A DNA stretch of 64,000 bases from positions 1 to 64,000 of the forward strand of contig NZ_VIAQ01000002.1 in assembly GCF_006546655.1 (NCBI RefSeq). The letters run 5' to 3'. Below, piece by piece: positions 1 to 64,000 of this stretch. How positions within the stretch are numbered: the first letter of the stretch is position 1; each line of letters starts with the position of its first letter. The stretch is from Methanolobus vulcani (GTDB lineage: Archaea; Halobacteriota; Methanosarcinia; Methanosarcinales; Methanosarcinaceae). The notes under the pieces are model-generated. The model searched no databases. It was not told the DNA's origin and was given only the letters and a program-made list of their open reading frames with translations. Made by a program: the position numbers and the translations under genes.

Positions 1-73
1 GTTTATCGAAGTTCTCTATAATATTTAAGGGACTAACTTTTATAACAAGCCGCCAAGAAAACAGTGATTATTG

Positions 74-1381
74 ATGGCCGAAAGCAAATCAATGGGACTG
101 TGGTCAGCCACATCAATTGGTGTTGGTGCCATGGTAGGTGCAGGAATATTCTCAATATTCGGAACAGCAACCCAGATATCCGGTAATGCAGTCTACATAT
201 CTTTCATAATTGCCGGTGCGATAGCACTGTTAAGCACGTATTCTTATGCAAAACTCGGAGTAAGATATCCATCAGCAGGTGGTCCGGTTGAATTTCTAAT
301 TCACGGGTTTGGTGACGGCCTACTCACCGGTGCTTTGAATCTGTTGTTGTGGACCGGCTACATCTTTGCACTGGCATTATATGCAAAAGGATTTGCTCTT
401 TATGCACTGACATTAGTGCCAGTTGATTCGACAGGTATCTGGACAAATGTTTTTGCCACAGCAATAATACTTATTTTTACAGCTATCAATTTCATCGGTG
501 CAAAAGCTGTAGGAAAATCAGAACTTATAATAGTATCAATAAAAGTAGGTATTCTCCTGCTTTTTGCAGTCTCCGGTCTCTTTTTCATAGAACCTTCAAA
601 TCTTTCTGTTGCAGAATTTCCAGCAACTTCAAATATCCTTTTTGGAGCTGGCATAGTATTTCTTGCATATCAGGGGTTCGGGCTCATAACCAATGCAGCA
701 GAAGACATGATCGATCCCCAAAAAACTCTTCCACGGGCGTTGTACCTGAGTGTCATCATTGTGATCTGTATTTATGTTCTTGTAAGTATCACGGTTCTTG
801 GAAATCTATCCATTTCTACAATATCAACAGCTAAAGACTATGCTCTGGCTGCTGCTGCACAACCTTTCCTGGGTAATTCTGGATTTACGATTATGGCAAT
901 AGCAGCTCTTTTTTCAACATCATCAGCTATCAATGCATCACTTTATGGTGGCGCCAACATAAGTTATCTTATTGCAAAAGAAGGTGAGTTGCCTGCATTT
1001 TTTGAAAGGAAAGTATGGAATAGGAGTACAGAAGGACTTTTCATCACATCAGGTCTTGTAATCTTATGTATCAACCTTCTAAATCTGGAAGGTATCAGTA
1101 TGATTGCAAGCGCATCTCTGCTTGTAATATATGTTGCAGTAAATGCTTCTCATCTGAATTTGGTCGCTGAAACAGGTGCAAAGCGCTATCTCATATGGTC
1201 ATCTCTTCTTAGTAGCATAGTGTTTTTTGGGATACTTGTGTATTATGAAATATTGAATTCAATAACAACACTGACTGTTTTTGCATTTATCCTTGCATTA
1301 TGTTTTATAGTCGAATGGGCTTACAGAAACTATTCGAGCAGAATACTAAAAACAAGAATCAATGGTGATAAGCAGTTATGA
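74..1381 (+). CDS. APC-family amino acid permease (first of a tandem pair)
   Basis: A 435-residue integral membrane protein of the amino acid-polyamine-organocation (APC) superfamily, expected to carry amino acids or related amines across the cytoplasmic membrane. The N-terminus has the glycine-rich first helix typical of the family (IGVGAMVGAGIFSIFG), and about 11-12 hydrophobic segments follow. I chose the ATG at 74 over the TTG at 71. The stop overlaps the start of the next, clearly paralogous permease (ATGA), so the two are co-transcribed and probably arose by tandem duplication. The substrate cannot be read from the sequence. Confidence 0.88.
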   Translation: MAESKSMGLWSATSIGVGAMVGAGIFSIFGTATQISGNAVYISFIIAGAIALLSTYSYAKLGVRYPSAGGPVEFLIHGFGDGLLTGALNLLLWTGYIFALALYAKGFALYALTLVPVDSTGIWTNVFATAIILIFTAINFIGAKAVGKSELIIVSIKVGILLLFAVSGLFFIEPSNLSVAEFPATSNILFGAGIVFLAYQGFGLITNAAEDMIDPQKTLPRALYLSVIIVICIYVLVSITVLGNLSISTISTAKDYALAAAAQPFLGNSGFTIMAIAALFSTSSAINASLYGGANISYLIAKEGELPAFFERKVWNRSTEGLFITSGLVILCINLLNLEGISMIASASLLVIYVAVNASHLNLVAETGAKRYLIWSSLLSSIVFFGILVYYEILNSITTLTVFAFILALCFIVEWAYRNYSSRILKTRINGDKQL

Positions 1382-2682
1382 CCGACGTTTCTTCAGCAAA
1401 AAATATAGGATTCCTTTCCGCAGTTTCAATAGGAGTCGGTGGCATGGTTGGCGGGGGCATCTTCGCGGTTCTCGGACTTGCTGTTGAGCTTGGAGAGGGC
1501 GGAACACCTATTGCCTTTATTCTTGCAGGGCTGGTAGCCTTGATAACGTCTTACTCATATGCAAAACTCTCGGTTCGATATCCATCTGAAGGTGGGACTG
1601 TAGAATTTCTTAATCAGGCATTTGGTTCAGGTATGATAACAGGTGGACTTAATGTACTGCTATGGATCAGCTATGTTGTAATGCTGTCACTTTACGCTTA
1701 TGCTTTTGGTAGCTATGGCTCAACATTTTTCCCGGATTCCATGCAGTCTGTTTCACGACATGTTCTAATTAGTGGAATTGTAGTATTGATGACCGCTATC
1801 AATATCATTGGTTCTAAAGTGGTAGGAAAATCGGAAGAATGGATCGTAGCATTTAAAGTTGCTATTCTTGCCATTTTTATAGGGGGCGGACTTTGGAGTA
1901 TAAGATCACAACCTGTTCATGTAACTATAGGTTCAGATCCACTCCAACTTGTTGCAGGCGGTATGATAATCTTCCTGGCATACGAAGGATTCGAACTCAT
2001 AGCTAATACTGCAAACGACATAAAAAATCCCGAAAAGACACTTCCTCGTGCCTATTACACCGCGGTTCTTTTTGTAATCCTGCTCTATGTTCTGATAGCA
2101 TACGTGACCGTTTCAAGTGTTTCAACCGATACCATTGTCCAGGCACAGGACTATGCTCTTGCAGTTGCTGCCGAACCTTTCCTTGGAAGTTTTGGTTTCA
2201 ATCTCATTGCTGTTGCAGCTCTTTTATCAACAACTTCTGCCATCAATGCTACATTATATGGTGCATCACGTGTGAGCTATATCATTGCAAAAGATGGTGA
2301 ACTGCCGGAAATATTAGAGACGAAAATATGGAACCGGCCTGTTGAAGGTTTGCTATTGACTTCTTTTATGACCTTATTTGTGTCAAATCTATTTAACCTG
2401 TCCAGTATTTCAATAATGGGTAGTGCAGGTTTTCTTCTGATATTTACGGCAGTGAATGCTGCAAATGTTCGTCTTCATAAGCGAACTAAAAGTAAAAAAT
2501 GGATTTCAATAACAGGAATAATCGCATGTGTTATAGCGTTACTGGCATTAATCTGGTATATACTGATAAATTCTCCTGCACATATCTATGTACTAATAGT
2601 CATGGTATTCCTTGCGTTTGCAGTTGAATACGCTTATAGAAAATATACTGGCAGGGAAATAAAGAAGATTCATTTCTTCTGA
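1378..2682 (+). CDS. APC-family amino acid permease (second of a tandem pair)
   Basis: A 434-residue paralogue of the preceding permease, sharing the first-helix pattern (IGVGGMVGGGIFAVLG), the YSYAKL..RYPS loop and the SAINA.LYG segment in the later helices. Its ATG overlaps the upstream stop by 4 nt, so translation is probably coupled. It ends 2 nt before the convergent stop of a histidine kinase. Whether the two permeases have different substrates or form a heteromer is unknown. Confidence 0.88.
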   Translation: MTDVSSAKNIGFLSAVSIGVGGMVGGGIFAVLGLAVELGEGGTPIAFILAGLVALITSYSYAKLSVRYPSEGGTVEFLNQAFGSGMITGGLNVLLWISYVVMLSLYAYAFGSYGSTFFPDSMQSVSRHVLISGIVVLMTAINIIGSKVVGKSEEWIVAFKVAILAIFIGGGLWSIRSQPVHVTIGSDPLQLVAGGMIIFLAYEGFELIANTANDIKNPEKTLPRAYYTAVLFVILLYVLIAYVTVSSVSTDTIVQAQDYALAVAAEPFLGSFGFNLIAVAALLSTTSAINATLYGASRVSYIIAKDGELPEILETKIWNRPVEGLLLTSFMTLFVSNLFNLSSISIMGSAGFLLIFTAVNAANVRLHKRTKSKKWISITGIIACVIALLALIWYILINSPAHIYVLIVMVFLAFAVEYAYRKYTGREIKKIHFF

Positions 2683-2684
2683 CT

Positions 2685-5000
2685 TTAATTTACATTTTGT
2701 ATATCAAAACTGATGTTTTCATATTCTGGTTCAAAAGGAATCGTAAAAACAAAATTGCTTCCTTCACCTGGGTTACTTTGCACACTAATACTGCCTCCAT
2801 GCATTTCTATGAATTTCTTTGCAATGGACAGTCCAAGCCCGGTTCCTTCAAGTTCATGATTCAGGTAAGGTTTTATTTGCTTAAAAGGCTGGAAAAGCTT
2901 ATCCATATCAGCCATGGAGATGCCAATGCCTGTATCCTGTATGCTAACATAAATTGAACTGTCATCTATTCCCGCTTCGATTGTAACTTTTCCATTTTCC
3001 GGTGTGAATTTTATTGCATTGCTTGCAAGGTTATAGATTATTTCCTTGAGTTTTGTCCTGTCAGCAATTATCATTTCTGGTAATGACTCATATTTAAAGT
3101 CAAGTTCCACTTTCTTTTTCATAGCCTGTGGTGTTACTGACATTTTTACTTCATTGATGCTTTCTAAAAGGTAAAAATGGTCATAATTTAGTTCCATTCT
3201 TCCAGCTTCTATCTTTGCCAGGTCCAGAATATCATTGATCACATTTAGGAGATGCTTTCCACTTTTAAATATATAGTCAATATATTCGGCTTGTGTTTCA
3301 TTAATTGGTCCAAAATCCTCTCCTTTTAATATCTCTGAAAAACCAATAATCGAGTTGAGAGGCGTTCTTAGTTCATGGCTCATGGTTGCCAGGAATTCAT
3401 TTTTGGTCTGACTTGCTTCTTCAGCAGTGATCTTTGCTTTCAACAGTTCATCTGCGTATCTTTTCTTTTCAGTTCTATCTCTACATACGCAAAACACAAG
3501 TTTCTTTCCGCTATATGCCATCAGGTTCGAATTTATTTCGATGTCAAGGATAGTTCCATCTTTACATCTCTGTTTTGTCTCAAATAATACTCCACTAAAA
3601 TCAGAATAGTGGCTCATATTGAGCAGCTGATCTTTGTCATAATTAGCATCCCAGTCCCATACATGCATATTCTGAATTTCCTCTACGGTATATCCAAGCA
3701 TTTCTGCAAAAGCGGGATTTGTTTCAAATACATTTCCATCCATATCCAGTATGACCATTCCATCCCTTGACTGCTCCATGAGAAGACGATGCCAATGAAC
3801 TTCCTCTGAAAGTGCATTCTCTGATTTCAGTCGCTCTGAAATATCTTTGACGATGGCACAATTATATTCTTTCTCGCCGTCGACCATATAATTAACAGTA
3901 ACTTCAACAGGCAGTAGGGTTTTTTCTTTTGTTATCTGCATGGAATTGAATGTGATACTCTTTTTTTCTTTAACCTGTTTCTTGTGCTCATTCCACATTT
4001 CTATTGTATAAGTGGGGTCAAGATCTGCTACTGACATGGTCAGCAGTTCTTCTTTAGAATAACCTGACATGCTGCAGGCAGCTTTATTGACAAAGAAAAA
4101 CTCTCCATTTGTCTTTGTCCAGAATACAGCATCACTAAAATTCTCCAGTGAAAATGAGACTAGCTTCATTTCCTTTTCAACTTTTTTACGCTCTGTAATA
4201 TCTCTACATATACTCAGAATTAGTTTCTGATATGAAAAATCAATAAAATCAGAATTAATTTCAATATCTATATAGGTACCATCTTTTCGGTATTGACGTG
4301 TTTCAAAAGGCCCTCCTTTATATTCATCAGTGCTAAGCATCGTCAACAGTTCTTCTTTTGAATTGTCTTTTGCCCAGTCCCATATGTGCAATGTATGCAT
4401 TTCATCCAGTGAGTAACCAAGCATTTCAGCAAAAGCAGGATTTGATTTGAAAACTTTTCCTTCCATATCAAGGATAACGATGCCATCCCTTGATTCTTTC
4501 ATAAGGTTGCGACGCCAGTTAACTTCATCTGCCAGGGCCTTTTCAGCTTTTTTCTGTTCGGTTACATCTCGAACGACTATGTAGTGCACGTCTCTTTGTT
4601 CAGGAAGTGGAGCACTTCTGTAAATTTTCACATCACGAACTTCACCGTTTGCAAGCCGGTGTTTTGAAAAAAAGTAATTTTTATCTCCGGCAATCTTGCA
4701 TTCAAAGGAAAGGTCATTTTCTCTTCCTTTCCTTAATTCCATAATGTATACATCTATATCACTAATATCAGTTGCTTTTAGTTCTTCCAATTTCCATCCA
4801 TAAAATTCAGAAGCAGCATGATTTGCATCAAGGATCTTGCAATTACTCTGGTCAATTAACATTACGACGGCTTTTTCATTCCTGAATAGGTCATGGTAAA
4901 TTTCTTTATTTTTTAGAAAATAGTCTATCAACGTCTCTTCATTGTACAGGAGAGTAAAATCATCTCCTGCCTCCTCCCACTGATTTCCTTTTTTTTCCAT
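2685..5000 (-). CDS. PAS-domain sensor histidine kinase
   Basis: A 771-residue soluble sensor kinase with no evident membrane segment. It has four PAS domains in series (about residues 30-150, 160-275, 285-400 and 405-525), each followed by a RD(I/V/R)TE(R/Q)KK-type connector. A HisKA domain follows with the phospho-acceptor in FLATMSHELRTPLNS (about residue 555), then a C-terminal HATPase_c with N, G1 and G2 boxes (NAIKFTP, DTGIGIS, GTGLGLS). The second and fourth PAS domains are close copies. Start: ATG at 5000 preceded by AGGT, preferred to the TTG at 5021. No response regulator is adjacent, which is common for methanogen PAS kinases. Confidence 0.9.
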   Translation of the reverse strand: MEKKGNQWEEAGDDFTLLYNEETLIDYFLKNKEIYHDLFRNEKAVVMLIDQSNCKILDANHAASEFYGWKLEELKATDISDIDVYIMELRKGRENDLSFECKIAGDKNYFFSKHRLANGEVRDVKIYRSAPLPEQRDVHYIVVRDVTEQKKAEKALADEVNWRRNLMKESRDGIVILDMEGKVFKSNPAFAEMLGYSLDEMHTLHIWDWAKDNSKEELLTMLSTDEYKGGPFETRQYRKDGTYIDIEINSDFIDFSYQKLILSICRDITERKKVEKEMKLVSFSLENFSDAVFWTKTNGEFFFVNKAACSMSGYSKEELLTMSVADLDPTYTIEMWNEHKKQVKEKKSITFNSMQITKEKTLLPVEVTVNYMVDGEKEYNCAIVKDISERLKSENALSEEVHWHRLLMEQSRDGMVILDMDGNVFETNPAFAEMLGYTVEEIQNMHVWDWDANYDKDQLLNMSHYSDFSGVLFETKQRCKDGTILDIEINSNLMAYSGKKLVFCVCRDRTEKKRYADELLKAKITAEEASQTKNEFLATMSHELRTPLNSIIGFSEILKGEDFGPINETQAEYIDYIFKSGKHLLNVINDILDLAKIEAGRMELNYDHFYLLESINEVKMSVTPQAMKKKVELDFKYESLPEMIIADRTKLKEIIYNLASNAIKFTPENGKVTIEAGIDDSSIYVSIQDTGIGISMADMDKLFQPFKQIKPYLNHELEGTGLGLSIAKKFIEMHGGSISVQSNPGEGSNFVFTIPFEPEYENISFDIQNVN

Positions 5001-5213
5001 AGGAATACCTACTCTATTCAAAAGTCCGATGTACCACCTGTAAAGACAAGATCATTTAAAATACCAATATTTTCAAAAGTGCTCCCTATCTTAACTGACG
5101 CAATCAACCCTGTAAATATTACTATTAAACCACTGTTATTTATAGATGAATGATTTGATTCGCAAGTTTACTTTCCCACTCATAGTGAAAACACAGAATA
5201 TGAGCTAAAAATC

Positions 5214-7430
5214 TTAAAAAGCTTTTTTCAGTGTGACCCAGAAGGTACTGCCTTTTCCTTCAAGGTTATCATTAACACCATATGCTCCACCATGCAATTC
5301 GATTATACGTTTTACAATTGCAAGTCCAAGTCCCGTTCCTTTAATTCCACTTTTATCTACACGCTGGAATCTATTGAACAGCAATGTTTTATCTGAATCC
5401 GGAATTCCTGCACCACGATCAGTAACATCCACCTTCCACATGTTTGCTTCTTCACTGAAAGTTACGTCAATAATACTGTTCACAGGGCTATATTTAATGG
5501 CATTTGATAATAGATTCGCAAAAATTTCTTCTATAACAGGGTTTGCAACTGCAGGACAGTGAGTTTCCCCGTAGACATTCACAGTCTGCTGACTTGCTTC
5601 GATTTGCTCTCTGAAGCCATCTATAATCATTTTAAACACAGGTACAAGGTCAATGACTTCAAAGTCGATGTCCTCCTGTTTCTGGAGTTTTGCAAGAGTG
5701 GTGGCAGTTTCAAGCATTTCTATAAGCCTGTCATTATTGCTTTTTACTTTAAGTGCCAGTTTCCTTGCTTTTTCATCACTTATTGTATCAAGCAGTTCCT
5801 CTGCATAACCTTTGATAACACTTGCAGGTGTGAGCAGGTCATGGCGTATAATATCTGTGAAAAGGTCTTTGAGGTCATTTGACTGCTTAAGCTCACATGC
5901 ATATCTTTTAAGTCTCTCCTCTGCTTTTTTCCTCTCTGTTATGTTCCTGGCTACAGAGAGGATTGCCTGTTCACCTTCATACTCTACCAGCCTGGAATTG
6001 ATTTCCAGAGGAAGCAAGGTTCCATCGGAAAGTACAAAAGTAATCTCAAAGATGACGCTCTCTTCCCTGATTATACGTTCAGAATAACTGTTCATCAATT
6101 GTTTCATTTCAGGTTTCACGATATCCATAGGTGACATTTCAAGCATCTGCTCTTTTGTGTAGCCCGTAGAAGATATCATGGTTTTGTTAACGTCAATGAA
6201 ATTACCGTATGGTCTGCATATATAAATGAGATCATCTACCTGGTTGAATATGGTCTTAAGATTCTTTTCGGACTCAACCAGCATAGCTTCCATTCTTCTG
6301 CTCTCTGTTATGTCCTCTCCTGAACTAATAACACCTATACGTCTTCCATTCTCATCTTCCACCGGCACATCATGCCAGAATATCAGCCTTTCTTCTCCTT
6401 CCTTTGTTATTATAACATTTTCAAAATAATCAGGAGGGTCAAGTTCGTGGTCAAGTACCTTGATGAAATTACTTCTGGTTATCTCCCTTACACTTTCAGG
6501 AAGGAAATAATCAAACCAGTTCTTTCCAATTATATCCTTTTTATCATATCCAAGGACTTCAGCTCCTTTGTTATTAACAAAGATCACATTAAGATCTGTA
6601 TTTACTATTCCTATGATGGAACCAGCAACATCAAGGTAGTTGTACAGTTTGTCCCGTTCTCTTTTTAGAAGTTCTTCTGTTCGCTTTCTTTCAGATATAT
6701 CTTTACCCACACAGATGAATAATCCTTTTTCATCATTCATAGGTTTGCAGGTTATGCTCATGGGGATATTTTCTTCATTTCTGCACAGGTGTTCACATTC
6801 AAAGGTGAAACTTCCGTATTCTGCTGCTTTTTCTATTATGGGCAAAAGCTCCTTACTACCTACAGCACATTGTTCCATAAGCTCAGATAGATTCATTTTG
6901 TGAAGTTCATCGGATGACAGTCCTGTGCAGTTCTGGAAATTTGTATTAAAATCAACTATATTGGTTTTTGAATCAATTACAAAGATATAATCATCAAGTT
7001 TGTTATAACAGTCCTGTATTTCTTTTTTAATTGACTTGAGTTGTGCAATCTCTTCTCTTTTTTCAACAGCAAGCGTAACAACCCTCGTGAGCATATCAAG
7101 CTGTTTTTTATATTCTTCGATCCTGCTACTATTATCTTCTACTTCGGGATTAAGTCCTTTAAGATTAATTTCTATAAAACCCTCATTCTTTCCGTTAATT
7201 ACTATTTCATTAACAAGGGTCACATCAGGATCAGTGCAATACAAATTCTGGTATTCTTTTCCAAGTAATCCTATCTTTATGGAAACCGGTTTAGATTCTT
7301 CAAAAAAAGTTGGTATTCTATCTGTAAGCAACTTGAGAGATTTCTCTATGGACGGTTCGTTCAATAAAGTGCCAAAGACATCCGTAACGTCATTATTAAC
7401 GTTTTCATTCCTTTTCAAGTATCCATTCAT
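5214..7430 (-). CDS. PAS-domain sensor histidine kinase
   Basis: A 738-residue cytoplasmic sensor kinase. The first ~130 residues have no recognised domain and end in a predicted coiled helix. Three PAS domains follow (about 140-255, 262-385 and 390-505). The HisKA-like segment is divergent, with the histidine in IIRHDLLTPASVIKGY rather than the usual SHELRTPL. The C-terminal HATPase_c is typical (NAIKYSP, DRGAGIPD, GTGLGLAIVKRI). The gene lies 213 bp upstream of, and in the same direction as, the previous kinase but looks separately transcribed. The ligand or redox cue is unknown. Confidence 0.88.
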   Translation of the reverse strand: MNGYLKRNENVNNDVTDVFGTLLNEPSIEKSLKLLTDRIPTFFEESKPVSIKIGLLGKEYQNLYCTDPDVTLVNEIVINGKNEGFIEINLKGLNPEVEDNSSRIEEYKKQLDMLTRVVTLAVEKREEIAQLKSIKKEIQDCYNKLDDYIFVIDSKTNIVDFNTNFQNCTGLSSDELHKMNLSELMEQCAVGSKELLPIIEKAAEYGSFTFECEHLCRNEENIPMSITCKPMNDEKGLFICVGKDISERKRTEELLKRERDKLYNYLDVAGSIIGIVNTDLNVIFVNNKGAEVLGYDKKDIIGKNWFDYFLPESVREITRSNFIKVLDHELDPPDYFENVIITKEGEERLIFWHDVPVEDENGRRIGVISSGEDITESRRMEAMLVESEKNLKTIFNQVDDLIYICRPYGNFIDVNKTMISSTGYTKEQMLEMSPMDIVKPEMKQLMNSYSERIIREESVIFEITFVLSDGTLLPLEINSRLVEYEGEQAILSVARNITERKKAEERLKRYACELKQSNDLKDLFTDIIRHDLLTPASVIKGYAEELLDTISDEKARKLALKVKSNNDRLIEMLETATTLAKLQKQEDIDFEVIDLVPVFKMIIDGFREQIEASQQTVNVYGETHCPAVANPVIEEIFANLLSNAIKYSPVNSIIDVTFSEEANMWKVDVTDRGAGIPDSDKTLLFNRFQRVDKSGIKGTGLGLAIVKRIIELHGGAYGVNDNLEGKGSTFWVTLKKAF

Positions 7431-7678
7431 CTCTCATTTTCCCCTATGAGCAAATAAATGGCAGGTGCATTCACTAAATGAATACGATAGCAAATCTCCA
7501 CACTAACCTAATTATTCTACGCTTCTTTAATTTATAAATATATCTACTAAAAGTATTTTTATAATTATATCTGAATCTATTTAGAATTTATTATGTTGTC
7601 TACAATGAATTTCAAATTTCATACAAAATTAGTAACTGTAATACTCTATTAAAAAAATACATAATCCTGTGGAGTTCT

Positions 7679-8965
7679 TTAGTTATACAGGTAGGCTTCA
7701 ACAAATTCGGTGTCTGTGGAAGAAACAGACTCGATGATTTCAAGGAAGTCGGTATTGTCAATTCCATCCGAATTTTCTATAAATTCCTTGTTTGCCTGCT
7801 GAAGTGCCTCTACACCTATAGTCTCATATAAGGTGTATGTCAGAGAGAATGCTTTCTTATATCCGTAGTCAACACGCTCTTCAGTGTTGCTGTTGAGGGT
7901 TTCCGGTGTACTCCAGTCAGAAAGTGGGAAGTCATACTCATCATAGAGGTCTTCATACTTTTTGAGAAAACGGTCACGTCTTGACTCGGCATCTTTTGGT
8001 TCCAGTTCACTGAGAATTATGTATGTATACAGGTCCGCATAACCTTCGTCCATCCACAACTGGTCAAAGTTGCAGGCACGTGTCCAGTAGTGTGAAAGTT
8101 CATGAACAAGTATTCCATGGTTGGATGTGTAAAGCAGCCAGATTCCATTCTTTCCCTGGTTATATCCGCCGTAACCGCCGGTCTCTGTCAGGTTTGCCTG
8201 TGTGATAGTAATATTGTACTCGGGAGGATATGCAAATCCCCATTTTTCTTCAAGCAGCTCAAGGCTTTCAATGGTAGTTTCCATGATATCCTGTGCCCAC
8301 TGCTCTTCACCTTCCCAGTACCGGACCTCTATGTCAACATCACGTTCTGTAAGGTGAGCTGTATCTTTTAATGTGAGGCGTGGTGAAGCTCTTACAGAGT
8401 TTACTGTACATACCTCATCCCAACTTTGTCCTTCTTCAAAAATGTAAATACTGGAATATAGTTTCTCTTCTACTCTGTAATCATCTCTGCTAAGATGGGT
8501 TTCAAATTCTTCAGGTACTTCAAGGGTTACTTTAACGTTGTCACCATATTCGTTCAATGAGAATACCGCTGTGTTTTCATTTACTTCTATTTCATAATTA
8601 ACATGGAATGTATAGCTATCCTCATACCATACCTTGTTGTTGAAGTAAAAGACATAATATCCTTCCTCTGATTTGCTGAAAGCCATGCTGTTCTCTTCAT
8701 CAAAGACTTTAATGTTGAGTGCTCCGTCAGGAAGATAGGAGTTGTAGTTGGAGTAGTAGCCTCTCCAGTACTTCGTGTCAGGATTTTTGTTGTGAAATGT
8801 TATCTCCTTTGATACTTTTACTATTCCCTCATCAGGAACAAGTTCATAATTTGAGTCGATATCAGTGAAGATGGCATCGCTTGCTGCTGAACTTATGTTA
8901 ATAGTAAACAGGAGAAGAAGAATTATGGTTCCTGCAAGTATCTGACGTTTTTCAGGATATCTCAT
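7679..8965 (-). CDS. Exported gluzincin-type metallopeptidase (M1-like)
   Basis: A 428-residue protein with an N-terminal signal peptide (hydrophobic run at about residues 10-28 ending in ISSAAS). It has a zinc-peptidase signature HELSH followed by LWMDEGYADL, the pattern of M1/M61-type gluzincins, although the gap to the third ligand (14 residues) is shorter than the classical 18. The N-terminal half is beta-rich, as in M1 enzymes. It is probably a cell-surface peptidase. ATG at 8965 is preferred to GTG at 8968; there is no strong ribosome-binding site. It stands alone, with 248-270 bp intergenic regions on both sides. Confidence 0.72.
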   Translation of the reverse strand: MRYPEKRQILAGTIILLLLFTINISSAASDAIFTDIDSNYELVPDEGIVKVSKEITFHNKNPDTKYWRGYYSNYNSYLPDGALNIKVFDEENSMAFSKSEEGYYVFYFNNKVWYEDSYTFHVNYEIEVNENTAVFSLNEYGDNVKVTLEVPEEFETHLSRDDYRVEEKLYSSIYIFEEGQSWDEVCTVNSVRASPRLTLKDTAHLTERDVDIEVRYWEGEEQWAQDIMETTIESLELLEEKWGFAYPPEYNITITQANLTETGGYGGYNQGKNGIWLLYTSNHGILVHELSHYWTRACNFDQLWMDEGYADLYTYIILSELEPKDAESRRDRFLKKYEDLYDEYDFPLSDWSTPETLNSNTEERVDYGYKKAFSLTYTLYETIGVEALQQANKEFIENSDGIDNTDFLEIIESVSSTDTEFVEAYLYN

Positions 8966-9235
8966 CACTATCTAAGTGAAGGACTGCATGTACACGGTTT
9001 AAACCGTTATGGCATCATAATTCAAATCATGTTCATGAAAAAAATATATTTGTACAAATATCTATAATAATTCAGTCAAAATTATAAAATTATGTGCAAA
9101 AACTCTTCATATCATGTATGTGGATGTACAAGCATCTGTAGCTGATTATTGGATAGGTTCCTGTTACCATGTGCCATAATAGCAAACCATTTAAAGATGT
9201 ACTCCTATGAGAGGATATTTTGCGGAGATGTTTCA

Positions 9236-10537
9236 ATGAGATACTGGCAGCCAAAATATGAAACTATGAAAAAAGACGAACGTGCAGAACTGCAACTGAA
9301 ACGCTTGAAAAAGACGGCTGCTGCAGTCTACAATAACGTTCCTTTCTACAGGGAGAAGTTCAAGCAACTTGGTATAACTCCTGATGACATAAAGTCACTT
9401 GATGATATCAGCAAACTACCAACCACAAGAAAGACAGATCTAAGGGACAATTATCCATTTGGTCTTTTTGCAGTACCTAGAGAGGAAATAGTAAGGATTC
9501 ATGCATCCTCCGGTACAAGCGGAAAACCAACAGTTGTTGGTTATACAAAGAATGATATCGAGAACTGGTCTGATCTCATGGCACGAAACCTCACCATGGC
9601 GGGTCTTGACAGTAGTGATGTTTTCCAGAATGCAGTGAACTATGGACTTTTCACAGGTGGTCTTGGTTTCCATTATGGTGCTGAAAGAATGGGTGCCATG
9701 ACCGTGCCAAGTGGAACTGGAAATACTGCCAGGCAGCTTGAGATGATGATGGATTTCGGTGTAACTGCAATTCATTGTACTCCTTCTTATGCGCTTTACC
9801 TGGCAGAAACTGCTAAGGAATTGGACATCGTAGACAAGCTTTCCTTGAAAGTAGGCTGTTTTGGAGCTGAACCATGGTCATCCAATACAAGAAAACAGCT
9901 TGAGAACTCTTTGAACATCAAAGCATACGACTCCTATGGTCTTTCAGAACTCATGGGACCTGGAGTTGCTTTTGAATGTGAGGAGCAGGATGGTCTTCAT
10001 ATATGGAACGACCATTTCTATGTTGAGGTTCTTGATGAGAACGGTGAACAGGTAGCAGAAGGTGAGAAAGGAGAACTTGTACTCACATCCCTGACAAAGG
10101 AAGCACTTCCAATTATCAGATACAGAACCGGTGACATTACACGTCTTCTTGAAAGTGAATGTTCATGTGGTCGTACGACACCTCGTATTTCAAGGCTTCT
10201 TGGAAGGGCAGACGATATGCTCATTGTAAGAGGTATCAATGTATTCCCATCACAGATAGAGGATGTTATTGTGGACATTCCTGAGGTTACAGAGCATTTC
10301 CAGGTGCTTCTTGACAGGAATATAAAGATGCTGGATGAAATTACTGTCAGGGTGGAACTTGAGGAAAATGCATTCACAGGTGAGCTAAAGGACCTTGCAG
10401 CTGTCCGAAAGCATGTGGAGAATGAACTCAAGAGCGTGCTCAACATCAGGACCAATGTTGATCTTGTTGAGAAAGGTTCTATCCCAAGAACTGCAGGAAA
10501 GTCACAGAAAGTCATTGACAGAAGAAACGTCATCTAA
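9236..10537 (+). CDS. paaK: Phenylacetate-CoA ligase family protein
   Basis: A 433-residue AMP-forming aryl-acid:CoA ligase of the PaaK type, which activates phenylacetate or a related aryl acid to its CoA thioester. Visible motifs are the P-loop-like SSGTSGKPTVVGYT, the YDSYGLSELMGPGV adenylation core, TGDITRL, and a C-terminal subdomain ending in RTAGKSQKV. The frame is open from 9149, but ATG 9236 has GGAG 8 nt upstream and gives the usual family length, so I use it. The next gene, putative methanogenesis marker 8, starts 38 nt downstream, suggesting one operon. In methanogens such ligases are linked to aryl-acid assimilation with ferredoxin-dependent oxidoreductases. Confidence 0.9.
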   Translation: MRYWQPKYETMKKDERAELQLKRLKKTAAAVYNNVPFYREKFKQLGITPDDIKSLDDISKLPTTRKTDLRDNYPFGLFAVPREEIVRIHASSGTSGKPTVVGYTKNDIENWSDLMARNLTMAGLDSSDVFQNAVNYGLFTGGLGFHYGAERMGAMTVPSGTGNTARQLEMMMDFGVTAIHCTPSYALYLAETAKELDIVDKLSLKVGCFGAEPWSSNTRKQLENSLNIKAYDSYGLSELMGPGVAFECEEQDGLHIWNDHFYVEVLDENGEQVAEGEKGELVLTSLTKEALPIIRYRTGDITRLLESECSCGRTTPRISRLLGRADDMLIVRGINVFPSQIEDVIVDIPEVTEHFQVLLDRNIKMLDEITVRVELEENAFTGELKDLAAVRKHVENELKSVLNIRTNVDLVEKGSIPRTAGKSQKVIDRRNVI

Positions 10538-10575
10538 TTGTTTTCAGCACTTATATCATAATATCAGGTGAAAAT

Positions 10576-11424
10576 ATGCCACATGTCATGGAAATTCTTG
10601 GAAAGGCCAGGGTTGTTGTAGAGAATGGAGAGGTTATTGAAGTTGGAAATCCTTTGATCGGTTGGTGTCCGATTTTTGACAAAGCCCGTGGCATAAAAGA
10701 GTTTACAAAAGAAGAGATCAGGAAAAATATGGAGTTCCGTATAAAGGATTTTGGTCTCTTCACAAACAAACGTCAACTTGATATGGATATTTTCGTAGGT
10801 TTTGGTGCATCAGAGACAATGATGACAGGTCTTAACAGTGGTATGCTGGATACAACTGTTACTGCATGTGATGGTGCAGGAACTGTGATTTCCAACAATC
10901 CGAATCTCGTTCAGGGAATGGGTGCACGTATCTCAGGTCTTGTTGAAACAGAACCAATTGATGAGACGATCAATGGAATTAATGAACGTGGTGGAATTGT
11001 TCTTGACCCTTCAACTGCCAGAATTGACCCTGTTGCAGGAGTCAGGAAAGCAGCCCAGCTTGGTTATAAAAAAATAGCTGTTACAGTTGTTTTCCCGGAA
11101 ACAGCAAAAGAGCTACGTGAGGTTGAAAAAGAACTTGGCCTTGAACTTGTGATTATAGGTGCACATGTCACAGGTATCAATAAGCAGACTGCACAGGATC
11201 TGCTTGATTCTGTAGACATTGTGACAAGCTGTGCTTCAAAACATATACGTGAACTTGTAAAGCCATTGGTTCAGGTTGGCAGTGCAGTTCCTCTTTTTGG
11301 ACTTACACAGCGAGGAAAGGAGTTGCTTCTGGAAAGGGCAAAGAAAGTAGATTCCCCTCTGTTTGTCAGTTCTGCAAAGCTTCCATCATTGCCTGAAGAA
11401 AAACAGCCAAGAGAACTGGTTTGA
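10576..11424 (+). CDS. Putative methanogenesis marker protein 8 (DUF2099-type)
   Basis: A 282-residue soluble protein that I recognise as the conserved methanogen protein known as methanogenesis marker 8; its function is uncharacterised. Features include the N-terminal VMEILGKARVVVENG strand pair, the GWCPIFDKARGIKEF segment with one conserved Cys, and a central Rossmann-like portion (DIFVGFGASETMMTGL, TACDGAGTVI). It follows the PaaK gene by 38 nt and a GGTGA ribosome-binding site, so it is probably co-transcribed. A stem-loop with a T-rich tail covers its stop codon. Confidence 0.8.
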   Translation: MPHVMEILGKARVVVENGEVIEVGNPLIGWCPIFDKARGIKEFTKEEIRKNMEFRIKDFGLFTNKRQLDMDIFVGFGASETMMTGLNSGMLDTTVTACDGAGTVISNNPNLVQGMGARISGLVETEPIDETINGINERGGIVLDPSTARIDPVAGVRKAAQLGYKKIAVTVVFPETAKELREVEKELGLELVIIGAHVTGINKQTAQDLLDSVDIVTSCASKHIRELVKPLVQVGSAVPLFGLTQRGKELLLERAKKVDSPLFVSSAKLPSLPEEKQPRELV

Positions 11425-11432
11425 TCAACCAG
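11416..11432 (+). terminator. Stem-loop terminator after marker protein 8
   Basis: CTGGTT/AACCAG stem with a 5-nt loop, overlapping the stop codon and followed by a CTTTCTTTTT tract. Confidence 0.55.
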
Positions 11433-11488
11433 CTTTCTTTTTGATTTAATTAATTTTTAGTCACTTGAACATTTTACTTTTTCATATT

Positions 11489-11917
11489 CTATTTTTCTGG
11501 AATATCAAGCTTATTTTTCTTTCTGTATGTCATTCCATTAAATATTGCAACAATGTCTCCCTTGTCATCAGTTATGTTAACAACATAGGTTGATATTTTA
11601 GGGTTGATTGATGTTTCCTTTGCTTCTGCATAAAGAATTCCTTCGACGGCGGCTTTTACAAAGGATATGTCTGCATTGATAGCAACAGCAACTGTTCCAT
11701 AGGAATTTGAAGCGGCGGCAAACGCCATATCTGCAAGTGTGAAAATAGCTCCTCCATGTACAGTGCCCAAAATGTTATGATGCTTTTTTTCAATCTTCAT
11801 CTCGGCCTTAGCATAGCCTTCTGAGACTTCAGTTAGTTTCATGCCAGAATTTGATGCGAAACATTCCTGAGAAAAATATCTCTGGATATCATCCATATTT
11901 TCCATATAATTCCTCAT
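11489..11917 (-). CDS. PaaI-type hotdog thioesterase
   Basis: A 142-residue hotdog-fold acyl-CoA thioesterase of the PaaI/YbgC group, likely hydrolysing aryl- or acyl-CoA esters. The core motif is HHNILGTVHGGAIFTLADMAFAAASNSYG, where HGG..F.LAD is the hotdog helix signature. The frame is open to 12007, but ATG 11917 has GGAGG 12 nt upstream and gives the normal domain length; the extra 30 residues look non-coding. It converges on the PaaK/marker 8 pair, and its family makes it a plausible housekeeping partner of the CoA ligases here. Confidence 0.82.
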   Translation of the reverse strand: MRNYMENMDDIQRYFSQECFASNSGMKLTEVSEGYAKAEMKIEKKHHNILGTVHGGAIFTLADMAFAAASNSYGTVAVAINADISFVKAAVEGILYAEAKETSINPKISTYVVNITDDKGDIVAIFNGMTYRKKNKLDIPEK

Positions 11918-12079
11918 TATAGTGTGTGTCCTCCAGTTTGTTTTCCTGATACTTATACTGGTTGCATTAGTTGCTTGTGATTTCGGTAATTGTTCGCAAC
12001 ACTGCATGTTGAATGATTAATCGTGATAAATACGGGCAAACTATATATACTAATAAAATCTACTTTATCATGATAAAAC

Positions 12080-12193
12080 ATGACAGAATATTACGTTAAC
12101 CACAATTCATACAGTTTTGGAACACTGTTCCTTTCACTGATGGTCGCTCTTATAACATACTACTCATTTCTCAGCTACCACGGTGTAGTTTAA
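12080..12193 (+). CDS. Small single-span membrane protein (37 residues)
   Basis: A 37-codon ORF with a polar N-terminus (MTEYYVNHNSYSFG), one hydrophobic helix at about residues 14-33 and a short tail (SYHGVV). A TATA-like CTATATATAC lies 31-38 bp upstream of the ATG, which suits a leaderless or very short-leader transcript. A strong stem-loop lies 45 bp beyond the stop. I do not recognise the family. The promoter and terminator flanks make it a plausible real small gene. Confidence 0.42.
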   Translation: MTEYYVNHNSYSFGTLFLSLMVALITYYSFLSYHGVV

Positions 12194-12236
12194 TTTGTAC
12201 CACAAAGAAGGGTTGGATCTATCTGGGGTTAGTGTA

Positions 12237-12278
12237 GAAAAGAGTGCAAATGGTTGCTGCGATCCATTTGCTCTTTTC
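12237..12278 (+). terminator. Long stem-loop downstream of the 37-residue ORF
   Basis: GCAAATGG/CCATTTGC stem extended by AAAAGA/TCTTTT with a 2-nt bulge; about 14 bp paired in total. It lies between the small ORF and the convergent JAMM gene. Confidence 0.55.
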
Positions 12279-12406
12279 CCTTCGAATACAAGTGTAAAAT
12301 TATTAAAATAGTATTGTTGTTTTGTGTAATCGTTTTCTATACTTAAAAACCACTATTGAGTATATCCTCATATCAGTGGTTGGCTGATTATACTTTAAGA
12401 TTTTAT

Positions 12407-12808
12407 TCAGAGAATTTCATCATCCTCTATCTCAACATCAAGCACTTCCAGTCTGATTTCTTCCCCGCTGCCGTTAAAGCATTTCCAGTTATCCGGGCCA
12501 AAAGGATGGCCGACTATTATATGATGGTTCCCTGTTTTACTGAACAACCTGAGATCAGCCTTTGAAGGTCTTATAATAGAACTGGGATGGCTGTGTACGG
12601 AACCAACAGCAGAAATATTTGGCATCATGAAGAGCTTGAGTACTGCATTTATTTCACTGGACTCTGTTCCTGGCAGAATTAAAACATCTGTGATGATACC
12701 GTCTTTTGTTTCTAACAGGCCGGCAAATTCATTCGGATAAGTCGACTTGCTGACCTCCATAATAAAATCCAGAGTATCTCTGGCAATTCCCTTTATTGCT
12801 TCACTCAT
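12407..12808 (-). CDS. JAMM/MPN+ metalloprotease-domain protein (Mov34/PAD-1 family)
   Basis: A 133-residue single-domain protein with an intact JAMM zinc motif: an upstream Glu (NEFAGLLE, residue ~23-30), then HSHPSSIIRPSKADL, matching H-x-H-x7-S-x2-D. Archaeal proteins of this size resemble isopeptidases that remove ubiquitin-like SAMP modifiers, or sulfur-carrier processing enzymes. No E1-like or ubiquitin-like gene is adjacent, so the substrate is unknown. The next gene on the same strand (DUF92) ends upstream, 50 bp away. Confidence 0.85.
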   Translation of the reverse strand: MSEAIKGIARDTLDFIMEVSKSTYPNEFAGLLETKDGIITDVLILPGTESSEINAVLKLFMMPNISAVGSVHSHPSSIIRPSKADLRLFSKTGNHHIIVGHPFGPDNWKCFNGSGEEIRLEVLDVEIEDDEIL

Positions 12809-12858
12809 CTATTTATTCTACACATGGAGGAGATATAAATTTATTGAGAACAGGATTC

Positions 12859-14286
12859 TTAGCTGATGAGTAAATAGATTATTCCTGAAACAACAGCTCC
12901 TGCAAAAGTTGCAACAAAATTGACACCACTGTTTGAGAGCATTCCACGCTTCTGAAGTGTTGCACCAAGAAGACTGTCGATATTTGTACCGAGGAATCCT
13001 CCGGCAGTTGTAATGGCTATTGCCATTGGTGCATTCTCCACCCTTCCAAAAAGAACTGGAAGCAGACCAATTACCATGGAACCGAGAAGAGCTGCTACTT
13101 CACCAAGTATGGTCACTGCTCCATCAACACCAGCTCTTGTTGGTTTTAATGTGGTTATCATTATTGGCTGCGAATGTGCGGTTGTTCCTATCTCACTTGC
13201 CAGGGTATCGCCGGTTGCAGTAGCCACAGTACCAAGGTATGCAAATATTATCAGGTCTGCATGCTGGGGATATATTCCATAGCATATTGCAAGAATAAGA
13301 GCCGCCATGCTGTTGCTGAATACATTCTCATAACTTCTTACACCACCCTTGGACTGTGCAAGTCCTATGGATTCCTTGTATCTGTATTTGTACTTGGTAA
13401 AGGCTCCTCCAAGTATGAAGAATGTCAATAGGAGAACAAACCAGAACAGTTCACTGAATACAATTATCAGAACTCCCAGAAGAGCAGCGCTGAAAAGGGC
13501 TGAAAGGTCAGCTATTTTTGTTCTGTATGCAAGATAACCTAATACAAGTGAGAAAATCAGTGCAAAGAACATTTGCTGTGGTGGAACAGAGTATCCGAAA
13601 GAGCTGAAAAGCCACATTGTCATTCCTGAACCAAGTGGAACGGACAGGTTGTTATCAATGTTAGATGGAATTGATTCAAAAAGTGCTCCTGTTACGGAAC
13701 CTATTACCGCAAGGAAGAAGAGCATATTTAGGTCAATGGTAATATCCTGCCAGTGCATAAGCCAGAGTCCGGCTAAACAGGCTGTCAATATGCCTACACC
13801 CAGAAGTACGATGCTGGAGGGTAGTAAACAGCGTTCAGTTTCTCCCGGATTTAATTTGCAACGTAGGACTTGCAGTTGCTTGCGATGTCGTATGAAGTTT
13901 GCAGAACTTGTTCCAAAAGTGGATATTGCAATTGCACTGGCTATAACAGATAATGGAAGTCTGTAAGGTGTAAATTCCAGTAATGCACTTATCAGCATCA
14001 GGATAAATACGGATATGGCAAGGTTCTTTGCGCTTTTAAGTCCTTCATTTATTTTATCCGTGAGCATTTCCCTTGAGCCAGGAAGTGGCTTCTTGTAGAG
14101 ATAACGGTTAAGAGGCCAGTCTTCAGGAAGAAATGTAAGTGCAAATATCATAAGAAAACTGAGGACCAGCAATATCTCAGGTCCTATAAAGGGAAACAGT
14201 AGTATCAGGAAGCCAAAAGCAGCATGAAGTAGTTGCCTTCTGTATTCATGTTCCATGTTCTCAAATATATTCGGAATGCCTGCCAT
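12859..14286 (-). CDS. DUF92 family polytopic membrane protein with a dolichol-kinase-like N-terminus
   Basis: A 475-residue membrane protein with around 12-13 hydrophobic helices. The C-terminal half (from about residue 235) matches the DUF92 pattern, including ATATGDTLASEIG and TTAGGFLGTNIDSLLGATLQ. The N-terminal ~200 residues (RRQLLHAAFGF..., later SSANFIRHRK) look like a CTP-dependent dolichol/phytol kinase-type unit. DUF92 relatives include plant VTE6, a phytyl-phosphate kinase, so isoprenoid-phosphate phosphorylation is a reasonable guess. ATG 14286 lacks a clear ribosome-binding site; ATG 14256 is an alternative. Confidence 0.78.
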   Translation of the reverse strand: MAGIPNIFENMEHEYRRQLLHAAFGFLILLFPFIGPEILLVLSFLMIFALTFLPEDWPLNRYLYKKPLPGSREMLTDKINEGLKSAKNLAISVFILMLISALLEFTPYRLPLSVIASAIAISTFGTSSANFIRHRKQLQVLRCKLNPGETERCLLPSSIVLLGVGILTACLAGLWLMHWQDITIDLNMLFFLAVIGSVTGALFESIPSNIDNNLSVPLGSGMTMWLFSSFGYSVPPQQMFFALIFSLVLGYLAYRTKIADLSALFSAALLGVLIIVFSELFWFVLLLTFFILGGAFTKYKYRYKESIGLAQSKGGVRSYENVFSNSMAALILAICYGIYPQHADLIIFAYLGTVATATGDTLASEIGTTAHSQPIMITTLKPTRAGVDGAVTILGEVAALLGSMVIGLLPVLFGRVENAPMAIAITTAGGFLGTNIDSLLGATLQKRGMLSNSGVNFVATFAGAVVSGIIYLLIS

Positions 14287-14639
14287 ATCGATCGCTGTTT
14301 TTTTGTACAGTTAATGTACTTTGTTTCATTCAGATACTTTTTAAGGTATTTATTGATAATGATTATTCCATTATTATAATATTAATATATTTTCCTGGTT
14401 TTCATTGATATTAAGCATCAATATTTAACTAAAATCAATTGCTGTAGCATTATGCTATGTGAGCACATGGCACTGTTAAAACGAATATATTAAAATAATA
14501 GTAACACTTAAACTCACAAACCTATCTGGAGAATACCGGGGAGTAGAATCCCTTTTTGAGATAAAATCCCGCATTTTGCATATGCAATCTGCTAATTTTC
14601 TCGTCTTGTATTCATATGGCCATTTAGGAAGGTGTTTCT
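14287..14639. promoter_or_regulatory. Divergent intergenic region with a 12-bp palindrome
   Basis: 353 bp between the divergent DUF92 and XRE-cupin genes. It is AT-rich with TATA-like runs (around 14376-14391 and 14485-14495) and contains a perfect palindrome TTGCATATGCAA at 14576-14587, about 53 bp before the XRE-cupin start. The palindrome is a candidate operator for autoregulation. No ORF is supported here. Confidence 0.4.
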
Positions 14640-15194
14640 ATGCAGGAAAAGATCAAAGAAATTGCAGCCCGTGTAAGGGAATTACGTGATATTTCCGATA
14701 TTTCCGTTGAGGAAATGGCCGGAAAGCTGGCATTGTCCGTTGACACTTATTCTAAGTATGAGGCCGGAGAAGAGGACATACCTGCAAGCGTACTTTTTGA
14801 GATCGCCCAGAATATGAATGTAGATATGTCAGTACTTCTTACCGGTGAAGCTCCAAAGATGCGTGTTTTCGCGGTTACCCGTAAGGATAAGGGTGTAAGT
14901 GCAGAGCGACGCAAGGATTACAAATACCAGAACATTGCTGCAAATTTCGCTCATAAGAAGGCAGAACCATTCGTTGTAAGGGTTGACCCTGAACCTGAAG
15001 GTGCACCAATTTCAACTAACAGTCATCCTGGTCAGGAATTCGATTATGTCCTTGAAGGAACACTTAAAGTGGCCATCCACAATAATGAGATCGTCCTTGA
15101 AGAAGGAGATTCCATATTCTTTGATTCCGGCTATGAACATGGAATGCAGGCACTTGGTGGCAAACCTGCAAAATTCCTGGCCGTTATATTGTAA
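14640..15194 (+). CDS. XRE-family HTH regulator with C-terminal cupin sensor
   Basis: A 184-residue transcription regulator. Residues ~8-65 form a Cro/C1-type HTH ([21 protein letters not shown]) and residues ~110-184 a cupin_2 barrel ([36 protein letters not shown]) that probably binds a small ligand. AGGAAGGTG precedes the ATG. The next gene, an acyl-CoA synthetase, starts 29 nt downstream, so the regulator probably controls its own operon in response to a carboxylate or CoA ester. A second XRE-cupin gene at 28.9 kb has the same neighbourhood. Confidence 0.9.
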
Positions 15195-15223
15195 ATTGTA
15201 ACTTATGCTTATTCGGAGGTAGT

Positions 15224-16897
15224 ATGACTTCATTACTTGAGAAATATGTTTCACGCGTGGAATTTGAGTCCTATGAGGACTTCAAAGCGAACTTCAAAAT
15301 AAATATCCCTGATAACTTCAACTTTGCCTATGATATTGTGGATGTTTATGCAGCAGAACAGCCTGATAAGAAGGCTCTTGTATGGTGCGATGACAACGGT
15401 GAAGAAAAGATATTCACTTTCAAGGATCTCCAGTATTATAGTAACAAAACTGCAAATATGTTCAAGAGCCTTGGTGTAAAGAAAGGCGATAACGTAATGC
15501 TCATGCTCAAGAGCCGCTATGAGTTCTGGTTCTCTATACTTGCACTTCACAGGATAGGTGCTATTGCAGTTCCTGCAACACACATGCTCACAAAGAAGGA
15601 TGTTGTCTACAGAGTAGAGCGTGCAATTATCAATACTGTAGTATGTGCACCCGATGAAGGTATCCTTGATTACGTTGACGAGGCTTATGATGAGGTCAGC
15701 AGTATTCTTAAGAACCGTCTTGTAATTGGTCTTGAAAGAGAAGGATGGCTTGGTTTTTCCGAAGAAATGGAAAAGGCATCAGAAGATTTTGAACGTCCAA
15801 TAGGTGAAGAAGCAACATGCAACGATGATATCCTGTTGAATTATTTCTCATCAGGAACCACCGGTTTCCCAAAAATGGTACAGCACAGCTTTACCTATCC
15901 TCTTGCACACATTATAACCGCAAAGTACTGGCAGAATGTAGCAGATGAAGGTCTCCATTATACTGTTGCTGATTCCGGCTGGGCAAAATGTGTCTGGGGT
16001 AAGATATACGGTCAGTGGATAGCAGGCAGTGCTGTTTTTGTATATGACTACGAGAGATTCAGCGCTGACAAAATGCTTGAGAATGCTATTAAATACGGAG
16101 TAACAACTTTCTGTGCTCCACCAACGATATACAGGTTCCTTATCAGGGAAGACCTTAGCAAATACGACTTCAGCTCCCTTAAATATTGTGTAACAGCAGG
16201 AGAACCTCTGAACCCCGAAGTTTATGATCAGTTCTACAAGATCACAGGCATGAAACTCATGGAAGGTTTCGGACAGACCGAAACAGTCGTTTCCGTTGCG
16301 ACATTCCCATGGCTTGAACCAAAACCGGGTTCAATGGGAAAACCATCTCCTGAGTACGATATCATGCTCATTAACGGTGAGGGCAAACCATGTGAAGCTG
16401 GTGAAGAAGGAGAAATCTGTATTGACACAAGCTTTGGAAATCCACCTGGAATCTTCAGGGGATACCGTTCAGACGAGCAGCTTACTGCAAGAGTCTGGCA
16501 TGATGGCTATTACCATACAGGTGACATGGCCTGGATGGATGAGGATGGTTACTACTGGTTCGTTGGAAGAGCCGATGATATCATAAAGACATCCGGTTAC
16601 CGTGTTGGTCCTTTTGAAGTAGAGAGTGCACTAATAGAACATCCTGCAGTTCTTGAATGTGCAATCACAGGTGTTCCTGACCCTGTAAGGGGACAGGTTA
16701 TCAAGGCAACGATAGTTCTTACAAAGGACTACACAGCAAGTGATGAGCTTAAGAAAAAGCTTCAGGATCACGTGAAGAAGTCCACCGCACCTTATAAGTA
16801 TCCACGTGTGGTTGAGTTTGTTCCTGAACTTCCAAAAACAATCAGCGGAAAAATAAGACGTGTTGAAATACGTGATAGTGACAAGGAAGGGCAGTAA
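15224..16897 (+). CDS. AMP-forming acyl-CoA synthetase (medium/branched-chain type)
   Basis: A 557-residue member of the acyl/acetyl-CoA synthetase superfamily, converting a carboxylate, ATP and CoA to acyl-CoA. Motifs are [17 protein letters not shown] (AMP-binding loop), [48 protein letters not shown] split across the hinge, and the C-terminal lysine in [11 protein letters not shown]. Length and motifs fit the Methanosarcina medium-chain acyl-CoA synthetase, which accepts 2-methylbutyrate. GGAGG precedes the ATG. It is co-directional with the upstream XRE-cupin gene and with vorCBA downstream, fitting branched-chain acid activation followed by reductive carboxylation. Confidence 0.9.
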
Positions 16898-16905
16898 CCT
16901 TCCTT
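16883..16905 (+). terminator. Stem-loop terminator at the end of the acyl-CoA synthetase
   Basis: AAGGAAGG/CCTTCCTT stem (8 bp, 7-nt loop) overlapping the stop codon, followed by T-rich sequence. Confidence 0.65.
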
Positions 16906-16930
16906 TTTCTTTGCTTTACTTATCTTTAAA

Positions 16931-16987
16931 CCCGGACCATAAAGTAAATACATATTCACTCACTTTATGGACTAATTCCTATCCGGG
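16931..16987. promoter_or_regulatory. Nested inverted repeat upstream of vorC
   Basis: A perfect 9-bp inverted repeat CCATAAAGT...ACTTTATGG (16937-16945 / 16962-16970) lies inside an outer CCCGGA...TCCGGG pair (16931-16936 / 16982-16987). It sits 40-97 bp before the vorC start. It could be a regulator-binding site or an mRNA leader structure. Confidence 0.5.
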
Positions 16988-17027
16988 ATATTATTTTTAA
17001 ACTTTTAAACTTAAAATGAGGCATTGT

Positions 17028-17261
17028 ATGTCAGGCAAAAAAGAACCATACCCGGTTATCAATATCATAGAGTGTAAAGCCTGCGGACGTTGTATTGTAG
17101 CATGTCCCAAGGGTGTCCTGAAAATGAGTGATGATCTCAATGAACGAGGATACCATTACATAGAATATGCAGGTGAGGGCTGCACAGGTTGTGCAAACTG
17201 TTATTATACCTGTCCTGAGCCGCTTGCCATAGAGATACACATTCCGCTTAAGGATGATTGA
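17028..17261 (+). CDS. vorC: 2-oxoacid:ferredoxin oxidoreductase, ferredoxin-like subunit
   Basis: A 77-residue protein with two [4Fe-4S] motifs, [14 protein letters not shown] and [14 protein letters not shown], supplying the electron-transfer subunit of the following oxidoreductase. The frame also opens at ATG 17016, but ATG 17028 has TGAGG 6 nt upstream and is preferred. It is 15 nt before the alpha-subunit gene. Gene order and subunit sizes match the methanogen vorCBA arrangement (2-oxoisovalerate oxidoreductase). A KGOR or another branched-chain/aryl 2-oxoacid specificity cannot be excluded. Confidence 0.85.
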
Positions 17262-17276
17262 ACTTAAGGTGAGAAA

Positions 17277-18335
17277 ATGGCAACACAATTAGTAAAAGGT
17301 AATACAGCAGCTGTTATAGGTGCACTATACGCTGGATGTGACTGTTATTTCGGTTATCCTATCACTCCTGCAAGCGAGATATTGCAGGAAGCCTCCAAGT
17401 ATTTCCCAAAGCTTGGAAGGAAATTCGTACAGGCAGAATCTGAAGAAGCTGCGATCAACATGGTCTACGGTGCAGCATCCACTGGCCACAGGGTCATGAC
17501 TGCATCATCCGGCCCTGGAATCAGCCTGAAACAGGAAGGAGTTTCCTATATGGCAGGAGCTGAGCTTCCATGTGTCATAGTCGACATTATGAGAGCAGGT
17601 CCAGGTCTTGGAAATATCGGACCTGAGCAGGGAGATTACAACCAGGTTGTAAAAGGCGGAGGACACGGTAACTACAAGAATATAGTACTGGCTCCAAACT
17701 CCGTGCAGGAAATGTGCGACTTTGTTATCAAGGGATTTGAACTTGCTTTCAAATACCGCAATCCTGTTGTTGTACTGGCTGACGGTGTCCTTGGACAGAT
17801 GGTTGAGTCCCTGCAGTTCCCGGAAGTTTCAGAAAAACCTGAGATTGACACAGAATGGGCTGTAAGCGGTACAGCAGAAACCAGGGAGAACCTTATTACT
17901 TCTATTTTCCTTGATTTCAACCAGCTTGAAGAGTTCAACTATAAGATACAGGAAAAGTACGATCTCATTGAGGAGCAGGAAGTGGATTGCGACGAATATA
18001 TGACAGAGGATGCAAACATCATCCTTGTATCATATGGTATCAGCAGTCGAATATGCAAATCTGCTGTTGATCAGGCAAGAAAGGAAGGCATCAAAGTAGG
18101 TCTTTTCAGACCTAAGACACTGTTCCCGTTCCCGAAGGAAGAACTGAAAACAATTGCAGATTCAAAAGAATGCACATTTGTCTCAGTTGAGATGAGCAAC
18201 GGACAGATGCTTGAGGATATTAAACTTGCAATTGAATGCAGCAGACCGACTGAACTTGTGTACCGCATGGGCGGAAACCTGATAACAATGGACCAGGTCC
18301 TTGACAGCATCAGGAAGATTGCAGGGGAGGAGTAA
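17277..18335 (+). CDS. vorB: 2-oxoacid:ferredoxin oxidoreductase, alpha subunit
   Basis: A 352-residue subunit carrying the pyrimidine-binding domain of the TPP-dependent oxidoreductase. Signatures are the N-terminal [49 protein letters not shown], and a C-terminal transketolase-like portion ([12 protein letters not shown]). Together with vorA and vorC it interconverts a branched 2-oxoacid with acyl-CoA and CO2 using ferredoxin. In methanogens it can run reductively to make valine, leucine or isoleucine precursors from acids. AGGTGA precedes the ATG, and it ends 2 nt before vorA. Confidence 0.88.
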
Positions 18336-18337
18336 AA

Positions 18338-19759
18338 ATGGCAGAAAAAGTCATAAAGAGCACAGGTCTGTATTCAGAGTTCTCCCGCAAAGGCGGTGCA
18401 GCTCCAACTGCAACCCACTATTGTCCGGGATGCGGACACGGTGTAATCCACAAGCTCATCGGTGAAGCAATGCATGATTTTGGAATACAGGACCGCAGTG
18501 TAATGATAAGTCCTGTAGGCTGTGCTGTTTTTGCCTACTATTACTTTGACTGTGGAAACATCCAGGTAGCACATGGACGTGCTCCGGCTGTTGGAACCGG
18601 TGTTTCAAGGGCACAGGATGATTCTATTGTTATCTCCTATCAGGGAGACGGTGACCTTGCATCCATCGGTCTGAATGAGACTATGCAGGCAGCCAACCGT
18701 GGTGAGAAGATGGCAGTGTTCTTTGTCAACAACACCGTTTACGGTATGACCGGTGGGCAGATGGCACCAACAACCCTCATTGGAGAGAAGACCGTAACCT
18801 GTCCTGATGGAAGAGACCCCAGATTTGCAGGTTATCCACTGCACATGTGTGAGCTTCTCAACAATCTGAAGGCTCCTGTTTTCATTGAAAGGGTTTCAGT
18901 TTCCGACATTTCACACATAAGAAAGGCACGCAAAGCTATCCGCAAAGCACTTGAAATTCAGCGCGATGGTAAAGGATATGCATTTGTGGAGATTCTTTCC
19001 ACATGTCCGACCAACCTCAAGCAGAACGCCGAGCAGAGCACTGCTTTTGTAAATGAGCAGATGGAGAAGGAATTCCCACTTGGCAATTTCAGGAATCTTT
19101 CAGATGAGACTGAACCACTCCACCGGGGAGATAGTGTATTTGATAAGAAGTCAATAGATGACCTCTTCAATCTTGAAACCGGATCCGCACCCGATGCAAA
19201 AGTTGATTCATCATTCCCTGAAGTGCAAATTAAGGCAGCAGGTTTTGGTGGACAGGGTGTGCTTAGTATGGGTCTGACCCTTGCACATGCAGGCTGTGAC
19301 GCTCAGCGCTTTGTTTCATGGTATCCATCCTATGGTCCTGAACAGCGTGGTGGAACTTCCAATTGTTCTGTTGTTGTTTCAGGCGATTCAATCGGTTCTC
19401 CGGTAGTTTACACTCCTGATGTGCTTGTGGCAATGAACCGACCTTCACTGGAAAAATTTGCTGCTGATGTAAAGGAAGGTGGATACATTCTCTATGATTC
19501 AGGTATCGGTGAATGTGACATTCCGGATGGCATCAAAGGAGTAGCTGTTCCTGCTGTAAAGATTGCAGGTGATGCCGGTTCAGAGAAGGCTGCTAACACT
19601 GTAATGCTTGGGGTTATCATGGCTCTTGGAATCACAGGACTTGAAGAGAAGAACTTCAAGGCAGCACTTGCAGAGACCTTTGCCAAGAAACCAAAGCTTA
19701 TTCCACTTAACCATGCAGTTCTGGAAGCAGCAGCTGCCTGGGCAAAAGAGAATATCTGA
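18338..19759 (+). CDS. vorA: 2-oxoacid:ferredoxin oxidoreductase, fused beta-gamma subunit
   Basis: A 473-residue fusion. Residues ~15-270 are the TPP-binding beta subunit ([43 protein letters not shown]). Residues ~290-473 are the gamma subunit ([41 protein letters not shown]). The fused layout and length fit methanogen VorA. Its ribosome-binding site lies in the end of vorB, and the three genes form a tight operon closed by a hairpin at 19788. Confidence 0.88.
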
Positions 19760-19787
19760 ATTAGCATAACTAAGCATATCTATATTT

Positions 19788-19807
19788 CAGGCATGGGTTC
19801 ATGCCTG
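19788..19807 (+). terminator. Terminator hairpin after vorCBA
   Basis: Perfect 8-bp stem CAGGCATG/CATGCCTG with a GGTT loop, followed by a TTTCTTTTTT tract. Confidence 0.7.
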
Positions 19808-19874
19808 TTACATTTCTTTTTTGAAGATAACATTTTAATATCTTTAAGCACCCTCTTATTATGGGAGCGGTAAA

Positions 19875-20267
19875 ATGGCTGAAAGCGATATAATTGAAGC
19901 TAATGATTCCAATTGGCAGGAACTCATTGAAAACCAGGAAAAACCAATGGTTGTCATGTTCTATCTGCCAAACTGTGTTCATTGTAAGGAGATAGAACCA
20001 TATTTTAAGGATTACTCGGTTGAGTTTCACAAGTCATGCACTTTTGTAATGATGAACGGACTTGACAGTCCCCTTACCGCAAGAAAATATGGTGTTCGTG
20101 GAACTCCTACGTTTAAATTCTTCTGTAAAGGACGTGCTATTAAAGAACAGGTGGGCCTTGTTTATCCTTCATTACTCCGCCAGTCAATTGAAGATCTTAT
20201 AAGACATGGTGATGAATGCGTGTTGCATACGTCTCCAATGCCTGATGAAGTGTCTCCATATGAGTGA
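19875..20267 (+). CDS. Thioredoxin-fold protein with CVHC active site
   Basis: A 130-residue thioredoxin-like protein. The redox motif is CVHC in MVVMFYLPNCVHCKEIEPYF, the cis-Pro region is VRGTPTFKFFCKG, and the C-terminal tail is polar. It lacks a signal peptide, so it probably acts in the cytoplasm as a disulfide reductase. The active-site pair differs from the usual CGPC and suggests a different redox potential or partner. GGGAG precedes the ATG. It is monocistronic, between two hairpins. Confidence 0.82.
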   Translation: MAESDIIEANDSNWQELIENQEKPMVVMFYLPNCVHCKEIEPYFKDYSVEFHKSCTFVMMNGLDSPLTARKYGVRGTPTFKFFCKGRAIKEQVGLVYPSLLRQSIEDLIRHGDECVLHTSPMPDEVSPYE

Positions 20268-20287
20268 AACACTTCTAGTATTTCACT
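20263..20287. terminator. Stem-loop between the convergent thioredoxin and mutase genes
   Basis: AGTGAAA/TTTCACT stem with an 11-nt loop, located in the 31-bp gap between the two stops. Confidence 0.45.
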
Positions 20288-20298
20288 TATTATGAACT

Positions 20299-20964
20299 TC
20301 ACTCAGCTTTTTTAAGCTCGCCATTTTCAAAGCTGTAGAATAATGGCTTACCTGTTGCAAGTTCCAGTTTTGGTATATCCTCGTCACTGATGTTCTCAAT
20401 ATATTTGATAACAGAGCGCAGGCTGTTACCGTGTGCAGCAACGATCACATTTTTTCCATTTTCCATTTGAGGGACAATTACTTCTTTGAAATATGGAATT
20501 GTGCGCTCATATGTATCCTTAAGACTTTCACCACTCGGTGGCCGGACATTGTAACTGCGCCTCCATCTGAAAACCTGTTCCTCTCCAAACTTATCTTTTG
20601 CATCCTGTTTGTTCTGTCCCTGCAAGTCTCCGTAAAATCTTTCATTCAGGGCATCGCTTGAAAAAATAGGGATTTCGTTTTCTTCAAACCTTGATGGATG
20701 CTGTGACCATTTATCTCTCTTATCGCTTTCATGCAGGAAAATTCCCGTTTTATTCTGCTTTGCCAGTATAAGCAAAAGCGTCTCTTGTGCTCGTATGAGT
20801 TTAGAGGTGAATGCAACATCTATTTTCACATTCTCAAGTTCAACAGCACAGTCCATTGCTTCTTTGATTCCCTTTTCGCTCAGAGGGACATCCACCCATC
20901 CCGTGAACCTGTTCTCAAGGTTCCACCTAGATTGTCCGTGTCTTACCAGTATTAGATAACTCAT
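20299..20964 (-). CDS. gpmA: 2,3-bisphosphoglycerate-dependent phosphoglycerate mutase
   Basis: A 221-residue histidine phosphatase-superfamily enzyme that interconverts 3- and 2-phosphoglycerate. It has the phospho-histidine motif LVRHGQSRWNLENRFTGW near the N-terminus, LNERFYGDLQG, RPPSGESLKDTYERT, and the second catalytic histidine in VIVAAHGNSLR. The length is slightly shorter than bacterial GpmA (about 230-250). It is convergent with the thioredoxin gene. Methanogens usually also carry cofactor-independent mutases, so this may be an acquired or auxiliary isozyme. Confidence 0.88.
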   Translation of the reverse strand: MSYLILVRHGQSRWNLENRFTGWVDVPLSEKGIKEAMDCAVELENVKIDVAFTSKLIRAQETLLLILAKQNKTGIFLHESDKRDKWSQHPSRFEENEIPIFSSDALNERFYGDLQGQNKQDAKDKFGEEQVFRWRRSYNVRPPSGESLKDTYERTIPYFKEVIVPQMENGKNVIVAAHGNSLRSVIKYIENISDEDIPKLELATGKPLFYSFENGELKKAE

Positions 20965-21062
20965 CGTATCATTCCCTTAAACCCAATAGTATTTTGCAGG
21001 TGGGATATTAAAACTTTAAGGTTCTAAGGTGTGTTGGAAATATTAACTAGACATTATTTTGT

Positions 21063-21320
21063 TTGAAGATTGAATCAAGAAAACCCCACAGGTTAGAAGC
21101 CAACAACATTGATGAAGAAGAGTTAGAGCTTCAGAGAGCACAGACTTTCATTGATGAGGAAGGTATCAAGCAGTGGTTATTGGCTTTGACTCCAAAGGAA
21201 GCAAGGGGATATGGAGTTATGGAGAGGAGCACTCTCAAGAGGATGAAGGACAGGATATTGAGTGGTGGGAAGTTTAATTTCTGGACAAAGGAGGTGAGGA
21301 AGTTGGTAAGTGCATTTTAG
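21063..21320 (+). pseudogene. 85-codon fragment resembling the C-terminal tail of a Cas1-like protein
   Basis: The frame opens after a TAG at 21048 and has no ATG near its beginning; the first start-like codon is TTG 21063 with no ribosome-binding site. The C-terminal half reads ...IKQWLLALTPKEARGYG and then MERSTLKRMKDRILSGGKF, which looks to me like the HTH-like end of some archaeal Cas1 proteins. The match is from memory and weak. No CRISPR repeats or other cas genes are nearby, so I treat it as a remnant. It could also be an unrelated small gene. Confidence 0.3.
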
Positions 21321-21398
21321 CACTTATTTTTTTATACCTAAAAGTTGGAAATGTGGGGGAAGAGTTGCATGAATTCTATGAAATAAAAATTAGAATAT

Positions 21399-22907
21399 CT
21401 ATTTATTAAGTTCTTTCATGGGAAGAGTAAAGCTGAAAGTACTTCCTTTTCCTTCTTCACTTTCAACCCATATAATCCCCTTATGAAGTTCAACTAACTG
21501 TTTTACTATTGCAAGTCCCAAACCCGTCCCACCATATTTTCTCGTATCAGATGAATCAACTTGTGTAAACGGATTGAATATATCCTTCAACCTGTCTTTA
21601 GGAATCCCAATTCCCATATCTGAGACTGAGACTTTTATAGTTGAGTCGCTCTTGTCTACAATAACTGAAACAATTCTATTATCAGGTGAAAATTTAATGG
21701 CGTTGCTGAGAAGATTATACATAATTCGTTTGACCCTCACTCTGTCAGCGAAGATAGTCTCAAATGGGATTTCGTTATTGACACTAATATCTATATTTTT
21801 CTTTGATGCCATTTGAGTCATAATTGGAAGTATCTCGTCGAACACTTCCTTAACAAAGAATTTCTCACATTCAAGTTCGATTTTTCCTGAATCTATTTTT
21901 GACAGCTCAAGAATATCGTTTATAATGTTCAAAAGTTGTTCGCCACTGTTACGTATGTTATCAATATACACCTGCTCTTTTTCAGTCAGCTTTTCACTTG
22001 TATTTGTACTTAGGACATCTGAAAAACCAATCACTGATGTAAGAGGAGTGCGTAATTCGTGGCTCATAGTTGCAATAAATTGCGATTTTGCCCTACTGGC
22101 TGATTCAGCTTCTAGTTTAGCTTTCAGCAACTCTTTCTCAGTCTGTTTGCGTTCTGTGATATCTCTGCATACGCAAAAAATTAATTTCTGCTCTCCAAAC
22201 ATGGCTGCATTTGAACTAATATCAACATCATAGAGAGTGGCATCCTTGCGACGATGTGTTGTTTCAAAATGGTCACCTTTCTCATCAACCTGATTACGCA
22301 TATCAGTTAATTCATCAGGTGTGAACTTTGCGTCCCATTCACATTGATGCAAAGAACTAATCTCTTTTAGTGAATAACCAAGCATCTCGGCAAACTTCAG
22401 ATTTGCCTCGATAACGTGTCCATCTTTGTCGATGATAACGATACCGTCACTGGATTGCTCGATAAGGATACGTCTTCTTATAGTTTCTTTGGCAATTTTA
22501 ATTTCTGCATTTTTACGTTCAGTAATGTCTGTTAAAAATACTGCGAGACCTATAACATCCCCGTCATCGTTTTTAAGAGGACTGAACACCATCTCATGCC
22601 AATGTCTTTCATGTAACAGATCTTTATATTCTTCAATAATTGTGAAGGCTTCTCCTGCAAGTGCTCTGTCACAATTCACTTTTGTTTTTTCTCGGTTTAA
22701 AGGATTCTTGATGAAAGTGAGAAAACAGGAACCAATCTCAATCTTGTCTCCCCATATTTGTTCTGTTATTGTCTGATGATTTTTGTTGAAGACAAGGTAT
22801 TGGTAATTTCTATCAAGAGCAAATATAGAAATATTTTTAGGGCTTTCCATTATTCCCTGCAAGAGATTGTATGCATGTTTATATTTCTGTTCAATTTCAA
22901 TATTCAT
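21399..22907 (-). CDS. PAS-domain sensor histidine kinase
   Basis: A 502-residue soluble kinase with two PAS domains (about 15-125 and 135-250, the second RRKDATLYDVDISSNAAMFG and VCRDITERKQTE). HisKA follows with the histidine in FIATMSHELRTPLTSVIGF, then HATPase_c (NAIKFSP, DMGIGIPKDRL, GTGLGLAIVKQL). The second PAS is very like the second and fourth PAS units of the kinase at 2.7 kb, suggesting duplication of modules. I use ATG 22907, which has GAGGT 6 nt upstream, rather than the upstream start at 22940. Confidence 0.88.
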   Translation of the reverse strand: MNIEIEQKYKHAYNLLQGIMESPKNISIFALDRNYQYLVFNKNHQTITEQIWGDKIEIGSCFLTFIKNPLNREKTKVNCDRALAGEAFTIIEEYKDLLHERHWHEMVFSPLKNDDGDVIGLAVFLTDITERKNAEIKIAKETIRRRILIEQSSDGIVIIDKDGHVIEANLKFAEMLGYSLKEISSLHQCEWDAKFTPDELTDMRNQVDEKGDHFETTHRRKDATLYDVDISSNAAMFGEQKLIFCVCRDITERKQTEKELLKAKLEAESASRAKSQFIATMSHELRTPLTSVIGFSDVLSTNTSEKLTEKEQVYIDNIRNSGEQLLNIINDILELSKIDSGKIELECEKFFVKEVFDEILPIMTQMASKKNIDISVNNEIPFETIFADRVRVKRIMYNLLSNAIKFSPDNRIVSVIVDKSDSTIKVSVSDMGIGIPKDRLKDIFNPFTQVDSSDTRKYGGTGLGLAIVKQLVELHKGIIWVESEEGKGSTFSFTLPMKELNK

Positions 22908-23084
22908 ATAGTACCTCTTAATTATGGAGAAATTATCCAAACGTTTTTTCAGTTTAAAGCAAGTTATATTTATCCATTAAAGTCTCAACAGGGAGTATAA
23001 ACATTGTTGCTTTAATTATGACGTATGCAACTATTGCACACATGATATGTGTATTTTCTAATATAAAAAATAATGTCATTTTTA

Positions 23085-23216
23085 GGCTCTGTAGGAATCC
23101 TGTCTAAATCAATAGCAATAGGTTGAAATTGGAAAATATATTCAATAGCATACAGTACTTTATTAATAATTGTTAACTTTGATATCCATTAGAATTTCGA
23201 GGATTTCTACAGAGCC
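23085..23216. mobile_element. 132-bp MITE with 17-bp terminal inverted repeats and 8-bp target duplication
   Basis: The left end GGCTCTGTAGGAATCCT (23085-23101) and the right end AGGATTTCTACAGAGCC (23200-23216) are inverted repeats matching at 16 of 17 positions. An identical 8-bp CATTTTTA flanks both sides (23077-23084 and 23217-23224), the footprint of transposition. There is no coding capacity. GGCTCTG ends with an 8-bp duplication recall ISL3-type elements, so it may be mobilised by such a transposase; that family assignment is inference. Confidence 0.8.
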
Positions 23217-23225
23217 CATTTTTAT

Positions 23226-23435
23226 GCAATATATAAAAAAGGCATCAATTTTGCAGAATATGTCAGAGCTAGAATTACAAAGATTCAAGAACACGCATCA
23301 AAAAATGTACAAAATAACTATTCTACTCAATTAGATATAGTAGGTTTAATTAAAAAGGTGGCAGAGTTGAGATACGCAGGGATTTCAACAGATGAAGAAT
23401 TTGTCTTAGAAAAGACAAAGCTCTTAAATAACTGA
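23226..23435 (+). pseudogene. Start-less remnant of a small SHOCT-domain protein
   Basis: The frame opens inside the right end of the MITE and runs to a TGA at 23433-23435. The translation ends in LIKKVAELRYAGISTDEEF and then VLEKTKLLNN, a good SHOCT (short C-terminal) domain, usually found at the end of small proteins. No ATG, GTG or TTG is in frame, and when the MITE and one target copy are removed in silico a TAA lies just upstream. The 5' part was therefore already lost or mutated. Confidence 0.5.
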
Positions 23436-23662
23436 TTTTATTTTCTAAAGTTATTATTTTTATTGGCTAATTTGAAATAAAGAAAGTTGCAAAACCGTTG
23501 CGTTTTTTAGATATTACTATTATCCCCATACGACTATTCGAGATATTGTATTCGGACAATTAATTATATTCAATATATTTTTCTACCAACAACATGAATA
23601 TTTGGACAAAGCGGGTTCTAAGGTAACCTTGATAAACAGGCTCGAACATTTATACTTCAATT

Positions 23663-24565
23663 ATGAGCTCAGAGGACGCAATTCAGGCTCCGGATTTTAT
23701 GCCACTGGTCCGACCTCCCCTAAAAGATAATAACAGTGACAGCATTTGTTTTGCTTTTAAGAACCGCGAGCTATTGCTCATAGGTGATGAAGGAAATTAC
23801 AGATTACCTTTGATGAAAGAGATCGGTCAATTAGAGTATCCGGGTATAAGAACTCAGTACCTTGGAGAACTCAGGGATATTTCTTGTTATTCTATGGAAC
23901 TTGATGGCTCAAACGTTTCAGATGAAATAATATCTGGTGACCCATTTGAAAAACCATCATCCAATATCTGTATTCTCAGTGAAAAGACATGTTTTGTAGG
24001 AATCCGTGAGCTGAACGGTATTCTTGAAGAAACACTGGCTGCACTTGCAGGCAAGGCTGTTCACATTATGGAGTGGGACAAGAATACACTTTATTGCGGA
24101 AGGTGCGGAAACGAAACTGCACTAAAAGAGGAAGAAAGAGCAAAAAAGTGTCCAAAATGCGGTTTTACGTCATTCCCAAAAATATCACCTGCAATCATTG
24201 TAATGATTGAAAAAGGAGACAAAGTCCTGCTGGCACGCTCACCACATTTCCCACAGGGTAAATACAGTATCATTGCAGGATTTGTAGAACCAGGTGAGTC
24301 AATTGAGCAAGCTGTTGTCAGGGAAGTAATGGAAGAAGTAGGTATCAATATTAAAAACGTCAGATATTTTGGAAGCCAGCCATGGCCGTTCCCGGATTCA
24401 CTCATGATAGGTTTTACTGCTGAGCATGCAGAAGGTGACATACATATCGATGGTTTTGAGATTGAAGATGCAAACTGGTACAAAGTAGATGAGATTCCTA
24501 ATATTCCCGGAACTACAAGTATATCAGGACAACTGATCAGACATTTTATTGATCGTCATTCCTGA
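23663..24565 (+). CDS. nudC: NADH pyrophosphatase-type Nudix hydrolase
   Basis: A 300-residue NudC-like enzyme, expected to split NAD(H) or related dinucleotides. It has an N-terminal NUDIX-like domain, then a four-Cys zinc ribbon (CGRCGNET, KCPKCGFTSFP, about residues 146-172). The Nudix box is GFVEPGESIEQAVVREVMEE followed by VGI, with all catalytic Glu residues. SQPWPFPDSLMIGF, the NudC-specific motif SQPWPFPxS, lies shortly after. No ribosome-binding site is evident before the ATG. Confidence 0.9.
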   Translation: MSSEDAIQAPDFMPLVRPPLKDNNSDSICFAFKNRELLLIGDEGNYRLPLMKEIGQLEYPGIRTQYLGELRDISCYSMELDGSNVSDEIISGDPFEKPSSNICILSEKTCFVGIRELNGILEETLAALAGKAVHIMEWDKNTLYCGRCGNETALKEEERAKKCPKCGFTSFPKISPAIIVMIEKGDKVLLARSPHFPQGKYSIIAGFVEPGESIEQAVVREVMEEVGINIKNVRYFGSQPWPFPDSLMIGFTAEHAEGDIHIDGFEIEDANWYKVDEIPNIPGTTSISGQLIRHFIDRHS

Positions 24566-24716
24566 ATCCCATTTTTTTCATTTTTTCGTTTATTTTTTTA
24601 TTCAAAGCGTGTTGCGTGTTACATTTAAATGCACAAGATTTATACATTCGCACAACAAATTATATACAATACTATATTTTTAAAATCAGGTAGAAAAACA
24701 TAAGGATGGCGATAGG

Positions 24717-26690
24717 ATGTCATTTAGCAGACAAATCTGTATCATTTTATTATTGGTAATCAGTTTGGCACTTGTGCAAACATGCTCAGCATTAACCTAT
24801 TCGGGTGGCGGTGAATGGAACTATTCTGAAGAAATTGTTATTAAAGAGAACTCAGGCAGCAGCCTGACAAATTATCAAATTCCGATAGTTCTGAATAGCT
24901 CCAATTTTGATTTTTCACTTGCCCTGTCAGAAGGACAGGACATACGCTTTACATCCGGTGATTCACAGCTCAAACACTGGGTTGAAGAGTGGAATGTTAA
25001 AAAGGAAACAGCAACAATCTGGGTGAAAGTACCTTATATTCCTGCCGGAAGCAGTATCACTATCACAATGTACTATGGTAACCCTGAGGCAAGTGATGTA
25101 GCCAGTAGTTCCGGAACATTTGAGTTCTTTGATACTTTCAGTGGTAGCAGTGTTTTCAGTAACTGGGATTCATACACTACAGGTGGTGGGGAACTGGACA
25201 CAGATGGTGGTGTGTGTAAGTTAATAGTTCCTAAATTCCATCCGGAAGATGTTTCCAGTATAAAATCTGAAGATGAATTTTCAATAAATTCCATGTTTGT
25301 GGTCAAAAGATCAAAAACAACTACCGGGGGAGACAGCAGAGGACCTGTGATCACACAGGGTTTTGTTGATCCTCAGAAAGAGACAAAGAACCAGATTCTG
25401 GCTGTGTCAGAGCTTGCGAACGAAACAGAAGTTAGCTGGACTCTTAAGAATGATAAAGCAGATGTACGCTATTATCCTTCGGACCTGACAGATATTGATG
25501 AGATAGAAGGTGATTGGTACACAATTGGTGTTGCCTGGTATCTGGATGATGAACTTGGAAATGTAGCGTGGTATAAGGACGGTATCAGAGACAGTAAAAT
25601 GGATATAATCTCCACCGAGGAGAACAATTACGTCCCAATTACTGATATGAAGGTATACATCTCTGCAAATTCATATTCGGATGTTTCAGACAATACTGGC
25701 TATGCATCTATCGACTATGCATATGTACGTAATTTCGTCTCTGAAGAACCAACTGTGAGCTTTAAAACTTCATCACAGACTGTTGATGAAGAAACTGTAG
25801 TAGAGGCTCCTGCCAGGATCAACATAACACCTTCAAGTGGAATAATAACTGCAATCCGCATCTTCAATACAACTGATTACGACGAGGATGCCATTGTTGA
25901 ACTAAAAGAAAGCGGCTTGAATACAATAATGGTCCTGACAAACGAGGACAACATCTGGAACCTTGAGAGATTCGTAAAGACCGCACACGATAATGATGTG
26001 CAGGTCTATGCAATGATATTCAATGACCCGAACAGCGATACCAATGAGGATAACTCTGTTTATGTCCAGAATGTGCTTGAAGAGGTAATTGATTACAACA
26101 GCAAATCACTTTCAGCATTTGATGGTGTGGACATTGCTCTTGATCCATGTACAGATGACCTGGACAATGCATGTTCTCTGAACCTGCTGTTGCTTGAAAG
26201 TGTCAGGGAAATAGCAGGCAATGAACTTGCAATTGCTGTTGACATTCCTGCATCTTACACTTTGTCTGATATTTCAGGAGTTTCAGAAACAGCAGACCTG
26301 ATAATTCTCCAGACATACGAACCTGGAGAATCAAACCCGGATACGAAGTCAGATATAATAGATTCCGTGGCTTCCAGAATGGGCGAGATCAGATCATCGG
26401 AAGGAAAAGCACTTATAGGTATTTCAGTAAATGAGGATTTCCTGACAGATGCTGACGTGCAGAGTCTTCTTTCAGAGCTTGAGGAGTATTATGCAGATGA
26501 CAGTGCATTTGTAGGAACCTCAATTGCTGTTTACGAAGACTACGAGGCTTATGCCAGTGTTCAGGACACCACTGAAGAGGAAAAGGAAAGCAGCAGTACT
26601 CCCGGATTTACAGGAATATCAGCAATAGCTGGAATTGCCGGAGTAGTAGCAATTTCCTTAATTCAAAAAAGAAGGTCTAAAGAAGAATGA
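24717..26690 (+). CDS. Secreted DUF2341 surface protein with PGF-CTERM-like anchor
   Basis: A 657-residue cell-surface protein. It has a signal peptide (residues 1-25, ending QTCSA). A DUF2341 concanavalin-like domain (about 28-125; IPIVLNSSNFDFS, WVKVPYIPAGSSITITMYYG) is followed by a second lectin-like region (to ~340). A TIM-barrel-like domain (about 365-615) has phrases such as SGLNTIMVLTNEDN and VDIALDPCTDDLDN. The C-terminus is a Ser/Glu linker, STPGF, one membrane helix and KRRSKEE, the PGF-CTERM pattern recognised by an archaeosortase. The barrel may bind or cleave glycans, but I cannot name catalytic residues. Confidence 0.75.
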   Translation: MSFSRQICIILLLVISLALVQTCSALTYSGGGEWNYSEEIVIKENSGSSLTNYQIPIVLNSSNFDFSLALSEGQDIRFTSGDSQLKHWVEEWNVKKETATIWVKVPYIPAGSSITITMYYGNPEASDVASSSGTFEFFDTFSGSSVFSNWDSYTTGGGELDTDGGVCKLIVPKFHPEDVSSIKSEDEFSINSMFVVKRSKTTTGGDSRGPVITQGFVDPQKETKNQILAVSELANETEVSWTLKNDKADVRYYPSDLTDIDEIEGDWYTIGVAWYLDDELGNVAWYKDGIRDSKMDIISTEENNYVPITDMKVYISANSYSDVSDNTGYASIDYAYVRNFVSEEPTVSFKTSSQTVDEETVVEAPARINITPSSGIITAIRIFNTTDYDEDAIVELKESGLNTIMVLTNEDNIWNLERFVKTAHDNDVQVYAMIFNDPNSDTNEDNSVYVQNVLEEVIDYNSKSLSAFDGVDIALDPCTDDLDNACSLNLLLLESVREIAGNELAIAVDIPASYTLSDISGVSETADLIILQTYEPGESNPDTKSDIIDSVASRMGEIRSSEGKALIGISVNEDFLTDADVQSLLSELEEYYADDSAFVGTSIAVYEDYEAYASVQDTTEEEKESSSTPGFTGISAIAGIAGVVAISLIQKRRSKEE

Positions 26691-26707
26691 TGTGATTACA
26701 CATCATT
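26686..26707. terminator. Bidirectional terminator between convergent genes
   Basis: Perfect 9-bp stem AATGATGTG/CACATCATT with an ATTA loop, overlapping the surface-protein stop and followed by a TTTCCTTTTTTG tract. Confidence 0.75.
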
Positions 26708-26753
26708 TTCCTTTTTTGTTTGTTTTAATTTAACTTAATTCCGAATTCATCAT

Positions 26754-28397
26754 TCACTGCTCTTTCTTCTCAAGAAGTTCCACAGCAATATCCCTGAGTT
26801 TGAACTTCTGTATTTTTCCGCTTGCAGTGAGTGGATATTCTTCCACGAAGAAAACGTGCTTTGGAACTTTGTAGCGTGCTATTCTTGCCAGACCAAAGTC
26901 CCTGACATCCTCTTCAGTAATGTCGGAATCGTCATTCCTGATAATAAAAGCACCAACGATCTCACCATATTTCTCATCCGGTATGCCGACAACCTGTACG
27001 TCCTTGACACCAGGCACTGTGAAAAGGAATTCCTCGATCTCCCTTGGGTAGATATTTTCTCCGCCACGGATGATCATATCCTTTATACGGCCTGTGATAC
27101 GGTAATATCCCTCCTCATCATAGGTACCAAGGTCTCCACTGTGCAGCCAGCCGTTTTCATCTATTGTTTTCTTTGTCTCTTCAGGCATGTTGTAATAGCC
27201 CTTCATGACATTATAACCGCGACAGCAGATTTCCCCAATCGTATTTGGTGGAAGTGGTTCATAAGTATCCGGATCAAGTACTATGGCTTCCACATCAGGG
27301 AATGCCTTTCCGACAGTCTCCACCCTAAGTTCCACCGGGTCATCAGTGGTAGTCTGTGTGATTCCCGGAGAAGCCTCCGTAAGGCCGTATACACTGGTGA
27401 TCTCACTGCAGTGCATATCCTTTATGACCTTCTTCATTGAATCGATAGGGCAGGTGGAACCGGCCATAATTCCCGTACGCAGGGATGTCATGTCGAACAT
27501 GCTGAACATCGGATGAGTATATTCGGCAATGAACATTGTCGGTACTCCATACAAAGCCGTACACTTCTCTTTCTGAACTGCAGCAAGTACCAGAAGCGGG
27601 TCATAAACTTCCAGCATCACAAGCGTTCCCCCGTGGGTCAGAATAGCCATAACTCCGAGAACTATTCCAAAGCAGTGGAATAGTGGTACCGGAAGGCACA
27701 GGCGATCATTATTTGTAAATTTCTGCCTGTCGCCAATAGAAAGCCCGTTGTTGAGTATATTGTAATGAGTAAGCATCACACCTTTTGGAAAACCCGTTGT
27801 TCCTGATGTATACTGCATATTGGTGACATCGTCCTTGTCCAGGGTTTCCATTATCTTGCGGATTTTCTCATCACTGCTATGCTGACCCAGCAGGAAGAGT
27901 TCACGGGTGCTGTACATTCCGCGGTGTTTTTCCTGGCCGATGAATATGACACTTTTCAGGTACGGGAAATTCTCATTTCGCAGATTTCCCCGGCTCTGGG
28001 TTTTAAGTTCAGGAACTAGCTCGTAAAGTGTCTCAATATAACTAACATCCCTGAAACCATTAGTAATAGCAATAGCTTTCAGGTCTGCCTGTTTCATCAG
28101 GTATTCAACTTCATGTATTTTATATGCAGTATTAACTGTTACAAGAACAGCACCTATTTTTGCAGTTGCGAACAGAAAGGTTAACCAGTCAGGTACATTC
28201 GTTGCCCATATACCAACGTGGTCTCCTTTACCGATATCAATATCCAGCAGACCCCTGGCCAGCATATTGACACGTTCATCAAATTGCTCATAGGTGAATC
28301 TGAGATCCCTGTCAGGATAGATTATGAATTCTCTATCAGGGTCCTTTCGGACCTGCTTCTCAAAAAAAGCACCCAGTGTCTCATTTATAAAAGACAT
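26754..28397 (-). CDS. AMP-forming acyl-CoA synthetase
   Basis: A 547-residue fatty-acid/acyl-CoA ligase with the usual motifs: [64 protein letters not shown], and the C-terminal lysine in [13 protein letters not shown]. It is the third gene of an operon with an XRE-cupin regulator and a hotdog thioesterase (17 nt gap). It belongs to a different subgroup from the synthetase at 15.2 kb, being closer to long/medium-chain FadD-like enzymes. ATG 28397 with GGGAG upstream is preferred to TTG 28403. Confidence 0.9.
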
Positions 28398-28414
28398 GAT
28401 CAAATCTCCCTGAT

Positions 28415-28831
28415 CTATTTACGATTCTTCTCTTCTTCCTGGAGATGTTCTTCCAGTTTTGTCCTGATGTCATCAGGGATTGGCACGGATTTTTTGTTTA
28501 TAAAGTCATAGTTCACGATTGTTGACCTGCCAATTGCTCCCTTTGTTCCGTTTTGCCATGCTTCCTGTGTAACTACAAATGAAGAGTTTCCTATTCTTGT
28601 TATGTAGCTGATGATTTCAACATCGTGTCCGTAGAACATCTCACCTACATAATCATACTCTGTCCTTGCCATGATGAGTTTCCAGTTCTCATAGCTCAGG
28701 TCAAGGTCAGGTGTGAATAGCCTGAAAACAGGATTTCTGGCCTGCTCGAACCATATGGCAATGGCAATGTTGTTGGCGTGTTTAAGTCCGTCTATATCGC
28801 CGAATCGTGGAGTAACAGTTGTTTTGAACAT
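28415..28831 (-). CDS. 4-hydroxybenzoyl-CoA-type hotdog thioesterase
   Basis: A 138-residue YbgC/4HBT-like thioesterase. The N-terminal [20 protein letters not shown] carries the conserved Asp (G-D-x-D-x-x-K-H-x-N pattern), and [13 protein letters not shown] is the usual long helix. It sits between an XRE-cupin regulator and an acyl-CoA synthetase, a pairing that could edit or recycle wrong acyl-CoAs. It is unlike the PaaI-type enzyme at 11.5 kb. Confidence 0.85.
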
Positions 28832-28853
28832 TTTTATCTACTTCTTGTATTGA

Positions 28854-29429
28854 TTAATAAGGTGCATATACGACTGCAAGTATCTTTGCGTCTTCAGTTC
28901 CTACTGCATGCACATGGTGAGATACAACAGAGTCATAATAGATGCTGTCACCGGTTGAAAGTGTGAAACTGTCCTTTCCGTAAAGGATCTCTATCTGGCC
29001 GCTAAGTACGTAAATGAATTCTTCCCCTTCATGGGATGATGGTTTTGCTTCGCCGGACCCTGGATGAACATCTATAATGAATGGTTCCATGTGCCTGTCG
29101 GCTTTATCTTTAGCCAGTGAGAAAAAGTCCAGTGTACTGCTTTTACATGTATCGCAGTTGCCGGAGAATCTTACAACGTTATCAGACTGGCCACTTTTGA
29201 CAACTACCGGACCTGTATGTGGTGCATCGTCCAGGAAAGTTCCAAGGCGGACTCCAATAGCTCTTGCAATCTGCATGAGTGGAGCAAGTGAAGGAACAAG
29301 TGCTCCATCTTCAAGCTGAGCGATCAATTCTGCACTTGTTTTACTGTTGTTAGCCAGATCTTCCACAGACATGTTCTGCATTTCACGCATCTGGCGTATT
29401 TTCCCACCTAGTATGTTCCTATCTGCCAT
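28854..29429 (-). CDS. XRE-family HTH regulator with C-terminal cupin sensor
   Basis: A 191-residue regulator, paralogous in design to the one at 14.6 kb. It has an N-terminal Cro/C1 HTH ([21 protein letters not shown]), a middle linker with two Cys (NCDTCKSS), and a C-terminal cupin ([36 protein letters not shown]). It heads the operon thioesterase-acyl-CoA synthetase. ATG 29429 with GAGGG 9 nt upstream is preferred to the ORF start at 29453. A palindrome at 29445 just upstream could be its operator. Confidence 0.88.
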
Positions 29430-29444
29430 CGTATAGCCCTCATG

Positions 29445-29457
29445 TTTTGTCACAAAA
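29445..29457. promoter_or_regulatory. Palindrome upstream of the XRE-cupin gene (candidate operator)
   Basis: TTTTGT-C-ACAAAA, a perfect 6-bp inverted repeat with one central base, located 16-28 bp before the regulator start on the minus strand. It does not match the palindrome before the other XRE-cupin gene. Confidence 0.35.
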
Positions 29458-29604
29458 ACGTGTTCTTAGGCTTACGGTATGCTCGGTTAAAAAAGTATTG
29501 ATTTATCATGAATATTTAGATAGAAGTTAATTTGTCGATTAAGAATGACTTAGATATAATATGGGATTTCAGAGAGCTATTTAAGATACTGTGCATAATC
29601 AATG

Positions 29605-29901
29605 TTACAAATCACCGGATATCATTGCTTTATGGTAAGCAGAAGTCAGTGTATTATTAACAAGTTTGGTAGCTTCTTCTTCAGAATCAACCATTCTTAT
29701 GGTTACCTGAGCATTCCTGAAAAAGTTAAGTTCTTTTTCTCCAAATCTCAATGTCACCATTCCAAGTTCTTCCGAATATTTTCCATTGAGATATTTTGAT
29801 ATTAAGGCTAAGTCAGGTGTTTCATCTAGATGTGCAATGATTCTCAATTTCCATGGGTCTGCAATACATGGAAGAACTTTTTCTATACATCTTACCTTCA
29901 T
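29605..29901 (-). CDS. Small conserved archaeal protein, function unknown
   Basis: A 98-residue protein. The C-terminal stretch (SEELGMVTLRFGEKELNFFR, then NAQVTIRMVDSEEEATKLV) resembles the N-terminal module of some archaeal Fe-S proteins of unknown role. That resemblance is from memory, and no cysteine cluster is present here. I use ATG 29901 with GGA 5 nt upstream, because the upstream part of the frame to 29952 looks non-coding. It is divergent from the hydantoinase-like gene, sharing a 119-bp promoter region. Confidence 0.6.
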   Translation of the reverse strand: MKVRCIEKVLPCIADPWKLRIIAHLDETPDLALISKYLNGKYSEELGMVTLRFGEKELNFFRNAQVTIRMVDSEEEATKLVNNTLTSAYHKAMISGDL

Positions 29902-30020
29902 TTTATCCAAATTACTTAGGATACAGGTATTTAAAAATCTTTTGAAACACATACACTTAAATATTCACGCAACAATCTATAAATGGAATTTAAAATTATT
30001 TTTAAAAAAGGTGATACGAG

Positions 30021-31955
30021 ATGCATTTTGGTCTTGGAATTGATGCTGGTGGAACATATACGGATGCAGTACTAATAAGAGGCTCAGACGGTGCGATAGT
30101 TGATTCTAAAAAAGCTTTTACCACCTATCCTGATCTTCAGACAGGTATAAAGAATGTGCTTGATTCACTGGATCAGGAACTCCTTAAAAGTGTCAACCTT
30201 GTATCTGTTTCTACAACTCTTTCAACAAACTCGCTTCTTGAAGGAACCGGGACATCAGTTGCTCTTATCATTATAGGCGAAAAGCCAGCTCAGACCGAGT
30301 TTCCGGCTGAGTTTGTCATATGCGTGAAAGGCGGACACGATACCAGGGGTGATGAGGCCTGTGAGTTGGATGTGGCTGCGGTTGAGAGTTTTGTCCAGAG
30401 TACAAAAACAAAAGTATCTGCTTATGCTGTCTCAGGTTATTTCGGTGCACGTAACCCGGAACATGAGATTCAGGTCAAAGAGCTAATTACGAAAATGACC
30501 GGTATGCCGGTCGTTTGTGGACATGAACTGTCACAGGAGCTTGGTGCTTATGAAAGGGCTGTTACTGCTATCCTTAATGCACAGCTTATGCCTATTACCT
30601 ACCAGTTTGTAAATTCAGTTGTCAAAGATGTCCGTGGACGTGGAATTGATGCACGTCTTCTGATGCTCAAATGTGATGGTTCGGTCTATAACATAGAGGA
30701 TGCATTGGAAAAACCTATAGAGACGATATTCTCAGGTCCTGCTGCAAGTCTTCTGGGTGCATCGTATCTGTCAAAAATGGAGACCTGTGCTGTTATCGAT
30801 ATAGGGGGAACCAGTACCGATGTTTCAATGCTTCGTGATGGAGTTCCTGAAATAAGCAGTTCAGGTGCTGTTGTGGGCGGCTGGAAAACCCGTGTAAGAG
30901 CCATGAAAATGGAAACTTCAGCCACAGGTGGAGATAGTCACATATGGGTTCAGGATACGAAAGTAAATGTGGGTCCCAAAAGGGTGTTACCTTTGTGTGT
31001 TGCTTCAACAATGTATCCTGATTTTCTGAACAAGCTCAAAAGGAGCAGGATTGTTCCAAGAAATAATATGGATGAAAATCTTCAGCCAACAAAATTCTTT
31101 GTCAGGACTGACTACAAGGCTTCTGACCTCAATGATGATGAAACCGAAGTTCTTTCTAATATAGGTAGTGAACCTGTTTCAGTTACAGATATAACTTCGG
31201 ATCTTCGAAGGAATATTCCTGCCGGAGTTCTGGATTCTCTCACACGAAAAAGGCTTCTGCAGGGAATTGGTTTTACACCCACAGATGCATTGCATGTTCT
31301 TGGTATCTATACAAAGTGGGATGTGCAGGCTTCAGAGATTGGTGCTGCTAATCTTGCGCGGTATACTACAAAAGGAAAATATGATTTTTGCACAAATGTG
31401 AGGGGACTTGTAGCAAAGAACATGGCAGCTGATCTTATGTCCTATATTCTTCCACATCATCCTGCCGGTATGATCGCTGATCTGCTTGACGATAAATATC
31501 CTGCAAAATTCAAGGTTGAGATTCCTGTTGTCTTGCTAGGCGGCCCTTCCGAAGCTTATGACAGTGAACTTAATTCTATGATTGATGCTGAAGTCATCGT
31601 TCCAGAATTTTCTGATGTTGGAAATGCAGTTGGAGCACTGGCAGGCAAGGGTGTCAAAAGAGTTGAGATTATGATAACCCCAGCATCACTGGAAACTCCT
31701 GATGAGGACTTCCTTGTATTCTCTCCTGTTGGCAGGGGACGCTTTAAGAATTATGTGGATGCTGTTGAATTTGCAACAAATACAGGCAAAGAGCTTGTTC
31801 TTGATTATGAACTGCGTTGTGGTATCTTAAAACAGGACACTAAGATTACCGTCTCAAAGAAAACAGTGTCACCTGACAATTGGTCACATCCGCCACTGGA
31901 GACCAGAGTTATAGTTGTAGGAATTGGAAATCCTATGATGGTATTGAAGGATTGA
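30021..31955 (+). CDS. Hydantoinase/oxoprolinase family protein (HyuA-like)
   Basis: A 644-residue protein of the ATP-dependent hydantoinase A/5-oxoprolinase group. It opens with GLGIDAGGTYTDAVLI, the ASKHA-type phosphate loop, and has a second one in CAVIDIGGTSTDVSMLRDG. SVSTTLSTNSLLEGTG and ETIFSGPAASLLGASYLS are also family motifs. Methanogens carry a conserved single-chain version without a HyuB partner, whose substrate is unknown, and none is next to it here. GGTGA precedes the ATG. Its last 23 bp overlap the convergent kinase gene. Confidence 0.82.
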   Translation: MHFGLGIDAGGTYTDAVLIRGSDGAIVDSKKAFTTYPDLQTGIKNVLDSLDQELLKSVNLVSVSTTLSTNSLLEGTGTSVALIIIGEKPAQTEFPAEFVICVKGGHDTRGDEACELDVAAVESFVQSTKTKVSAYAVSGYFGARNPEHEIQVKELITKMTGMPVVCGHELSQELGAYERAVTAILNAQLMPITYQFVNSVVKDVRGRGIDARLLMLKCDGSVYNIEDALEKPIETIFSGPAASLLGASYLSKMETCAVIDIGGTSTDVSMLRDGVPEISSSGAVVGGWKTRVRAMKMETSATGGDSHIWVQDTKVNVGPKRVLPLCVASTMYPDFLNKLKRSRIVPRNNMDENLQPTKFFVRTDYKASDLNDDETEVLSNIGSEPVSVTDITSDLRRNIPAGVLDSLTRKRLLQGIGFTPTDALHVLGIYTKWDVQASEIGAANLARYTTKGKYDFCTNVRGLVAKNMAADLMSYILPHHPAGMIADLLDDKYPAKFKVEIPVVLLGGPSEAYDSELNSMIDAEVIVPEFSDVGNAVGALAGKGVKRVEIMITPASLETPDEDFLVFSPVGRGRFKNYVDAVEFATNTGKELVLDYELRCGILKQDTKITVSKKTVSPDNWSHPPLETRVIVVGIGNPMMVLKD

Positions 31956-34722
31956 GGACAGTGTTCATTACAGGAAGGATTACATGGACCTTCGTCCCTA
32001 CACCTTCTATGCTTTCTATCCAAAGTTTACCGCCGTGATCCTCAGTAATCCTCTTACATAGATTAAGTCCAATACCTGTGCCGCCATATCTTCGTGTCAG
32101 TGAGCCATCAAGCTGGTAAAAACTGTCAAAAGTCTTCATGATCTTGGTATCAGGTATTCCTATTCCTGTATCTTCTATGATTATATGTATTCCAATATCC
32201 TCATGTTTTCCAAAAATTGAGATCTTGCCACCGGATGGTGTGAATTTGAATGCATTGTCGATCAGATGGATGAAAACTTCACAAAGATAATTGGAGTCAC
32301 CACTTACAAATGGAAGGGAATCAGGAACATTGTACTCTACTGTAAGTTGCTTATCTGTGTTTTTCATGGAAATTATGGAAAGTGCTTTTTCCACTATTTG
32401 CGGAAGATTCAACTTAGAGTATTCATATTCGTAGTTTTTAGCTTGCAGTGAACTCATGAAAAGTAAAGATTCGATCAGACGCTTTAACTGGTCTGAGTTA
32501 CTATTCACGACTTTCATGGCTCTTTTTTGTTCCTTGTTCAGTGGACCAAGTGCTTCGTCACCCACCAGTTCTCCAAATCCCATGATGGATATAAGAGGGG
32601 TTTTCAGTTCATGGCTCATGTTTGATAGGAAATTGCTCTTCATTTCATCGAGTGACTGAAGCTCATCATTGACTTTTCTAAGTTCATCGTTTGTATCTTC
32701 TAACTTACGGTTGTAGATTTTCAGTTCATTCTCTGAATGCTTGAGGAGGATCATGCCACCCATCATCTGGGTTATGAGTTCTATCTGTCTGGCATCGTTC
32801 TTTGTATAATCGTCTTTTTTGTTTGCGACTGCAAGAAAACCCACAACCTTGTTTTCATAGAGTATGGGCGTTGCAAGATATGACCAGATATCTATTTTCT
32901 TGAATATGTCTGGACATCCTGCAAGTTCCATTTCACCTGGCTCGTTCAAAATAAGGGGTTTTTTGCTCTCCAGCAACTCTCTCCATCTGTGACAACTTTC
33001 AAGTCCGCACATAAGGTCATTGTCAGTAAAACCATACGTTTTCAACAAATACTCTGGTTTCGTAATTATTGAGGATAGTTTTTTGTTTTCACCAAAAAAG
33101 CCAATTACTCCTGTTTTGCTTCCTGTGAGTTTGATTCCTTCTTTCAGTGCAAAGCTGCCGATATTATCTATGGAAAGTCCATTCATATAGCTTAATTCAT
33201 GGAGTGTTTCAAGACACGATTCATCGATCATCAACGCACTTTGCGCATTTTTAAGCTCTGTTAGGTCATTAATTATGAATAAAACATTTCCATTTGTTTT
33301 TGCAAAATAGACAATGACTTGCCTTTCACTTCCATCACGGCATTTTATGATCCATTCTCCACTTATTCCCGTATCATTTTTGCTGGATATTTCTTTCCAG
33401 TTTTCCTGTGCAATCCTGCGATAATCAGGGTCTGGATACACAGTATCCCACCATTCACTGATAGTTGGTATATCATCAATAGTATAACCAATCATTTCGA
33501 TTAGTTTATGATTTGTATATTCAAACTCTCCACACGAATTCATAATGGCTATGGGAAGCGGTGAATTATCAATTATTTTCTTGAAATTCTCTTCACTTTC
33601 TTTTATAGTAATTTCAGCTTGTTTTATTTCAGTGATATCATGAGCCATTTCCAGACGCACTTCACTACCATCTGTCCATTTTATAATCTTGTCCAATACA
33701 AGATAATCCTTCTCAGTAATCGGGTTATGATATTCCCATTTATGTACCTGATTTTTATTTCTGAGTATTATGGAATTCGTGCAGAAGTTGCAAGGTTCAT
33801 TGGATTTCTGGAGGGCTTGATAGCATTTTTTTCCAAGAGGATTCTCTCCAAGGACTTGTTTCAGGAATTTATTGGCGTATAGGATCTCATGAGTACAGGG
33901 ATCAGATACATAGACCGGTTCTTCAATGCTATCAAATATTGACAATAATTGCTTTCTTTCCAGGTTCAGTTCCTCTGCAATAGACTTTTTCCGAAATGCC
34001 ATGGCAAGCATGTTCGCATATGTATTAAGTATCTCAATATCCTGTTTTGTCCATTCATTGGCTTCTCTTACATTATCAAAACCGATGAAACCTGTTATCC
34101 CATTTTCTATACAGAATGGAAGAGAAATAAGTGATTTTATATCCTGGCTTAAGAGTATTTCTTTTTCTTTTTCAGCTTCAGGAGGAAGTTCTTCAATATC
34201 TTTAATGTGAATTGCTCCTTCTGCTGTAAGTTTCTCAAGCCACCATTGATAATCAGAACCTGGAAGGTTTTGTAGCATTTCTTTTTGTGGTTTCACTCCA
34301 TTTGCACACCATTCATGTGTGTTGTTTATGGTATTCCCATTATCTATTAATCTGAATACATATGCACGGTCAGCACTGCAGAGTTCGCCAAGCATTCCAA
34401 GTGATTCTTCTATTTTCTCATCCAGGTTGTCGGTAAAGGAAAGCACTGAGGATATTTTAGATAATGTACTTTCTATCTTGTATTTGACTATAAGCCGGTC
34501 ATGAACATCTTTGTTTTTTTGAACTTCAGCTTCCAGGTCTTTTTTCAATGCGGTAACTTTAAGATTATGTACTATTACAAAAAAAATGAGTATTGCCAGA
34601 AATACCATCCAGATGAGTTTTTGTTCCCCTTCAAGAATATAAACATGGAATAGAACAATTGCCAGAAGCATTAAAAAGAACAAAATCATTAAAACTAACT
34701 GATTTCCGGCTTTGTTTTTCAT
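31933..34722 (-). CDS. Membrane-anchored GAF/PAS sensor histidine kinase
   Basis: A 929-residue kinase. Two N-terminal membrane helices (about residues 7-30 and 36-55) have a very short external loop. The order is then coiled coil, GAF (about 90-240), PAS (250-365), PAS (375-485), a second GAF (about 495-655) with several Cys, another coiled coil, HisKA with FLSNMSHELKTPLISIMGF, and HATPase_c (NAFKFTP, DTGIGIPD, GTGIGLNLCKRI). I chose ATG 34722 over TTG 34731. The 3' end overlaps the hydantoinase-like gene by 23 bp, an antisense overlap. Confidence 0.88.
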   Translation of the reverse strand: MKNKAGNQLVLMILFFLMLLAIVLFHVYILEGEQKLIWMVFLAILIFFVIVHNLKVTALKKDLEAEVQKNKDVHDRLIVKYKIESTLSKISSVLSFTDNLDEKIEESLGMLGELCSADRAYVFRLIDNGNTINNTHEWCANGVKPQKEMLQNLPGSDYQWWLEKLTAEGAIHIKDIEELPPEAEKEKEILLSQDIKSLISLPFCIENGITGFIGFDNVREANEWTKQDIEILNTYANMLAMAFRKKSIAEELNLERKQLLSIFDSIEEPVYVSDPCTHEILYANKFLKQVLGENPLGKKCYQALQKSNEPCNFCTNSIILRNKNQVHKWEYHNPITEKDYLVLDKIIKWTDGSEVRLEMAHDITEIKQAEITIKESEENFKKIIDNSPLPIAIMNSCGEFEYTNHKLIEMIGYTIDDIPTISEWWDTVYPDPDYRRIAQENWKEISSKNDTGISGEWIIKCRDGSERQVIVYFAKTNGNVLFIINDLTELKNAQSALMIDESCLETLHELSYMNGLSIDNIGSFALKEGIKLTGSKTGVIGFFGENKKLSSIITKPEYLLKTYGFTDNDLMCGLESCHRWRELLESKKPLILNEPGEMELAGCPDIFKKIDIWSYLATPILYENKVVGFLAVANKKDDYTKNDARQIELITQMMGGMILLKHSENELKIYNRKLEDTNDELRKVNDELQSLDEMKSNFLSNMSHELKTPLISIMGFGELVGDEALGPLNKEQKRAMKVVNSNSDQLKRLIESLLFMSSLQAKNYEYEYSKLNLPQIVEKALSIISMKNTDKQLTVEYNVPDSLPFVSGDSNYLCEVFIHLIDNAFKFTPSGGKISIFGKHEDIGIHIIIEDTGIGIPDTKIMKTFDSFYQLDGSLTRRYGGTGIGLNLCKRITEDHGGKLWIESIEGVGTKVHVILPVMNTVLNPSIPS

Positions 34723-34917
34723 CTTTATCAACTATCTTTTTTACATATATATGGCTGCAGCTATGACATTCTAATGATTGAAGAACACAGTTTCTCCTCT
34801 TAGTATATATGTTTATTTAAATTTGTTTAACAAAGATATTTGGTTTTGTATTTTCTCATTAAGTTTCTTCCATCAATGTTAGTTATGAGGGTTCTTCTTC
34901 ATAAAAAGCGTCATTTA

Positions 34918-35694
34918 ATGATTGAAGAAAACTGTTATATGTTTATGGAATTTACTACTTTTATGCAGAGATTTCTTGACCTTCTGGAAACGTCAGAGAA
35001 TTGTGTATTTCTGAGTGGAGCTGGAATATCTACATTTTCCGGAATTCCTGATTTCAGGGGCAGCAATGGTCTCTATGCAAAATATGATTCTAACAAGATT
35101 TTCGATCTTGCATATTTTCACAAAGACCCTGCATATTTCTATACTCATGCCAGGGAATTCATTTATGACCTGGATACTAAGGAGCCAAATCTTATACACA
35201 TGACTCTGGCGATGATGGAGAAAAAAGGCTACTTAAGTTCCGTTATTACTCAGAATATCGACCTGCTACACCAGAAAGCAGGTTCTGTGAATGTAATAGA
35301 AATTCATGGTTCACCTGCAAATCACAAATGTCTTTCCTGTGGAGAGAATTATTCCTATGATGATGTCCGTGAACTTCTGGAAAAAGAGACAGTTCCTCAT
35401 TGCATTAAGTGCAGTGGCCTTATTAAACCTGATATAATATTCTTTGGCGAAATGCTGGATGAGATTGCAATTACAAGTGCAGTAACAGTAAGTTCAAAAG
35501 CAGATCTCTTTGTGGTTATTGGCTCATCACTTGTTGTCCAGCCGGCAGCCAGTCTTCCCCTATATTCACTGAAAAGAGGTGGAAAGCTTGTTATCGTTAA
35601 TAATATGGCAACACCGCTGGACGAATACGCATACCTAAAATATGATGATCTTGGTGACTTTTTCAATCACCTGTCATCTTACTTCAATGAGTGA
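34918..35694 (+). CDS. Sir2-family NAD-dependent protein deacylase
   Basis: A sirtuin of up to 258 residues. Motifs are LSGAGISTFSGIPDFRG (NAD loop), TQNIDLLHQKAG, the catalytic histidine in IEIHGS, a four-Cys zinc site (CLSCG...HCIKCSG), KPDIIFFGEML and VIGSSLVVQPAASLP. It would remove acyl groups from lysine, possibly from the AMP-forming CoA synthetases in this window, as CobB does in bacteria (inference). The start is uncertain: the frame opens at 34840, and ATG codons at 34918, 34939, 34945 and 34963 all lack a good ribosome-binding site. Confidence 0.88.
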   Translation: MIEENCYMFMEFTTFMQRFLDLLETSENCVFLSGAGISTFSGIPDFRGSNGLYAKYDSNKIFDLAYFHKDPAYFYTHAREFIYDLDTKEPNLIHMTLAMMEKKGYLSSVITQNIDLLHQKAGSVNVIEIHGSPANHKCLSCGENYSYDDVRELLEKETVPHCIKCSGLIKPDIIFFGEMLDEIAITSAVTVSSKADLFVVIGSSLVVQPAASLPLYSLKRGGKLVIVNNMATPLDEYAYLKYDDLGDFFNHLSSYFNE

Positions 35695-35801
35695 TGTAGT
35701 TCTTCAGGATTATTTTGTCATTTTCTGAAAGACGGCTTCCAGGTTCCTGAAGTTCAGCCGGGTTTTTTTATCCCAGCCTGTTTCTTTTGTCATTAAATAT
35801 C

Positions 35802-36503
35802 TCAATAGTTACCGGTAGCATCAACCAGGATGAAAAATGCATCATTATCCGCTTTGATGACAATATCATCATTCTGATTTATGCGTATCTGGTCGTTATC
35901 TCCGAGTTTTTCACCACAGGCTGTGACCTCTCCTTCCAGTACGTAAATGAATACATATCTGGAAATATCGGTAAGCAGTTCAATTACTTTTCCAGTATCA
36001 AGTTTTGACAGGTAGACCGAGGTATTTGCCCTGAGCTTTAATGCACCCGGATATCCATGACCTGCTATAGGTACAAGCTCATTCTTGTGGCTGTCGATGT
36101 CAAAATTATTCATTCTGCATGCAGGTTTCATGTTCTGCATAAGAGGATCGATCCACATGCGTATGAGATGTATGTCCTTGCCGGACATGTTCATGTTTGT
36201 GAAAGTAACTCCGCTTCCACTTGAAAGCACCTGCACGTCACCTGCTTTCAATGTTTCCTTAGCTCCGGTGCTATCCTCATGGTTCAGCTCACCTTCAAGG
36301 ACAATGGTAACGATCTCCTTATCATTCACGGATTCTGGTTTATAGAACTTGCCAGCTTTTAAAACCTCATCATTAAATACCTTCAGGTCTCCGAAGTGTG
36401 TGTTTTTCATATCCAGATAGTCTGAATATGAGAAAATCCAGTAACCATTAATTGCATCGTTTTCGACTAGATGCCTTTCATCTGCTCTAACTACCTTAAT
36501 CAT
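35802..36503 (-). CDS. Pirin-like bicupin lacking the usual metal ligands
   Basis: A 233-residue pirin/YhhW-like bicupin. The N-terminal barrel is recognisable from the landmark strands EIVTIVLEGELNHEDSTG, LKAGDVQVLSSGSGVTFTN and IHLIRMWIDP. In typical pirins the metal is held by HPHRGF and GxxHSE; here those positions read KPESVNDKE and GVTFTNMN, so the metal histidines are missing. It may be a non-catalytic or regulatory relative. ATG 36503 with an AGGA site is preferred to ATG 36536. It converges on the sirtuin gene. Confidence 0.78.
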   Translation of the reverse strand: MIKVVRADERHLVENDAINGYWIFSYSDYLDMKNTHFGDLKVFNDEVLKAGKFYKPESVNDKEIVTIVLEGELNHEDSTGAKETLKAGDVQVLSSGSGVTFTNMNMSGKDIHLIRMWIDPLMQNMKPACRMNNFDIDSHKNELVPIAGHGYPGALKLRANTSVYLSKLDTGKVIELLTDISRYVFIYVLEGEVTACGEKLGDNDQIRINQNDDIVIKADNDAFFILVDATGNY

Positions 36504-36644
36504 ATTATCATCCTGTTTTTTGGGATTATTTGACATTGGTGTTTAAGTATTTGACTGTGAAGCAGATGCTATTTGCAGGAAGCTAAACGGAAATAGAGAT
36601 TAATCTAAAAAAGAACCAGTAAAAAAGAAATTATGTCATGCCGC

Positions 36645-37151
36645 TTAATCTTCGTCAGCGGCACGTTCAAATGTGAGTTCCAGTACACCGTTTCTGTAAT
36701 TTGAAACCATAGTTTCAGGGTCTACGCCACATGGAAGGTCAATGACCCGTGAATAACCGGTGCTATTGGTTATGACACTTATCTCAACATGGGAACAATA
36801 TGGGTAATATTCCACATGCTTTTCCTCAACGCCAAGGTCTGCAAGCAGGAAAACCTTGTCATCAGTTTCAAAGATGTCTATGAAAGGCTCTTGCTTGAAG
36901 ATGTAGAAGTCGCCTTCCTCATCATCATCTTCATAATCAAGCTCATCATATTCATGCTGTCCATTGAACCCGAATACTGTAGGCTTTTTACCTGGCTGCC
37001 CGATGATAGTGAAACCACGTATCACAGTTTTTCCGTCTTCTTCTGTGATGCTGTCGGAGAACATATCTATAATGTGTTCTATCAGTTCATCGATGCTTGT
37101 TATTTTGTCAGGCGCTTTGTCATCACCGGAGTAATGATCTTTGTCGTTCAT
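36645..37151 (-). CDS. Hsp20/alpha-crystallin family protein
   Basis: A 168-residue small heat-shock-like protein. The C-terminal alpha-crystallin domain (about 85-165) has PFIDIFETDDKVFLLADLG, RVIDLPCGVDPETMVSNYRN and the signature NGVLELTF. The N-terminus is acidic (YDELDYEDDDEEGD) and the usual C-terminal I-x-I is absent, which resembles GvpH-like Hsp20 proteins. It probably acts as a chaperone; no gas-vesicle genes are in the window. Confidence 0.82.
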   Translation of the reverse strand: MNDKDHYSGDDKAPDKITSIDELIEHIIDMFSDSITEEDGKTVIRGFTIIGQPGKKPTVFGFNGQHEYDELDYEDDDEEGDFYIFKQEPFIDIFETDDKVFLLADLGVEEKHVEYYPYCSHVEISVITNSTGYSRVIDLPCGVDPETMVSNYRNGVLELTFERAADED

Positions 37152-37511
37152 TCCTATCTCCTCTTTCTTGAAACGGGTTTCGTAACGGACTGTTCAAAGG
37201 TAACAATTTACTGTTTTTACTGCCGGATGCAACCTTGATTGTTCTAACCTATGCGAACAAGTTGTATATATATTCTGCGTTCTGAATGAGGCTGCCTGAA
37301 AAAAGAGAGTAAGTGATACGAATTCTCCCCCTTTTTCCGTATATTTATCTATTATCTTCATTTACTAATTAAGTTCACGGTCAAAAATAAAAATATGAAG
37401 ACTGAATCTATTTTTGAATCTTTTTTCTCTGATTAAGTCCATAGCATTTCTCCAATCAACTATTTATCTTTGTACCGAGATTTAAGGGACCAGAGATTAA
37501 AGAGGAATTAC
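37152..37511. promoter_or_regulatory. Divergent promoter region between Hsp20 and lysA
   Basis: 360 bp without a supported gene. A TATA-like GTATATATAT at about 37263-37272 and AT-rich sequence before lysA suggest divergent promoters. No repeat or RNA gene is seen. Confidence 0.4.
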
Positions 37512-38774
37512 ATGGTGTCAAAACAAGTTCCATTCACAAAGGAAGAGATTACAGAGTTAATCGAACAGTATCCGACACCTTTTCATGTATATGATGAGAA
37601 GGCTATCATAGAGAATGCCAGGAAACTCAAAAAGGCATTCAGCGTTGTTAATGGTTTCAAGGAATATTTTGCTGTGAAAGCACTTCCAAATCCATATATC
37701 ATGAAGTTGCTTAAAAGCGAAGGTTTTGGCGCAGATTGCAGTTCCCTTCCTGAACTTCTGCTTTCAGAAAAGACAGGAATTGTAGGCGAGAACATCATGT
37801 TCAGTTCCAATGACACACCTGCAGAGGAATTTGCCAAGGCAAAGGAACTTGGAGCTATTATTAATCTGGATGATATAAGCCACATTGAATTCCTGGAAGA
37901 GTCTGCCGGTTTGCCTGAAATTGTCTGCTGCCGCTACAATCCGGGACCATTGAAGGAAGGAAACGCCATCATCGGTAATCCTGAGGAAGCAAAGTACGGA
38001 TTTACAAGAGAGCAGCTTTTCACCGGCTATCGCATGATGAAAGAGAAGGGTGTGAAAAGGTTCGGTCTGCACACAATGGTTGCATCCAATGAGCTTGACC
38101 CTGCTTACTTCATTGAGACTGCAAAGATTCTCTTTGAGCTTATTGCTGAGCTTTCAAAGGAGCTTGACATCAAGTTCGAGTTCGTTAACCTTGGCGGTGG
38201 AATAGGTATTCCTTACAGGCCGGAACAGGAGCAGGTTCCATATGATGTTATTGCAAAGGGTGTCGCAGAAGCATATGACGGGATAATAAGGGCAAACAAT
38301 CTCCACCCGCTGAAGATTTTTCTGGAATGCGGCAGAGTCATCACAGGACCATACGGCTACCTTGTAACAAGTGTTCGCCACATGAAGCACATATACAAAG
38401 ACTATGTTGGTCTTGATGCATGTATGGCAAACCTCATGCGCCCTGCACTCTATGGAGCTTACCATCACATTACCGTTCTTGGAAAAGAGAATGAAGCTCA
38501 TGAGATGCTCTACGATGTTACAGGTTCCTTGTGTGAGAACAATGATAAGTTCGCCATTGACAGAATGCTGCCGGAGATAGAGAGAGGCGACATTCTTGTT
38601 ATTCATGATGCAGGAGCACACGGACATGCTATGGGTTTCAACTATAACGGTAAGCTCAGGTCAGCAGAATTCCTTCTAAGACCCGATGGTAGTTTTGTGC
38701 AGATAAGAAGGGCCGAAACTATAGATGATTACTTTGCAACCCTTGATTTTGAAGGGCTTGCAGATTTTGAGTGA
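37512..38774 (+). CDS. lysA: Diaminopimelate decarboxylase
   Basis: A 420-residue PLP-dependent fold-III decarboxylase making lysine from meso-diaminopimelate. It has PTPFHVYDEKAI at the N-terminus, the PLP lysine in EYFAVKALPNPYI, FEFVNLGGGIGIPY, LECGRVITGPYGYL, and the dimer-interface cysteine segment VTGSLCENNDKFA, ending with HDAGAHGHAMGFNYNG. ATG 37512 with GAGG 6 nt upstream is chosen over 37470. It is monocistronic, ending at a hairpin at 38772. Confidence 0.92.
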   Translation: MVSKQVPFTKEEITELIEQYPTPFHVYDEKAIIENARKLKKAFSVVNGFKEYFAVKALPNPYIMKLLKSEGFGADCSSLPELLLSEKTGIVGENIMFSSNDTPAEEFAKAKELGAIINLDDISHIEFLEESAGLPEIVCCRYNPGPLKEGNAIIGNPEEAKYGFTREQLFTGYRMMKEKGVKRFGLHTMVASNELDPAYFIETAKILFELIAELSKELDIKFEFVNLGGGIGIPYRPEQEQVPYDVIAKGVAEAYDGIIRANNLHPLKIFLECGRVITGPYGYLVTSVRHMKHIYKDYVGLDACMANLMRPALYGAYHHITVLGKENEAHEMLYDVTGSLCENNDKFAIDRMLPEIERGDILVIHDAGAHGHAMGFNYNGKLRSAEFLLRPDGSFVQIRRAETIDDYFATLDFEGLADFE

Positions 38775-38789
38775 ATGCTTAAGCGTTCA
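38772..38789 (+). terminator. Terminator hairpin after lysA
   Basis: TGAATGC/GCGTTCA stem (7 bp with one G-U pair, TTAA loop) overlapping the stop and followed by TTCTCTTTTTCTTT. Confidence 0.6.
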
Positions 38790-38895
38790 TTCTCTTTTTC
38801 TTTAATTTCACTTTTCTTCCATTTTTCCAAATTTTCTAATCAGATTACATTAATGCTATTAAGAGCCAGAATACTATCATATAGCAGTGACAATC

Positions 38896-39285
38896 ATGCA
38901 GATTAAGACTGATAAAAGGATAGAGCTTATTGATATTACGGATCGGGTAAGAAAGCAGTTGAGTGAAACCGGAGTTCAAAATGGTATCTGTGTTATCAGT
39001 ACAAAGCACACAACAACCTCTATAATTATCAATGAGAATGAATCCGGTCTTGTGTCAGACATTCTTGCATTACTGGAGAAACTTGTCCCTGCACATGCCG
39101 GCTATGCTCATGACAGGATTGACAATAATGCAGATGCTCATTTAAAAGCAATATTTCTTGGCAGCAGTGAAACAATCCCTGTTATCAATGGCAGTTTGCA
39201 TCTTGGAACATGGCAGAGCATTTTCCTTGCAGAAATGGATGGACCAAGGACAAGAGAGGTCACGGTTACTGTAATCAGTAGTTAA
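38896..39285 (+). CDS. YjbQ/UPF0047 family protein
   Basis: A 129-residue protein of the YjbQ family, known in bacteria for a side thiamine-phosphate synthase activity but with unclear native role. Motifs are GICVISTKHTTTSIIINENE and GSLHLGTWQSIFLAEMDGPR, including the conserved His and Glu/Asp positions. The frame includes a GTG at 38887; I chose the ATG at 38896. Neither has a strong ribosome-binding site. Confidence 0.88.
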   Translation: MQIKTDKRIELIDITDRVRKQLSETGVQNGICVISTKHTTTSIIINENESGLVSDILALLEKLVPAHAGYAHDRIDNNADAHLKAIFLGSSETIPVINGSLHLGTWQSIFLAEMDGPRTREVTVTVISS

Positions 39286-39369
39286 TGGGCTGCATAAGTC
39301 TGGTCTTCAAATAGTGGACGGTAATGAAAGAAGAAAAAAGAAAAGAAAGTAATTATATTTTATTTCTAC

Positions 39370-39567
39370 TCATTCTGACTTTTCGTAGTCAGCATGTGCA
39401 TAGAAACATCTTTTTGGAGTACAGACTGCATCTGTGCTCTTGAGTGTCTTGAGAATCTTGCTGACCTCTTTGCTTTCAAGACCTGTAACCTCTGCGATCT
39501 CTCCGGGTCTCATTGGTTTTCCTGCGTCTTTAAGTGCATCGAGCACTTTCTGTTCATTGTCTGCCAT
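39370..39567 (-). CDS. Small winged-helix DNA-binding protein
   Basis: A 65-residue single winged-helix domain (LDALKDAGKPMRPGEIAEV, TGLESKEVSKILKTLKSTDA) with a short cysteine-containing wing (VCTPKRCFYAH). It resembles small MarR-like or TFE-type HTH proteins common in methanogens. It could act as a dimeric regulator; no target is evident. Confidence 0.75.
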   Translation of the reverse strand: MADNEQKVLDALKDAGKPMRPGEIAEVTGLESKEVSKILKTLKSTDAVCTPKRCFYAHADYEKSE

Positions 39568-39673
39568 ATTTTGTTCTCCTACAATTATTTTACTATAAAG
39601 GAAATCGTGAAATAAATAATTGATGCAATTGCTTGCATTATTTTTTATTTGAATTAATGCTTCGATGTTTTAT

Positions 39674-40087
39674 TTAGAATGACTTCCTGAGCTTTTCGGC
39701 AAGTTCAGCAAGGTTGTCGGTGGGTGGGTGCAGTTCCACGATGGTGTGCATATTTCCTTCTCCATCACCTGCACGCCTTGGAATAATATGAACGTGCACA
39801 TGAGCTACGGTCTGCCCGGCTATCTCGCCGTTGTTAATTCCGATATTCATGCCTTCAAGTTCCAGTGTATCTCCAACTATCTTAGCTATTTTGTTCACAG
39901 AAGCAAACAGGGTAGCAGCATCTTCTTCACCCATGTCTGTGAATTTCTCAAAATGCTTTTTCGGAAGCACAATTGTGTGTCCCTCTGCACAGGGATAAAT
40001 ATCCAGAAACGCATAAACATTTTCATCTTCATAGACTTTATGTGAAGGAATTTCACCAGCAACGATCTTACAGAATAGACAATCCAT
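39674..40087 (-). CDS. HIT-family nucleotide hydrolase/transferase
   Basis: A 137-residue histidine-triad protein (Hint/HIT). It starts DCLFCKIVAGEIPSHKVYED, has GHTIVLPKKHFEKFTD, and ends with the triad H-x-H-x-H in VAHVHVHIIPRR. It probably hydrolyses adenosine phosphoramidates or dinucleotides. ATG 40087 with AGGTGAT upstream is preferred to the start at 40096. Confidence 0.92.
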   Translation of the reverse strand: MDCLFCKIVAGEIPSHKVYEDENVYAFLDIYPCAEGHTIVLPKKHFEKFTDMGEEDAATLFASVNKIAKIVGDTLELEGMNIGINNGEIAGQTVAHVHVHIIPRRAGDGEGNMHTIVELHPPTDNLAELAEKLRKSF

Positions 40088-40413
40088 ATGTATCACCTCT
40101 TTCTTTGATGCTCTGGATATTTAATTATTGTTGTTGGCTATTATTTCACCATCACGAAGATGTCTTTTGTTCTTCCTGTATCCAACATGTATTTTGTTAG
40201 TAAACATGTTTAACCAATTAACATTAGTTTTTTTATAAGTTCTCATCAATGTTAATCATGTATGCTATAATTAGTTTGATACTGGCCATAATAATTTTAT
40301 ACTACATAAAATAATTGTGTATAATTGCAATATTATTACTTAAAGTAGGGGAGGGTTTTCACACTAGAACTACATAGTGAATTTAAACCCGGTAGCCAAA
40401 GGCAGAATCAAAT
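40088..40413. promoter_or_regulatory. Intergenic divergent promoter region
   Basis: 326 bp between the HIT gene and an exported protein, AT-rich, with no supported ORF. Near-palindromic GTTAGTAAACATGTTTAACC at 40196-40215 is a possible regulatory site. Nothing else is seen. Confidence 0.35.
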
Positions 40414-41697
40414 ATGAGAATAAATACAAAAATACCAATATGTAGCTTGATTGTTTCAATGTTGCTTGTAGGGGTGGCATTTATACCTGGAGTCAGCGCG
40501 GAAGATGTGATATATACGGCATCAGATGAACAAATTATACATGTAGATGACCAAACAACGTTGTATCAGGACTTTGATTTTGCAAAACTCAGCATAAATC
40601 CGAGCTACGCAAACATTCAGATAAAACCTGGCAACACTGATGAAATAACCATAACTGTTACCAACAAAGACAATAAAACGATTACAATTGAACCAAAAGC
40701 TGTATTATCTCCCTATCAGAACAACTTCTTGGATGAAAGCTGGATAAGCATAACACCTGCCAGCAAAGATCTGGAGCCAGATGCCAAACAGGAATTTACT
40801 ATTGAAGTTAACATTCCCGAAGATACTGATATAGGCAACTATGGAACTCAGATAGCATTCACTGATGATGCAATATCGGCATCTTATTCGGTCTATCCTG
40901 AATACATAAATGCCATGTACCTCTACATCGATGTCTGGACTCCTCCCAGAGTAGAGATAGGGAGGTCATACATTTATGATCATGTTGAATCGGGTGAAAC
41001 CTATGATTATGAAATACAGCTCAAGAACATAGGGGACGATGACATTGCCATCGATCCGGAAATGAGTGACGAAATGGGGTATTACGGTTTTTATGGTAAC
41101 ATGGGGTCTGCATTTGAAAGTGATGCTATACATATTACCGCTCCTGCTGTAATAAAAGCAGGGGAGACTGCTGTTGTGAATGTACATTTGGATGTACCTG
41201 ATGATGCAAAAGGTGAATTTTACGGAGATATCGACCTTAATATTGATGATCCCTCTATGAATGAATGGGATGATGAAGTGTCATTGAACTTCGAAGTCTG
41301 GACACAGCCTAGTGAACCATACATTAAGGAATTCACTACCAAAACCAATGACCTGATAACTATTGAGATTTCATCCATCACTCAGAACTATGCTAGATGG
41401 ATGGGTACATACAGCCAGGATGAAAATGAAGAAGCTTCCTTTGATCTGACACTGGCAAATGAATCAGGAAACGTAGAACTCAATCTGGTCAAAACTACAT
41501 ATAGTGGTACTGTCAGTCTTGACTCCTCTAATTATCCTCCATGGGAAATCGATGGAGCCGGAATATATCAGGATTCTATGACATCCTATGTGGAAACATA
41601 TGAAGTACCTGGTGCCATAGGTGAATGGACATTAAACATACTGCCGATGAATGCAGAAGAGTTTGGGTATTCGATTACCATCGGTGATACAGAATAA
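40414..41697 (+). CDS. Exported protein with Ig-like domains
   Basis: A 427-residue secreted protein with a signal peptide (hydrophobic run residues 8-27, cleavage near GVSAED). Two beta-sandwich domains of the NPCBM/COG1470 type follow (about 60-170: IQIKPGNTDEITITVTNKDN, EFTIEVNIPEDTDIGNYG; about 185-290). A C-terminal pre-peptidase-like domain (about 305-427) contains YSGTVSLDSS and EWTLNILPMNA. There is no C-terminal anchor. It is likely part of the cell envelope. A membrane-anchored protein follows 48 bp later, after a hairpin. Confidence 0.7.
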   Translation: MRINTKIPICSLIVSMLLVGVAFIPGVSAEDVIYTASDEQIIHVDDQTTLYQDFDFAKLSINPSYANIQIKPGNTDEITITVTNKDNKTITIEPKAVLSPYQNNFLDESWISITPASKDLEPDAKQEFTIEVNIPEDTDIGNYGTQIAFTDDAISASYSVYPEYINAMYLYIDVWTPPRVEIGRSYIYDHVESGETYDYEIQLKNIGDDDIAIDPEMSDEMGYYGFYGNMGSAFESDAIHITAPAVIKAGETAVVNVHLDVPDDAKGEFYGDIDLNIDDPSMNEWDDEVSLNFEVWTQPSEPYIKEFTTKTNDLITIEISSITQNYARWMGTYSQDENEEASFDLTLANESGNVELNLVKTTYSGTVSLDSSNYPPWEIDGAGIYQDSMTSYVETYEVPGAIGEWTLNILPMNAEEFGYSITIGDTE

Positions 41698-41708
41698 GCA
41701 TTCTTATT

Positions 41709-41724
41709 CGGGCATCTTTGCCCG
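41709..41724 (+). terminator. Rho-independent-like hairpin between the exported proteins
   Basis: CGGGCA/TGCCCG stem with TCTT loop, followed by ATCTTTTTT. It may partly stop transcription before the next gene. Confidence 0.7.
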
Positions 41725-41745
41725 ATCTTTTTTAAGGTGAGATCC

Positions 41746-42330
41746 ATGAAATCTCTCTCAAAAATAATGTTAATCATATTTGTCCTGATATTATTCTTTG
41801 CAGGTATTGTATTCACCAATGGTCTGGAAGACTCCTCCTCTGAGCATGAATTCATATGGACAGGCACACAACCTGCAGATTCTGACAGGATCGAAGCAAG
41901 CATTGATCAGCAAATTAGCCCTTACCCTGGTATAGAATATGATAGTATAACACTCAGTGCTTCAAAGGAAAATGACAAGCTCCATATACATGCAACTGCT
42001 TCCTCATATGATTCCATATATACCGACAGGTATGATTTCATATACAGGAACAGCGAATTGACACGTGTAGGATATATTCTTGAAGCAATTCCTGTATCTA
42101 TACGTTCCGAAGCTATAGCTATAGCTATGCAGGATGAAGAAGTTATGCAATCTCTTGGATCCGGTAACAATGTGAACACGGCTCCATCTGTAAAACAGAT
42201 ATTGCCTGATACCTCTGAGAACTTTTATACCGGTAAAACTTTGATTAGTGTAACATGGCTGGATAATTCTATATCCGCATTGATTGATATGGATAGCAGG
42301 GAAGTTGTTCAGGTATGGACTGGCCAATAA
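41746..42330 (+). CDS. Membrane-anchored or exported protein of unknown function
   Basis: A 194-residue protein with an N-terminal membrane helix or signal anchor (about residues 5-24, IMLIIFVLILFFAGIVFTNG) and a polar beta-rich exterior part. I do not recognise the family. ATG 41746 with AAGGTGA 5 nt upstream is preferred to GTG 41737. It follows the Ig-like exported protein, and a functional link is possible. Confidence 0.65.
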   Translation: MKSLSKIMLIIFVLILFFAGIVFTNGLEDSSSEHEFIWTGTQPADSDRIEASIDQQISPYPGIEYDSITLSASKENDKLHIHATASSYDSIYTDRYDFIYRNSELTRVGYILEAIPVSIRSEAIAIAMQDEEVMQSLGSGNNVNTAPSVKQILPDTSENFYTGKTLISVTWLDNSISALIDMDSREVVQVWTGQ

Positions 42331-42532
42331 GAGGAAGCGCTGATATGAAAGGAAATGACTGTTAAGGGTCTTTCGAAAATTTTAGTAGCAAAAGTTGTTA
42401 TCTCTTTTTTGTTTGATGTGCATATAATCACGACAATTCAAAATCCATGGGTACTATAACACCTTTTCTTTTTGAAGTTAACATGTGAGTGAGAACTCTT
42501 TTAACAAATAAGCAATAACAATCCCTGTCATA

Positions 42533-43300
42533 ATGAAAAAATCAGATGCAAAAAGGGAACACATAGTCTGCAACATCCAAACAGATACCGAAGGCATTCT
42601 TATTGAAAGACCAAATCGTTTCCTGGCCATTGTCGAGATCGATGTGAACGGAAGCAAAAGTCAGGAAAAGGTACATGTCCACGACCCCGGCAGGCTCATA
42701 GACATACTGTATCCTGGAAACTGTGTGCTGCTTCGAAAAGCCAGCAATCCGAAAAGAAAAACAGGCTGGGATATGATAGCTGGAAGGATCGGAGAGGAAT
42801 GGATACTTATCAATTCGGCATTCCACAGGCAGATATCTCAGTGGATACTGGAAAACCGGATTATTGACAAATTTAGAAATATTGATAATATCATTCCTGA
42901 GCAGAGATTTGGTGACAGCAGGCTGGATTTTCTTCTGGAAGAAGACAGGAAAAAGACATGGGTTGAGGTTAAAGGCTGCACGCTGGCGGAGAATAATGTC
43001 GCTGTCTTTCCGGATGCTCCTACAACCCGTGGAAAACGTCATCTTGAGGAACTCATACGTGCTGTGGATGAAGGAAATGATGCAGCTATTATCATACTGG
43101 TATTCAGATCGGATGCAAAGTGTTTTGCTCCTAACCGGAAGATTGACATTGATTTTACAGAAACGATGATCAAAGCTGTAGAAAAAGGCGTAATGATCTT
43201 CCCATTGCAATTCATTTTTGAGAACAACAATATTTACTATCTATCACAAATTCCGCTTTGCCTGGAGAAAACAGGACTGATTGCAGGACTGGTTGAATGA
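42533..43300 (+). CDS. sfsA: SfsA family protein
   Basis: A 255-residue homologue of sugar fermentation stimulation protein A, a nuclease-like fold with a DNA-binding OB domain. Motifs are RPNRFLAIVEIDV, VHVHDPGRLIDILYPG, FGDSRLDFLLEE, KTWVEVKGCTL and FPDAPTTRGKRHLEEL. Its role in archaea is unknown. It overlaps the following symporter gene by 4 nt (ATGA), so they form one operon. No ribosome-binding site is visible for the ATG. Confidence 0.9.
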   Translation: MKKSDAKREHIVCNIQTDTEGILIERPNRFLAIVEIDVNGSKSQEKVHVHDPGRLIDILYPGNCVLLRKASNPKRKTGWDMIAGRIGEEWILINSAFHRQISQWILENRIIDKFRNIDNIIPEQRFGDSRLDFLLEEDRKKTWVEVKGCTLAENNVAVFPDAPTTRGKRHLEELIRAVDEGNDAAIIILVFRSDAKCFAPNRKIDIDFTETMIKAVEKGVMIFPLQFIFENNNIYYLSQIPLCLEKTGLIAGLVE

Positions 43301-44694
43301 GTTTTGTGGATCATTTGTTATCAATAGTGGATTCTTCTAATCTTTTATTCTATCTCAAAGTAATTGATAACTTCATATGGGGTCCACCTTTATTGATATT
43401 GCTCGTAGGTACGGGTGTTTTTTTCACTTTCAGCCTCGGTTTTATCCAGATAAAACGCCTTCCTCTTGCTTTAAGATATGTATTTGGTTCACAGAGTATG
43501 GAAAAAGGGGTAAAAGGTGATGTATCCAGTTTCGGAGCCCTTACTCTTGCACTGGCTGCAACTATAGGCACAGGAAACATAGTGGGTGTCGCTACAGCCA
43601 TAAAAATTGGTGGGCCGGGAGCACTGTTCTGGATGTGGATAGCTGCCTTTTTTGGAATGGCAACAAAATATGCAGAGTGCACTCTGGCTGTGAAATACAG
43701 GACATTCGATGAGAATGGAGAAGCTGCCGGTGGTCCCATGTACTATATTAAGAATGGTCTTGCAGACCGGTCGTACAGCGGTATCCTCTCAAAAGCCTTT
43801 GCATGCTTTGGAATATTCGTAGGGTGCATGGGTATCGGAACCTTCACACAGGTCAACGCCATTGTGGATTCGGTTAAGATCACATTCGGAATACCTTCCA
43901 TGCAAACAGCCATTGTGGTTTCGACACTGGTCTTCCTTGTGACCATAGGGGGGATAAAAAGCATCGTCAGAGTCGCACAATTTATCGTTCCCTTCATGGC
44001 GATCACCTATGTGCTCAGTTCAGTTATCATAATAGCACTCAACATCGCATCTCTGCCCTCTGTGCTCTCCCTTGTAATTCAGTCAGCATTCAGTAGAACG
44101 GCAGCAGCCGGAGGATTTCTTGGAGCTTCCATTATGATGGCAATGCAATTTGGCGTTTCCAGAGGAGTATTTTCAAACGAAGCAGGTCTTGGCAGTGCAC
44201 CAATAGCAGCAGCAGCAGCAAAAGTAAAAAGCCCTGCAAAACAGGGACTTATTTCCATGACCGGTACGTTCTTTGATACGATAATCATATGCACAATGAC
44301 TGGAATTGTCCTGATAATGACAGACTCATGGAAGGGTGAACTTGCAGGTGCATACATGACCAGCCAGGCCTTTTCCAGTGTGCTGAGTATTGGCAGCTAT
44401 GTGGTTGGTATTGGTTTGATGTTCTTTGCATTCACGACAATTCTGGGATGGAACTATTATGCTGAAAGATGCACTGAATTCCTGTTTGGAGTAAAGGCGA
44501 TATTCCCGTTCAGAATAATCTATGTAGTGTTGGTTTTCATTGGTGCTTTTCTTACACTGGACGCTATCTGGATACTGGCAGATATTTTCAATGGGCTCAT
44601 GGCCATTCCAAATCTCATAGCACTTGCTGCACTCAGGAAAGTAGTGATATCAGAAACAAAGGAATATTTCAATTCGCTTGAATCTGAAAAATGA
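43297..44694 (+). CDS. Sodium:alanine/glycine symporter (AGCS family)
   Basis: A 465-residue transporter with about 11 membrane helices, importing alanine or glycine with Na+. Motifs are LALAATIGTGNIVGVATAI, GALFWMWIAAFFGMATKYAE, GGPMYYI and GVSRGVFSNEAGLGSAPIAA. It is translated with sfsA through an ATGA overlap, an unusual pairing. A stem-loop covers its end and separates it from the convergent radical SAM gene. Confidence 0.92.
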   Translation: MSFVDHLLSIVDSSNLLFYLKVIDNFIWGPPLLILLVGTGVFFTFSLGFIQIKRLPLALRYVFGSQSMEKGVKGDVSSFGALTLALAATIGTGNIVGVATAIKIGGPGALFWMWIAAFFGMATKYAECTLAVKYRTFDENGEAAGGPMYYIKNGLADRSYSGILSKAFACFGIFVGCMGIGTFTQVNAIVDSVKITFGIPSMQTAIVVSTLVFLVTIGGIKSIVRVAQFIVPFMAITYVLSSVIIIALNIASLPSVLSLVIQSAFSRTAAAGGFLGASIMMAMQFGVSRGVFSNEAGLGSAPIAAAAAKVKSPAKQGLISMTGTFFDTIIICTMTGIVLIMTDSWKGELAGAYMTSQAFSSVLSIGSYVVGIGLMFFAFTTILGWNYYAERCTEFLFGVKAIFPFRIIYVVLVFIGAFLTLDAIWILADIFNGLMAIPNLIALAALRKVVISETKEYFNSLESEK

Positions 44695-44710
44695 TAGGCA
44701 TTGTGCCTAT
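44694..44710. terminator. Hairpin between the convergent symporter and radical SAM genes
   Basis: Perfect 7-bp stem ATAGGCA/TGCCTAT with a TTG loop in the 41-bp gap. Confidence 0.6.
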
Positions 44711-44735
44711 CTGTCTGGTCTGTATGTTGATATCA

Positions 44736-46115
44736 TTAACTGGGATCTACCAGCCAGCAGTGACAATTTGCCTGGAATATATTCCTTCTTGTAAAATTAG
44801 CCGCAATGCAGCTCCCCCTGCAAACAGGAAGCCACTGGCACCTGCTACATTTACCTTTCATGTCCGAGGCTTTCAGGCTCCTGAAGTAATTCAGGAATCG
44901 TGAGTTATCCCATATCCACCGGAAAGACCTGTCTTTCACATTCTCAACATCTGCTCCTTCAAAATAGTTGCATGGAAGCACATCGCCCTTTGAAGTGACC
45001 GTACAGTATCCGATGGCGCCATCACACCCGATTCTTGTATCAGTATTTGCTTCAATCTCCTGTTCTGGAGTTGGTCGGAATGTACATTCAAATTCCATTG
45101 GTGCAATTTCAGGACCATCTGATTCTCTTTTACTGAGAAGGAATTCAGTCAGTTCTCGCATTCTTGCAGGTTTTACTTCCAGGTCAAAAGCACCTGTTCC
45201 ACGTCCTGAAGGAACGAAAGGCAATATTCTGAACGTCTGCACTCTCAGTTCTTTTCCCAGTTCATAAAGTTCAGGAATATTATCAATATTCATTGTGGTT
45301 ACTGCCGCCGCAAGTGTGACAGGAACACCGGCTTTAATCAGCAATTTAATTCCATTTACTGTCTTTTCCCATGAACCTGATAATTGGCGGAAATCATCAT
45401 GAATGGCAGAGACACTTGAATCAAGACTCACCTGTGCCCTTGCTCCAATATTCGCGAGCTTCTCAGCAGCAGTTTCATCTATCAGTGTTCCGTTGGTGGC
45501 TACCTGTATCATTATGTTTTTGGAAGCAGCATATTCAGCTATATCAAAAAAATCCTTTCTGATCATGGGTTCGCCGCCGCTTAGTATCAGTTGTGCAACT
45601 CCAAACTCTGCAAACTCATCGATAAGCCTGCAACAATCTTCAAAAGGTAGTTCATCGTTGCATTCCTCTCCGGCACTTACAACGCAATGTCTGCATCTGA
45701 GATTGCATTTGGATGTAAGATCCCAGAGCACACCGGCAGGAGCAGGTACATTCCAGTAGTTCATCCTGTCATTACGCCACCACAAAAGTCCGCGACCTGT
45801 TAGGTCATCCAGTATCGGTCTGCTTTTATCCATCACAGTGTCTCGGTCTGAATGAAAAGATGTACTCAATTGTGCGATAATCTCATCGAGTGTCCGGTAA
45901 CCATCACACATTTTCAGAAGCCAGTAGGCTGCTTCATTGAGTTCCTGAACTTCAGAGCTAAGCGGGTCTTCTGTAATCCATATATCATTTTCCTTACTTA
46001 TCCTGAAAGGAAAATAAGGGACAGCAGATTCTGCCGGAAGATTGTTGCTACAGTTAATTCCGGTATCTACATTACATGTATCTGCTGTCAATATGCCAGA
46101 CTGCTTTTCTATCAC
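44736..46115 (-). CDS. Radical SAM/SPASM peptide maturase with N-terminal PqqD-like domain
   Basis: A 459-residue enzyme. Residues ~38-115 form a PqqD-like winged helix (SEVQELNEAAYWLLKMCDGY, RTLDEIIAQLSTSF), the usual peptide-recognition element. The radical SAM core starts at 130 with CNLRCRHC (Cys 137, 141, 144) and LSGGEPMIRKDF. The C-terminal SPASM domain has Cys in GCDGAIGYC and VLPCNYFEG, then CSRCQWLPVCRGSC, enough for two auxiliary Fe-S clusters. It likely cross-links a peptide. Its GTG start overlaps the M4 peptidase stop (GTGA). Similar architecture occurs in heme-synthesis AhbC/NirJ enzymes, but the peptide-recognition domain and neighbours favour peptide modification. Confidence 0.85.
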   Translation of the reverse strand: MIEKQSGILTADTCNVDTGINCSNNLPAESAVPYFPFRISKENDIWITEDPLSSEVQELNEAAYWLLKMCDGYRTLDEIIAQLSTSFHSDRDTVMDKSRPILDDLTGRGLLWWRNDRMNYWNVPAPAGVLWDLTSKCNLRCRHCVVSAGEECNDELPFEDCCRLIDEFAEFGVAQLILSGGEPMIRKDFFDIAEYAASKNIMIQVATNGTLIDETAAEKLANIGARAQVSLDSSVSAIHDDFRQLSGSWEKTVNGIKLLIKAGVPVTLAAAVTTMNIDNIPELYELGKELRVQTFRILPFVPSGRGTGAFDLEVKPARMRELTEFLLSKRESDGPEIAPMEFECTFRPTPEQEIEANTDTRIGCDGAIGYCTVTSKGDVLPCNYFEGADVENVKDRSFRWIWDNSRFLNYFRSLKASDMKGKCSRCQWLPVCRGSCIAANFTRRNIFQANCHCWLVDPS

Positions 46116-48223
46116 TTGACTTCCCCGAGCATCACAAGTGTCTTCTTTCTCCAGTCATGTATCCTGGTTTCTGAGATTCCAAGGGTCTTTGAAAGCTCTG
46201 TTATCTTCTTTGCATCCTCTGTTGCTTTCAGGAAGTCTCCGAGTGTTGAAATTGATCTTCCCTTAAACAGGGTTGCAGTTTCCGGTCCGATGCCTACTAT
46301 GTCTATAATGTCAGTTTTCAGTGTAATTACCGGATTCTTGACACGTATGTATGGATCATAAGGCAATGGGTCCGGTCCTGGCAGACACGAAAGTCCCGGA
46401 GATGGTGGACAGGCTATGTATGGTGAAGGTGGACAAACTATCATTGGTGATGGAGGGCATACAAAGTCCGGTGCAGGCGGGCAGATGTAAGGTGCTGGTG
46501 GGCATACAAAGCCTGGTGCAGGTGGACATAGCACGTGTGGTGATGGTGGACAGATCATTGGTGCTATCCAGCATGTGAACGGGCATGTAACGGCTGTACC
46601 GATTCCCACAGCAGCAAATGCATTTATTATGCTTGCTCTCCAGCGAGAGTAATGCGGATTGGTCGAGTAGAGATCATCAAGTGAATCCAGTACCGCATCT
46701 CTCATGTCGCTGAAATCTGAACTTGAGACCAGATGTGTTGTCAGTGCCTGGTAATAGAGAAGTCCAAGTACATCGCGGCCAAGTCCTTCACATATCCTGA
46801 TCCCTCTGTGTGTACCACCGGTTGCTATCAGGTAAGCGGCTTTATTCATGATTCCACTGTTGATGTGGACTCCGCCGTTGTCTGAATAACCGGTGTATTG
46901 GTCAGTTGTGTGGTCTGGCTGGTGACCTGCTATGCAACTGTCAATTGGGTTTGCAGGGTCGTATTGTCCACCGTTGGTCGGGTCTTCCATATTACGTAGA
47001 GCTGGTGCTGTTGTGGGCAGCCAGGGTTCTTCGCCAATGAGCCAGTTTCCGGATATCAAAGCACCGAAAACATCTGACATGGATTCGTTAAGTGCACCTG
47101 ATTCGTTGCTATAGACAAGTCCGGCAGTATATTCGGTAACTGCATGTGTCCATTCGTGTGCGATTATATCCAGTGCACAGAGTGAATTGTATCTTGATCC
47201 GTCACCGTTTCCTATTTTGACATAACTTCCGTTCCATGTAGCATTATTCCAGCCGCTTCCGCAGTTGGCATAAATATGCATATCGGCTCCGGCATCATCG
47301 TAACTGTCACGTCCATGGACTGTGAAGTAGTAGTCGTATACCATTCTTGTATAGAGATGACAATCAACGTCAGGCCCCTGTCCGGAAGCAGACCAGTTAT
47401 TATTATTGTCTTCCGAAACAGGAGCAGGAGGATAGCTGCCGTTGGCATCATGGGTGATTACTCTTGCAGAACTAGGTACCCATTGGTCTTCAAGCAGGTA
47501 TTTGGCTGTGCCGTGATCGTGTAGTGTGTTTATTGTGACGGAACCTGCATACGTTCCAATTCCTGAACCTGTGGTCCTTGTATGTCCCTGCTCATTGTTA
47601 TATTTCCAGACAACTTTTCCGGTAAGTGCATCTACAAAATACTCCCATTTGGCAGGTGTGTCTTCTCCGGCAAGGTCCTTATCAATTCCATTAACTGAAA
47701 CATGCCACACTAGATGTGGTTCTTTCACAAACTGTGACAGGATCATAAGAGTGGGTTCAGCATGCAGTTTTCCTTTGGAATTGTTCTTATCATCTTTAAG
47801 AACGGTTTTCAATGCTTCTTCTCCTGTGATCTTTGCCTTGTCCGGCAGATCAATTTCAGGAGTCAGCTTTCCAGTTGTTCCTTTTATGTTGTCCTCTGCA
47901 TCAATATGGACTATTATTTCGCTACCAAAAACAGGCAAATCCTTGTACACCTGCTGCATGCGCACATGTCTGGAACCGATACGATCAGTATCTATCCTTT
48001 TTACAAGCATTTCTTTGTTGACAGAATTTAGCAGATAAAGGTCTTTATTGACTTCCATAAACTCTATGGCAGCTCTTCCGGGATCCTTTTGCTCAGATTT
48101 TGCAAGCAAACCTTTGAGTCTAAGTGGGATACCAGTACGTTCATCCCATTTGACATCTACATTAACATCAACAGTTCTTAGCTTATCGAGTATATCTTTT
48201 TGTTTTCTGACAGGTTCATACAT
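46112..48223 (-). CDS. M4 (thermolysin-type) metallopeptidase with Cys-Pro-Pro repeats and C-terminal DUF4332
   Basis: A 703-residue peptidase. The propeptide has FTP-like (about 45-95) and PepSY-like (125-210) parts. The catalytic domain has HEWTH (356-360), the third ligand Glu380 and the second histidine in DNGGVHINSGIMNKAAYL. Residues 558-609 hold seven CPP(S/A)P repeats of about 8 residues. The last ~65 residues are a DUF4332 helix-hairpin-helix (IDIVGIGPETATLFKGRSI). There is no signal peptide, and a TAG just upstream rules out an N-terminal extension, unusual for M4. GGGGAG precedes the ATG. It is probably co-transcribed with the small peptide upstream and the radical SAM gene downstream. 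Confidence 0.85.
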   Translation of the reverse strand: MYEPVRKQKDILDKLRTVDVNVDVKWDERTGIPLRLKGLLAKSEQKDPGRAAIEFMEVNKDLYLLNSVNKEMLVKRIDTDRIGSRHVRMQQVYKDLPVFGSEIIVHIDAEDNIKGTTGKLTPEIDLPDKAKITGEEALKTVLKDDKNNSKGKLHAEPTLMILSQFVKEPHLVWHVSVNGIDKDLAGEDTPAKWEYFVDALTGKVVWKYNNEQGHTRTTGSGIGTYAGSVTINTLHDHGTAKYLLEDQWVPSSARVITHDANGSYPPAPVSEDNNNNWSASGQGPDVDCHLYTRMVYDYYFTVHGRDSYDDAGADMHIYANCGSGWNNATWNGSYVKIGNGDGSRYNSLCALDIIAHEWTHAVTEYTAGLVYSNESGALNESMSDVFGALISGNWLIGEEPWLPTTAPALRNMEDPTNGGQYDPANPIDSCIAGHQPDHTTDQYTGYSDNGGVHINSGIMNKAAYLIATGGTHRGIRICEGLGRDVLGLLYYQALTTHLVSSSDFSDMRDAVLDSLDDLYSTNPHYSRWRASIINAFAAVGIGTAVTCPFTCWIAPMICPPSPHVLCPPAPGFVCPPAPYICPPAPDFVCPPSPMIVCPPSPYIACPPSPGLSCLPGPDPLPYDPYIRVKNPVITLKTDIIDIVGIGPETATLFKGRSISTLGDFLKATEDAKKITELSKTLGISETRIHDWRKKTLVMLGEVK
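46397..46552 (-). repeat. Array of seven Cys-Pro-Pro octapeptide repeats in the M4 peptidase
   Basis: Seven units of CPP(S/A)P plus 2-3 residues (codons 558-609), followed by a degenerate CLPGP unit. It forms a proline-rich linker with one thiol every eight residues between the catalytic domain and DUF4332. Confidence 0.9.
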
Positions 48224-48273
48224 TCCCTATCTCCCCTTGATGGTTTTCACTATACTGAATTGAACATTAGGTC

Positions 48274-48355
48274 AGAGCAAATGAAAAGATCGCAGACCTC
48301 CCTTGGGCACCCCTGCCCGGCCAGATATAGGACCTTCCCTATTTCTTATTGCTCT
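48274..48355 (-). ncRNA. Candidate structured RNA in the leader of the M4 gene
   Basis: On the minus strand the element closes with AGAGCAA/TTGCTCT (48349-48355 with 48274-48280). It contains three internal helices: TAGG/CCTA, GGCC/GGTC (using a G-U pair that exists only on the minus strand), and GGGCA/TGCCC with a 4-nt loop. It lies 51 nt before the M4 ATG, after the small-peptide gene. It could be a leader switch, a processing site or an attenuator. No known class is recognised. Confidence 0.4.
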
Positions 48356-48441
48356 AATTATAATTTCAAACTAATAATCTATAAAGTTTGCTCTGAAATT
48401 CAGTGCAATATATTAAAATAAGTAAAAATAAGTAAAATCAA

Positions 48442-48636
48442 TTAATCTTTCTTCTCAGATTTTTTCTTCTTTTCTTCAATGGTAGTATTATCACACCACG
48501 CATCAACTTCAAGGTCGGCTGCACTTTTTTTATCGTCATCGGAGTCCGGTACAGTACACCATGTATCGATCTGTTCATCAAAACCTGGCATTTCAATATC
48601 TTCAACTTCTTTCTTTTTGGCATTCTTTTTGTCCAT
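48442..48636 (-). CDS. Small acidic/basic peptide with two (I/V)D(T/A)WC motifs; candidate RiPP precursor
   Basis: A 64-residue peptide. The two halves repeat a motif: IDTWCTVPDSDDD (Cys27) and VDAWCDNTTIEE (Cys48), between a basic N-terminus (MDKKNAKKKEVED) and a lysine-rich C-terminus. The only two Cys and two Trp are in the motifs. GGAG lies 8 nt before the ATG. Downstream on the same strand come the structured leader, an M4 peptidase and a radical SAM/SPASM enzyme, so it is a good candidate substrate of that enzyme. The CTVPD spacing (C-x3-D) recalls ranthipeptide cores. Confidence 0.6.
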   Translation of the reverse strand: MDKKNAKKKEVEDIEMPGFDEQIDTWCTVPDSDDDKKSAADLEVDAWCDNTTIEEKKKKSEKKD

Positions 48637-48759
48637 TATAACTCTCCTGTTTTGGTTTTATGTACTCTGCATTCAAAGCAGGTATTTACCATGTAATCGT
48701 GAAATATAAGTCAGGTCTGTTACATGTGTAACAGATCACTGTTTTCTTTAGTTGAACTA

Positions 48760-48779
48760 CTCCTCCCTCACGGAAGGAG
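48760..48779 (-). ncRNA. Right-end hairpin of the IS element, likely part of a TnpB guide (omega) RNA
   Basis: CTCCTTCC-GTGA-GGGAGGAG 8-bp stem just past the tnpB stop. TnpB guide RNAs are made from this region in related elements, with the guide running outward past 48750. Confidence 0.45.
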
Positions 48780-48783
48780 ATTC

Positions 48784-50055
48784 TTACAAATAACTACGAA
48801 AAATATGTAGTTTTATTTGTAAATTACCGAGGAATTCTCGATAGCCTGTCCAAATGGCATTCTGTGATAGGTAACGTGTCATGATATTGATAGAACTATT
48901 TCTATCTCTATCGATTTTATTACCACAATCACATATCATATCACGTTGACTGAGTGGCATTTCATGTATTTTTCCACAAGAACAACATGCCTTTGATGTA
49001 TAACTTTCGTCAACTTTTACTACTTTCTTACCTGCTAATTCGGCTTTATAGGTGAGTATATTGACAAATTGGGCTAAATAACCGTTATTTTGAGTGGAAC
49101 GACTAAGAGCTATTTCTTTGAAATCTTTTACTTTTTTAGTTGTTCCATCGGCTTTAGTAATTGTTTTGACTTTGGGTTTCTTAGCCATTTTTTTAACGTT
49201 GAGGTCGCCTATGATAATTGTATTGGCTCTAGTGTTTTCAACCATCTTTTTAGATAATTTATGTTGAAAATCCTTTATTTGATTGTGTCTTTTCTTTTCC
49301 ATTCTTCGTTTAGAAGCGTGTAATCTCTTCCACCTTCGACTACCTTTTTTACAACGGTCTAGTCTGGAATGTATTTTATCTATTTTAGAATTCCAATATT
49401 TATCAGGACGAGGATTCACAGCTTCAAAAAATTTGCAGTCGGTATTTATCGCTGTTACAGTTTTCGAAATTCCTAAATCAATCGCCTGATACTTATTATT
49501 GTCATAATATTTTTTTGTGGACTCTATTTCGAAAGAAACAGAAATATAAAAATCGCCCATTGCTTTATAGGGATTATCATTGAATATTTCGAACTGCTTG
49601 ATTTTCATTTCCTGTAAACTCTCTTCTATTTCAAAAGATAATTCCACATCATTACATTTATGTGAAAATGTAACTACATTATCGGAAATTTTGAAACCAC
49701 TTTGATTATAAGGTATAGTGAAAAAATACTTTTTACCTCTAAAATTTGGAGGTCTCGCATCTTTATCGCCATTTTTCCATAATGCGAAGAACGATTTATA
49801 ACCACCATCTAACTTTTTAAGAACACCTTGTAGAGTCTTACTATATGGTTTTTTCAAATCTGGATTTATCTCTTTCAGTTCCGGTAAATCATTTTGCTGT
49901 TTATTATAAGTTATAGAAATACTTGATTTCTCCCACGACTCTTTACGTTCAGCTAGAGCGTGATTATAGAGAAATCTACATTGCTCAGAAATATACCAAA
50001 GAGTATCGGTTTGTTCTTCGGTTGGATGTATTTTGTATTTCTTTGTAAGCAACAT
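48784..50055 (-). CDS. tnpB: TnpB-family RNA-guided nuclease-like protein (OrfB)
   Basis: A 423-residue IS605 OrfB. It has an N-terminal HTH-like part (KYKIHPTEEQTDTLWYI), RuvC-I Asp193 in AIDLGISK, a zinc finger with CCSCG and CDCG, and RuvC-III Asp in KIDRDRNSSINI. At the RuvC-II position the motif reads IIIGDLNVKKM, with Gly where the catalytic Glu (E-D/N-L) is expected, so cleavage activity may be impaired. It is translated after tnpA with a one-base overlap. Confidence 0.88.
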   Translation of the reverse strand: MLLTKKYKIHPTEEQTDTLWYISEQCRFLYNHALAERKESWEKSSISITYNKQQNDLPELKEINPDLKKPYSKTLQGVLKKLDGGYKSFFALWKNGDKDARPPNFRGKKYFFTIPYNQSGFKISDNVVTFSHKCNDVELSFEIEESLQEMKIKQFEIFNDNPYKAMGDFYISVSFEIESTKKYYDNNKYQAIDLGISKTVTAINTDCKFFEAVNPRPDKYWNSKIDKIHSRLDRCKKGSRRWKRLHASKRRMEKKRHNQIKDFQHKLSKKMVENTRANTIIIGDLNVKKMAKKPKVKTITKADGTTKKVKDFKEIALSRSTQNNGYLAQFVNILTYKAELAGKKVVKVDESYTSKACCSCGKIHEMPLSQRDMICDCGNKIDRDRNSSINIMTRYLSQNAIWTGYREFLGNLQIKLHIFRSYL

Positions 50056-50474
50056 TATTTTTTGCCCTGATTATCTACATATTTTTTTAGAACATCTAGT
50101 GTAACCTGTCCGGTAGTTGCTAAAAAATAAGAACGAGACCAAAACGCATCTTTCCACAACAAATCTTTTACTTCTGGAAATTGTCTGCGAATTTCTCTTG
50201 AAGAAATGGTTTTTATGGTGTTGATATACTTAGGTATATCCAATGTTGGTTTTGCTTTGAAAATCATGTGAAAGTGGTCTTTATCACATTCTATATTCAA
50301 TATTTCAACATCGAAATTTTCACTAATGTTATGTGCAGTCTGCTTCAATAAATCGATGATGAGCGGATTTATTAAGGCGTGTCTTCTGTATTTTATACAT
50401 TGTACGAAATGGTACTGTAATGAAAATACAGAATGACTTCCTTTATCAAGATTATACTGCATAGTTATATGCAA
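50055..50474 (-). CDS. tnpA: IS200/IS605 Y1 transposase (TnpA)
   Basis: A 139-residue single-strand transposase. It has the HUH motif in DKDHFHMIF (His67, His69) and the nucleophilic Tyr132 in LKKYVDNQ. The length is close to the usual 140-150 residues, and no frameshift is seen, so it may be active. It catalyses single-strand excision and insertion of the element. Confidence 0.92.
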   Translation of the reverse strand: MHITMQYNLDKGSHSVFSLQYHFVQCIKYRRHALINPLIIDLLKQTAHNISENFDVEILNIECDKDHFHMIFKAKPTLDIPKYINTIKTISSREIRRQFPEVKDLLWKDAFWSRSYFLATTGQVTLDVLKKYVDNQGKK

Positions 50475-50630
50475 TAATGGATAATTATAAATGGTTTACT
50501 ATGGTTATGTTATTTTATTAGTGATCATGATAGTTATACCCGGATAGTACGCCTTTCATCTCCCACCTGTCGCTATGCTCCGAAGAAGGAGACTTCCCGG
50601 CTTAGAGTTAAATTCTAAGTTGTTTCTCAG

Positions 50631-51371
50631 TTACAGTATCGGACTTATCGTCCTTAGTTCCACAATCTGTCCCCACATGTGGAAACTCATCATATCATCA
50701 CGTGGATAGGCTGTGAATCTTACTTCCGTTCCATTAATGCTGAAATCTTCTGGCAGGTTAATCGGATCATATTTTGCATCGTCAGTTCCAATTATTCCAT
50801 AAAAGCCGCCTTCAAGGTCGTTGTATATCACAGTTCCGGTATCAGATATGAGTTCACTCTCAGGAATTACATTAATCGTCAGTTCATAGCTGTCTTCGGT
50901 TCCTGTTATCTCTTCCCATGGACGCACGTAGATTGCAGACAAACTCTGCTCGCCTGTGTCAGTGACTTGAAAAATCCACATGTGAGAACCGCCTGCACCA
51001 ACAAGGCTTACATTAGTACTCGCTTCAAGGAACTCATCTTCTTCAAGTTTAAGTCCTTCACTGTATGTTATATTCCATGAATATCCGGTTGTGGGATTTT
51101 CTTCAAGTTCAACAATAATGAAATCTCCTACAATAGCATAAACGGTACTCTGGCTGTCGTTCTCTGAAAAGCTACGACTAACCGCTGTCATTGTGCCTAT
51201 GGCAACGTCGGAACTGTCTGTGGTTCCTGTCTGTTCTTCTACATCTGATGTTGCAGTGCCATTGTCATCAATGCTGGTGTTATTGCCTGTATCATCACTG
51301 TCTGTTACACAGCCGGAAGCCATGCATACAAGAAAAATAACTGCTGCAACTGTAAGTAATCTGATGTTCAT
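50631..51371 (-). CDS. Lipoprotein with chagasin-type (I42) cysteine-peptidase inhibitor domain
   Basis: A 246-residue exported protein. It has a signal peptide with a lipobox-like CMASGCV, then an acidic Thr/Ser linker. Residues ~75-175 form an I42 inhibitor domain with all three loops: NPTTGYSW, GAGGSHMW and RPWE. The C-terminal ~70 residues are unassigned. I42 proteins block C1-family cysteine peptidases, none of which is in this window. The start with GGGAG 12 nt upstream (51371) is favoured over 51383, where the site abuts the start codon. Confidence 0.82.
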   Translation of the reverse strand: MNIRLLTVAAVIFLVCMASGCVTDSDDTGNNTSIDDNGTATSDVEEQTGTTDSSDVAIGTMTAVSRSFSENDSQSTVYAIVGDFIIVELEENPTTGYSWNITYSEGLKLEEDEFLEASTNVSLVGAGGSHMWIFQVTDTGEQSLSAIYVRPWEEITGTEDSYELTINVIPESELISDTGTVIYNDLEGGFYGIIGTDDAKYDPINLPEDFSINGTEVRFTAYPRDDMMSFHMWGQIVELRTISPIL

Positions 51372-51517
51372 CTCAATGTTCATCTCCCTGTGTTATTAGT
51401 TACAGGATTGTTTTTTTGATATATACAGGTTTATTTAACTGCGATTAAGCTTGAAGCTATGCATTACGGCAGGATTTCTGATTTCAATAAACCACTTTTC
51501 AGCAGTCGTACCATAGT

Positions 51518-51527
51518 TTTATATATT
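51518..51527 (+). promoter_or_regulatory. TATA box for the 54-residue gene
   Basis: TTTATATATT, about 51-60 bp before the ATG, which leaves a plausible leader of roughly 25 nt. Confidence 0.5.
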
Positions 51528-51577
51528 ATAAAGTCAGATATGGACTACCGACAAAGGCACAAAAAAAAGGTGAAAAT

Positions 51578-51742
51578 ATGGATATAGCAACAACACTGAG
51601 GTACAGGCTTATTAACCTGAACCATTTCAGAAGATGTATGGTGAGCAGAATGACCTACCAGCTTTCATCATACGGGAAAAAAGGTGTCGATGTCCCTGTT
51701 TTCGATATGAAACCGGCGAGTTTATCACCATACTCAGTATAA
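51578..51742 (+). CDS. 54-residue protein of unknown function
   Basis: A small gene with the full set of signals: TATA box (51518), GGTGA 5 nt before the ATG, and a perfect hairpin after it (51818). The N-terminal half is basic and hydrophobic (MDIATTLRYRLINLNHFRRC), the middle polar (SYGKKGVDVPVF), and the C-terminus Pro/Ser-rich (MKPASLSPYSV). There is one Cys and no clear membrane helix. I do not recognise the family. It lies between the I42 inhibitor and the four-Cys protein genes. Confidence 0.6.
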   Translation: MDIATTLRYRLINLNHFRRCMVSRMTYQLSSYGKKGVDVPVFDMKPASLSPYSV

Positions 51743-51817
51743 GACTTAATCATCTAGAAAAAGACTTGCCATCTCTCCAATAGGAATCGTCGGTTTCATA
51801 AAAAATGAAGTCTACGT

Positions 51818-51834
51818 GGGTGCATAATGCACCC
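51818..51834 (+). terminator. Hairpin downstream of the 54-residue gene
   Basis: GGGTGCAT/ATGCACCC perfect 8-bp palindrome with one central base, with T-rich sequence starting about 20 nt later. Confidence 0.5.
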
Positions 51835-52016
51835 AACTCCTCCCATACTTCCCTATTTTCGTTTTATTTTTATTTTCTTTAATACAGGATGTTACGCAAG
51901 ATTTAAGCATGTTAGCTACATACAAAATGTATAAAAGATGTTGAAAAGTTAATCCACCCAATATTCTTTCAAGCCAATTGTCAATAATTAATCAGGGATT
52001 TATCGGGGGCAATAAT

Positions 52017-52349
52017 ATTACAGTTGTTATTTCACTGGAAAATATATGCAGGAACAGGACAACGGTTCTGGCCCAGCATGAAGGTAAGAACACAAGAATA
52101 AATGTTGAAACAACCTGCGCAAAGATTAAAAAATGGGGTAACGAATTCAATCTCCCAAAAATGGATCTTATAGACAGGGATGTATCTTTTGATCTTCTAA
52201 ATAGAAAGAGAGCAGAGTATTCGATTTGCAGTAATTGTTATGTTCCTCCAACAGTTATGAGCGCTTACTGGATCGAAAATGAGAAGATTCCAAAAGATGT
52301 TGCAAAGAAATATGAGAGTGTTGACATAACATTTGAAGAGATCAAATAA
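52017..52349 (+). CDS. Four-Cys small protein, paralogue 1 (DUF6951-like), probable ATT start
   Basis: A protein of about 110 residues from a family with four copies in this window. Conserved features are an N-terminal NIC, VETTCAKIKKW, the CxxC in ICSNCYVPPTVMSAYW, and VAKKYESVDITFEEIK. Aligned to paralogue 2, the first codon falls exactly on ATT 52017, which has GGGGG 7 nt upstream. The only other start-like codon, TTG 51978, lacks a ribosome-binding site and would extend the protein. Co-transcribed with the next gene. The DUF6951 name is from memory; four conserved Cys suggest metal binding. Confidence 0.65.
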   Translation: MTVVISLENICRNRTTVLAQHEGKNTRINVETTCAKIKKWGNEFNLPKMDLIDRDVSFDLLNRKRAEYSICSNCYVPPTVMSAYWIENEKIPKDVAKKYESVDITFEEIK

Positions 52350-52389
52350 AGGAGACATTCGAAACGAATTTTTCAATGGAGGTTTAAAT

Positions 52390-52722
52390 ATGGTTGTAAC
52401 TATGTCAGTTGACTCTCTTTGTGGTCACATGACCTATATAACAGCAGTTACTGAAGGAAGAAAGACTCACATACATATTGAAACAGATTGTGAGAAACTG
52501 AAAAAATGGGGTTGTGATTTTGATCTTCCCAATGCTGAAATGTCACAGCAGAACATTCCGTATTATGAAATTATCATGAAGACCACAAAGAATGCTATAT
52601 GTGAGAATTGTTATGTGCCCGCCACAGTTATGAACGCATACTGGGTTGAAAATGAAAAGGTATCAAAGACTCTTGCAAAGCAAATAGGTAAAGTAGAGGT
52701 TACCATTGAAAAGATAGAATAG
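52390..52722 (+). CDS. Four-Cys small protein, paralogue 2 (DUF6951-like)
   Basis: A 110-residue protein. Family features are SLCGHMTYI, IHIETDCEKLKKW, ICENCYVPATVMNAYWVENE and LAKQIGKVEVTIEKIE. It follows paralogue 1 by 40 nt. The leader GGAGGTTTAAATATG is strong and nearly identical to that of the VOC gene at 58032. It is closest to paralogue 1 (both have KKWG and YVPxTVMxAYW). Function unknown; likely a small cytosolic thiol or zinc protein. Confidence 0.75.
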   Translation: MVVTMSVDSLCGHMTYITAVTEGRKTHIHIETDCEKLKKWGCDFDLPNAEMSQQNIPYYEIIMKTTKNAICENCYVPATVMNAYWVENEKVSKTLAKQIGKVEVTIEKIE

Positions 52723-53093
52723 CTATTCCTAAAATTAATACTTTTCATTGATAATGTTATTTCTGATGCAATTATGTTCAGAACTTTACATTAAAGTTTT
52801 TCTAAATAAAGTGTTCCGGGTGTGGAAAATAGATTATTCTCTATTATCGGGTCGTAAAAAATAACACTTATGCAGGACATATATTCCTGTAATGGCATAA
52901 TGTCAATTTTTGGGGCAAATTGAAATGTGTCACTATTCCGGGGGAATTTGAAAGGGGAATCACAGAAGATATTCAAAGCTTATTCTGTTTCAACATTGTT
53001 TATTGCATAATGTTTCTGTGCTTGCCTGAAAATCTTTAGATTCATGAAGCAGGAAATGACCGAATATCACATACAAAGTCACAGGTGTTGAAT
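52723..53093. other. 371-bp intergenic with an IS21-end-like tandem repeat
   Basis: No supported gene. It contains two adjacent 27-bp degenerate repeats (52901-52927 and 52928-52954), both beginning TGTCA, and an imperfect palindrome around CAGGACATATATTCCTG at 52873-52889. The rest is AT-rich. Confidence 0.5.
52901..52954. repeat. Two tandem 27-bp degenerate repeats (IS21-end-like)
   Basis: Units begin TGTCAATTTTTGGGGC and TGTCACTATTCCGGGG, matching at about 18 of 27 positions. Repeated TGTCA...GGGG..AATT blocks recall terminal repeats of IS21-family elements, but no transposase is near, so it would be a solo end. Confidence 0.4.
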
Positions 53094-53846
53094 ATGGTTC
53101 ATTGTGAAACAGTAAATCGTATTGATAAACATAATAAGATACATAATAATGAGCAAAAAGAAGAATGCAAAGTTTATTTAAATTCCATCAGTATGGAATT
53201 CGTGCTGATTCCTTCAGGTAAGTTCATGATGGGTTCTAAGCAGGATTCCACTGAAAATCCAACACACGAAGTTACAATTTCAGAACCTTTTTTTCTTGGA
53301 AAATATCCAGTAACACAGAAAGAATGGATGTCAATAATGGGAAGTAACCCCTCTTTATTTCCGGGCCATGACAACCATCCTGTAGAGCAGGTTTCATGGG
53401 ATGATGTACAGGAGTTTATTAGTAAACTGAACGAAAAAGAGGGTACAGATAAATATCGTTTGCCATCTGAGGCCGAGTGGGAGTATGCCTGCAAGGCAGG
53501 CACTACAAGCAAATATTATTTTGGAGACGATGAATCTGATCTGGATGAGTATGGATGGTGTTCAGGGAAAACAACCCATCCGGTAGGTCAGAAGAAACCC
53601 AATCCCTGGGGTTTGTATGACATGAATGGTAATGTGTGGGAATGGTGTGAGGATAAATGGCATTCAAGTTTTGAAGGTGCTCCTGCAGATGGCAGGCCTT
53701 GGGAGTATAGTACCAGTTCTCTTCGTATTGATCGTGGTGGTTGCTGGAGCAGCCTTTCCAGATTTTGCCGTTCAGCACTTCGCAGTGCCAACATTGCTGA
53801 CGATCGTATGGGATTTACGGGATTCCGTGTTCTGAGGGAAGTGTAA
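53094..53846 (+). CDS. Formylglycine-generating-enzyme-fold (SUMF1) protein
   Basis: A 250-residue FGE-sulfatase domain protein. Motifs are SMEFVLIPSGKFMMGS, YPVTQKEWMSIMG, YRLPSEAEWEYACKAG, NPWGLYDMNGNVWEW and DRGGCWSSLSRFCRSALRS. The last region has two Cys spaced 8 apart, unlike the canonical FGE active site with two Cys five apart, so sulfatase activation is doubtful. Many such proteins are EgtB-like or have unknown roles. ATG 53094 with AGGTG 6 nt upstream is chosen over TTG 53085. Its neighbours are four-Cys proteins. Confidence 0.82.
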   Translation: MVHCETVNRIDKHNKIHNNEQKEECKVYLNSISMEFVLIPSGKFMMGSKQDSTENPTHEVTISEPFFLGKYPVTQKEWMSIMGSNPSLFPGHDNHPVEQVSWDDVQEFISKLNEKEGTDKYRLPSEAEWEYACKAGTTSKYYFGDDESDLDEYGWCSGKTTHPVGQKKPNPWGLYDMNGNVWEWCEDKWHSSFEGAPADGRPWEYSTSSLRIDRGGCWSSLSRFCRSALRSANIADDRMGFTGFRVLREV

Positions 53847-54079
53847 ATTATGGTTAAATTCAATACTTTTCATTTTACCCAGAATTGCAGAGCAAATATG
53901 AACTTTATGTATTTTGTCTTGAGCCCGAATGTTTTTGGGAGAAAGGCATATATTAACGATGTTAACTATCATAATATACTGAAGTCTGCCCTGCCTTTCA
54001 GGAATCCAGTTGAAAACAGGGTTTTAGGTTATTTTCACTTTAGGATTCAGAATAAAACTAGAAAACAGGAGATTTTTAC

Positions 54080-54406
54080 ATGCCATCTGTCGTACACGTA
54101 AACTCAAGTATATGTGGCTTTATCCATATAATAAAAGGAAAATTAGATGGAAAGAACATCATTATAGATATTGAAACACCCTGTTCAAAGGTAAAACAAA
54201 TGTCAAGTATGGAAATTCCAATGATGCAAACCTTAGATATCAAGGACAATTATGTGATGGACAGGGCACAGGAAGCTCGTTGCTGTCCCGGCTGTATCTT
54301 GCCTACCGGAGTATTACATGTATGCAGGCTGGAGTCGGGAATGATTTCAAAGACCCTTGCAAAACAGGTTGAAACAATGACAATTGAGTTCAAAGAGGCT
54401 GATTGA
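54080..54406 (+). CDS. Four-Cys small protein, paralogue 3 (DUF6951-like)
   Basis: A 108-residue protein. Family features are SSICGFIHIIKG, IDIETPCSKVKQM, the CCPGC in ARCCPGCILPTGVLHVC and LAKQVETMTIEF. An extra Cys precedes the CxxC and another lies in HVC, so there are six Cys in all. GGAG precedes the ATG. It is closest to paralogue 4 at 56.0 kb and lies upstream of a PAS protein on the same strand. Confidence 0.75.
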   Translation: MPSVVHVNSSICGFIHIIKGKLDGKNIIIDIETPCSKVKQMSSMEIPMMQTLDIKDNYVMDRAQEARCCPGCILPTGVLHVCRLESGMISKTLAKQVETMTIEFKEAD

Positions 54407-54572
54407 CAAAAACATCCATTAATTTTTAAACAGATTTTTGCCCTTTGTTTTCTTCCCAAATCAGAGCACTATCATCTGATTTACTTCAATTTCCTGATTT
54501 TGTTTTTAAGAAAGGAACTTTGTGGATAGTCTTATTAACTAATCAGACAAATGATAAAATGGGGGTAATCTG

Positions 54573-55865
54573 ATGTCGGATACATCATCTCAAGATGAGA
54601 ACAAAGATTCTGAAAGTTCATTGGAAAAGACACTTGAAAGAAAAGAGGAACTTGAAAAGATAAGAGACAAAAGTCCTGTTATTTCTTTTCTCTGGAAAGC
54701 AGGGGTTCCCAATGAAGGGGAAAAATGGCCGGTGGAATATGTTTCAGGCAACGTGGACCTCTTAGGCTATACAGCAGGTGATTTTCTTTCCGGTGACGTT
54801 GTTTATGCTGATATAGTTCATCCGGATGACCTGAATAATTTGCGTGAGTCTCTCAATAAGCAATGTGATGCAGGAGCTGATTTCTTTGACCACAGATACA
54901 GGATTATATTAAAGTCCGGTGAAGTACGCTGGGTAAATGAGAGAACTTACGTACTTCGTGATAAAGCCGGTAAAGTGGCACACTACCAGGGTACGATCTT
55001 CGACATAACTGAGCAGAAAGAAAAAGAACAGACCTTGCAGGAAGCATTGAAGAAAAAGCAGCTTCTGGAAGAAATCATTAATAATAGCTCTATCATGGTA
55101 TTCCTGTGGAGGAACGAGCAGTTCTGGCCTGCAGACTATGCTTCTGATAATGTTTCAAAACTTGGTTATCCTGTTGAGGATTTTGTAGAAGGACGTATCA
55201 TGTATAGTGATCTTATCCATCCGAATGACTATGAAATGGTTAAGGATACACTTGCTGAGCAGTGCGATAGCGGTAGTGACTACTATTATCAAGAATATCG
55301 CCTAATAACAAGAGATAATAAAACCCTGTGGGTAAGTGAAAAAACTTTCATCCTTAGGGACAGGGACGGGAATGTAACGCATTTTCAGGGAATTGTTCAG
55401 GATATCTCAAAAGAGAAAGAAAATGAAATTGCTCTCAAACAGTCACTTGAAATACAGGATGAACTTCTGGAAAGAAAGAAAGCCCTTGAAACAATCATTA
55501 ACCACAGTCCTGTGGTAGCTTTTTTGTGGAAAGCAGAGCCAGAGGATGAAAATGAGCTATGGCCGGTTGAATTTGTTTCAGATAACATAAACCAGTTTGG
55601 ATACTCAGTTGATGAGTTTCTTTCGGGAGAAATCCTTTATGGTGATATAGTCAATCCCCTGGATCTGCCCTATATTCAAATAGAACTTTCTGATGTTGTT
55701 AAAGAAGGTGGGAATGTTTTTGTAAAGGAATACAGGATAAAGACAAAATCGGGAGATGAGAGATGGGTGGAAGAGCAAACATTCATTCAGCGTAATGATG
55801 ATGGTGTTGCTACGCATTATATGGGTGTTATCCATGATATTACAGAACGAAAGGAAACAGGTTAA
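54573..55865 (+). CDS. PAS-only protein (three PAS domains, no kinase)
   Basis: A 430-residue soluble protein made of three near-identical PAS/PAC units (about 35-145, 165-275 and 305-425). Each has the pattern FLWK...WPVEYVS.N...GY..(D/E)F, (I/V)HP.D, YR...K.GE.RWV and DITEQKE. The linkers are coiled coils (LEKTLERKEELEKI, LLERKKALETI). There is no histidine kinase, GGDEF or HTH output, so it would signal by protein interaction. Three direct copies show internal duplication. GGGGGT precedes the ATG. Confidence 0.85.
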   Translation: MSDTSSQDENKDSESSLEKTLERKEELEKIRDKSPVISFLWKAGVPNEGEKWPVEYVSGNVDLLGYTAGDFLSGDVVYADIVHPDDLNNLRESLNKQCDAGADFFDHRYRIILKSGEVRWVNERTYVLRDKAGKVAHYQGTIFDITEQKEKEQTLQEALKKKQLLEEIINNSSIMVFLWRNEQFWPADYASDNVSKLGYPVEDFVEGRIMYSDLIHPNDYEMVKDTLAEQCDSGSDYYYQEYRLITRDNKTLWVSEKTFILRDRDGNVTHFQGIVQDISKEKENEIALKQSLEIQDELLERKKALETIINHSPVVAFLWKAEPEDENELWPVEFVSDNINQFGYSVDEFLSGEILYGDIVNPLDLPYIQIELSDVVKEGGNVFVKEYRIKTKSGDERWVEEQTFIQRNDDGVATHYMGVIHDITERKETG

Positions 55866-56011
55866 AGTTTAATCCCGGGAAAATGATTAAGTGGAAGGTA
55901 AAAAAGCACTTGATCCCGGCAAATAGTTCAAACTCAAGCTATTAATTACAACCTTGACAAGTATGTCAGGGCTGTATTCACTATTCAAATAAGAACTTCT
56001 ATGAAGCCAAT

Positions 56012-56341
56012 TTATTCAATGGAAACTTCTGAGAAATCTATGTCGATTGCGCCTGCCTGTTTTGCCAGCTTCTTTGAAAGCATACCCAGTTCCATGTTAC
56101 AAACATGCATAACAGCTGCCGGAACAATGCAAGTTACACAGCATGTATCTTTTGCCTGATCCATGACATAGTTTTCTTTAATGTTGAATGTCTGCTTTTT
56201 AGGAACCTCCATATGTGCTATCTTAGCTACCTTGGAACAATCTGTTTCAATATCAGTCATTACTGTTTTCCCTTCAAGCTGACCACTGATCGTATGTTTA
56301 AAGCCACAAATTTTTGAATTAACCTTTACATTGGACGCCAT
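56012..56341 (-). CDS. Four-Cys small protein, paralogue 4 (DUF6951-like)
   Basis: A 109-residue protein on the opposite strand to its three paralogues. Features are SKICGFKHTISG, TDIETDCSKVAKI, CCVTCIVPAAVMHVC and LSKKLAKQAGAIDIDF. GGAG lies 7 nt before the ATG. It is very close to paralogue 3 in the CCxxC(I/L)xP and HVC regions. It is likely separately transcribed. Confidence 0.75.
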   Translation of the reverse strand: MASNVKVNSKICGFKHTISGQLEGKTVMTDIETDCSKVAKIAHMEVPKKQTFNIKENYVMDQAKDTCCVTCIVPAAVMHVCNMELGMLSKKLAKQAGAIDIDFSEVSIE

Positions 56342-56525
56342 ATTTTTTCTCCTGCATTGATTTTACCAGATAACATTCATTTTATGATGCTATTTCGGTA
56401 TATATAAAAATAAGTTAAGATAGGTTTAAAAGTTTTTGTAAAAATCAAAAAAAACATGTTTTTCAGCAGTTCAGTCTCCTTGCTATTGAAAATATTAGTG
56501 TGTCGTTTGACACATTAATTTATCC

Positions 56526-56858
56526 TTATTCCTCACCTTCTGAACAACTGCAGCAAACATTACCTTTAAGTATTTCCTGCCAGTCACCAAGTACATCATG
56601 TGTCCAGCAGTCATCGGCACCTGCGGCTTCTCTCATGGTAAGTGCAAGTATGTATGAAAGCTCCTTAACAGTAGCTCCAGCATTCAGGGCACCTTTGAAA
56701 TGTTTAAGTACGCAGGGTTTTGACCTTGCTTTGATGGAAAGGGCAAAGCAGAGGAACTGGTATGTCTTCTCATCAACTGGTCTGTTTTCAGCATAGAGTT
56801 TGTCGATTTCATCTAGTTTGTTTGTAAACTCGGGAAAAAATTCTTCTAGCATTCTCAT
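56526..56858 (-). CDS. Carboxymuconolactone decarboxylase (AhpD-like) family protein
   Basis: A 110-residue CMD-domain protein. The active-site region reads RSKPCVLKHFKGALNAGAT; the usual C-x-x-C-x-x-x-H is reduced to a single Cys before KH, so the first thiol of the AhpD pair is missing. A cysteine-rich tail NVCCSCSEGEE adds three Cys that might replace it. ATG 56858 with GGAG 8 nt upstream is preferred to GTG 56876. Peroxidase coupling is possible but unproven. Confidence 0.78.
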   Translation of the reverse strand: MRMLEEFFPEFTNKLDEIDKLYAENRPVDEKTYQFLCFALSIKARSKPCVLKHFKGALNAGATVKELSYILALTMREAAGADDCWTHDVLGDWQEILKGNVCCSCSEGEE

Positions 56859-57000
56859 AGCATAATCTCCATTCACAAAGTTAACAGTGTTAACCCGTTA
56901 CCAGTCTTATTACTTCAGTAACAGGTACTTCAAAATATGTTGAAATGCCTATATAAGCATTTGGAAATATGTCAGAGAAAAAGAAAATAGCTTCTCTTTT

Positions 57001-57924
57001 TCATACCTGTACTTTAAAATATTTCCCGAATATCTTCGGGCTTTTTTCCATCACTGCGATGTAAGCTCCAAAGAGAATGAAAATGCATCCTATGACTGTA
57101 TCCATAAGTAGCGGTGTATGAACAATGGTGTAATCAAAAAATATACCACTAACCGGTTCAAGTAACGCAAGTATGCTTCCCTTCTGTGCTTCTATCTGGG
57201 AAATACCGCTAACATAAAGAACTGCCGCCAGGGCTGTGTTAATAATACCAAAGAAAATCAGCATTGGCATATTGTCTATGATAACCGGATTAGGGGCACC
57301 GCATGACAATGGAATCAATAGGATCACCCCGATAAAAGTATACCAGAAAAGCAGGGCAACACTAGAGTAATCATCCTTGATGTATCTTATAGTTACTATT
57401 TCACTACCAAATGAAAAACCAGACAGGATTCCTGCGGCAATTCCTATTAAGTAACCGTTACCCATGCTTATTCCCAAACTAAGTCCTGTGATAACGTTTC
57501 CTAAATCTACGATAAAGAGAAGACCGGTTAGTGATAGTATCAGTGCAACCAGGCTTTTTCTTGTGATCTTTTCTTTTAATACTAGAGGTGAAAGAAGAGT
57601 AACATACATAGGTGCTGTGTACAACATCAATATTGCAACTGAAAAGCTAGTATATTTGATACAGGTAAAGTACGAAAAGATAGTACATGTATTGATAAAC
57701 CCAAGGAGCAGAATATACTTTTTTTTCCTGCGTGGTACAATTTGAGATAGCTTTCCGGTTAATATGATAAAGATAAGTAACGAAAGCAAACCAAAAAGCT
57801 GTTTGTAAAATACCATGGGTCCTGTGGGGACAGCTTTCAGGTAATCTACAAAAACTCCAAGAAGTCCGAACATAACCGAGCCAGTTATTAGTTCAAAATA
57901 TGCTTTTTTAGAACCCTGACTCAT
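57001..57924 (-). CDS. DMT superfamily (EamA) transporter
   Basis: A 307-residue protein with ten predicted membrane helices in two EamA repeats (about 10-140 and 150-290; IVDLGNVITGLSLG between, ALLEPVSGIFFDYTI in the second). It is likely a metabolite or amino-acid exporter. The substrate cannot be inferred. It is divergent from the VOC gene. Confidence 0.85.
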   Translation of the reverse strand: MSQGSKKAYFELITGSVMFGLLGVFVDYLKAVPTGPMVFYKQLFGLLSLLIFIILTGKLSQIVPRRKKKYILLLGFINTCTIFSYFTCIKYTSFSVAILMLYTAPMYVTLLSPLVLKEKITRKSLVALILSLTGLLFIVDLGNVITGLSLGISMGNGYLIGIAAGILSGFSFGSEIVTIRYIKDDYSSVALLFWYTFIGVILLIPLSCGAPNPVIIDNMPMLIFFGIINTALAAVLYVSGISQIEAQKGSILALLEPVSGIFFDYTIVHTPLLMDTVIGCIFILFGAYIAVMEKSPKIFGKYFKVQV

Positions 57925-58031
57925 AGACTGGAAATAGTTCTATAGGCTATAAAGCATTCGGCAGGTGTGGTTTTGATGCCTCGACAAAGATGTTAATAAT
58001 CAGGAAGACAATTTTAAATGGGGGTTTAAAT

Positions 58032-58403
58032 ATGCCAGCATTTATTCATATAGATATACCAACGGATAATGTAGAAAGAGCCAGAAAGTTCTATTCTGAT
58101 ATTTTTGAATGGACCTTTGAGAAGCCATCAAAGGATATGGATTACTATCTATTCAGTACCAGAGACCTTGATGGAAATGAAGGTATTCGTGGTGGGTTGG
58201 GACTTCGTGGAGAACCGGATCAGAGGATATCTGCATATATTGGTGTTGATTCTATTGAGAAATATGCGTCTAAAATCGAACAGGCCGGTGGCAAGGTTCT
58301 GAACAAAATGCCGGTTCCTGGGTGGGGAGCTCTTGCTATTTGTCTTGATACAGAAGGAAATCTCTTTGGGCTATGGGAGGATGCAACTGAAGAAAATAAG
58401 TAG
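58032..58403 (+). CDS. VOC/glyoxalase family protein
   Basis: A 123-residue single VOC-domain protein (FIHIDIPTDNVERARKFYSD, GGKVLNKMPVPGWGALAICLD, EGNLFGLWED), with the two metal-type positions His6 and Glu near LFGLWE. It may be a lyase or a binding protein. ATG 58032 has GGGGGTTTAAAT upstream, matching the leader of the gene at 52390. The frame opens at 57990, but that extension looks non-coding. Confidence 0.82.
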   Translation: MPAFIHIDIPTDNVERARKFYSDIFEWTFEKPSKDMDYYLFSTRDLDGNEGIRGGLGLRGEPDQRISAYIGVDSIEKYASKIEQAGGKVLNKMPVPGWGALAICLDTEGNLFGLWEDATEENK

Positions 58404-58752
58404 ATTGATGGTATAGGCTATTTCAAAAATAACATTCGTAAAAAACATGTACTTTTAAAGGTACTTATAAATTAATTTCCTTTAGTGAATACATTAAAAG
58501 TGCAGATGTGCACAGGAAGACCTACTATAAAAATATGTTAATTAATCAAATAATGACAAATAATATTGATTTCAATTTCTGAAAAAGCGAAGGTTAAAAT
58601 TTTATTTCTCATTTCCTAGACGTAAACTTTACATATCAGACTTGCACTTAAAGTAGCCATTAGAATAATGTATATACATAATCTGTCATACAGTGGCTCA
58701 AAAGCTGTAAATGGCATATATTGCTTAAAAACGAAAAAGCATAGGAGGTTCA
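58404..58752. promoter_or_regulatory. 349-bp leader and promoter region of the MtaC-like gene
   Basis: No supported ORF. It is AT-rich with a TATA-like TGTATATACATA at about 58669-58680 and an imperfect palindrome GTACTTTTAAAGGTAC at 58449-58464. A ribosome-binding site AGGAGG lies just before the ATG at 58753. Confidence 0.45.
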
Positions 58753-59517
58753 ATGCTAGATATAGACCCAACGGGTATTCTTGTCAGGTATAATGTTAAG
58801 TTAGAATCTGACTTAACTCCTGATGAAATAGCAAGAGAACTATTCCCAAAAGACATTTTATTAAGGAACATAGTTGAAGCAGTTTTTGAAGGTGATGAGG
58901 ATGAAGTTATAGTCACCCTCAAAGAAGCCGTAAAAGAAGGTAAAGATCCTATATCACTTATCGATGATGCTCTTATGGTGGGTATGGATATAGTATCCCT
59001 CTTATATGATGATGGGCACTTGTTCCTTCCGGACGTGATGATTTCATCACATGCAATGACAGATGGTATTGAATACTGTAAGCAGATATCCGGTAAGAGT
59101 CATGAATGCAAGGGAACTGTAGTTTCCTATGTTGTGGAAGGTGATATTCATGATATCGGTAAGAAGATATTGACCGTGCTTTTGAAATCCAATGGTTACG
59201 AAGTAATTGATCTTGGAAGTGATGTACCTACTGATGAAGTGATCAGTGCCGTGCTAAAATACAGACCAATAATGATTACGGGCACTTCCTTAATGACAAC
59301 TACGATGTATTCTTTCATGGAACTTAACAACCGGCTTCTTGAAAATGATATTATAATCCCTCTTATATGCGGAGGAGGGGCTGTGACTCAGGATTTTGTT
59401 ATGAATTATGAACTTGGTATATATTGTGAAGATGCGGCACTGGTACCTAAAATTGCAGATTCTATTCTCAAGAACAAAAGCATAGAGGAGCTAAGGGAAC
59501 AATTTCATGTACATTGA
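58753..59517 (+). CDS. Orphan MtaC-like corrinoid protein
   Basis: A 254-residue cobalamin-binding protein of the methanol:corrinoid type (MtaC-like). It has the N-terminal helical cap (TPDEIARELFPKD, LIDDALMVGMDIVSLLYD) and the Rossmann B12 domain with the DxHxxG motif EGDIHDIGKKI (His133), the TGTSLMTTTMYSF loop and LICGGGAVTQDFV. About half of its first 140 residues match the downstream mtaC. No MtaB partner is adjacent. AGGAGG precedes the ATG. It may serve another methyltransferase or be a sensor. A deleted copy of the mtaC leader follows it. Confidence 0.85.
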   Translation: MLDIDPTGILVRYNVKLESDLTPDEIARELFPKDILLRNIVEAVFEGDEDEVIVTLKEAVKEGKDPISLIDDALMVGMDIVSLLYDDGHLFLPDVMISSHAMTDGIEYCKQISGKSHECKGTVVSYVVEGDIHDIGKKILTVLLKSNGYEVIDLGSDVPTDEVISAVLKYRPIMITGTSLMTTTMYSFMELNNRLLENDIIIPLICGGGAVTQDFVMNYELGIYCEDAALVPKIADSILKNKSIEELREQFHVH

Positions 59518-59617
59518 AACTATTAATGCATGGTTATACAATGAAAATAGGTGGCTCACATCCAAAGACGATCCCTCTTGTGTAGATTGGATTGAAGGAA
59601 GTATAGCATTCAGATGA
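59507..59617 (+). other. 36-codon ORF overlapping the MtaC-like gene; unlikely gene
   Basis: ATG 59507 lies inside the end of the MtaC-like gene. The ORF spans the mtaC-leader remnant, whose CVDWIE peptide also appears in the equivalent frame before the real mtaC. There is no ribosome-binding site. It is probably an accident of the duplicated leader. Confidence 0.15.
59578..59612 (+). repeat. Deleted duplicate of the mtaC 5' leader
   Basis: TTGTGTAGATTGGATTGA here (59578-59595) is identical to 63499-63516. It then joins directly to AAGGAAGTATAGCAT, matching the mtaC ribosome-binding site AAGGAGGTATAGAAT (63556-63570). The ~40 bp between these blocks in the true leader are gone, as if deleted between the two ATTGA repeats. 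The start codon is lost. Confidence 0.75.
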
Positions 59618-59803
59618 GAGCCAATTTACGTTTTTCATCTTCATGTATTTAACATCTCCTTTTTTCCTCTATTTAAGTGAAATATGAGAAAGAAGCCTTT
59701 GCAGATTATAATAACATATGTACATATTGAGTTTATATTTGTAAATAAAATACTATCAGCTCTAATGTCGTAAGAGAACAAATCACGCAGCGCGGGGGAT
59801 TAC

Positions 59804-62800
59804 ATTATCAGCTCTGAAAAAACACAGGAAAATAAGTATTCTTTACTGAATGGGAATACTAATTGCCAAATCTCTGATGCTATTCTCTCTTTTCTCTGGA
59901 AAGGGTCTGATAGAAAGCGTGTTATTTCAGTTTCTGAAAACATCTCTCTTTTAGGCTATCATCCTGATGATTTTGTTTCCGGAAAAATTAGTTTTATGGA
60001 TCTTATTCATCCATCTGACATTGAAGTTGTAAGGCATAAGTATACCCGGTATGCTAAAGATGATAATAATCCATTTTTTGTTGCAGATTATAGATTGAAA
60101 TCTGCTGATGGTAAAATTTGTGAAGTCAGTGAAAGAACAATTAACCTTTCCGTAGATGATGGTTGCCTTTATCATGGGATAATATCTGTGAAAAGGAGTT
60201 TTAAGTTTGATACTGATAAAGAAAAAAACTATTGCAAAAGCATAGTTGACGGTATACAGAACCCCCTTTTAATTCTTGATAGTTCATTTCATGTTTTTGC
60301 TGCTAACCAGTATTTCTACGAACTATTCAAATTGAAACCTGAAAATACTGAAGGAAAGCATTTTTTAACTTTAAATGATGCAAACAAAGATGAATTGAGT
60401 TCTTTTTTTGATAGAGCTTTTCAGGAAGAGTATTTCTTTGATTCGATAGAAGTTGTCTGTAGCATAGATGGCCTTGGAAAACGCACGCTGAAGCTTACTG
60501 CCCGCCTCCTTGATACGGGTATGGACCGGAAGAGGCTGATTCTGGTTTCAATAGAAGATATAACTCCTCAGAAAATGGCCGAAGCAAAACTTCGGGCATC
60601 AGAAGAAAAGTATTCAACTCTTATTGAAAAAGGAAATGATGGTATTCTTGTTGTAAACAGAGAAGGGGAACTTATTTTCGCAAACTCAAAATTTTCCCAG
60701 ATGGCAGGGATTGAAGAAAACGAACTTTTAGGTGGCACTCTTCTGGATTTTATTCCTTTGGACTATCATCGCATGATAGGTATCCGTCTCAAGAAAGTCC
60801 TTAAGGACATGCGCAGTATCAGGCGAAATGATGAGGTTAAATTCACCAAAGCAGGTGGTGGAACATTTTCTGCTGAGATTAGTCTTTCCTATATAGTACA
60901 TGAACAGCAGCCTTCTGTGATGGTGACTGTCAGGGACATCTCTGAGAGAAAACGTGCTGAAGCAGAACTAAAAGCTTCTGAGGAAAAATACTCCACTCTT
61001 GTTGAAAAAGGAAATGATGGTATAATTATTCTCCATGACCTGTCCTTCAAGTTTGCAAATTCCAAATTCTCAGAACTGACTGGCTATTCACGAATGGAAT
61101 TAACTGGTAAAACATTCACAGATCTTGTGCCGGTAGATTACAGGCGTATGATAATAAAGCGTATCAAAAAGGTCCTGAAAGATAAACACAGCATCCGTAG
61201 GAATGATGAACTTGAATTCCTGACAAAAGCTGACGGGATATTCCCTGCAGAAATCAGTCTGGCTTATATTCTGCATGAGGAAAAGCCTTCTGTTATGATG
61301 ACTGTCAGGGATATCTCTGAGAGAAAACAGGCTGAGGCTGAGCTTAAAGCCTCGGAAAAGAAATATTCCTCTCTGGTAGAGGAAGGTAATGATGGTATTA
61401 TTATTGTTCAGAATGGAATACTTGTTTTTGCCAATATGAAGTTTTGTGAGATCACCGGTTTTTCCAAGACTGAAATACTTCTCAGTCCTTTTGAGGATTT
61501 CCTTTCATTGGAATATAAACGAATGGTCATTAATAAATTCAGGAAGAGCCTTGAAAAGAAACGCAATTCTTCACTGAAATATGAGATAGAACTTGTTTCA
61601 AAGAGGGGTGGCAACACTCCCGCTGAGATTAACTCTTCAATTATCGATCATGAAGGTGCGCCTGCTATAATGGCAATTATCAGGGACATAACTGATCAGA
61701 AAGAAAAAGAAAAGGAACTCCTTGAACTTATTGAGGTGCAGAAAGTTCTTGAAACGGTAATCAAGAGCAGTCCTGCTATTGTCTTTTTCTGGAAACCGGA
61801 TGAGGACTGGAAAGTGGAATTCGTTTCCGAGAACATATCCCAGTTTGGTTACCAGGCAGAGGATATGATGTCAGGCAAGATACTTTATGGTGATATTATT
61901 CATCCTTCTGATGTTGAAAGGCTTACTATGGAGTATGATATCTTTTCAGGTGAGGAGAACCTTTCATTCGAGTATCGCATACTTACAAAAGCAGGTGAGG
62001 TGCGCTGGGTAGACGAAAGATCAGTTCTGAAACGTGATGCAGAAGGTAAGCTCCAGTACATCCAGGGTATTATTGTCGATATTACTGAGCGTAAGAATGT
62101 GAAGAACTTCATGCAGATAGGTAATGATGTTGGAATGCTATTCAGTCCGCTAGGGGATGTGGGTGATATGTTCTCTCAGCTTGTGGAGTTTACCACCCAG
62201 ATGGATAATCTGGACTGCGGTGCTCTCTATCTTGTAGATGGGGAAACAGGTGACATGAATATAGTTGCTCATTCCGGTCTTTCGGCTGAGTTCGTTAAGA
62301 GCGCAAGACATTATGCAGGAAAATCTATCCATGCACGCTTACTGAAGACAGAATATCCTCTTTATACCAGATATTATGAGCTAACTTCCATGATTCCCGG
62401 GGAAAAACAAAGTTATGAGGGACTGGAAGCAACCGCCTTAATTCCAATAAGATACGGTATGGAGCTTGTGGCAATACTTATGCTATCATCCCATAGTGTT
62501 TATTCTGTTCCTTTTGAAGTAAGGGATTCCCTTGAGACTGTGGCATCTCAAATAGGTCCTGTGATAGGGCGCATGCGTGAGCAGGCAGATGTTCAGAATA
62601 ATATTAGAAACCTTCAGTTTATTTTTGATGTTATGGAAGACATGGTCTTTATGCTTGATACTGATGGTTGCATTCTTTATGCAAATTCTCATGCATTTAC
62701 AAGGCTTGGATATTCCAAAAATGAGCTTATTGGAATGAATCTTATCAATCTTTATCCACAGAAAGTGCTCCTTGAAGCTGCAGCAGAAATTAAATCTATA

Positions 62801-62938
62801 TTAGAAGGCAGTGCAAAGGTCTGCACAATTCCTTTTGAGTCTGTTACTGGTGAACTTATATCCATTGAGATGTACTGTTCAATGGGTCAACTGAATGATA
62901 ATCCAATAACGATATGCGTCTCCCGTGAAAAGGTATAA
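59804..62938 (+). CDS. Large PAS/GAF sensor protein without kinase; probable ATT start
   Basis: A protein of 1044 residues if read from ATT 59804, where GGGGG lies 5 nt upstream. The first ATG (59996) would cut off half of the first PAS, whose FLWKGSDRK and SENISLLGYHPDDF parts are clearly encoded upstream. Order: PAS (~20-130), PAS (~145-255), three near-identical PAS repeats (EKYSTL(I/V)EKGNDGI...), PAS with SPAIVFFWKPD, GAF (~770-930) and a final PAS. No HisKA or HATPase is present. It resembles large methanogen sensor proteins near methyltransferase genes. It lies between the orphan corrinoid gene and mtaC. Confidence 0.8.
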   Translation: MISSEKTQENKYSLLNGNTNCQISDAILSFLWKGSDRKRVISVSENISLLGYHPDDFVSGKISFMDLIHPSDIEVVRHKYTRYAKDDNNPFFVADYRLKSADGKICEVSERTINLSVDDGCLYHGIISVKRSFKFDTDKEKNYCKSIVDGIQNPLLILDSSFHVFAANQYFYELFKLKPENTEGKHFLTLNDANKDELSSFFDRAFQEEYFFDSIEVVCSIDGLGKRTLKLTARLLDTGMDRKRLILVSIEDITPQKMAEAKLRASEEKYSTLIEKGNDGILVVNREGELIFANSKFSQMAGIEENELLGGTLLDFIPLDYHRMIGIRLKKVLKDMRSIRRNDEVKFTKAGGGTFSAEISLSYIVHEQQPSVMVTVRDISERKRAEAELKASEEKYSTLVEKGNDGIIILHDLSFKFANSKFSELTGYSRMELTGKTFTDLVPVDYRRMIIKRIKKVLKDKHSIRRNDELEFLTKADGIFPAEISLAYILHEEKPSVMMTVRDISERKQAEAELKASEKKYSSLVEEGNDGIIIVQNGILVFANMKFCEITGFSKTEILLSPFEDFLSLEYKRMVINKFRKSLEKKRNSSLKYEIELVSKRGGNTPAEINSSIIDHEGAPAIMAIIRDITDQKEKEKELLELIEVQKVLETVIKSSPAIVFFWKPDEDWKVEFVSENISQFGYQAEDMMSGKILYGDIIHPSDVERLTMEYDIFSGEENLSFEYRILTKAGEVRWVDERSVLKRDAEGKLQYIQGIIVDITERKNVKNFMQIGNDVGMLFSPLGDVGDMFSQLVEFTTQMDNLDCGALYLVDGETGDMNIVAHSGLSAEFVKSARHYAGKSIHARLLKTEYPLYTRYYELTSMIPGEKQSYEGLEATALIPIRYGMELVAILMLSSHSVYSVPFEVRDSLETVASQIGPVIGRMREQADVQNNIRNLQFIFDVMEDMVFMLDTDGCILYANSHAFTRLGYSKNELIGMNLINLYPQKVLLEAAAEIKSILEGSAKVCTIPFESVTGELISIEMYCSMGQLNDNPITICVSREKV

Positions 62939-63568
62939 TATAAATCTATTGGTTGAAATCTCTTTTTTTGTTCAATTAATCAGGAACAATCACACCAATA
63001 ACATATTTTTTAATTTATTTTAATCTGGATATTCATATTCATTTTTCAAATCAGTTTTTTGTCGGTTACATTTCTTAAATCCTTTTTTTCAACTCCAAAA
63101 CTCGCTTAATAGTTATATATATATGTATCGGGTGTTTAATTTATAATAAATCAAGTAATATTTATTTCATAATTAAAAAAGCATCAATCGGCTTGATATT
63201 TTATCGTTTTTTCTTGAATTTCACTAACATATATATTTTCATGCACATTTCTTTTTATACTTGTTTTTTCGATTTTATCGTAGGTTCATTATACATAAAC
63301 ATTTGCCTATATTTTGTAGCTATGTATGTATTGAATATCTGTGTATGGCAAAAAACATTACCTATAACCTGTTTATTCGTGTATGCTTATCACGCAACCA
63401 TATACTCGACTTAGTTAGTTTTATATATGAGCAACTTACCATTGAAACGTTTATATATGATTAAAAAAGTGCATATTTTGAGGTTCAAAAGAACCTTTTT
63501 GTGTAGATTGGATTGAGCTTGACCCAAAGCTCAAAAAACTAGACTATCCAAATTGAAGGAGGTATAGA
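62939..63568. promoter_or_regulatory. Long AT-rich mtaC upstream region with tandem TATA boxes
   Basis: 630 bp without a supported gene (ORFs here are low-complexity AT). Two identical TTTATATATGA boxes, 63420-63430 and 63450-63460, are exactly 30 bp apart. A hairpin with a T run lies at 63482-63500, and the mtaC ribosome-binding site at 63556-63563. Other TATA-like runs occur near 63112-63123. Long leaders are known for methanol mta operons. Confidence 0.6.
63482..63500 (+). terminator. Hairpin plus T-run in the mtaC leader
   Basis: GGTTC/GAACC stem with AAAA loop followed by TTTTT. It lies 22 bp after the second TATA box, so it would be at the very 5' end of the transcript from that promoter, or an attenuator for a transcript from the first. 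Confidence 0.5.
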
Positions 63569-64000
63569 ATGTTAATAGTAGACAAAGAAGGTATCCTTAT
63601 CAGATACAACGTTAAAATGGAAAAATCAATGACCCCTGAAGAGGCGGCAGCAGAACTCTATCCAAAAGATGAGTTATACATGCCAATCGCAGAAGCGATC
63701 TTTGAGGGTGAAGAAGATGATGTTATCGAAGGTCTCGAGGCAGCTATCGAAGCAGGCAGGGACCCAATCGCACTCATCGACGATGCACTTATGGTAGGTA
63801 TGAAGGTAGTAACAGACCTTTACGACCAGGGCGTAATTTTCCTTCCAAACGTAATGATGTCAGCAGATGCAATGCTCGAAGGTATCGAGTTCTGTAAGGG
63901 CCAGTCCGACGAAGCACCTGTCCAGAAGGGCAAGGTTATCTGTATGGTCGCAGAGGGTGACGTACACGACATCGGTAAGTCAATCGTAGCAGCTCTCCTC
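63569..64000 (+). CDS. mtaC: Methanol corrinoid protein MtaC (5' part; cut by window end)
   Basis: The first 144 codons of the corrinoid protein that carries the methyl group from methanol (via MtaB) to MtaA for coenzyme M. It has the same cap helices as the orphan copy (TPEEAAAELYPKDELYMPIA, FEGEEDDVIEGLEAAI, LIDDALMVGMKVV, FLPNVMMSADAMLEGIEFC) and the B12 histidine motif EGDVHDIGKSIV. The ribosome-binding site AAGGAGGT lies 5 nt before ATG 63569. Codon use is more biased than in its neighbours, as expected for a very highly expressed gene. mtaB is expected next but is outside the window. Confidence 0.92.
   Translation, partial: MLIVDKEGILIRYNVKMEKSMTPEEAAAELYPKDELYMPIAEAIFEGEEDDVIEGLEAAIEAGRDPIALIDDALMVGMKVVTDLYDQGVIFLPNVMMSADAMLEGIEFCKGQSDEAPVQKGKVICMVAEGDVHDIGKSIVAALL

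Follow-up and report, generated by a model that had tools for sequence, protein, structure and literature searches.

What does a radical SAM/SPASM enzyme modify when its gene follows both a short cysteine-containing peptide and a peptidase with a cysteine-rich tail? This question is raised by a locus of Methanolobus vulcani, examined here within a window of 64,000 nucleotides (contig NZ_VIAQ01000002.1, positions 1 to 64,000), in which the minus strand carries all three genes (Table 1). ORF coordinates and Pfam matches agree on their placement, as proposed in a sequence-only reading of the locus, and the 4-nt overlap between the stop of the peptidase gene and the start of the enzyme gene is real and kept in 13 of 13 cassettes measured. 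That reading took the peptide as the substrate and considered in a side remark that the peptidase might carry a modified CPP array. It is the side remark that the evidence favours: the array is what recurs with the enzyme. Taken as a whole, the locus is best explained as a unit of two genes whose enzyme staples each array cysteine through a thioether to a small residue three positions on, a reading to which we assign a probability of roughly 0.6.

Table 1. Features of the locus, with positions counted from the first nucleotide of the window
Feature	Position	Strand	Basis
PqqD-radical SAM-SPASM enzyme, 459 aa, GTG start	44736..46115	-	Pfam
SPASM domain of enzyme, Cys 364, 382, 423, 426, 432, 436, 453	about 44757-45026	-	Pfam
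Radical SAM core of enzyme, C137xxxC141xxC144	about 45258-45719	-	Pfam
PqqD domain of enzyme	about 45783-45959	-	Pfam PF05402
M4 (thermolysin-family) peptidase, 703 aa, overlapping the enzyme gene by 4 nt	46112..48223	-	Pfam and motifs
Helix-hairpin-helix-like peptidase tail after the array (weak)	46151..46312	-	Below Pfam cut-off
C-terminal CPP array of peptidase, proposed modification site	46373..46585	-	Alignment, DNA pattern
Invariant BRE/TATA-like element AGAGNAAACTTTATA	48371..48394	-	Nine intergenic regions aligned
64-aa two-WC peptide	48442..48636	-	Conserved gene; chagasin/SfsA neighbours

The small peptide was the obvious first candidate. By alignment it is a real conserved gene, its IDTWC and VDAWC motifs each retain an invariant WC, and in most enzyme-positive genomes it lies directly upstream of the pair; short peptides are also the usual targets of PqqD-SPASM enzymes. 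These points speak for a scheme in which the enzyme acts on Cys27 and Cys48 and the peptidase processes the product. Its distribution argues otherwise: each of the 27 Methanolobus genomes searched has the peptide, as do other genera, and 13 of these Methanolobus genomes and three other genera have neither an enzyme orthologue nor the peptidase. The order chagasin-like inhibitor, peptide, SfsA is intact in genomes without the pair, and the linkage of peptide and cassette is accounted for by these neighbours, which are shared whether the cassette is there or not. The spacing of CTVPD, previously likened to the C-x3-D of ranthipeptides, is not kept across the family, in which position C+4 holds D, E or T, and no ranthipeptide C-x3-D/E or SCIFF-type precursor was recognised, the M4 array having P at C+4. 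Enzyme without peptide, the pattern that the sequence-only reading had named as speaking against itself, is not seen in Methanolobus and does occur further afield, where relatives of the enzyme stand in three genomes (G003, G084 and G099) without a match to the peptide family. After the genome survey and the gene order outside the cassette, the peptide was dropped as the leading substrate; its modification and processing appear very unlikely, and it is probably a conserved neighbour and not part of the system.

A conserved promoter-like element, standing between the peptide and the pair, likewise counts against the peptide. The intergenic alignment shows this BRE/TATA-like element to be kept in nine species, and it would fit peptidase and enzyme having a promoter of their own. 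The spacer had earlier been described as structured; RNA hairpins are indeed predicted, but covariation is weak and Rfam gives no match, and with the conserved part resembling a promoter the idea of a riboswitch was rejected.

The enzyme might alternatively be a heme-biosynthesis protein (AhbD/NirJ) with incidental neighbours. AhbD (216 bits) and NirJ2 (205 bits) are its best NCBIfam matches, and its greatest overall similarity is to heme-synthesis enzymes, which we count against the stapling explanation; both scores lie far under the cut-offs of 500, and the N-terminal PqqD-like domain noted earlier is borne out by Pfam (PF05402, 36.4 bits versus a cut-off of 23.4). A separate AhbD-like gene is present in the same genome and in most relatives, outside the enzyme's group, and AhbD-like sequences form their own well-supported clade in the tree, apart from four array-linked enzyme groups that are each supported in turn. 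A heme identity was rejected on these scores and the tree, leaving it next to no probability, and a grouping with heme enzymes, raised at the outset, is not seen for the AhbD-like genes of these genomes. The backbone of one tree of all array-linked enzymes gives no resolved common origin, a point that also counts against the stapling explanation. The cluster ligands are intact: the three cysteines of CxxxCxxC and seven SPASM cysteines are invariant among 16 aligned relatives, the seven being enough for two auxiliary clusters. PqqD was found in 13 of the 16 relatives at E<=0.1; in some it falls under the cut-off or is undetected, again to the detriment of the preferred explanation. By profile, the enzyme comes closest to the solved structures of SkfB, PqqE and CteB, with anSME structures also matching, and scores are low for the PapB-family NF047865 (81 bits, cut-off 340) and for TIGR04340, the ACGX-system radical SAM/SPASM family (112 bits, cut-off 400). 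AlphaFold models were poor for both the enzyme (mean pLDDT 52) and the peptidase (37). The domain evidence supports a peptide- or protein-modifying PqqD-radical SAM-SPASM protein and not a heme enzyme, probably one that cross-links cysteines. A PqqD-like domain fused to the enzyme is typical of RRE-dependent systems, and CxxxCxxC with auxiliary-cluster cysteines of sactipeptide synthases; the short leader-core precursor of sactipeptides was not found, the best partner being the 700-aa peptidase and the nearby short peptide not being specific to the enzyme.

The peptidase combines its catalytic features with a C-terminal array. Its Pfam matches comprise Peptidase_M4 (7e-29), M4_C (5.5e-39), FTP and PepSY; the M4 catalytic domains and zinc ligands are present, as are the active-site motifs HEWTH, GALNE and GGVH, the first two invariant among relatives, and the N-terminus is not hydrophobic, in agreement with the earlier statement that an M4 peptidase here lacks a signal peptide. 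The array starts with CPFTCWIAP and continues through CPP(S/A)P units and CLPGP, giving 9 units here and 9-11 in relatives, and is followed by a tail with matches under the Pfam cut-off to HHH_5 (E=0.009) and DUF4332 (E=0.08). Of the 27 Methanolobus genomes, 14 have both peptidase and enzyme and 13 have neither; cultured species with the cassette include M. vulcani, M. bombayensis and M. profundi. Within Methanolobus, array and enzyme co-occur exactly: searched as a DNA pattern, the CPP array matches 5-7 times in the 14 enzyme-positive genomes and not at all in any other Methanolobus, and the reversed pattern, searched as a control, gives zero matches everywhere. Stray matches in six other genomes lie outside long open frames. 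Protealysin-like M4 peptidases are a subgroup in bacteria and certain archaea (PMC6778150); its abstract mentions neither a CPP array nor a radical SAM partner.

The same arrangement is found on unrelated proteins. Enzyme relatives are encoded immediately downstream of array genes, on the same strand and with gaps of -4 to 56 nt, the partners being an S8 subtilase (CLRGP or CPPAP/CPPGP arrays), a CIS13-family contractile-injection protein in an eCIS locus (CPAGQP/CLAGKP) and, in three genomes, an unclassified protein (CRTGLP/CAAGP) for which Pfam, NCBIfam and PDB searches gave no match. The unclassified protein gives the impression of a caspase-like His-Gly/Cys pattern. Searches with eCIS_core in the 27 Methanolobus genomes gave no match, the control being silent as well. 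Together with the M4 peptidase these make four unrelated scaffolds with the array type C-x-x-(A/G/S)-(x)-P, in which the sole position at a fixed distance from the cysteine is the small residue at C+3. This position is A, G or S for 91%, 81%, 98% and 81% of array cysteines in the four scaffolds versus a regional background of 17-27%, a share reached by 0, 0, 0 and 16 of 20000 shuffles, respectively. Because relatives of the enzyme adjoin unrelated proteins with the same repeat tail, the repeats, and not the WC peptide, are likely the target, a view for which the comparative evidence is strong.

Arrays and enzyme that so clearly travel together could also reflect transfer of a shared module, with the enzyme acting on another target and the arrays forming stalks for metal or disulfide binding. 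Metal binding is possible for cysteine-rich repeats, and the organisms are anaerobes; this account nevertheless seems highly improbable given the immediate same-strand pairing on four unrelated proteins and given that the array is missing from homologues in enzyme-free genomes: S8 paralogues (about 40% identity), homologues of CIS13 and the nearest M4 peptidases all lack it. Nor was any array found in 159 control loci (1.13 Mb), 85 of them with other radical SAM ORFs. One relative of this enzyme lineage, in G202, has no recognisable array alongside, at a contig gap, and is counted against the array as target.

In the stapling explanation, each unit would consist of a gene for an array-bearing protein, here the M4 peptidase without a signal peptide, and an enzyme gene immediately behind. 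The PqqD-type domain would dock the array protein while the enzyme moves along the C-terminal repeats, taking the alpha-hydrogen from the small residue three after each cysteine, so that a Cys-S to C-alpha thioether closes a four-residue ring. The product would be a stiff stapled Cys/Pro stalk running from the catalytic domain to the tail, and its role may be to hold the protein, to stabilise it or to anchor it; both the i+3 thioether and this purpose of the stalk are inferred.

The Cys spacing of the array fits that of sactipeptides, and streptosactin, in which a radical SAM/SPASM enzyme forms unnested Cys25-Ser28 and Cys31-Gly34 S-C-alpha bonds, provides a precedent for i+3 stapling (PMC8172795). 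The streptosactin sactisynthase GggB likewise acts on unnested C-x-x-S and C-x-x-G units; its substrate is a short peptide with two rings, whereas here at least 9 units would lie in the tail of a large archaeal protein and PqqD is fused. Action on a protein subunit has its own precedent in QhpD (PMC8172795), a SPASM enzyme that cross-links cysteines within QhpC of quinohemoprotein amine dehydrogenase, although it joins them to methylene carbons of Asp/Glu and without a tandem array. A subtilisin-like protease is present in the QhpD operon too, as a separate maturation factor, while here the protease itself bears the array. Ranthipeptide enzymes (PapB/freyrasin, CteB/thermocellin) also process repeated Cys units, through beta/gamma linkage to Asp or Thr, in contrast to C-x-x-(A/G/S) units whose Gly has no beta-carbon. 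The ACGX name likewise points to repeated Cys/Gly units in a target; a search for literature on that system found none.

It is rather unlikely that the array undergoes other chemistry, for instance oxidation of its cysteines in the manner of anaerobic sulfatase maturation, epimerisation, or thioether formation at a different position or at a carbon other than alpha. In favour of this, SPASM enzymes that have two auxiliary clusters catalyse more than one kind of reaction, the profile search also matched anSME structures, and the sulfatase motif C-x-P/A-x-R is partly resembled by the CPPSP units. What tells against it is that only the small C+3 residue holds a fixed distance on all four scaffolds, that no Arg stands at C+4, and that Gly and Ala are frequent at C+3, which speaks against a beta/gamma linkage and, where the residue is Gly, against epimerisation at that position.

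We lean slightly towards a general archaeal maturation system, in which a PqqD-radical SAM-SPASM lineage would staple tandem C-x-x-(A/G/S) arrays at the ends of full-size proteins, from M4 and S8 proteases to a contractile-injection protein and one without a class, and a single modification module would have moved between these unrelated scaffolds. Surveys of 397 genomes of one bacterial phylum, PLSDB plasmids and IMG/VR returned distant enzymes only, and none from the genome survey aligned across the PqqD region. An open-access literature search found no description of the system.

The obvious assignment of the neighbouring small peptide as substrate is corrected here, being probably wrong. 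The peptidase offers a directly testable substrate, as it can be purified and its tail would be expected to lose 2 Da per unit, and the recognition rule C-x-x-small-Pro would describe a module that protein engineers could carry from one protein to another like a tag. Should the stapling explanation hold, thioether formation by radical SAM enzymes would not stop at small secreted peptides: it would reach repeated stalks of working proteases and of a component of an injection system, among methanogens and related organisms.

Three genes on the minus strand, encoding a two-WC peptide, an M4 peptidase and a radical SAM/SPASM enzyme, lie in the order described by the sequence-only reading, which had also recognized the PqqD domain of the enzyme, the lack of a signal-peptide-like start in the peptidase and the 4-nt overlap of the last two genes, retained in 13 of 13 cassettes measured. 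The active-site motifs of the peptidase are intact, and the closest named relatives of the enzyme (88-89% identity) belong to Methanolobus vulcani and M. bombayensis. Between peptide and peptidase genes, AGAGNAAACTTTATA is invariant across nine species and may be a promoter-like element, consistent with separate transcription of the peptidase-enzyme pair; the leader with its GCCGGGCAGGGGTGCC hairpin has no Rfam match.

Features of the window and of related loci (L handles, extracted loci)
Feature	Location	Strand	Remarks
SfsA	42533-43300		flanking gene
Radical SAM/SPASM enzyme	44736-46115	minus	459 aa; third of three genes; PqqD domain
M4 peptidase	46112-48223	minus	703 aa; second of three genes; FTP, PepSY, M4, M4_C domains
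BRE/TATA-like invariant element, then long leader	48224-48394		upstream of peptidase gene; conserved hairpin
Two-WC peptide	48442-48636	minus	64 aa; first of three genes
IS200/IS605 element	48784-50474		TnpA Y1 transposase; TnpB with Cas12f1-like domain
Chagasin-family (I42) inhibitor	50631-51383		lipoprotein-like gene; upstream of peptide
Unclassified array-bearing protein	L129 8279-9253; L130 8109-9065; L042 51-1103		conserved YDHG and VSC motifs
Same-lineage radical SAM enzyme	L131 6606-8335		no recognisable array beside it

Co-occurrence in the Methanosarcinaceae bears out only part of the proposed trio. Of 27 Methanolobus genomes, 14 have an enzyme orthologue, and precisely these 14 also have the peptidase (identity of at least 79%). 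The peptide, previously proposed as the substrate, does not track the enzyme: a profile from its alignment finds it in 42 of 112 family genomes, namely 27 of 27 Methanolobus and then three further genera at falling scores, and in one genome without the enzyme (G051) it scores 117.5 bits, level with peptides from enzyme-bearing genomes. Where the pair is absent, the peptide has a chagasin-family inhibitor on one side and SfsA on the other (L132, L139, L140), the same genes that flank the region in the window, so its place beside the cassette is most simply read as inherited and does not count as evidence of partnership. Nor is the supposedly ranthipeptide-like C-x3-D spacing conserved in the alignment. 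The peptide (L132, L135-L140 besides the window) is a conserved, unexplained small Methanosarcinaceae protein, adjoining the inhibitor in Methanolobus and lying near pyruvate kinase in two other genera. In the window an IS200/IS605 element separates it from the inhibitor, whose functional pairing with the nearby peptidase may or may not hold; the inhibitor is also found without the cassette.

Unlike the peptide, a row of Cys-Pro units, C-x-x-(A/G/S)-(x)-P, is specific to enzyme-bearing genomes. This array forms the peptidase tail (CPFTCWIAP-MI-CPPSP-HVL-CPPAP-GFV-CPPAP-YI-CPPAP-DFV-CPPSP-MIV-CPPSP-YIA-CPPSP-GLS-CLPGP) and has 9 to 11 units across 14 genomes. A DNA pattern of two successive units matches 5-7 times in every one of the 14 Methanolobus genomes with the enzyme and never in the 13 without it; stray matches in six other genomes fall outside long open frames, and the reversed pattern has zero matches in 238 of 238 genomes. 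By six-frame scan (at least 4 units per 100 residues), the peptidase array is the only one in the 64-kb window, and the scan detected none in 1.13 Mb from 159 loci outside the family, of which 85 contain other radical SAM ORFs.

The same pairing recurs on three other scaffolds. Two genomes from a different genus of the Methanosarcinaceae encode an enzyme of 40% identity behind an S8 subtilase without a signal peptide, whose tail carries CLRGP (G099) or CPPAP/CPPGP (G084) repeats. In four genomes of another family, within contractile-injection loci (eCIS_core, Baseplate_J, Tail_P2_I), an enzyme 34-36% identical lies, where the contig extends far enough, directly behind a CIS13-family protein (NF053767, 1.2e-25) with C-terminal CPAGQP, CLAGKP or CTAGTP repeats. 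These archaeal loci (L125-L128) also hold an M36/FTP-type metallopeptidase, and their CIS13 proteins carry internal as well as C-terminal CxAGxP repeats in strongly variable number. In G003, G116 and G128, an enzyme of the same architecture (~28% identical) follows a 318-350-aa protein ending in CRTGLP, CRSGLP or CAAGP repeats; this protein has no family or structure match, and by eye its motifs look caspase-like (clan CD).

In measured loci the array gene lies upstream of the enzyme gene on the same strand, with a gap of -4 to 56 nt. The C+3 residue is A, G or S for 91, 81, 98 and 81% of array cysteines on the four scaffolds, versus a 17-27% background, and when a representative array from each scaffold was shuffled 20000 times, the observed value was reached in 0, 0, 0 and 16 shuffles; proline usually follows at C+4 or C+5. 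Arrays are absent from S8 paralogues ~40% identical (G092, G096), CIS13 homologues (G162, G169, G179, G184) and the nearest M4 peptidases (G219, G237), and none of these genomes is among the enzyme-bearing ones.

The CxxxCxxC motif and seven SPASM cysteines are invariant in 16 of 16 relatives, the most distant included. The best NCBIfam scores, to AhbD and NirJ2, are each under half of the cut-off, and in the tree the AhbD-like genes that these genomes also carry make up a clade of their own. Among solved structures, the leading profile matches are SkfB, PqqE and CteB; two of these enzymes make Cys thioethers. Each of the four array-linked enzyme groups is supported in the tree, but the backbone joining them is not resolved; one common origin of the pairing is therefore likely rather than proven. 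Among 394 genomes from the phylum and 397 from a single bacterial phylum, no further full-length relatives scored above threshold. At L131, a small ORF (CVVGGP...CGTC) upstream of the same-lineage enzyme is interrupted by an assembly gap.

In the mechanism we infer, the array-bearing protein would be docked by the PqqD domain, and the enzyme would close one ring at every C-x-x-small unit, giving a rigid stalk. Chemical precedent is provided by streptosactin, in which a radical SAM/SPASM enzyme makes unnested S-C-alpha bonds, Cys25-Ser28 and Cys31-Gly34 (PMC8172795), and QhpD offers a case in which the substrate is a protein subunit. What the stalk might do is a guess: stability, anchoring or resistance to the peptidase's own activity. 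A search that covered the open-access literature and few subscription papers turned up no account of an array-protein/enzyme pair, or of contractile-injection loci that include radical SAM enzymes. Chemistry of this kind is known; what appears to be new is the architecture of the substrate, its exchange among scaffolds that are unrelated, and its occurrence in archaea.
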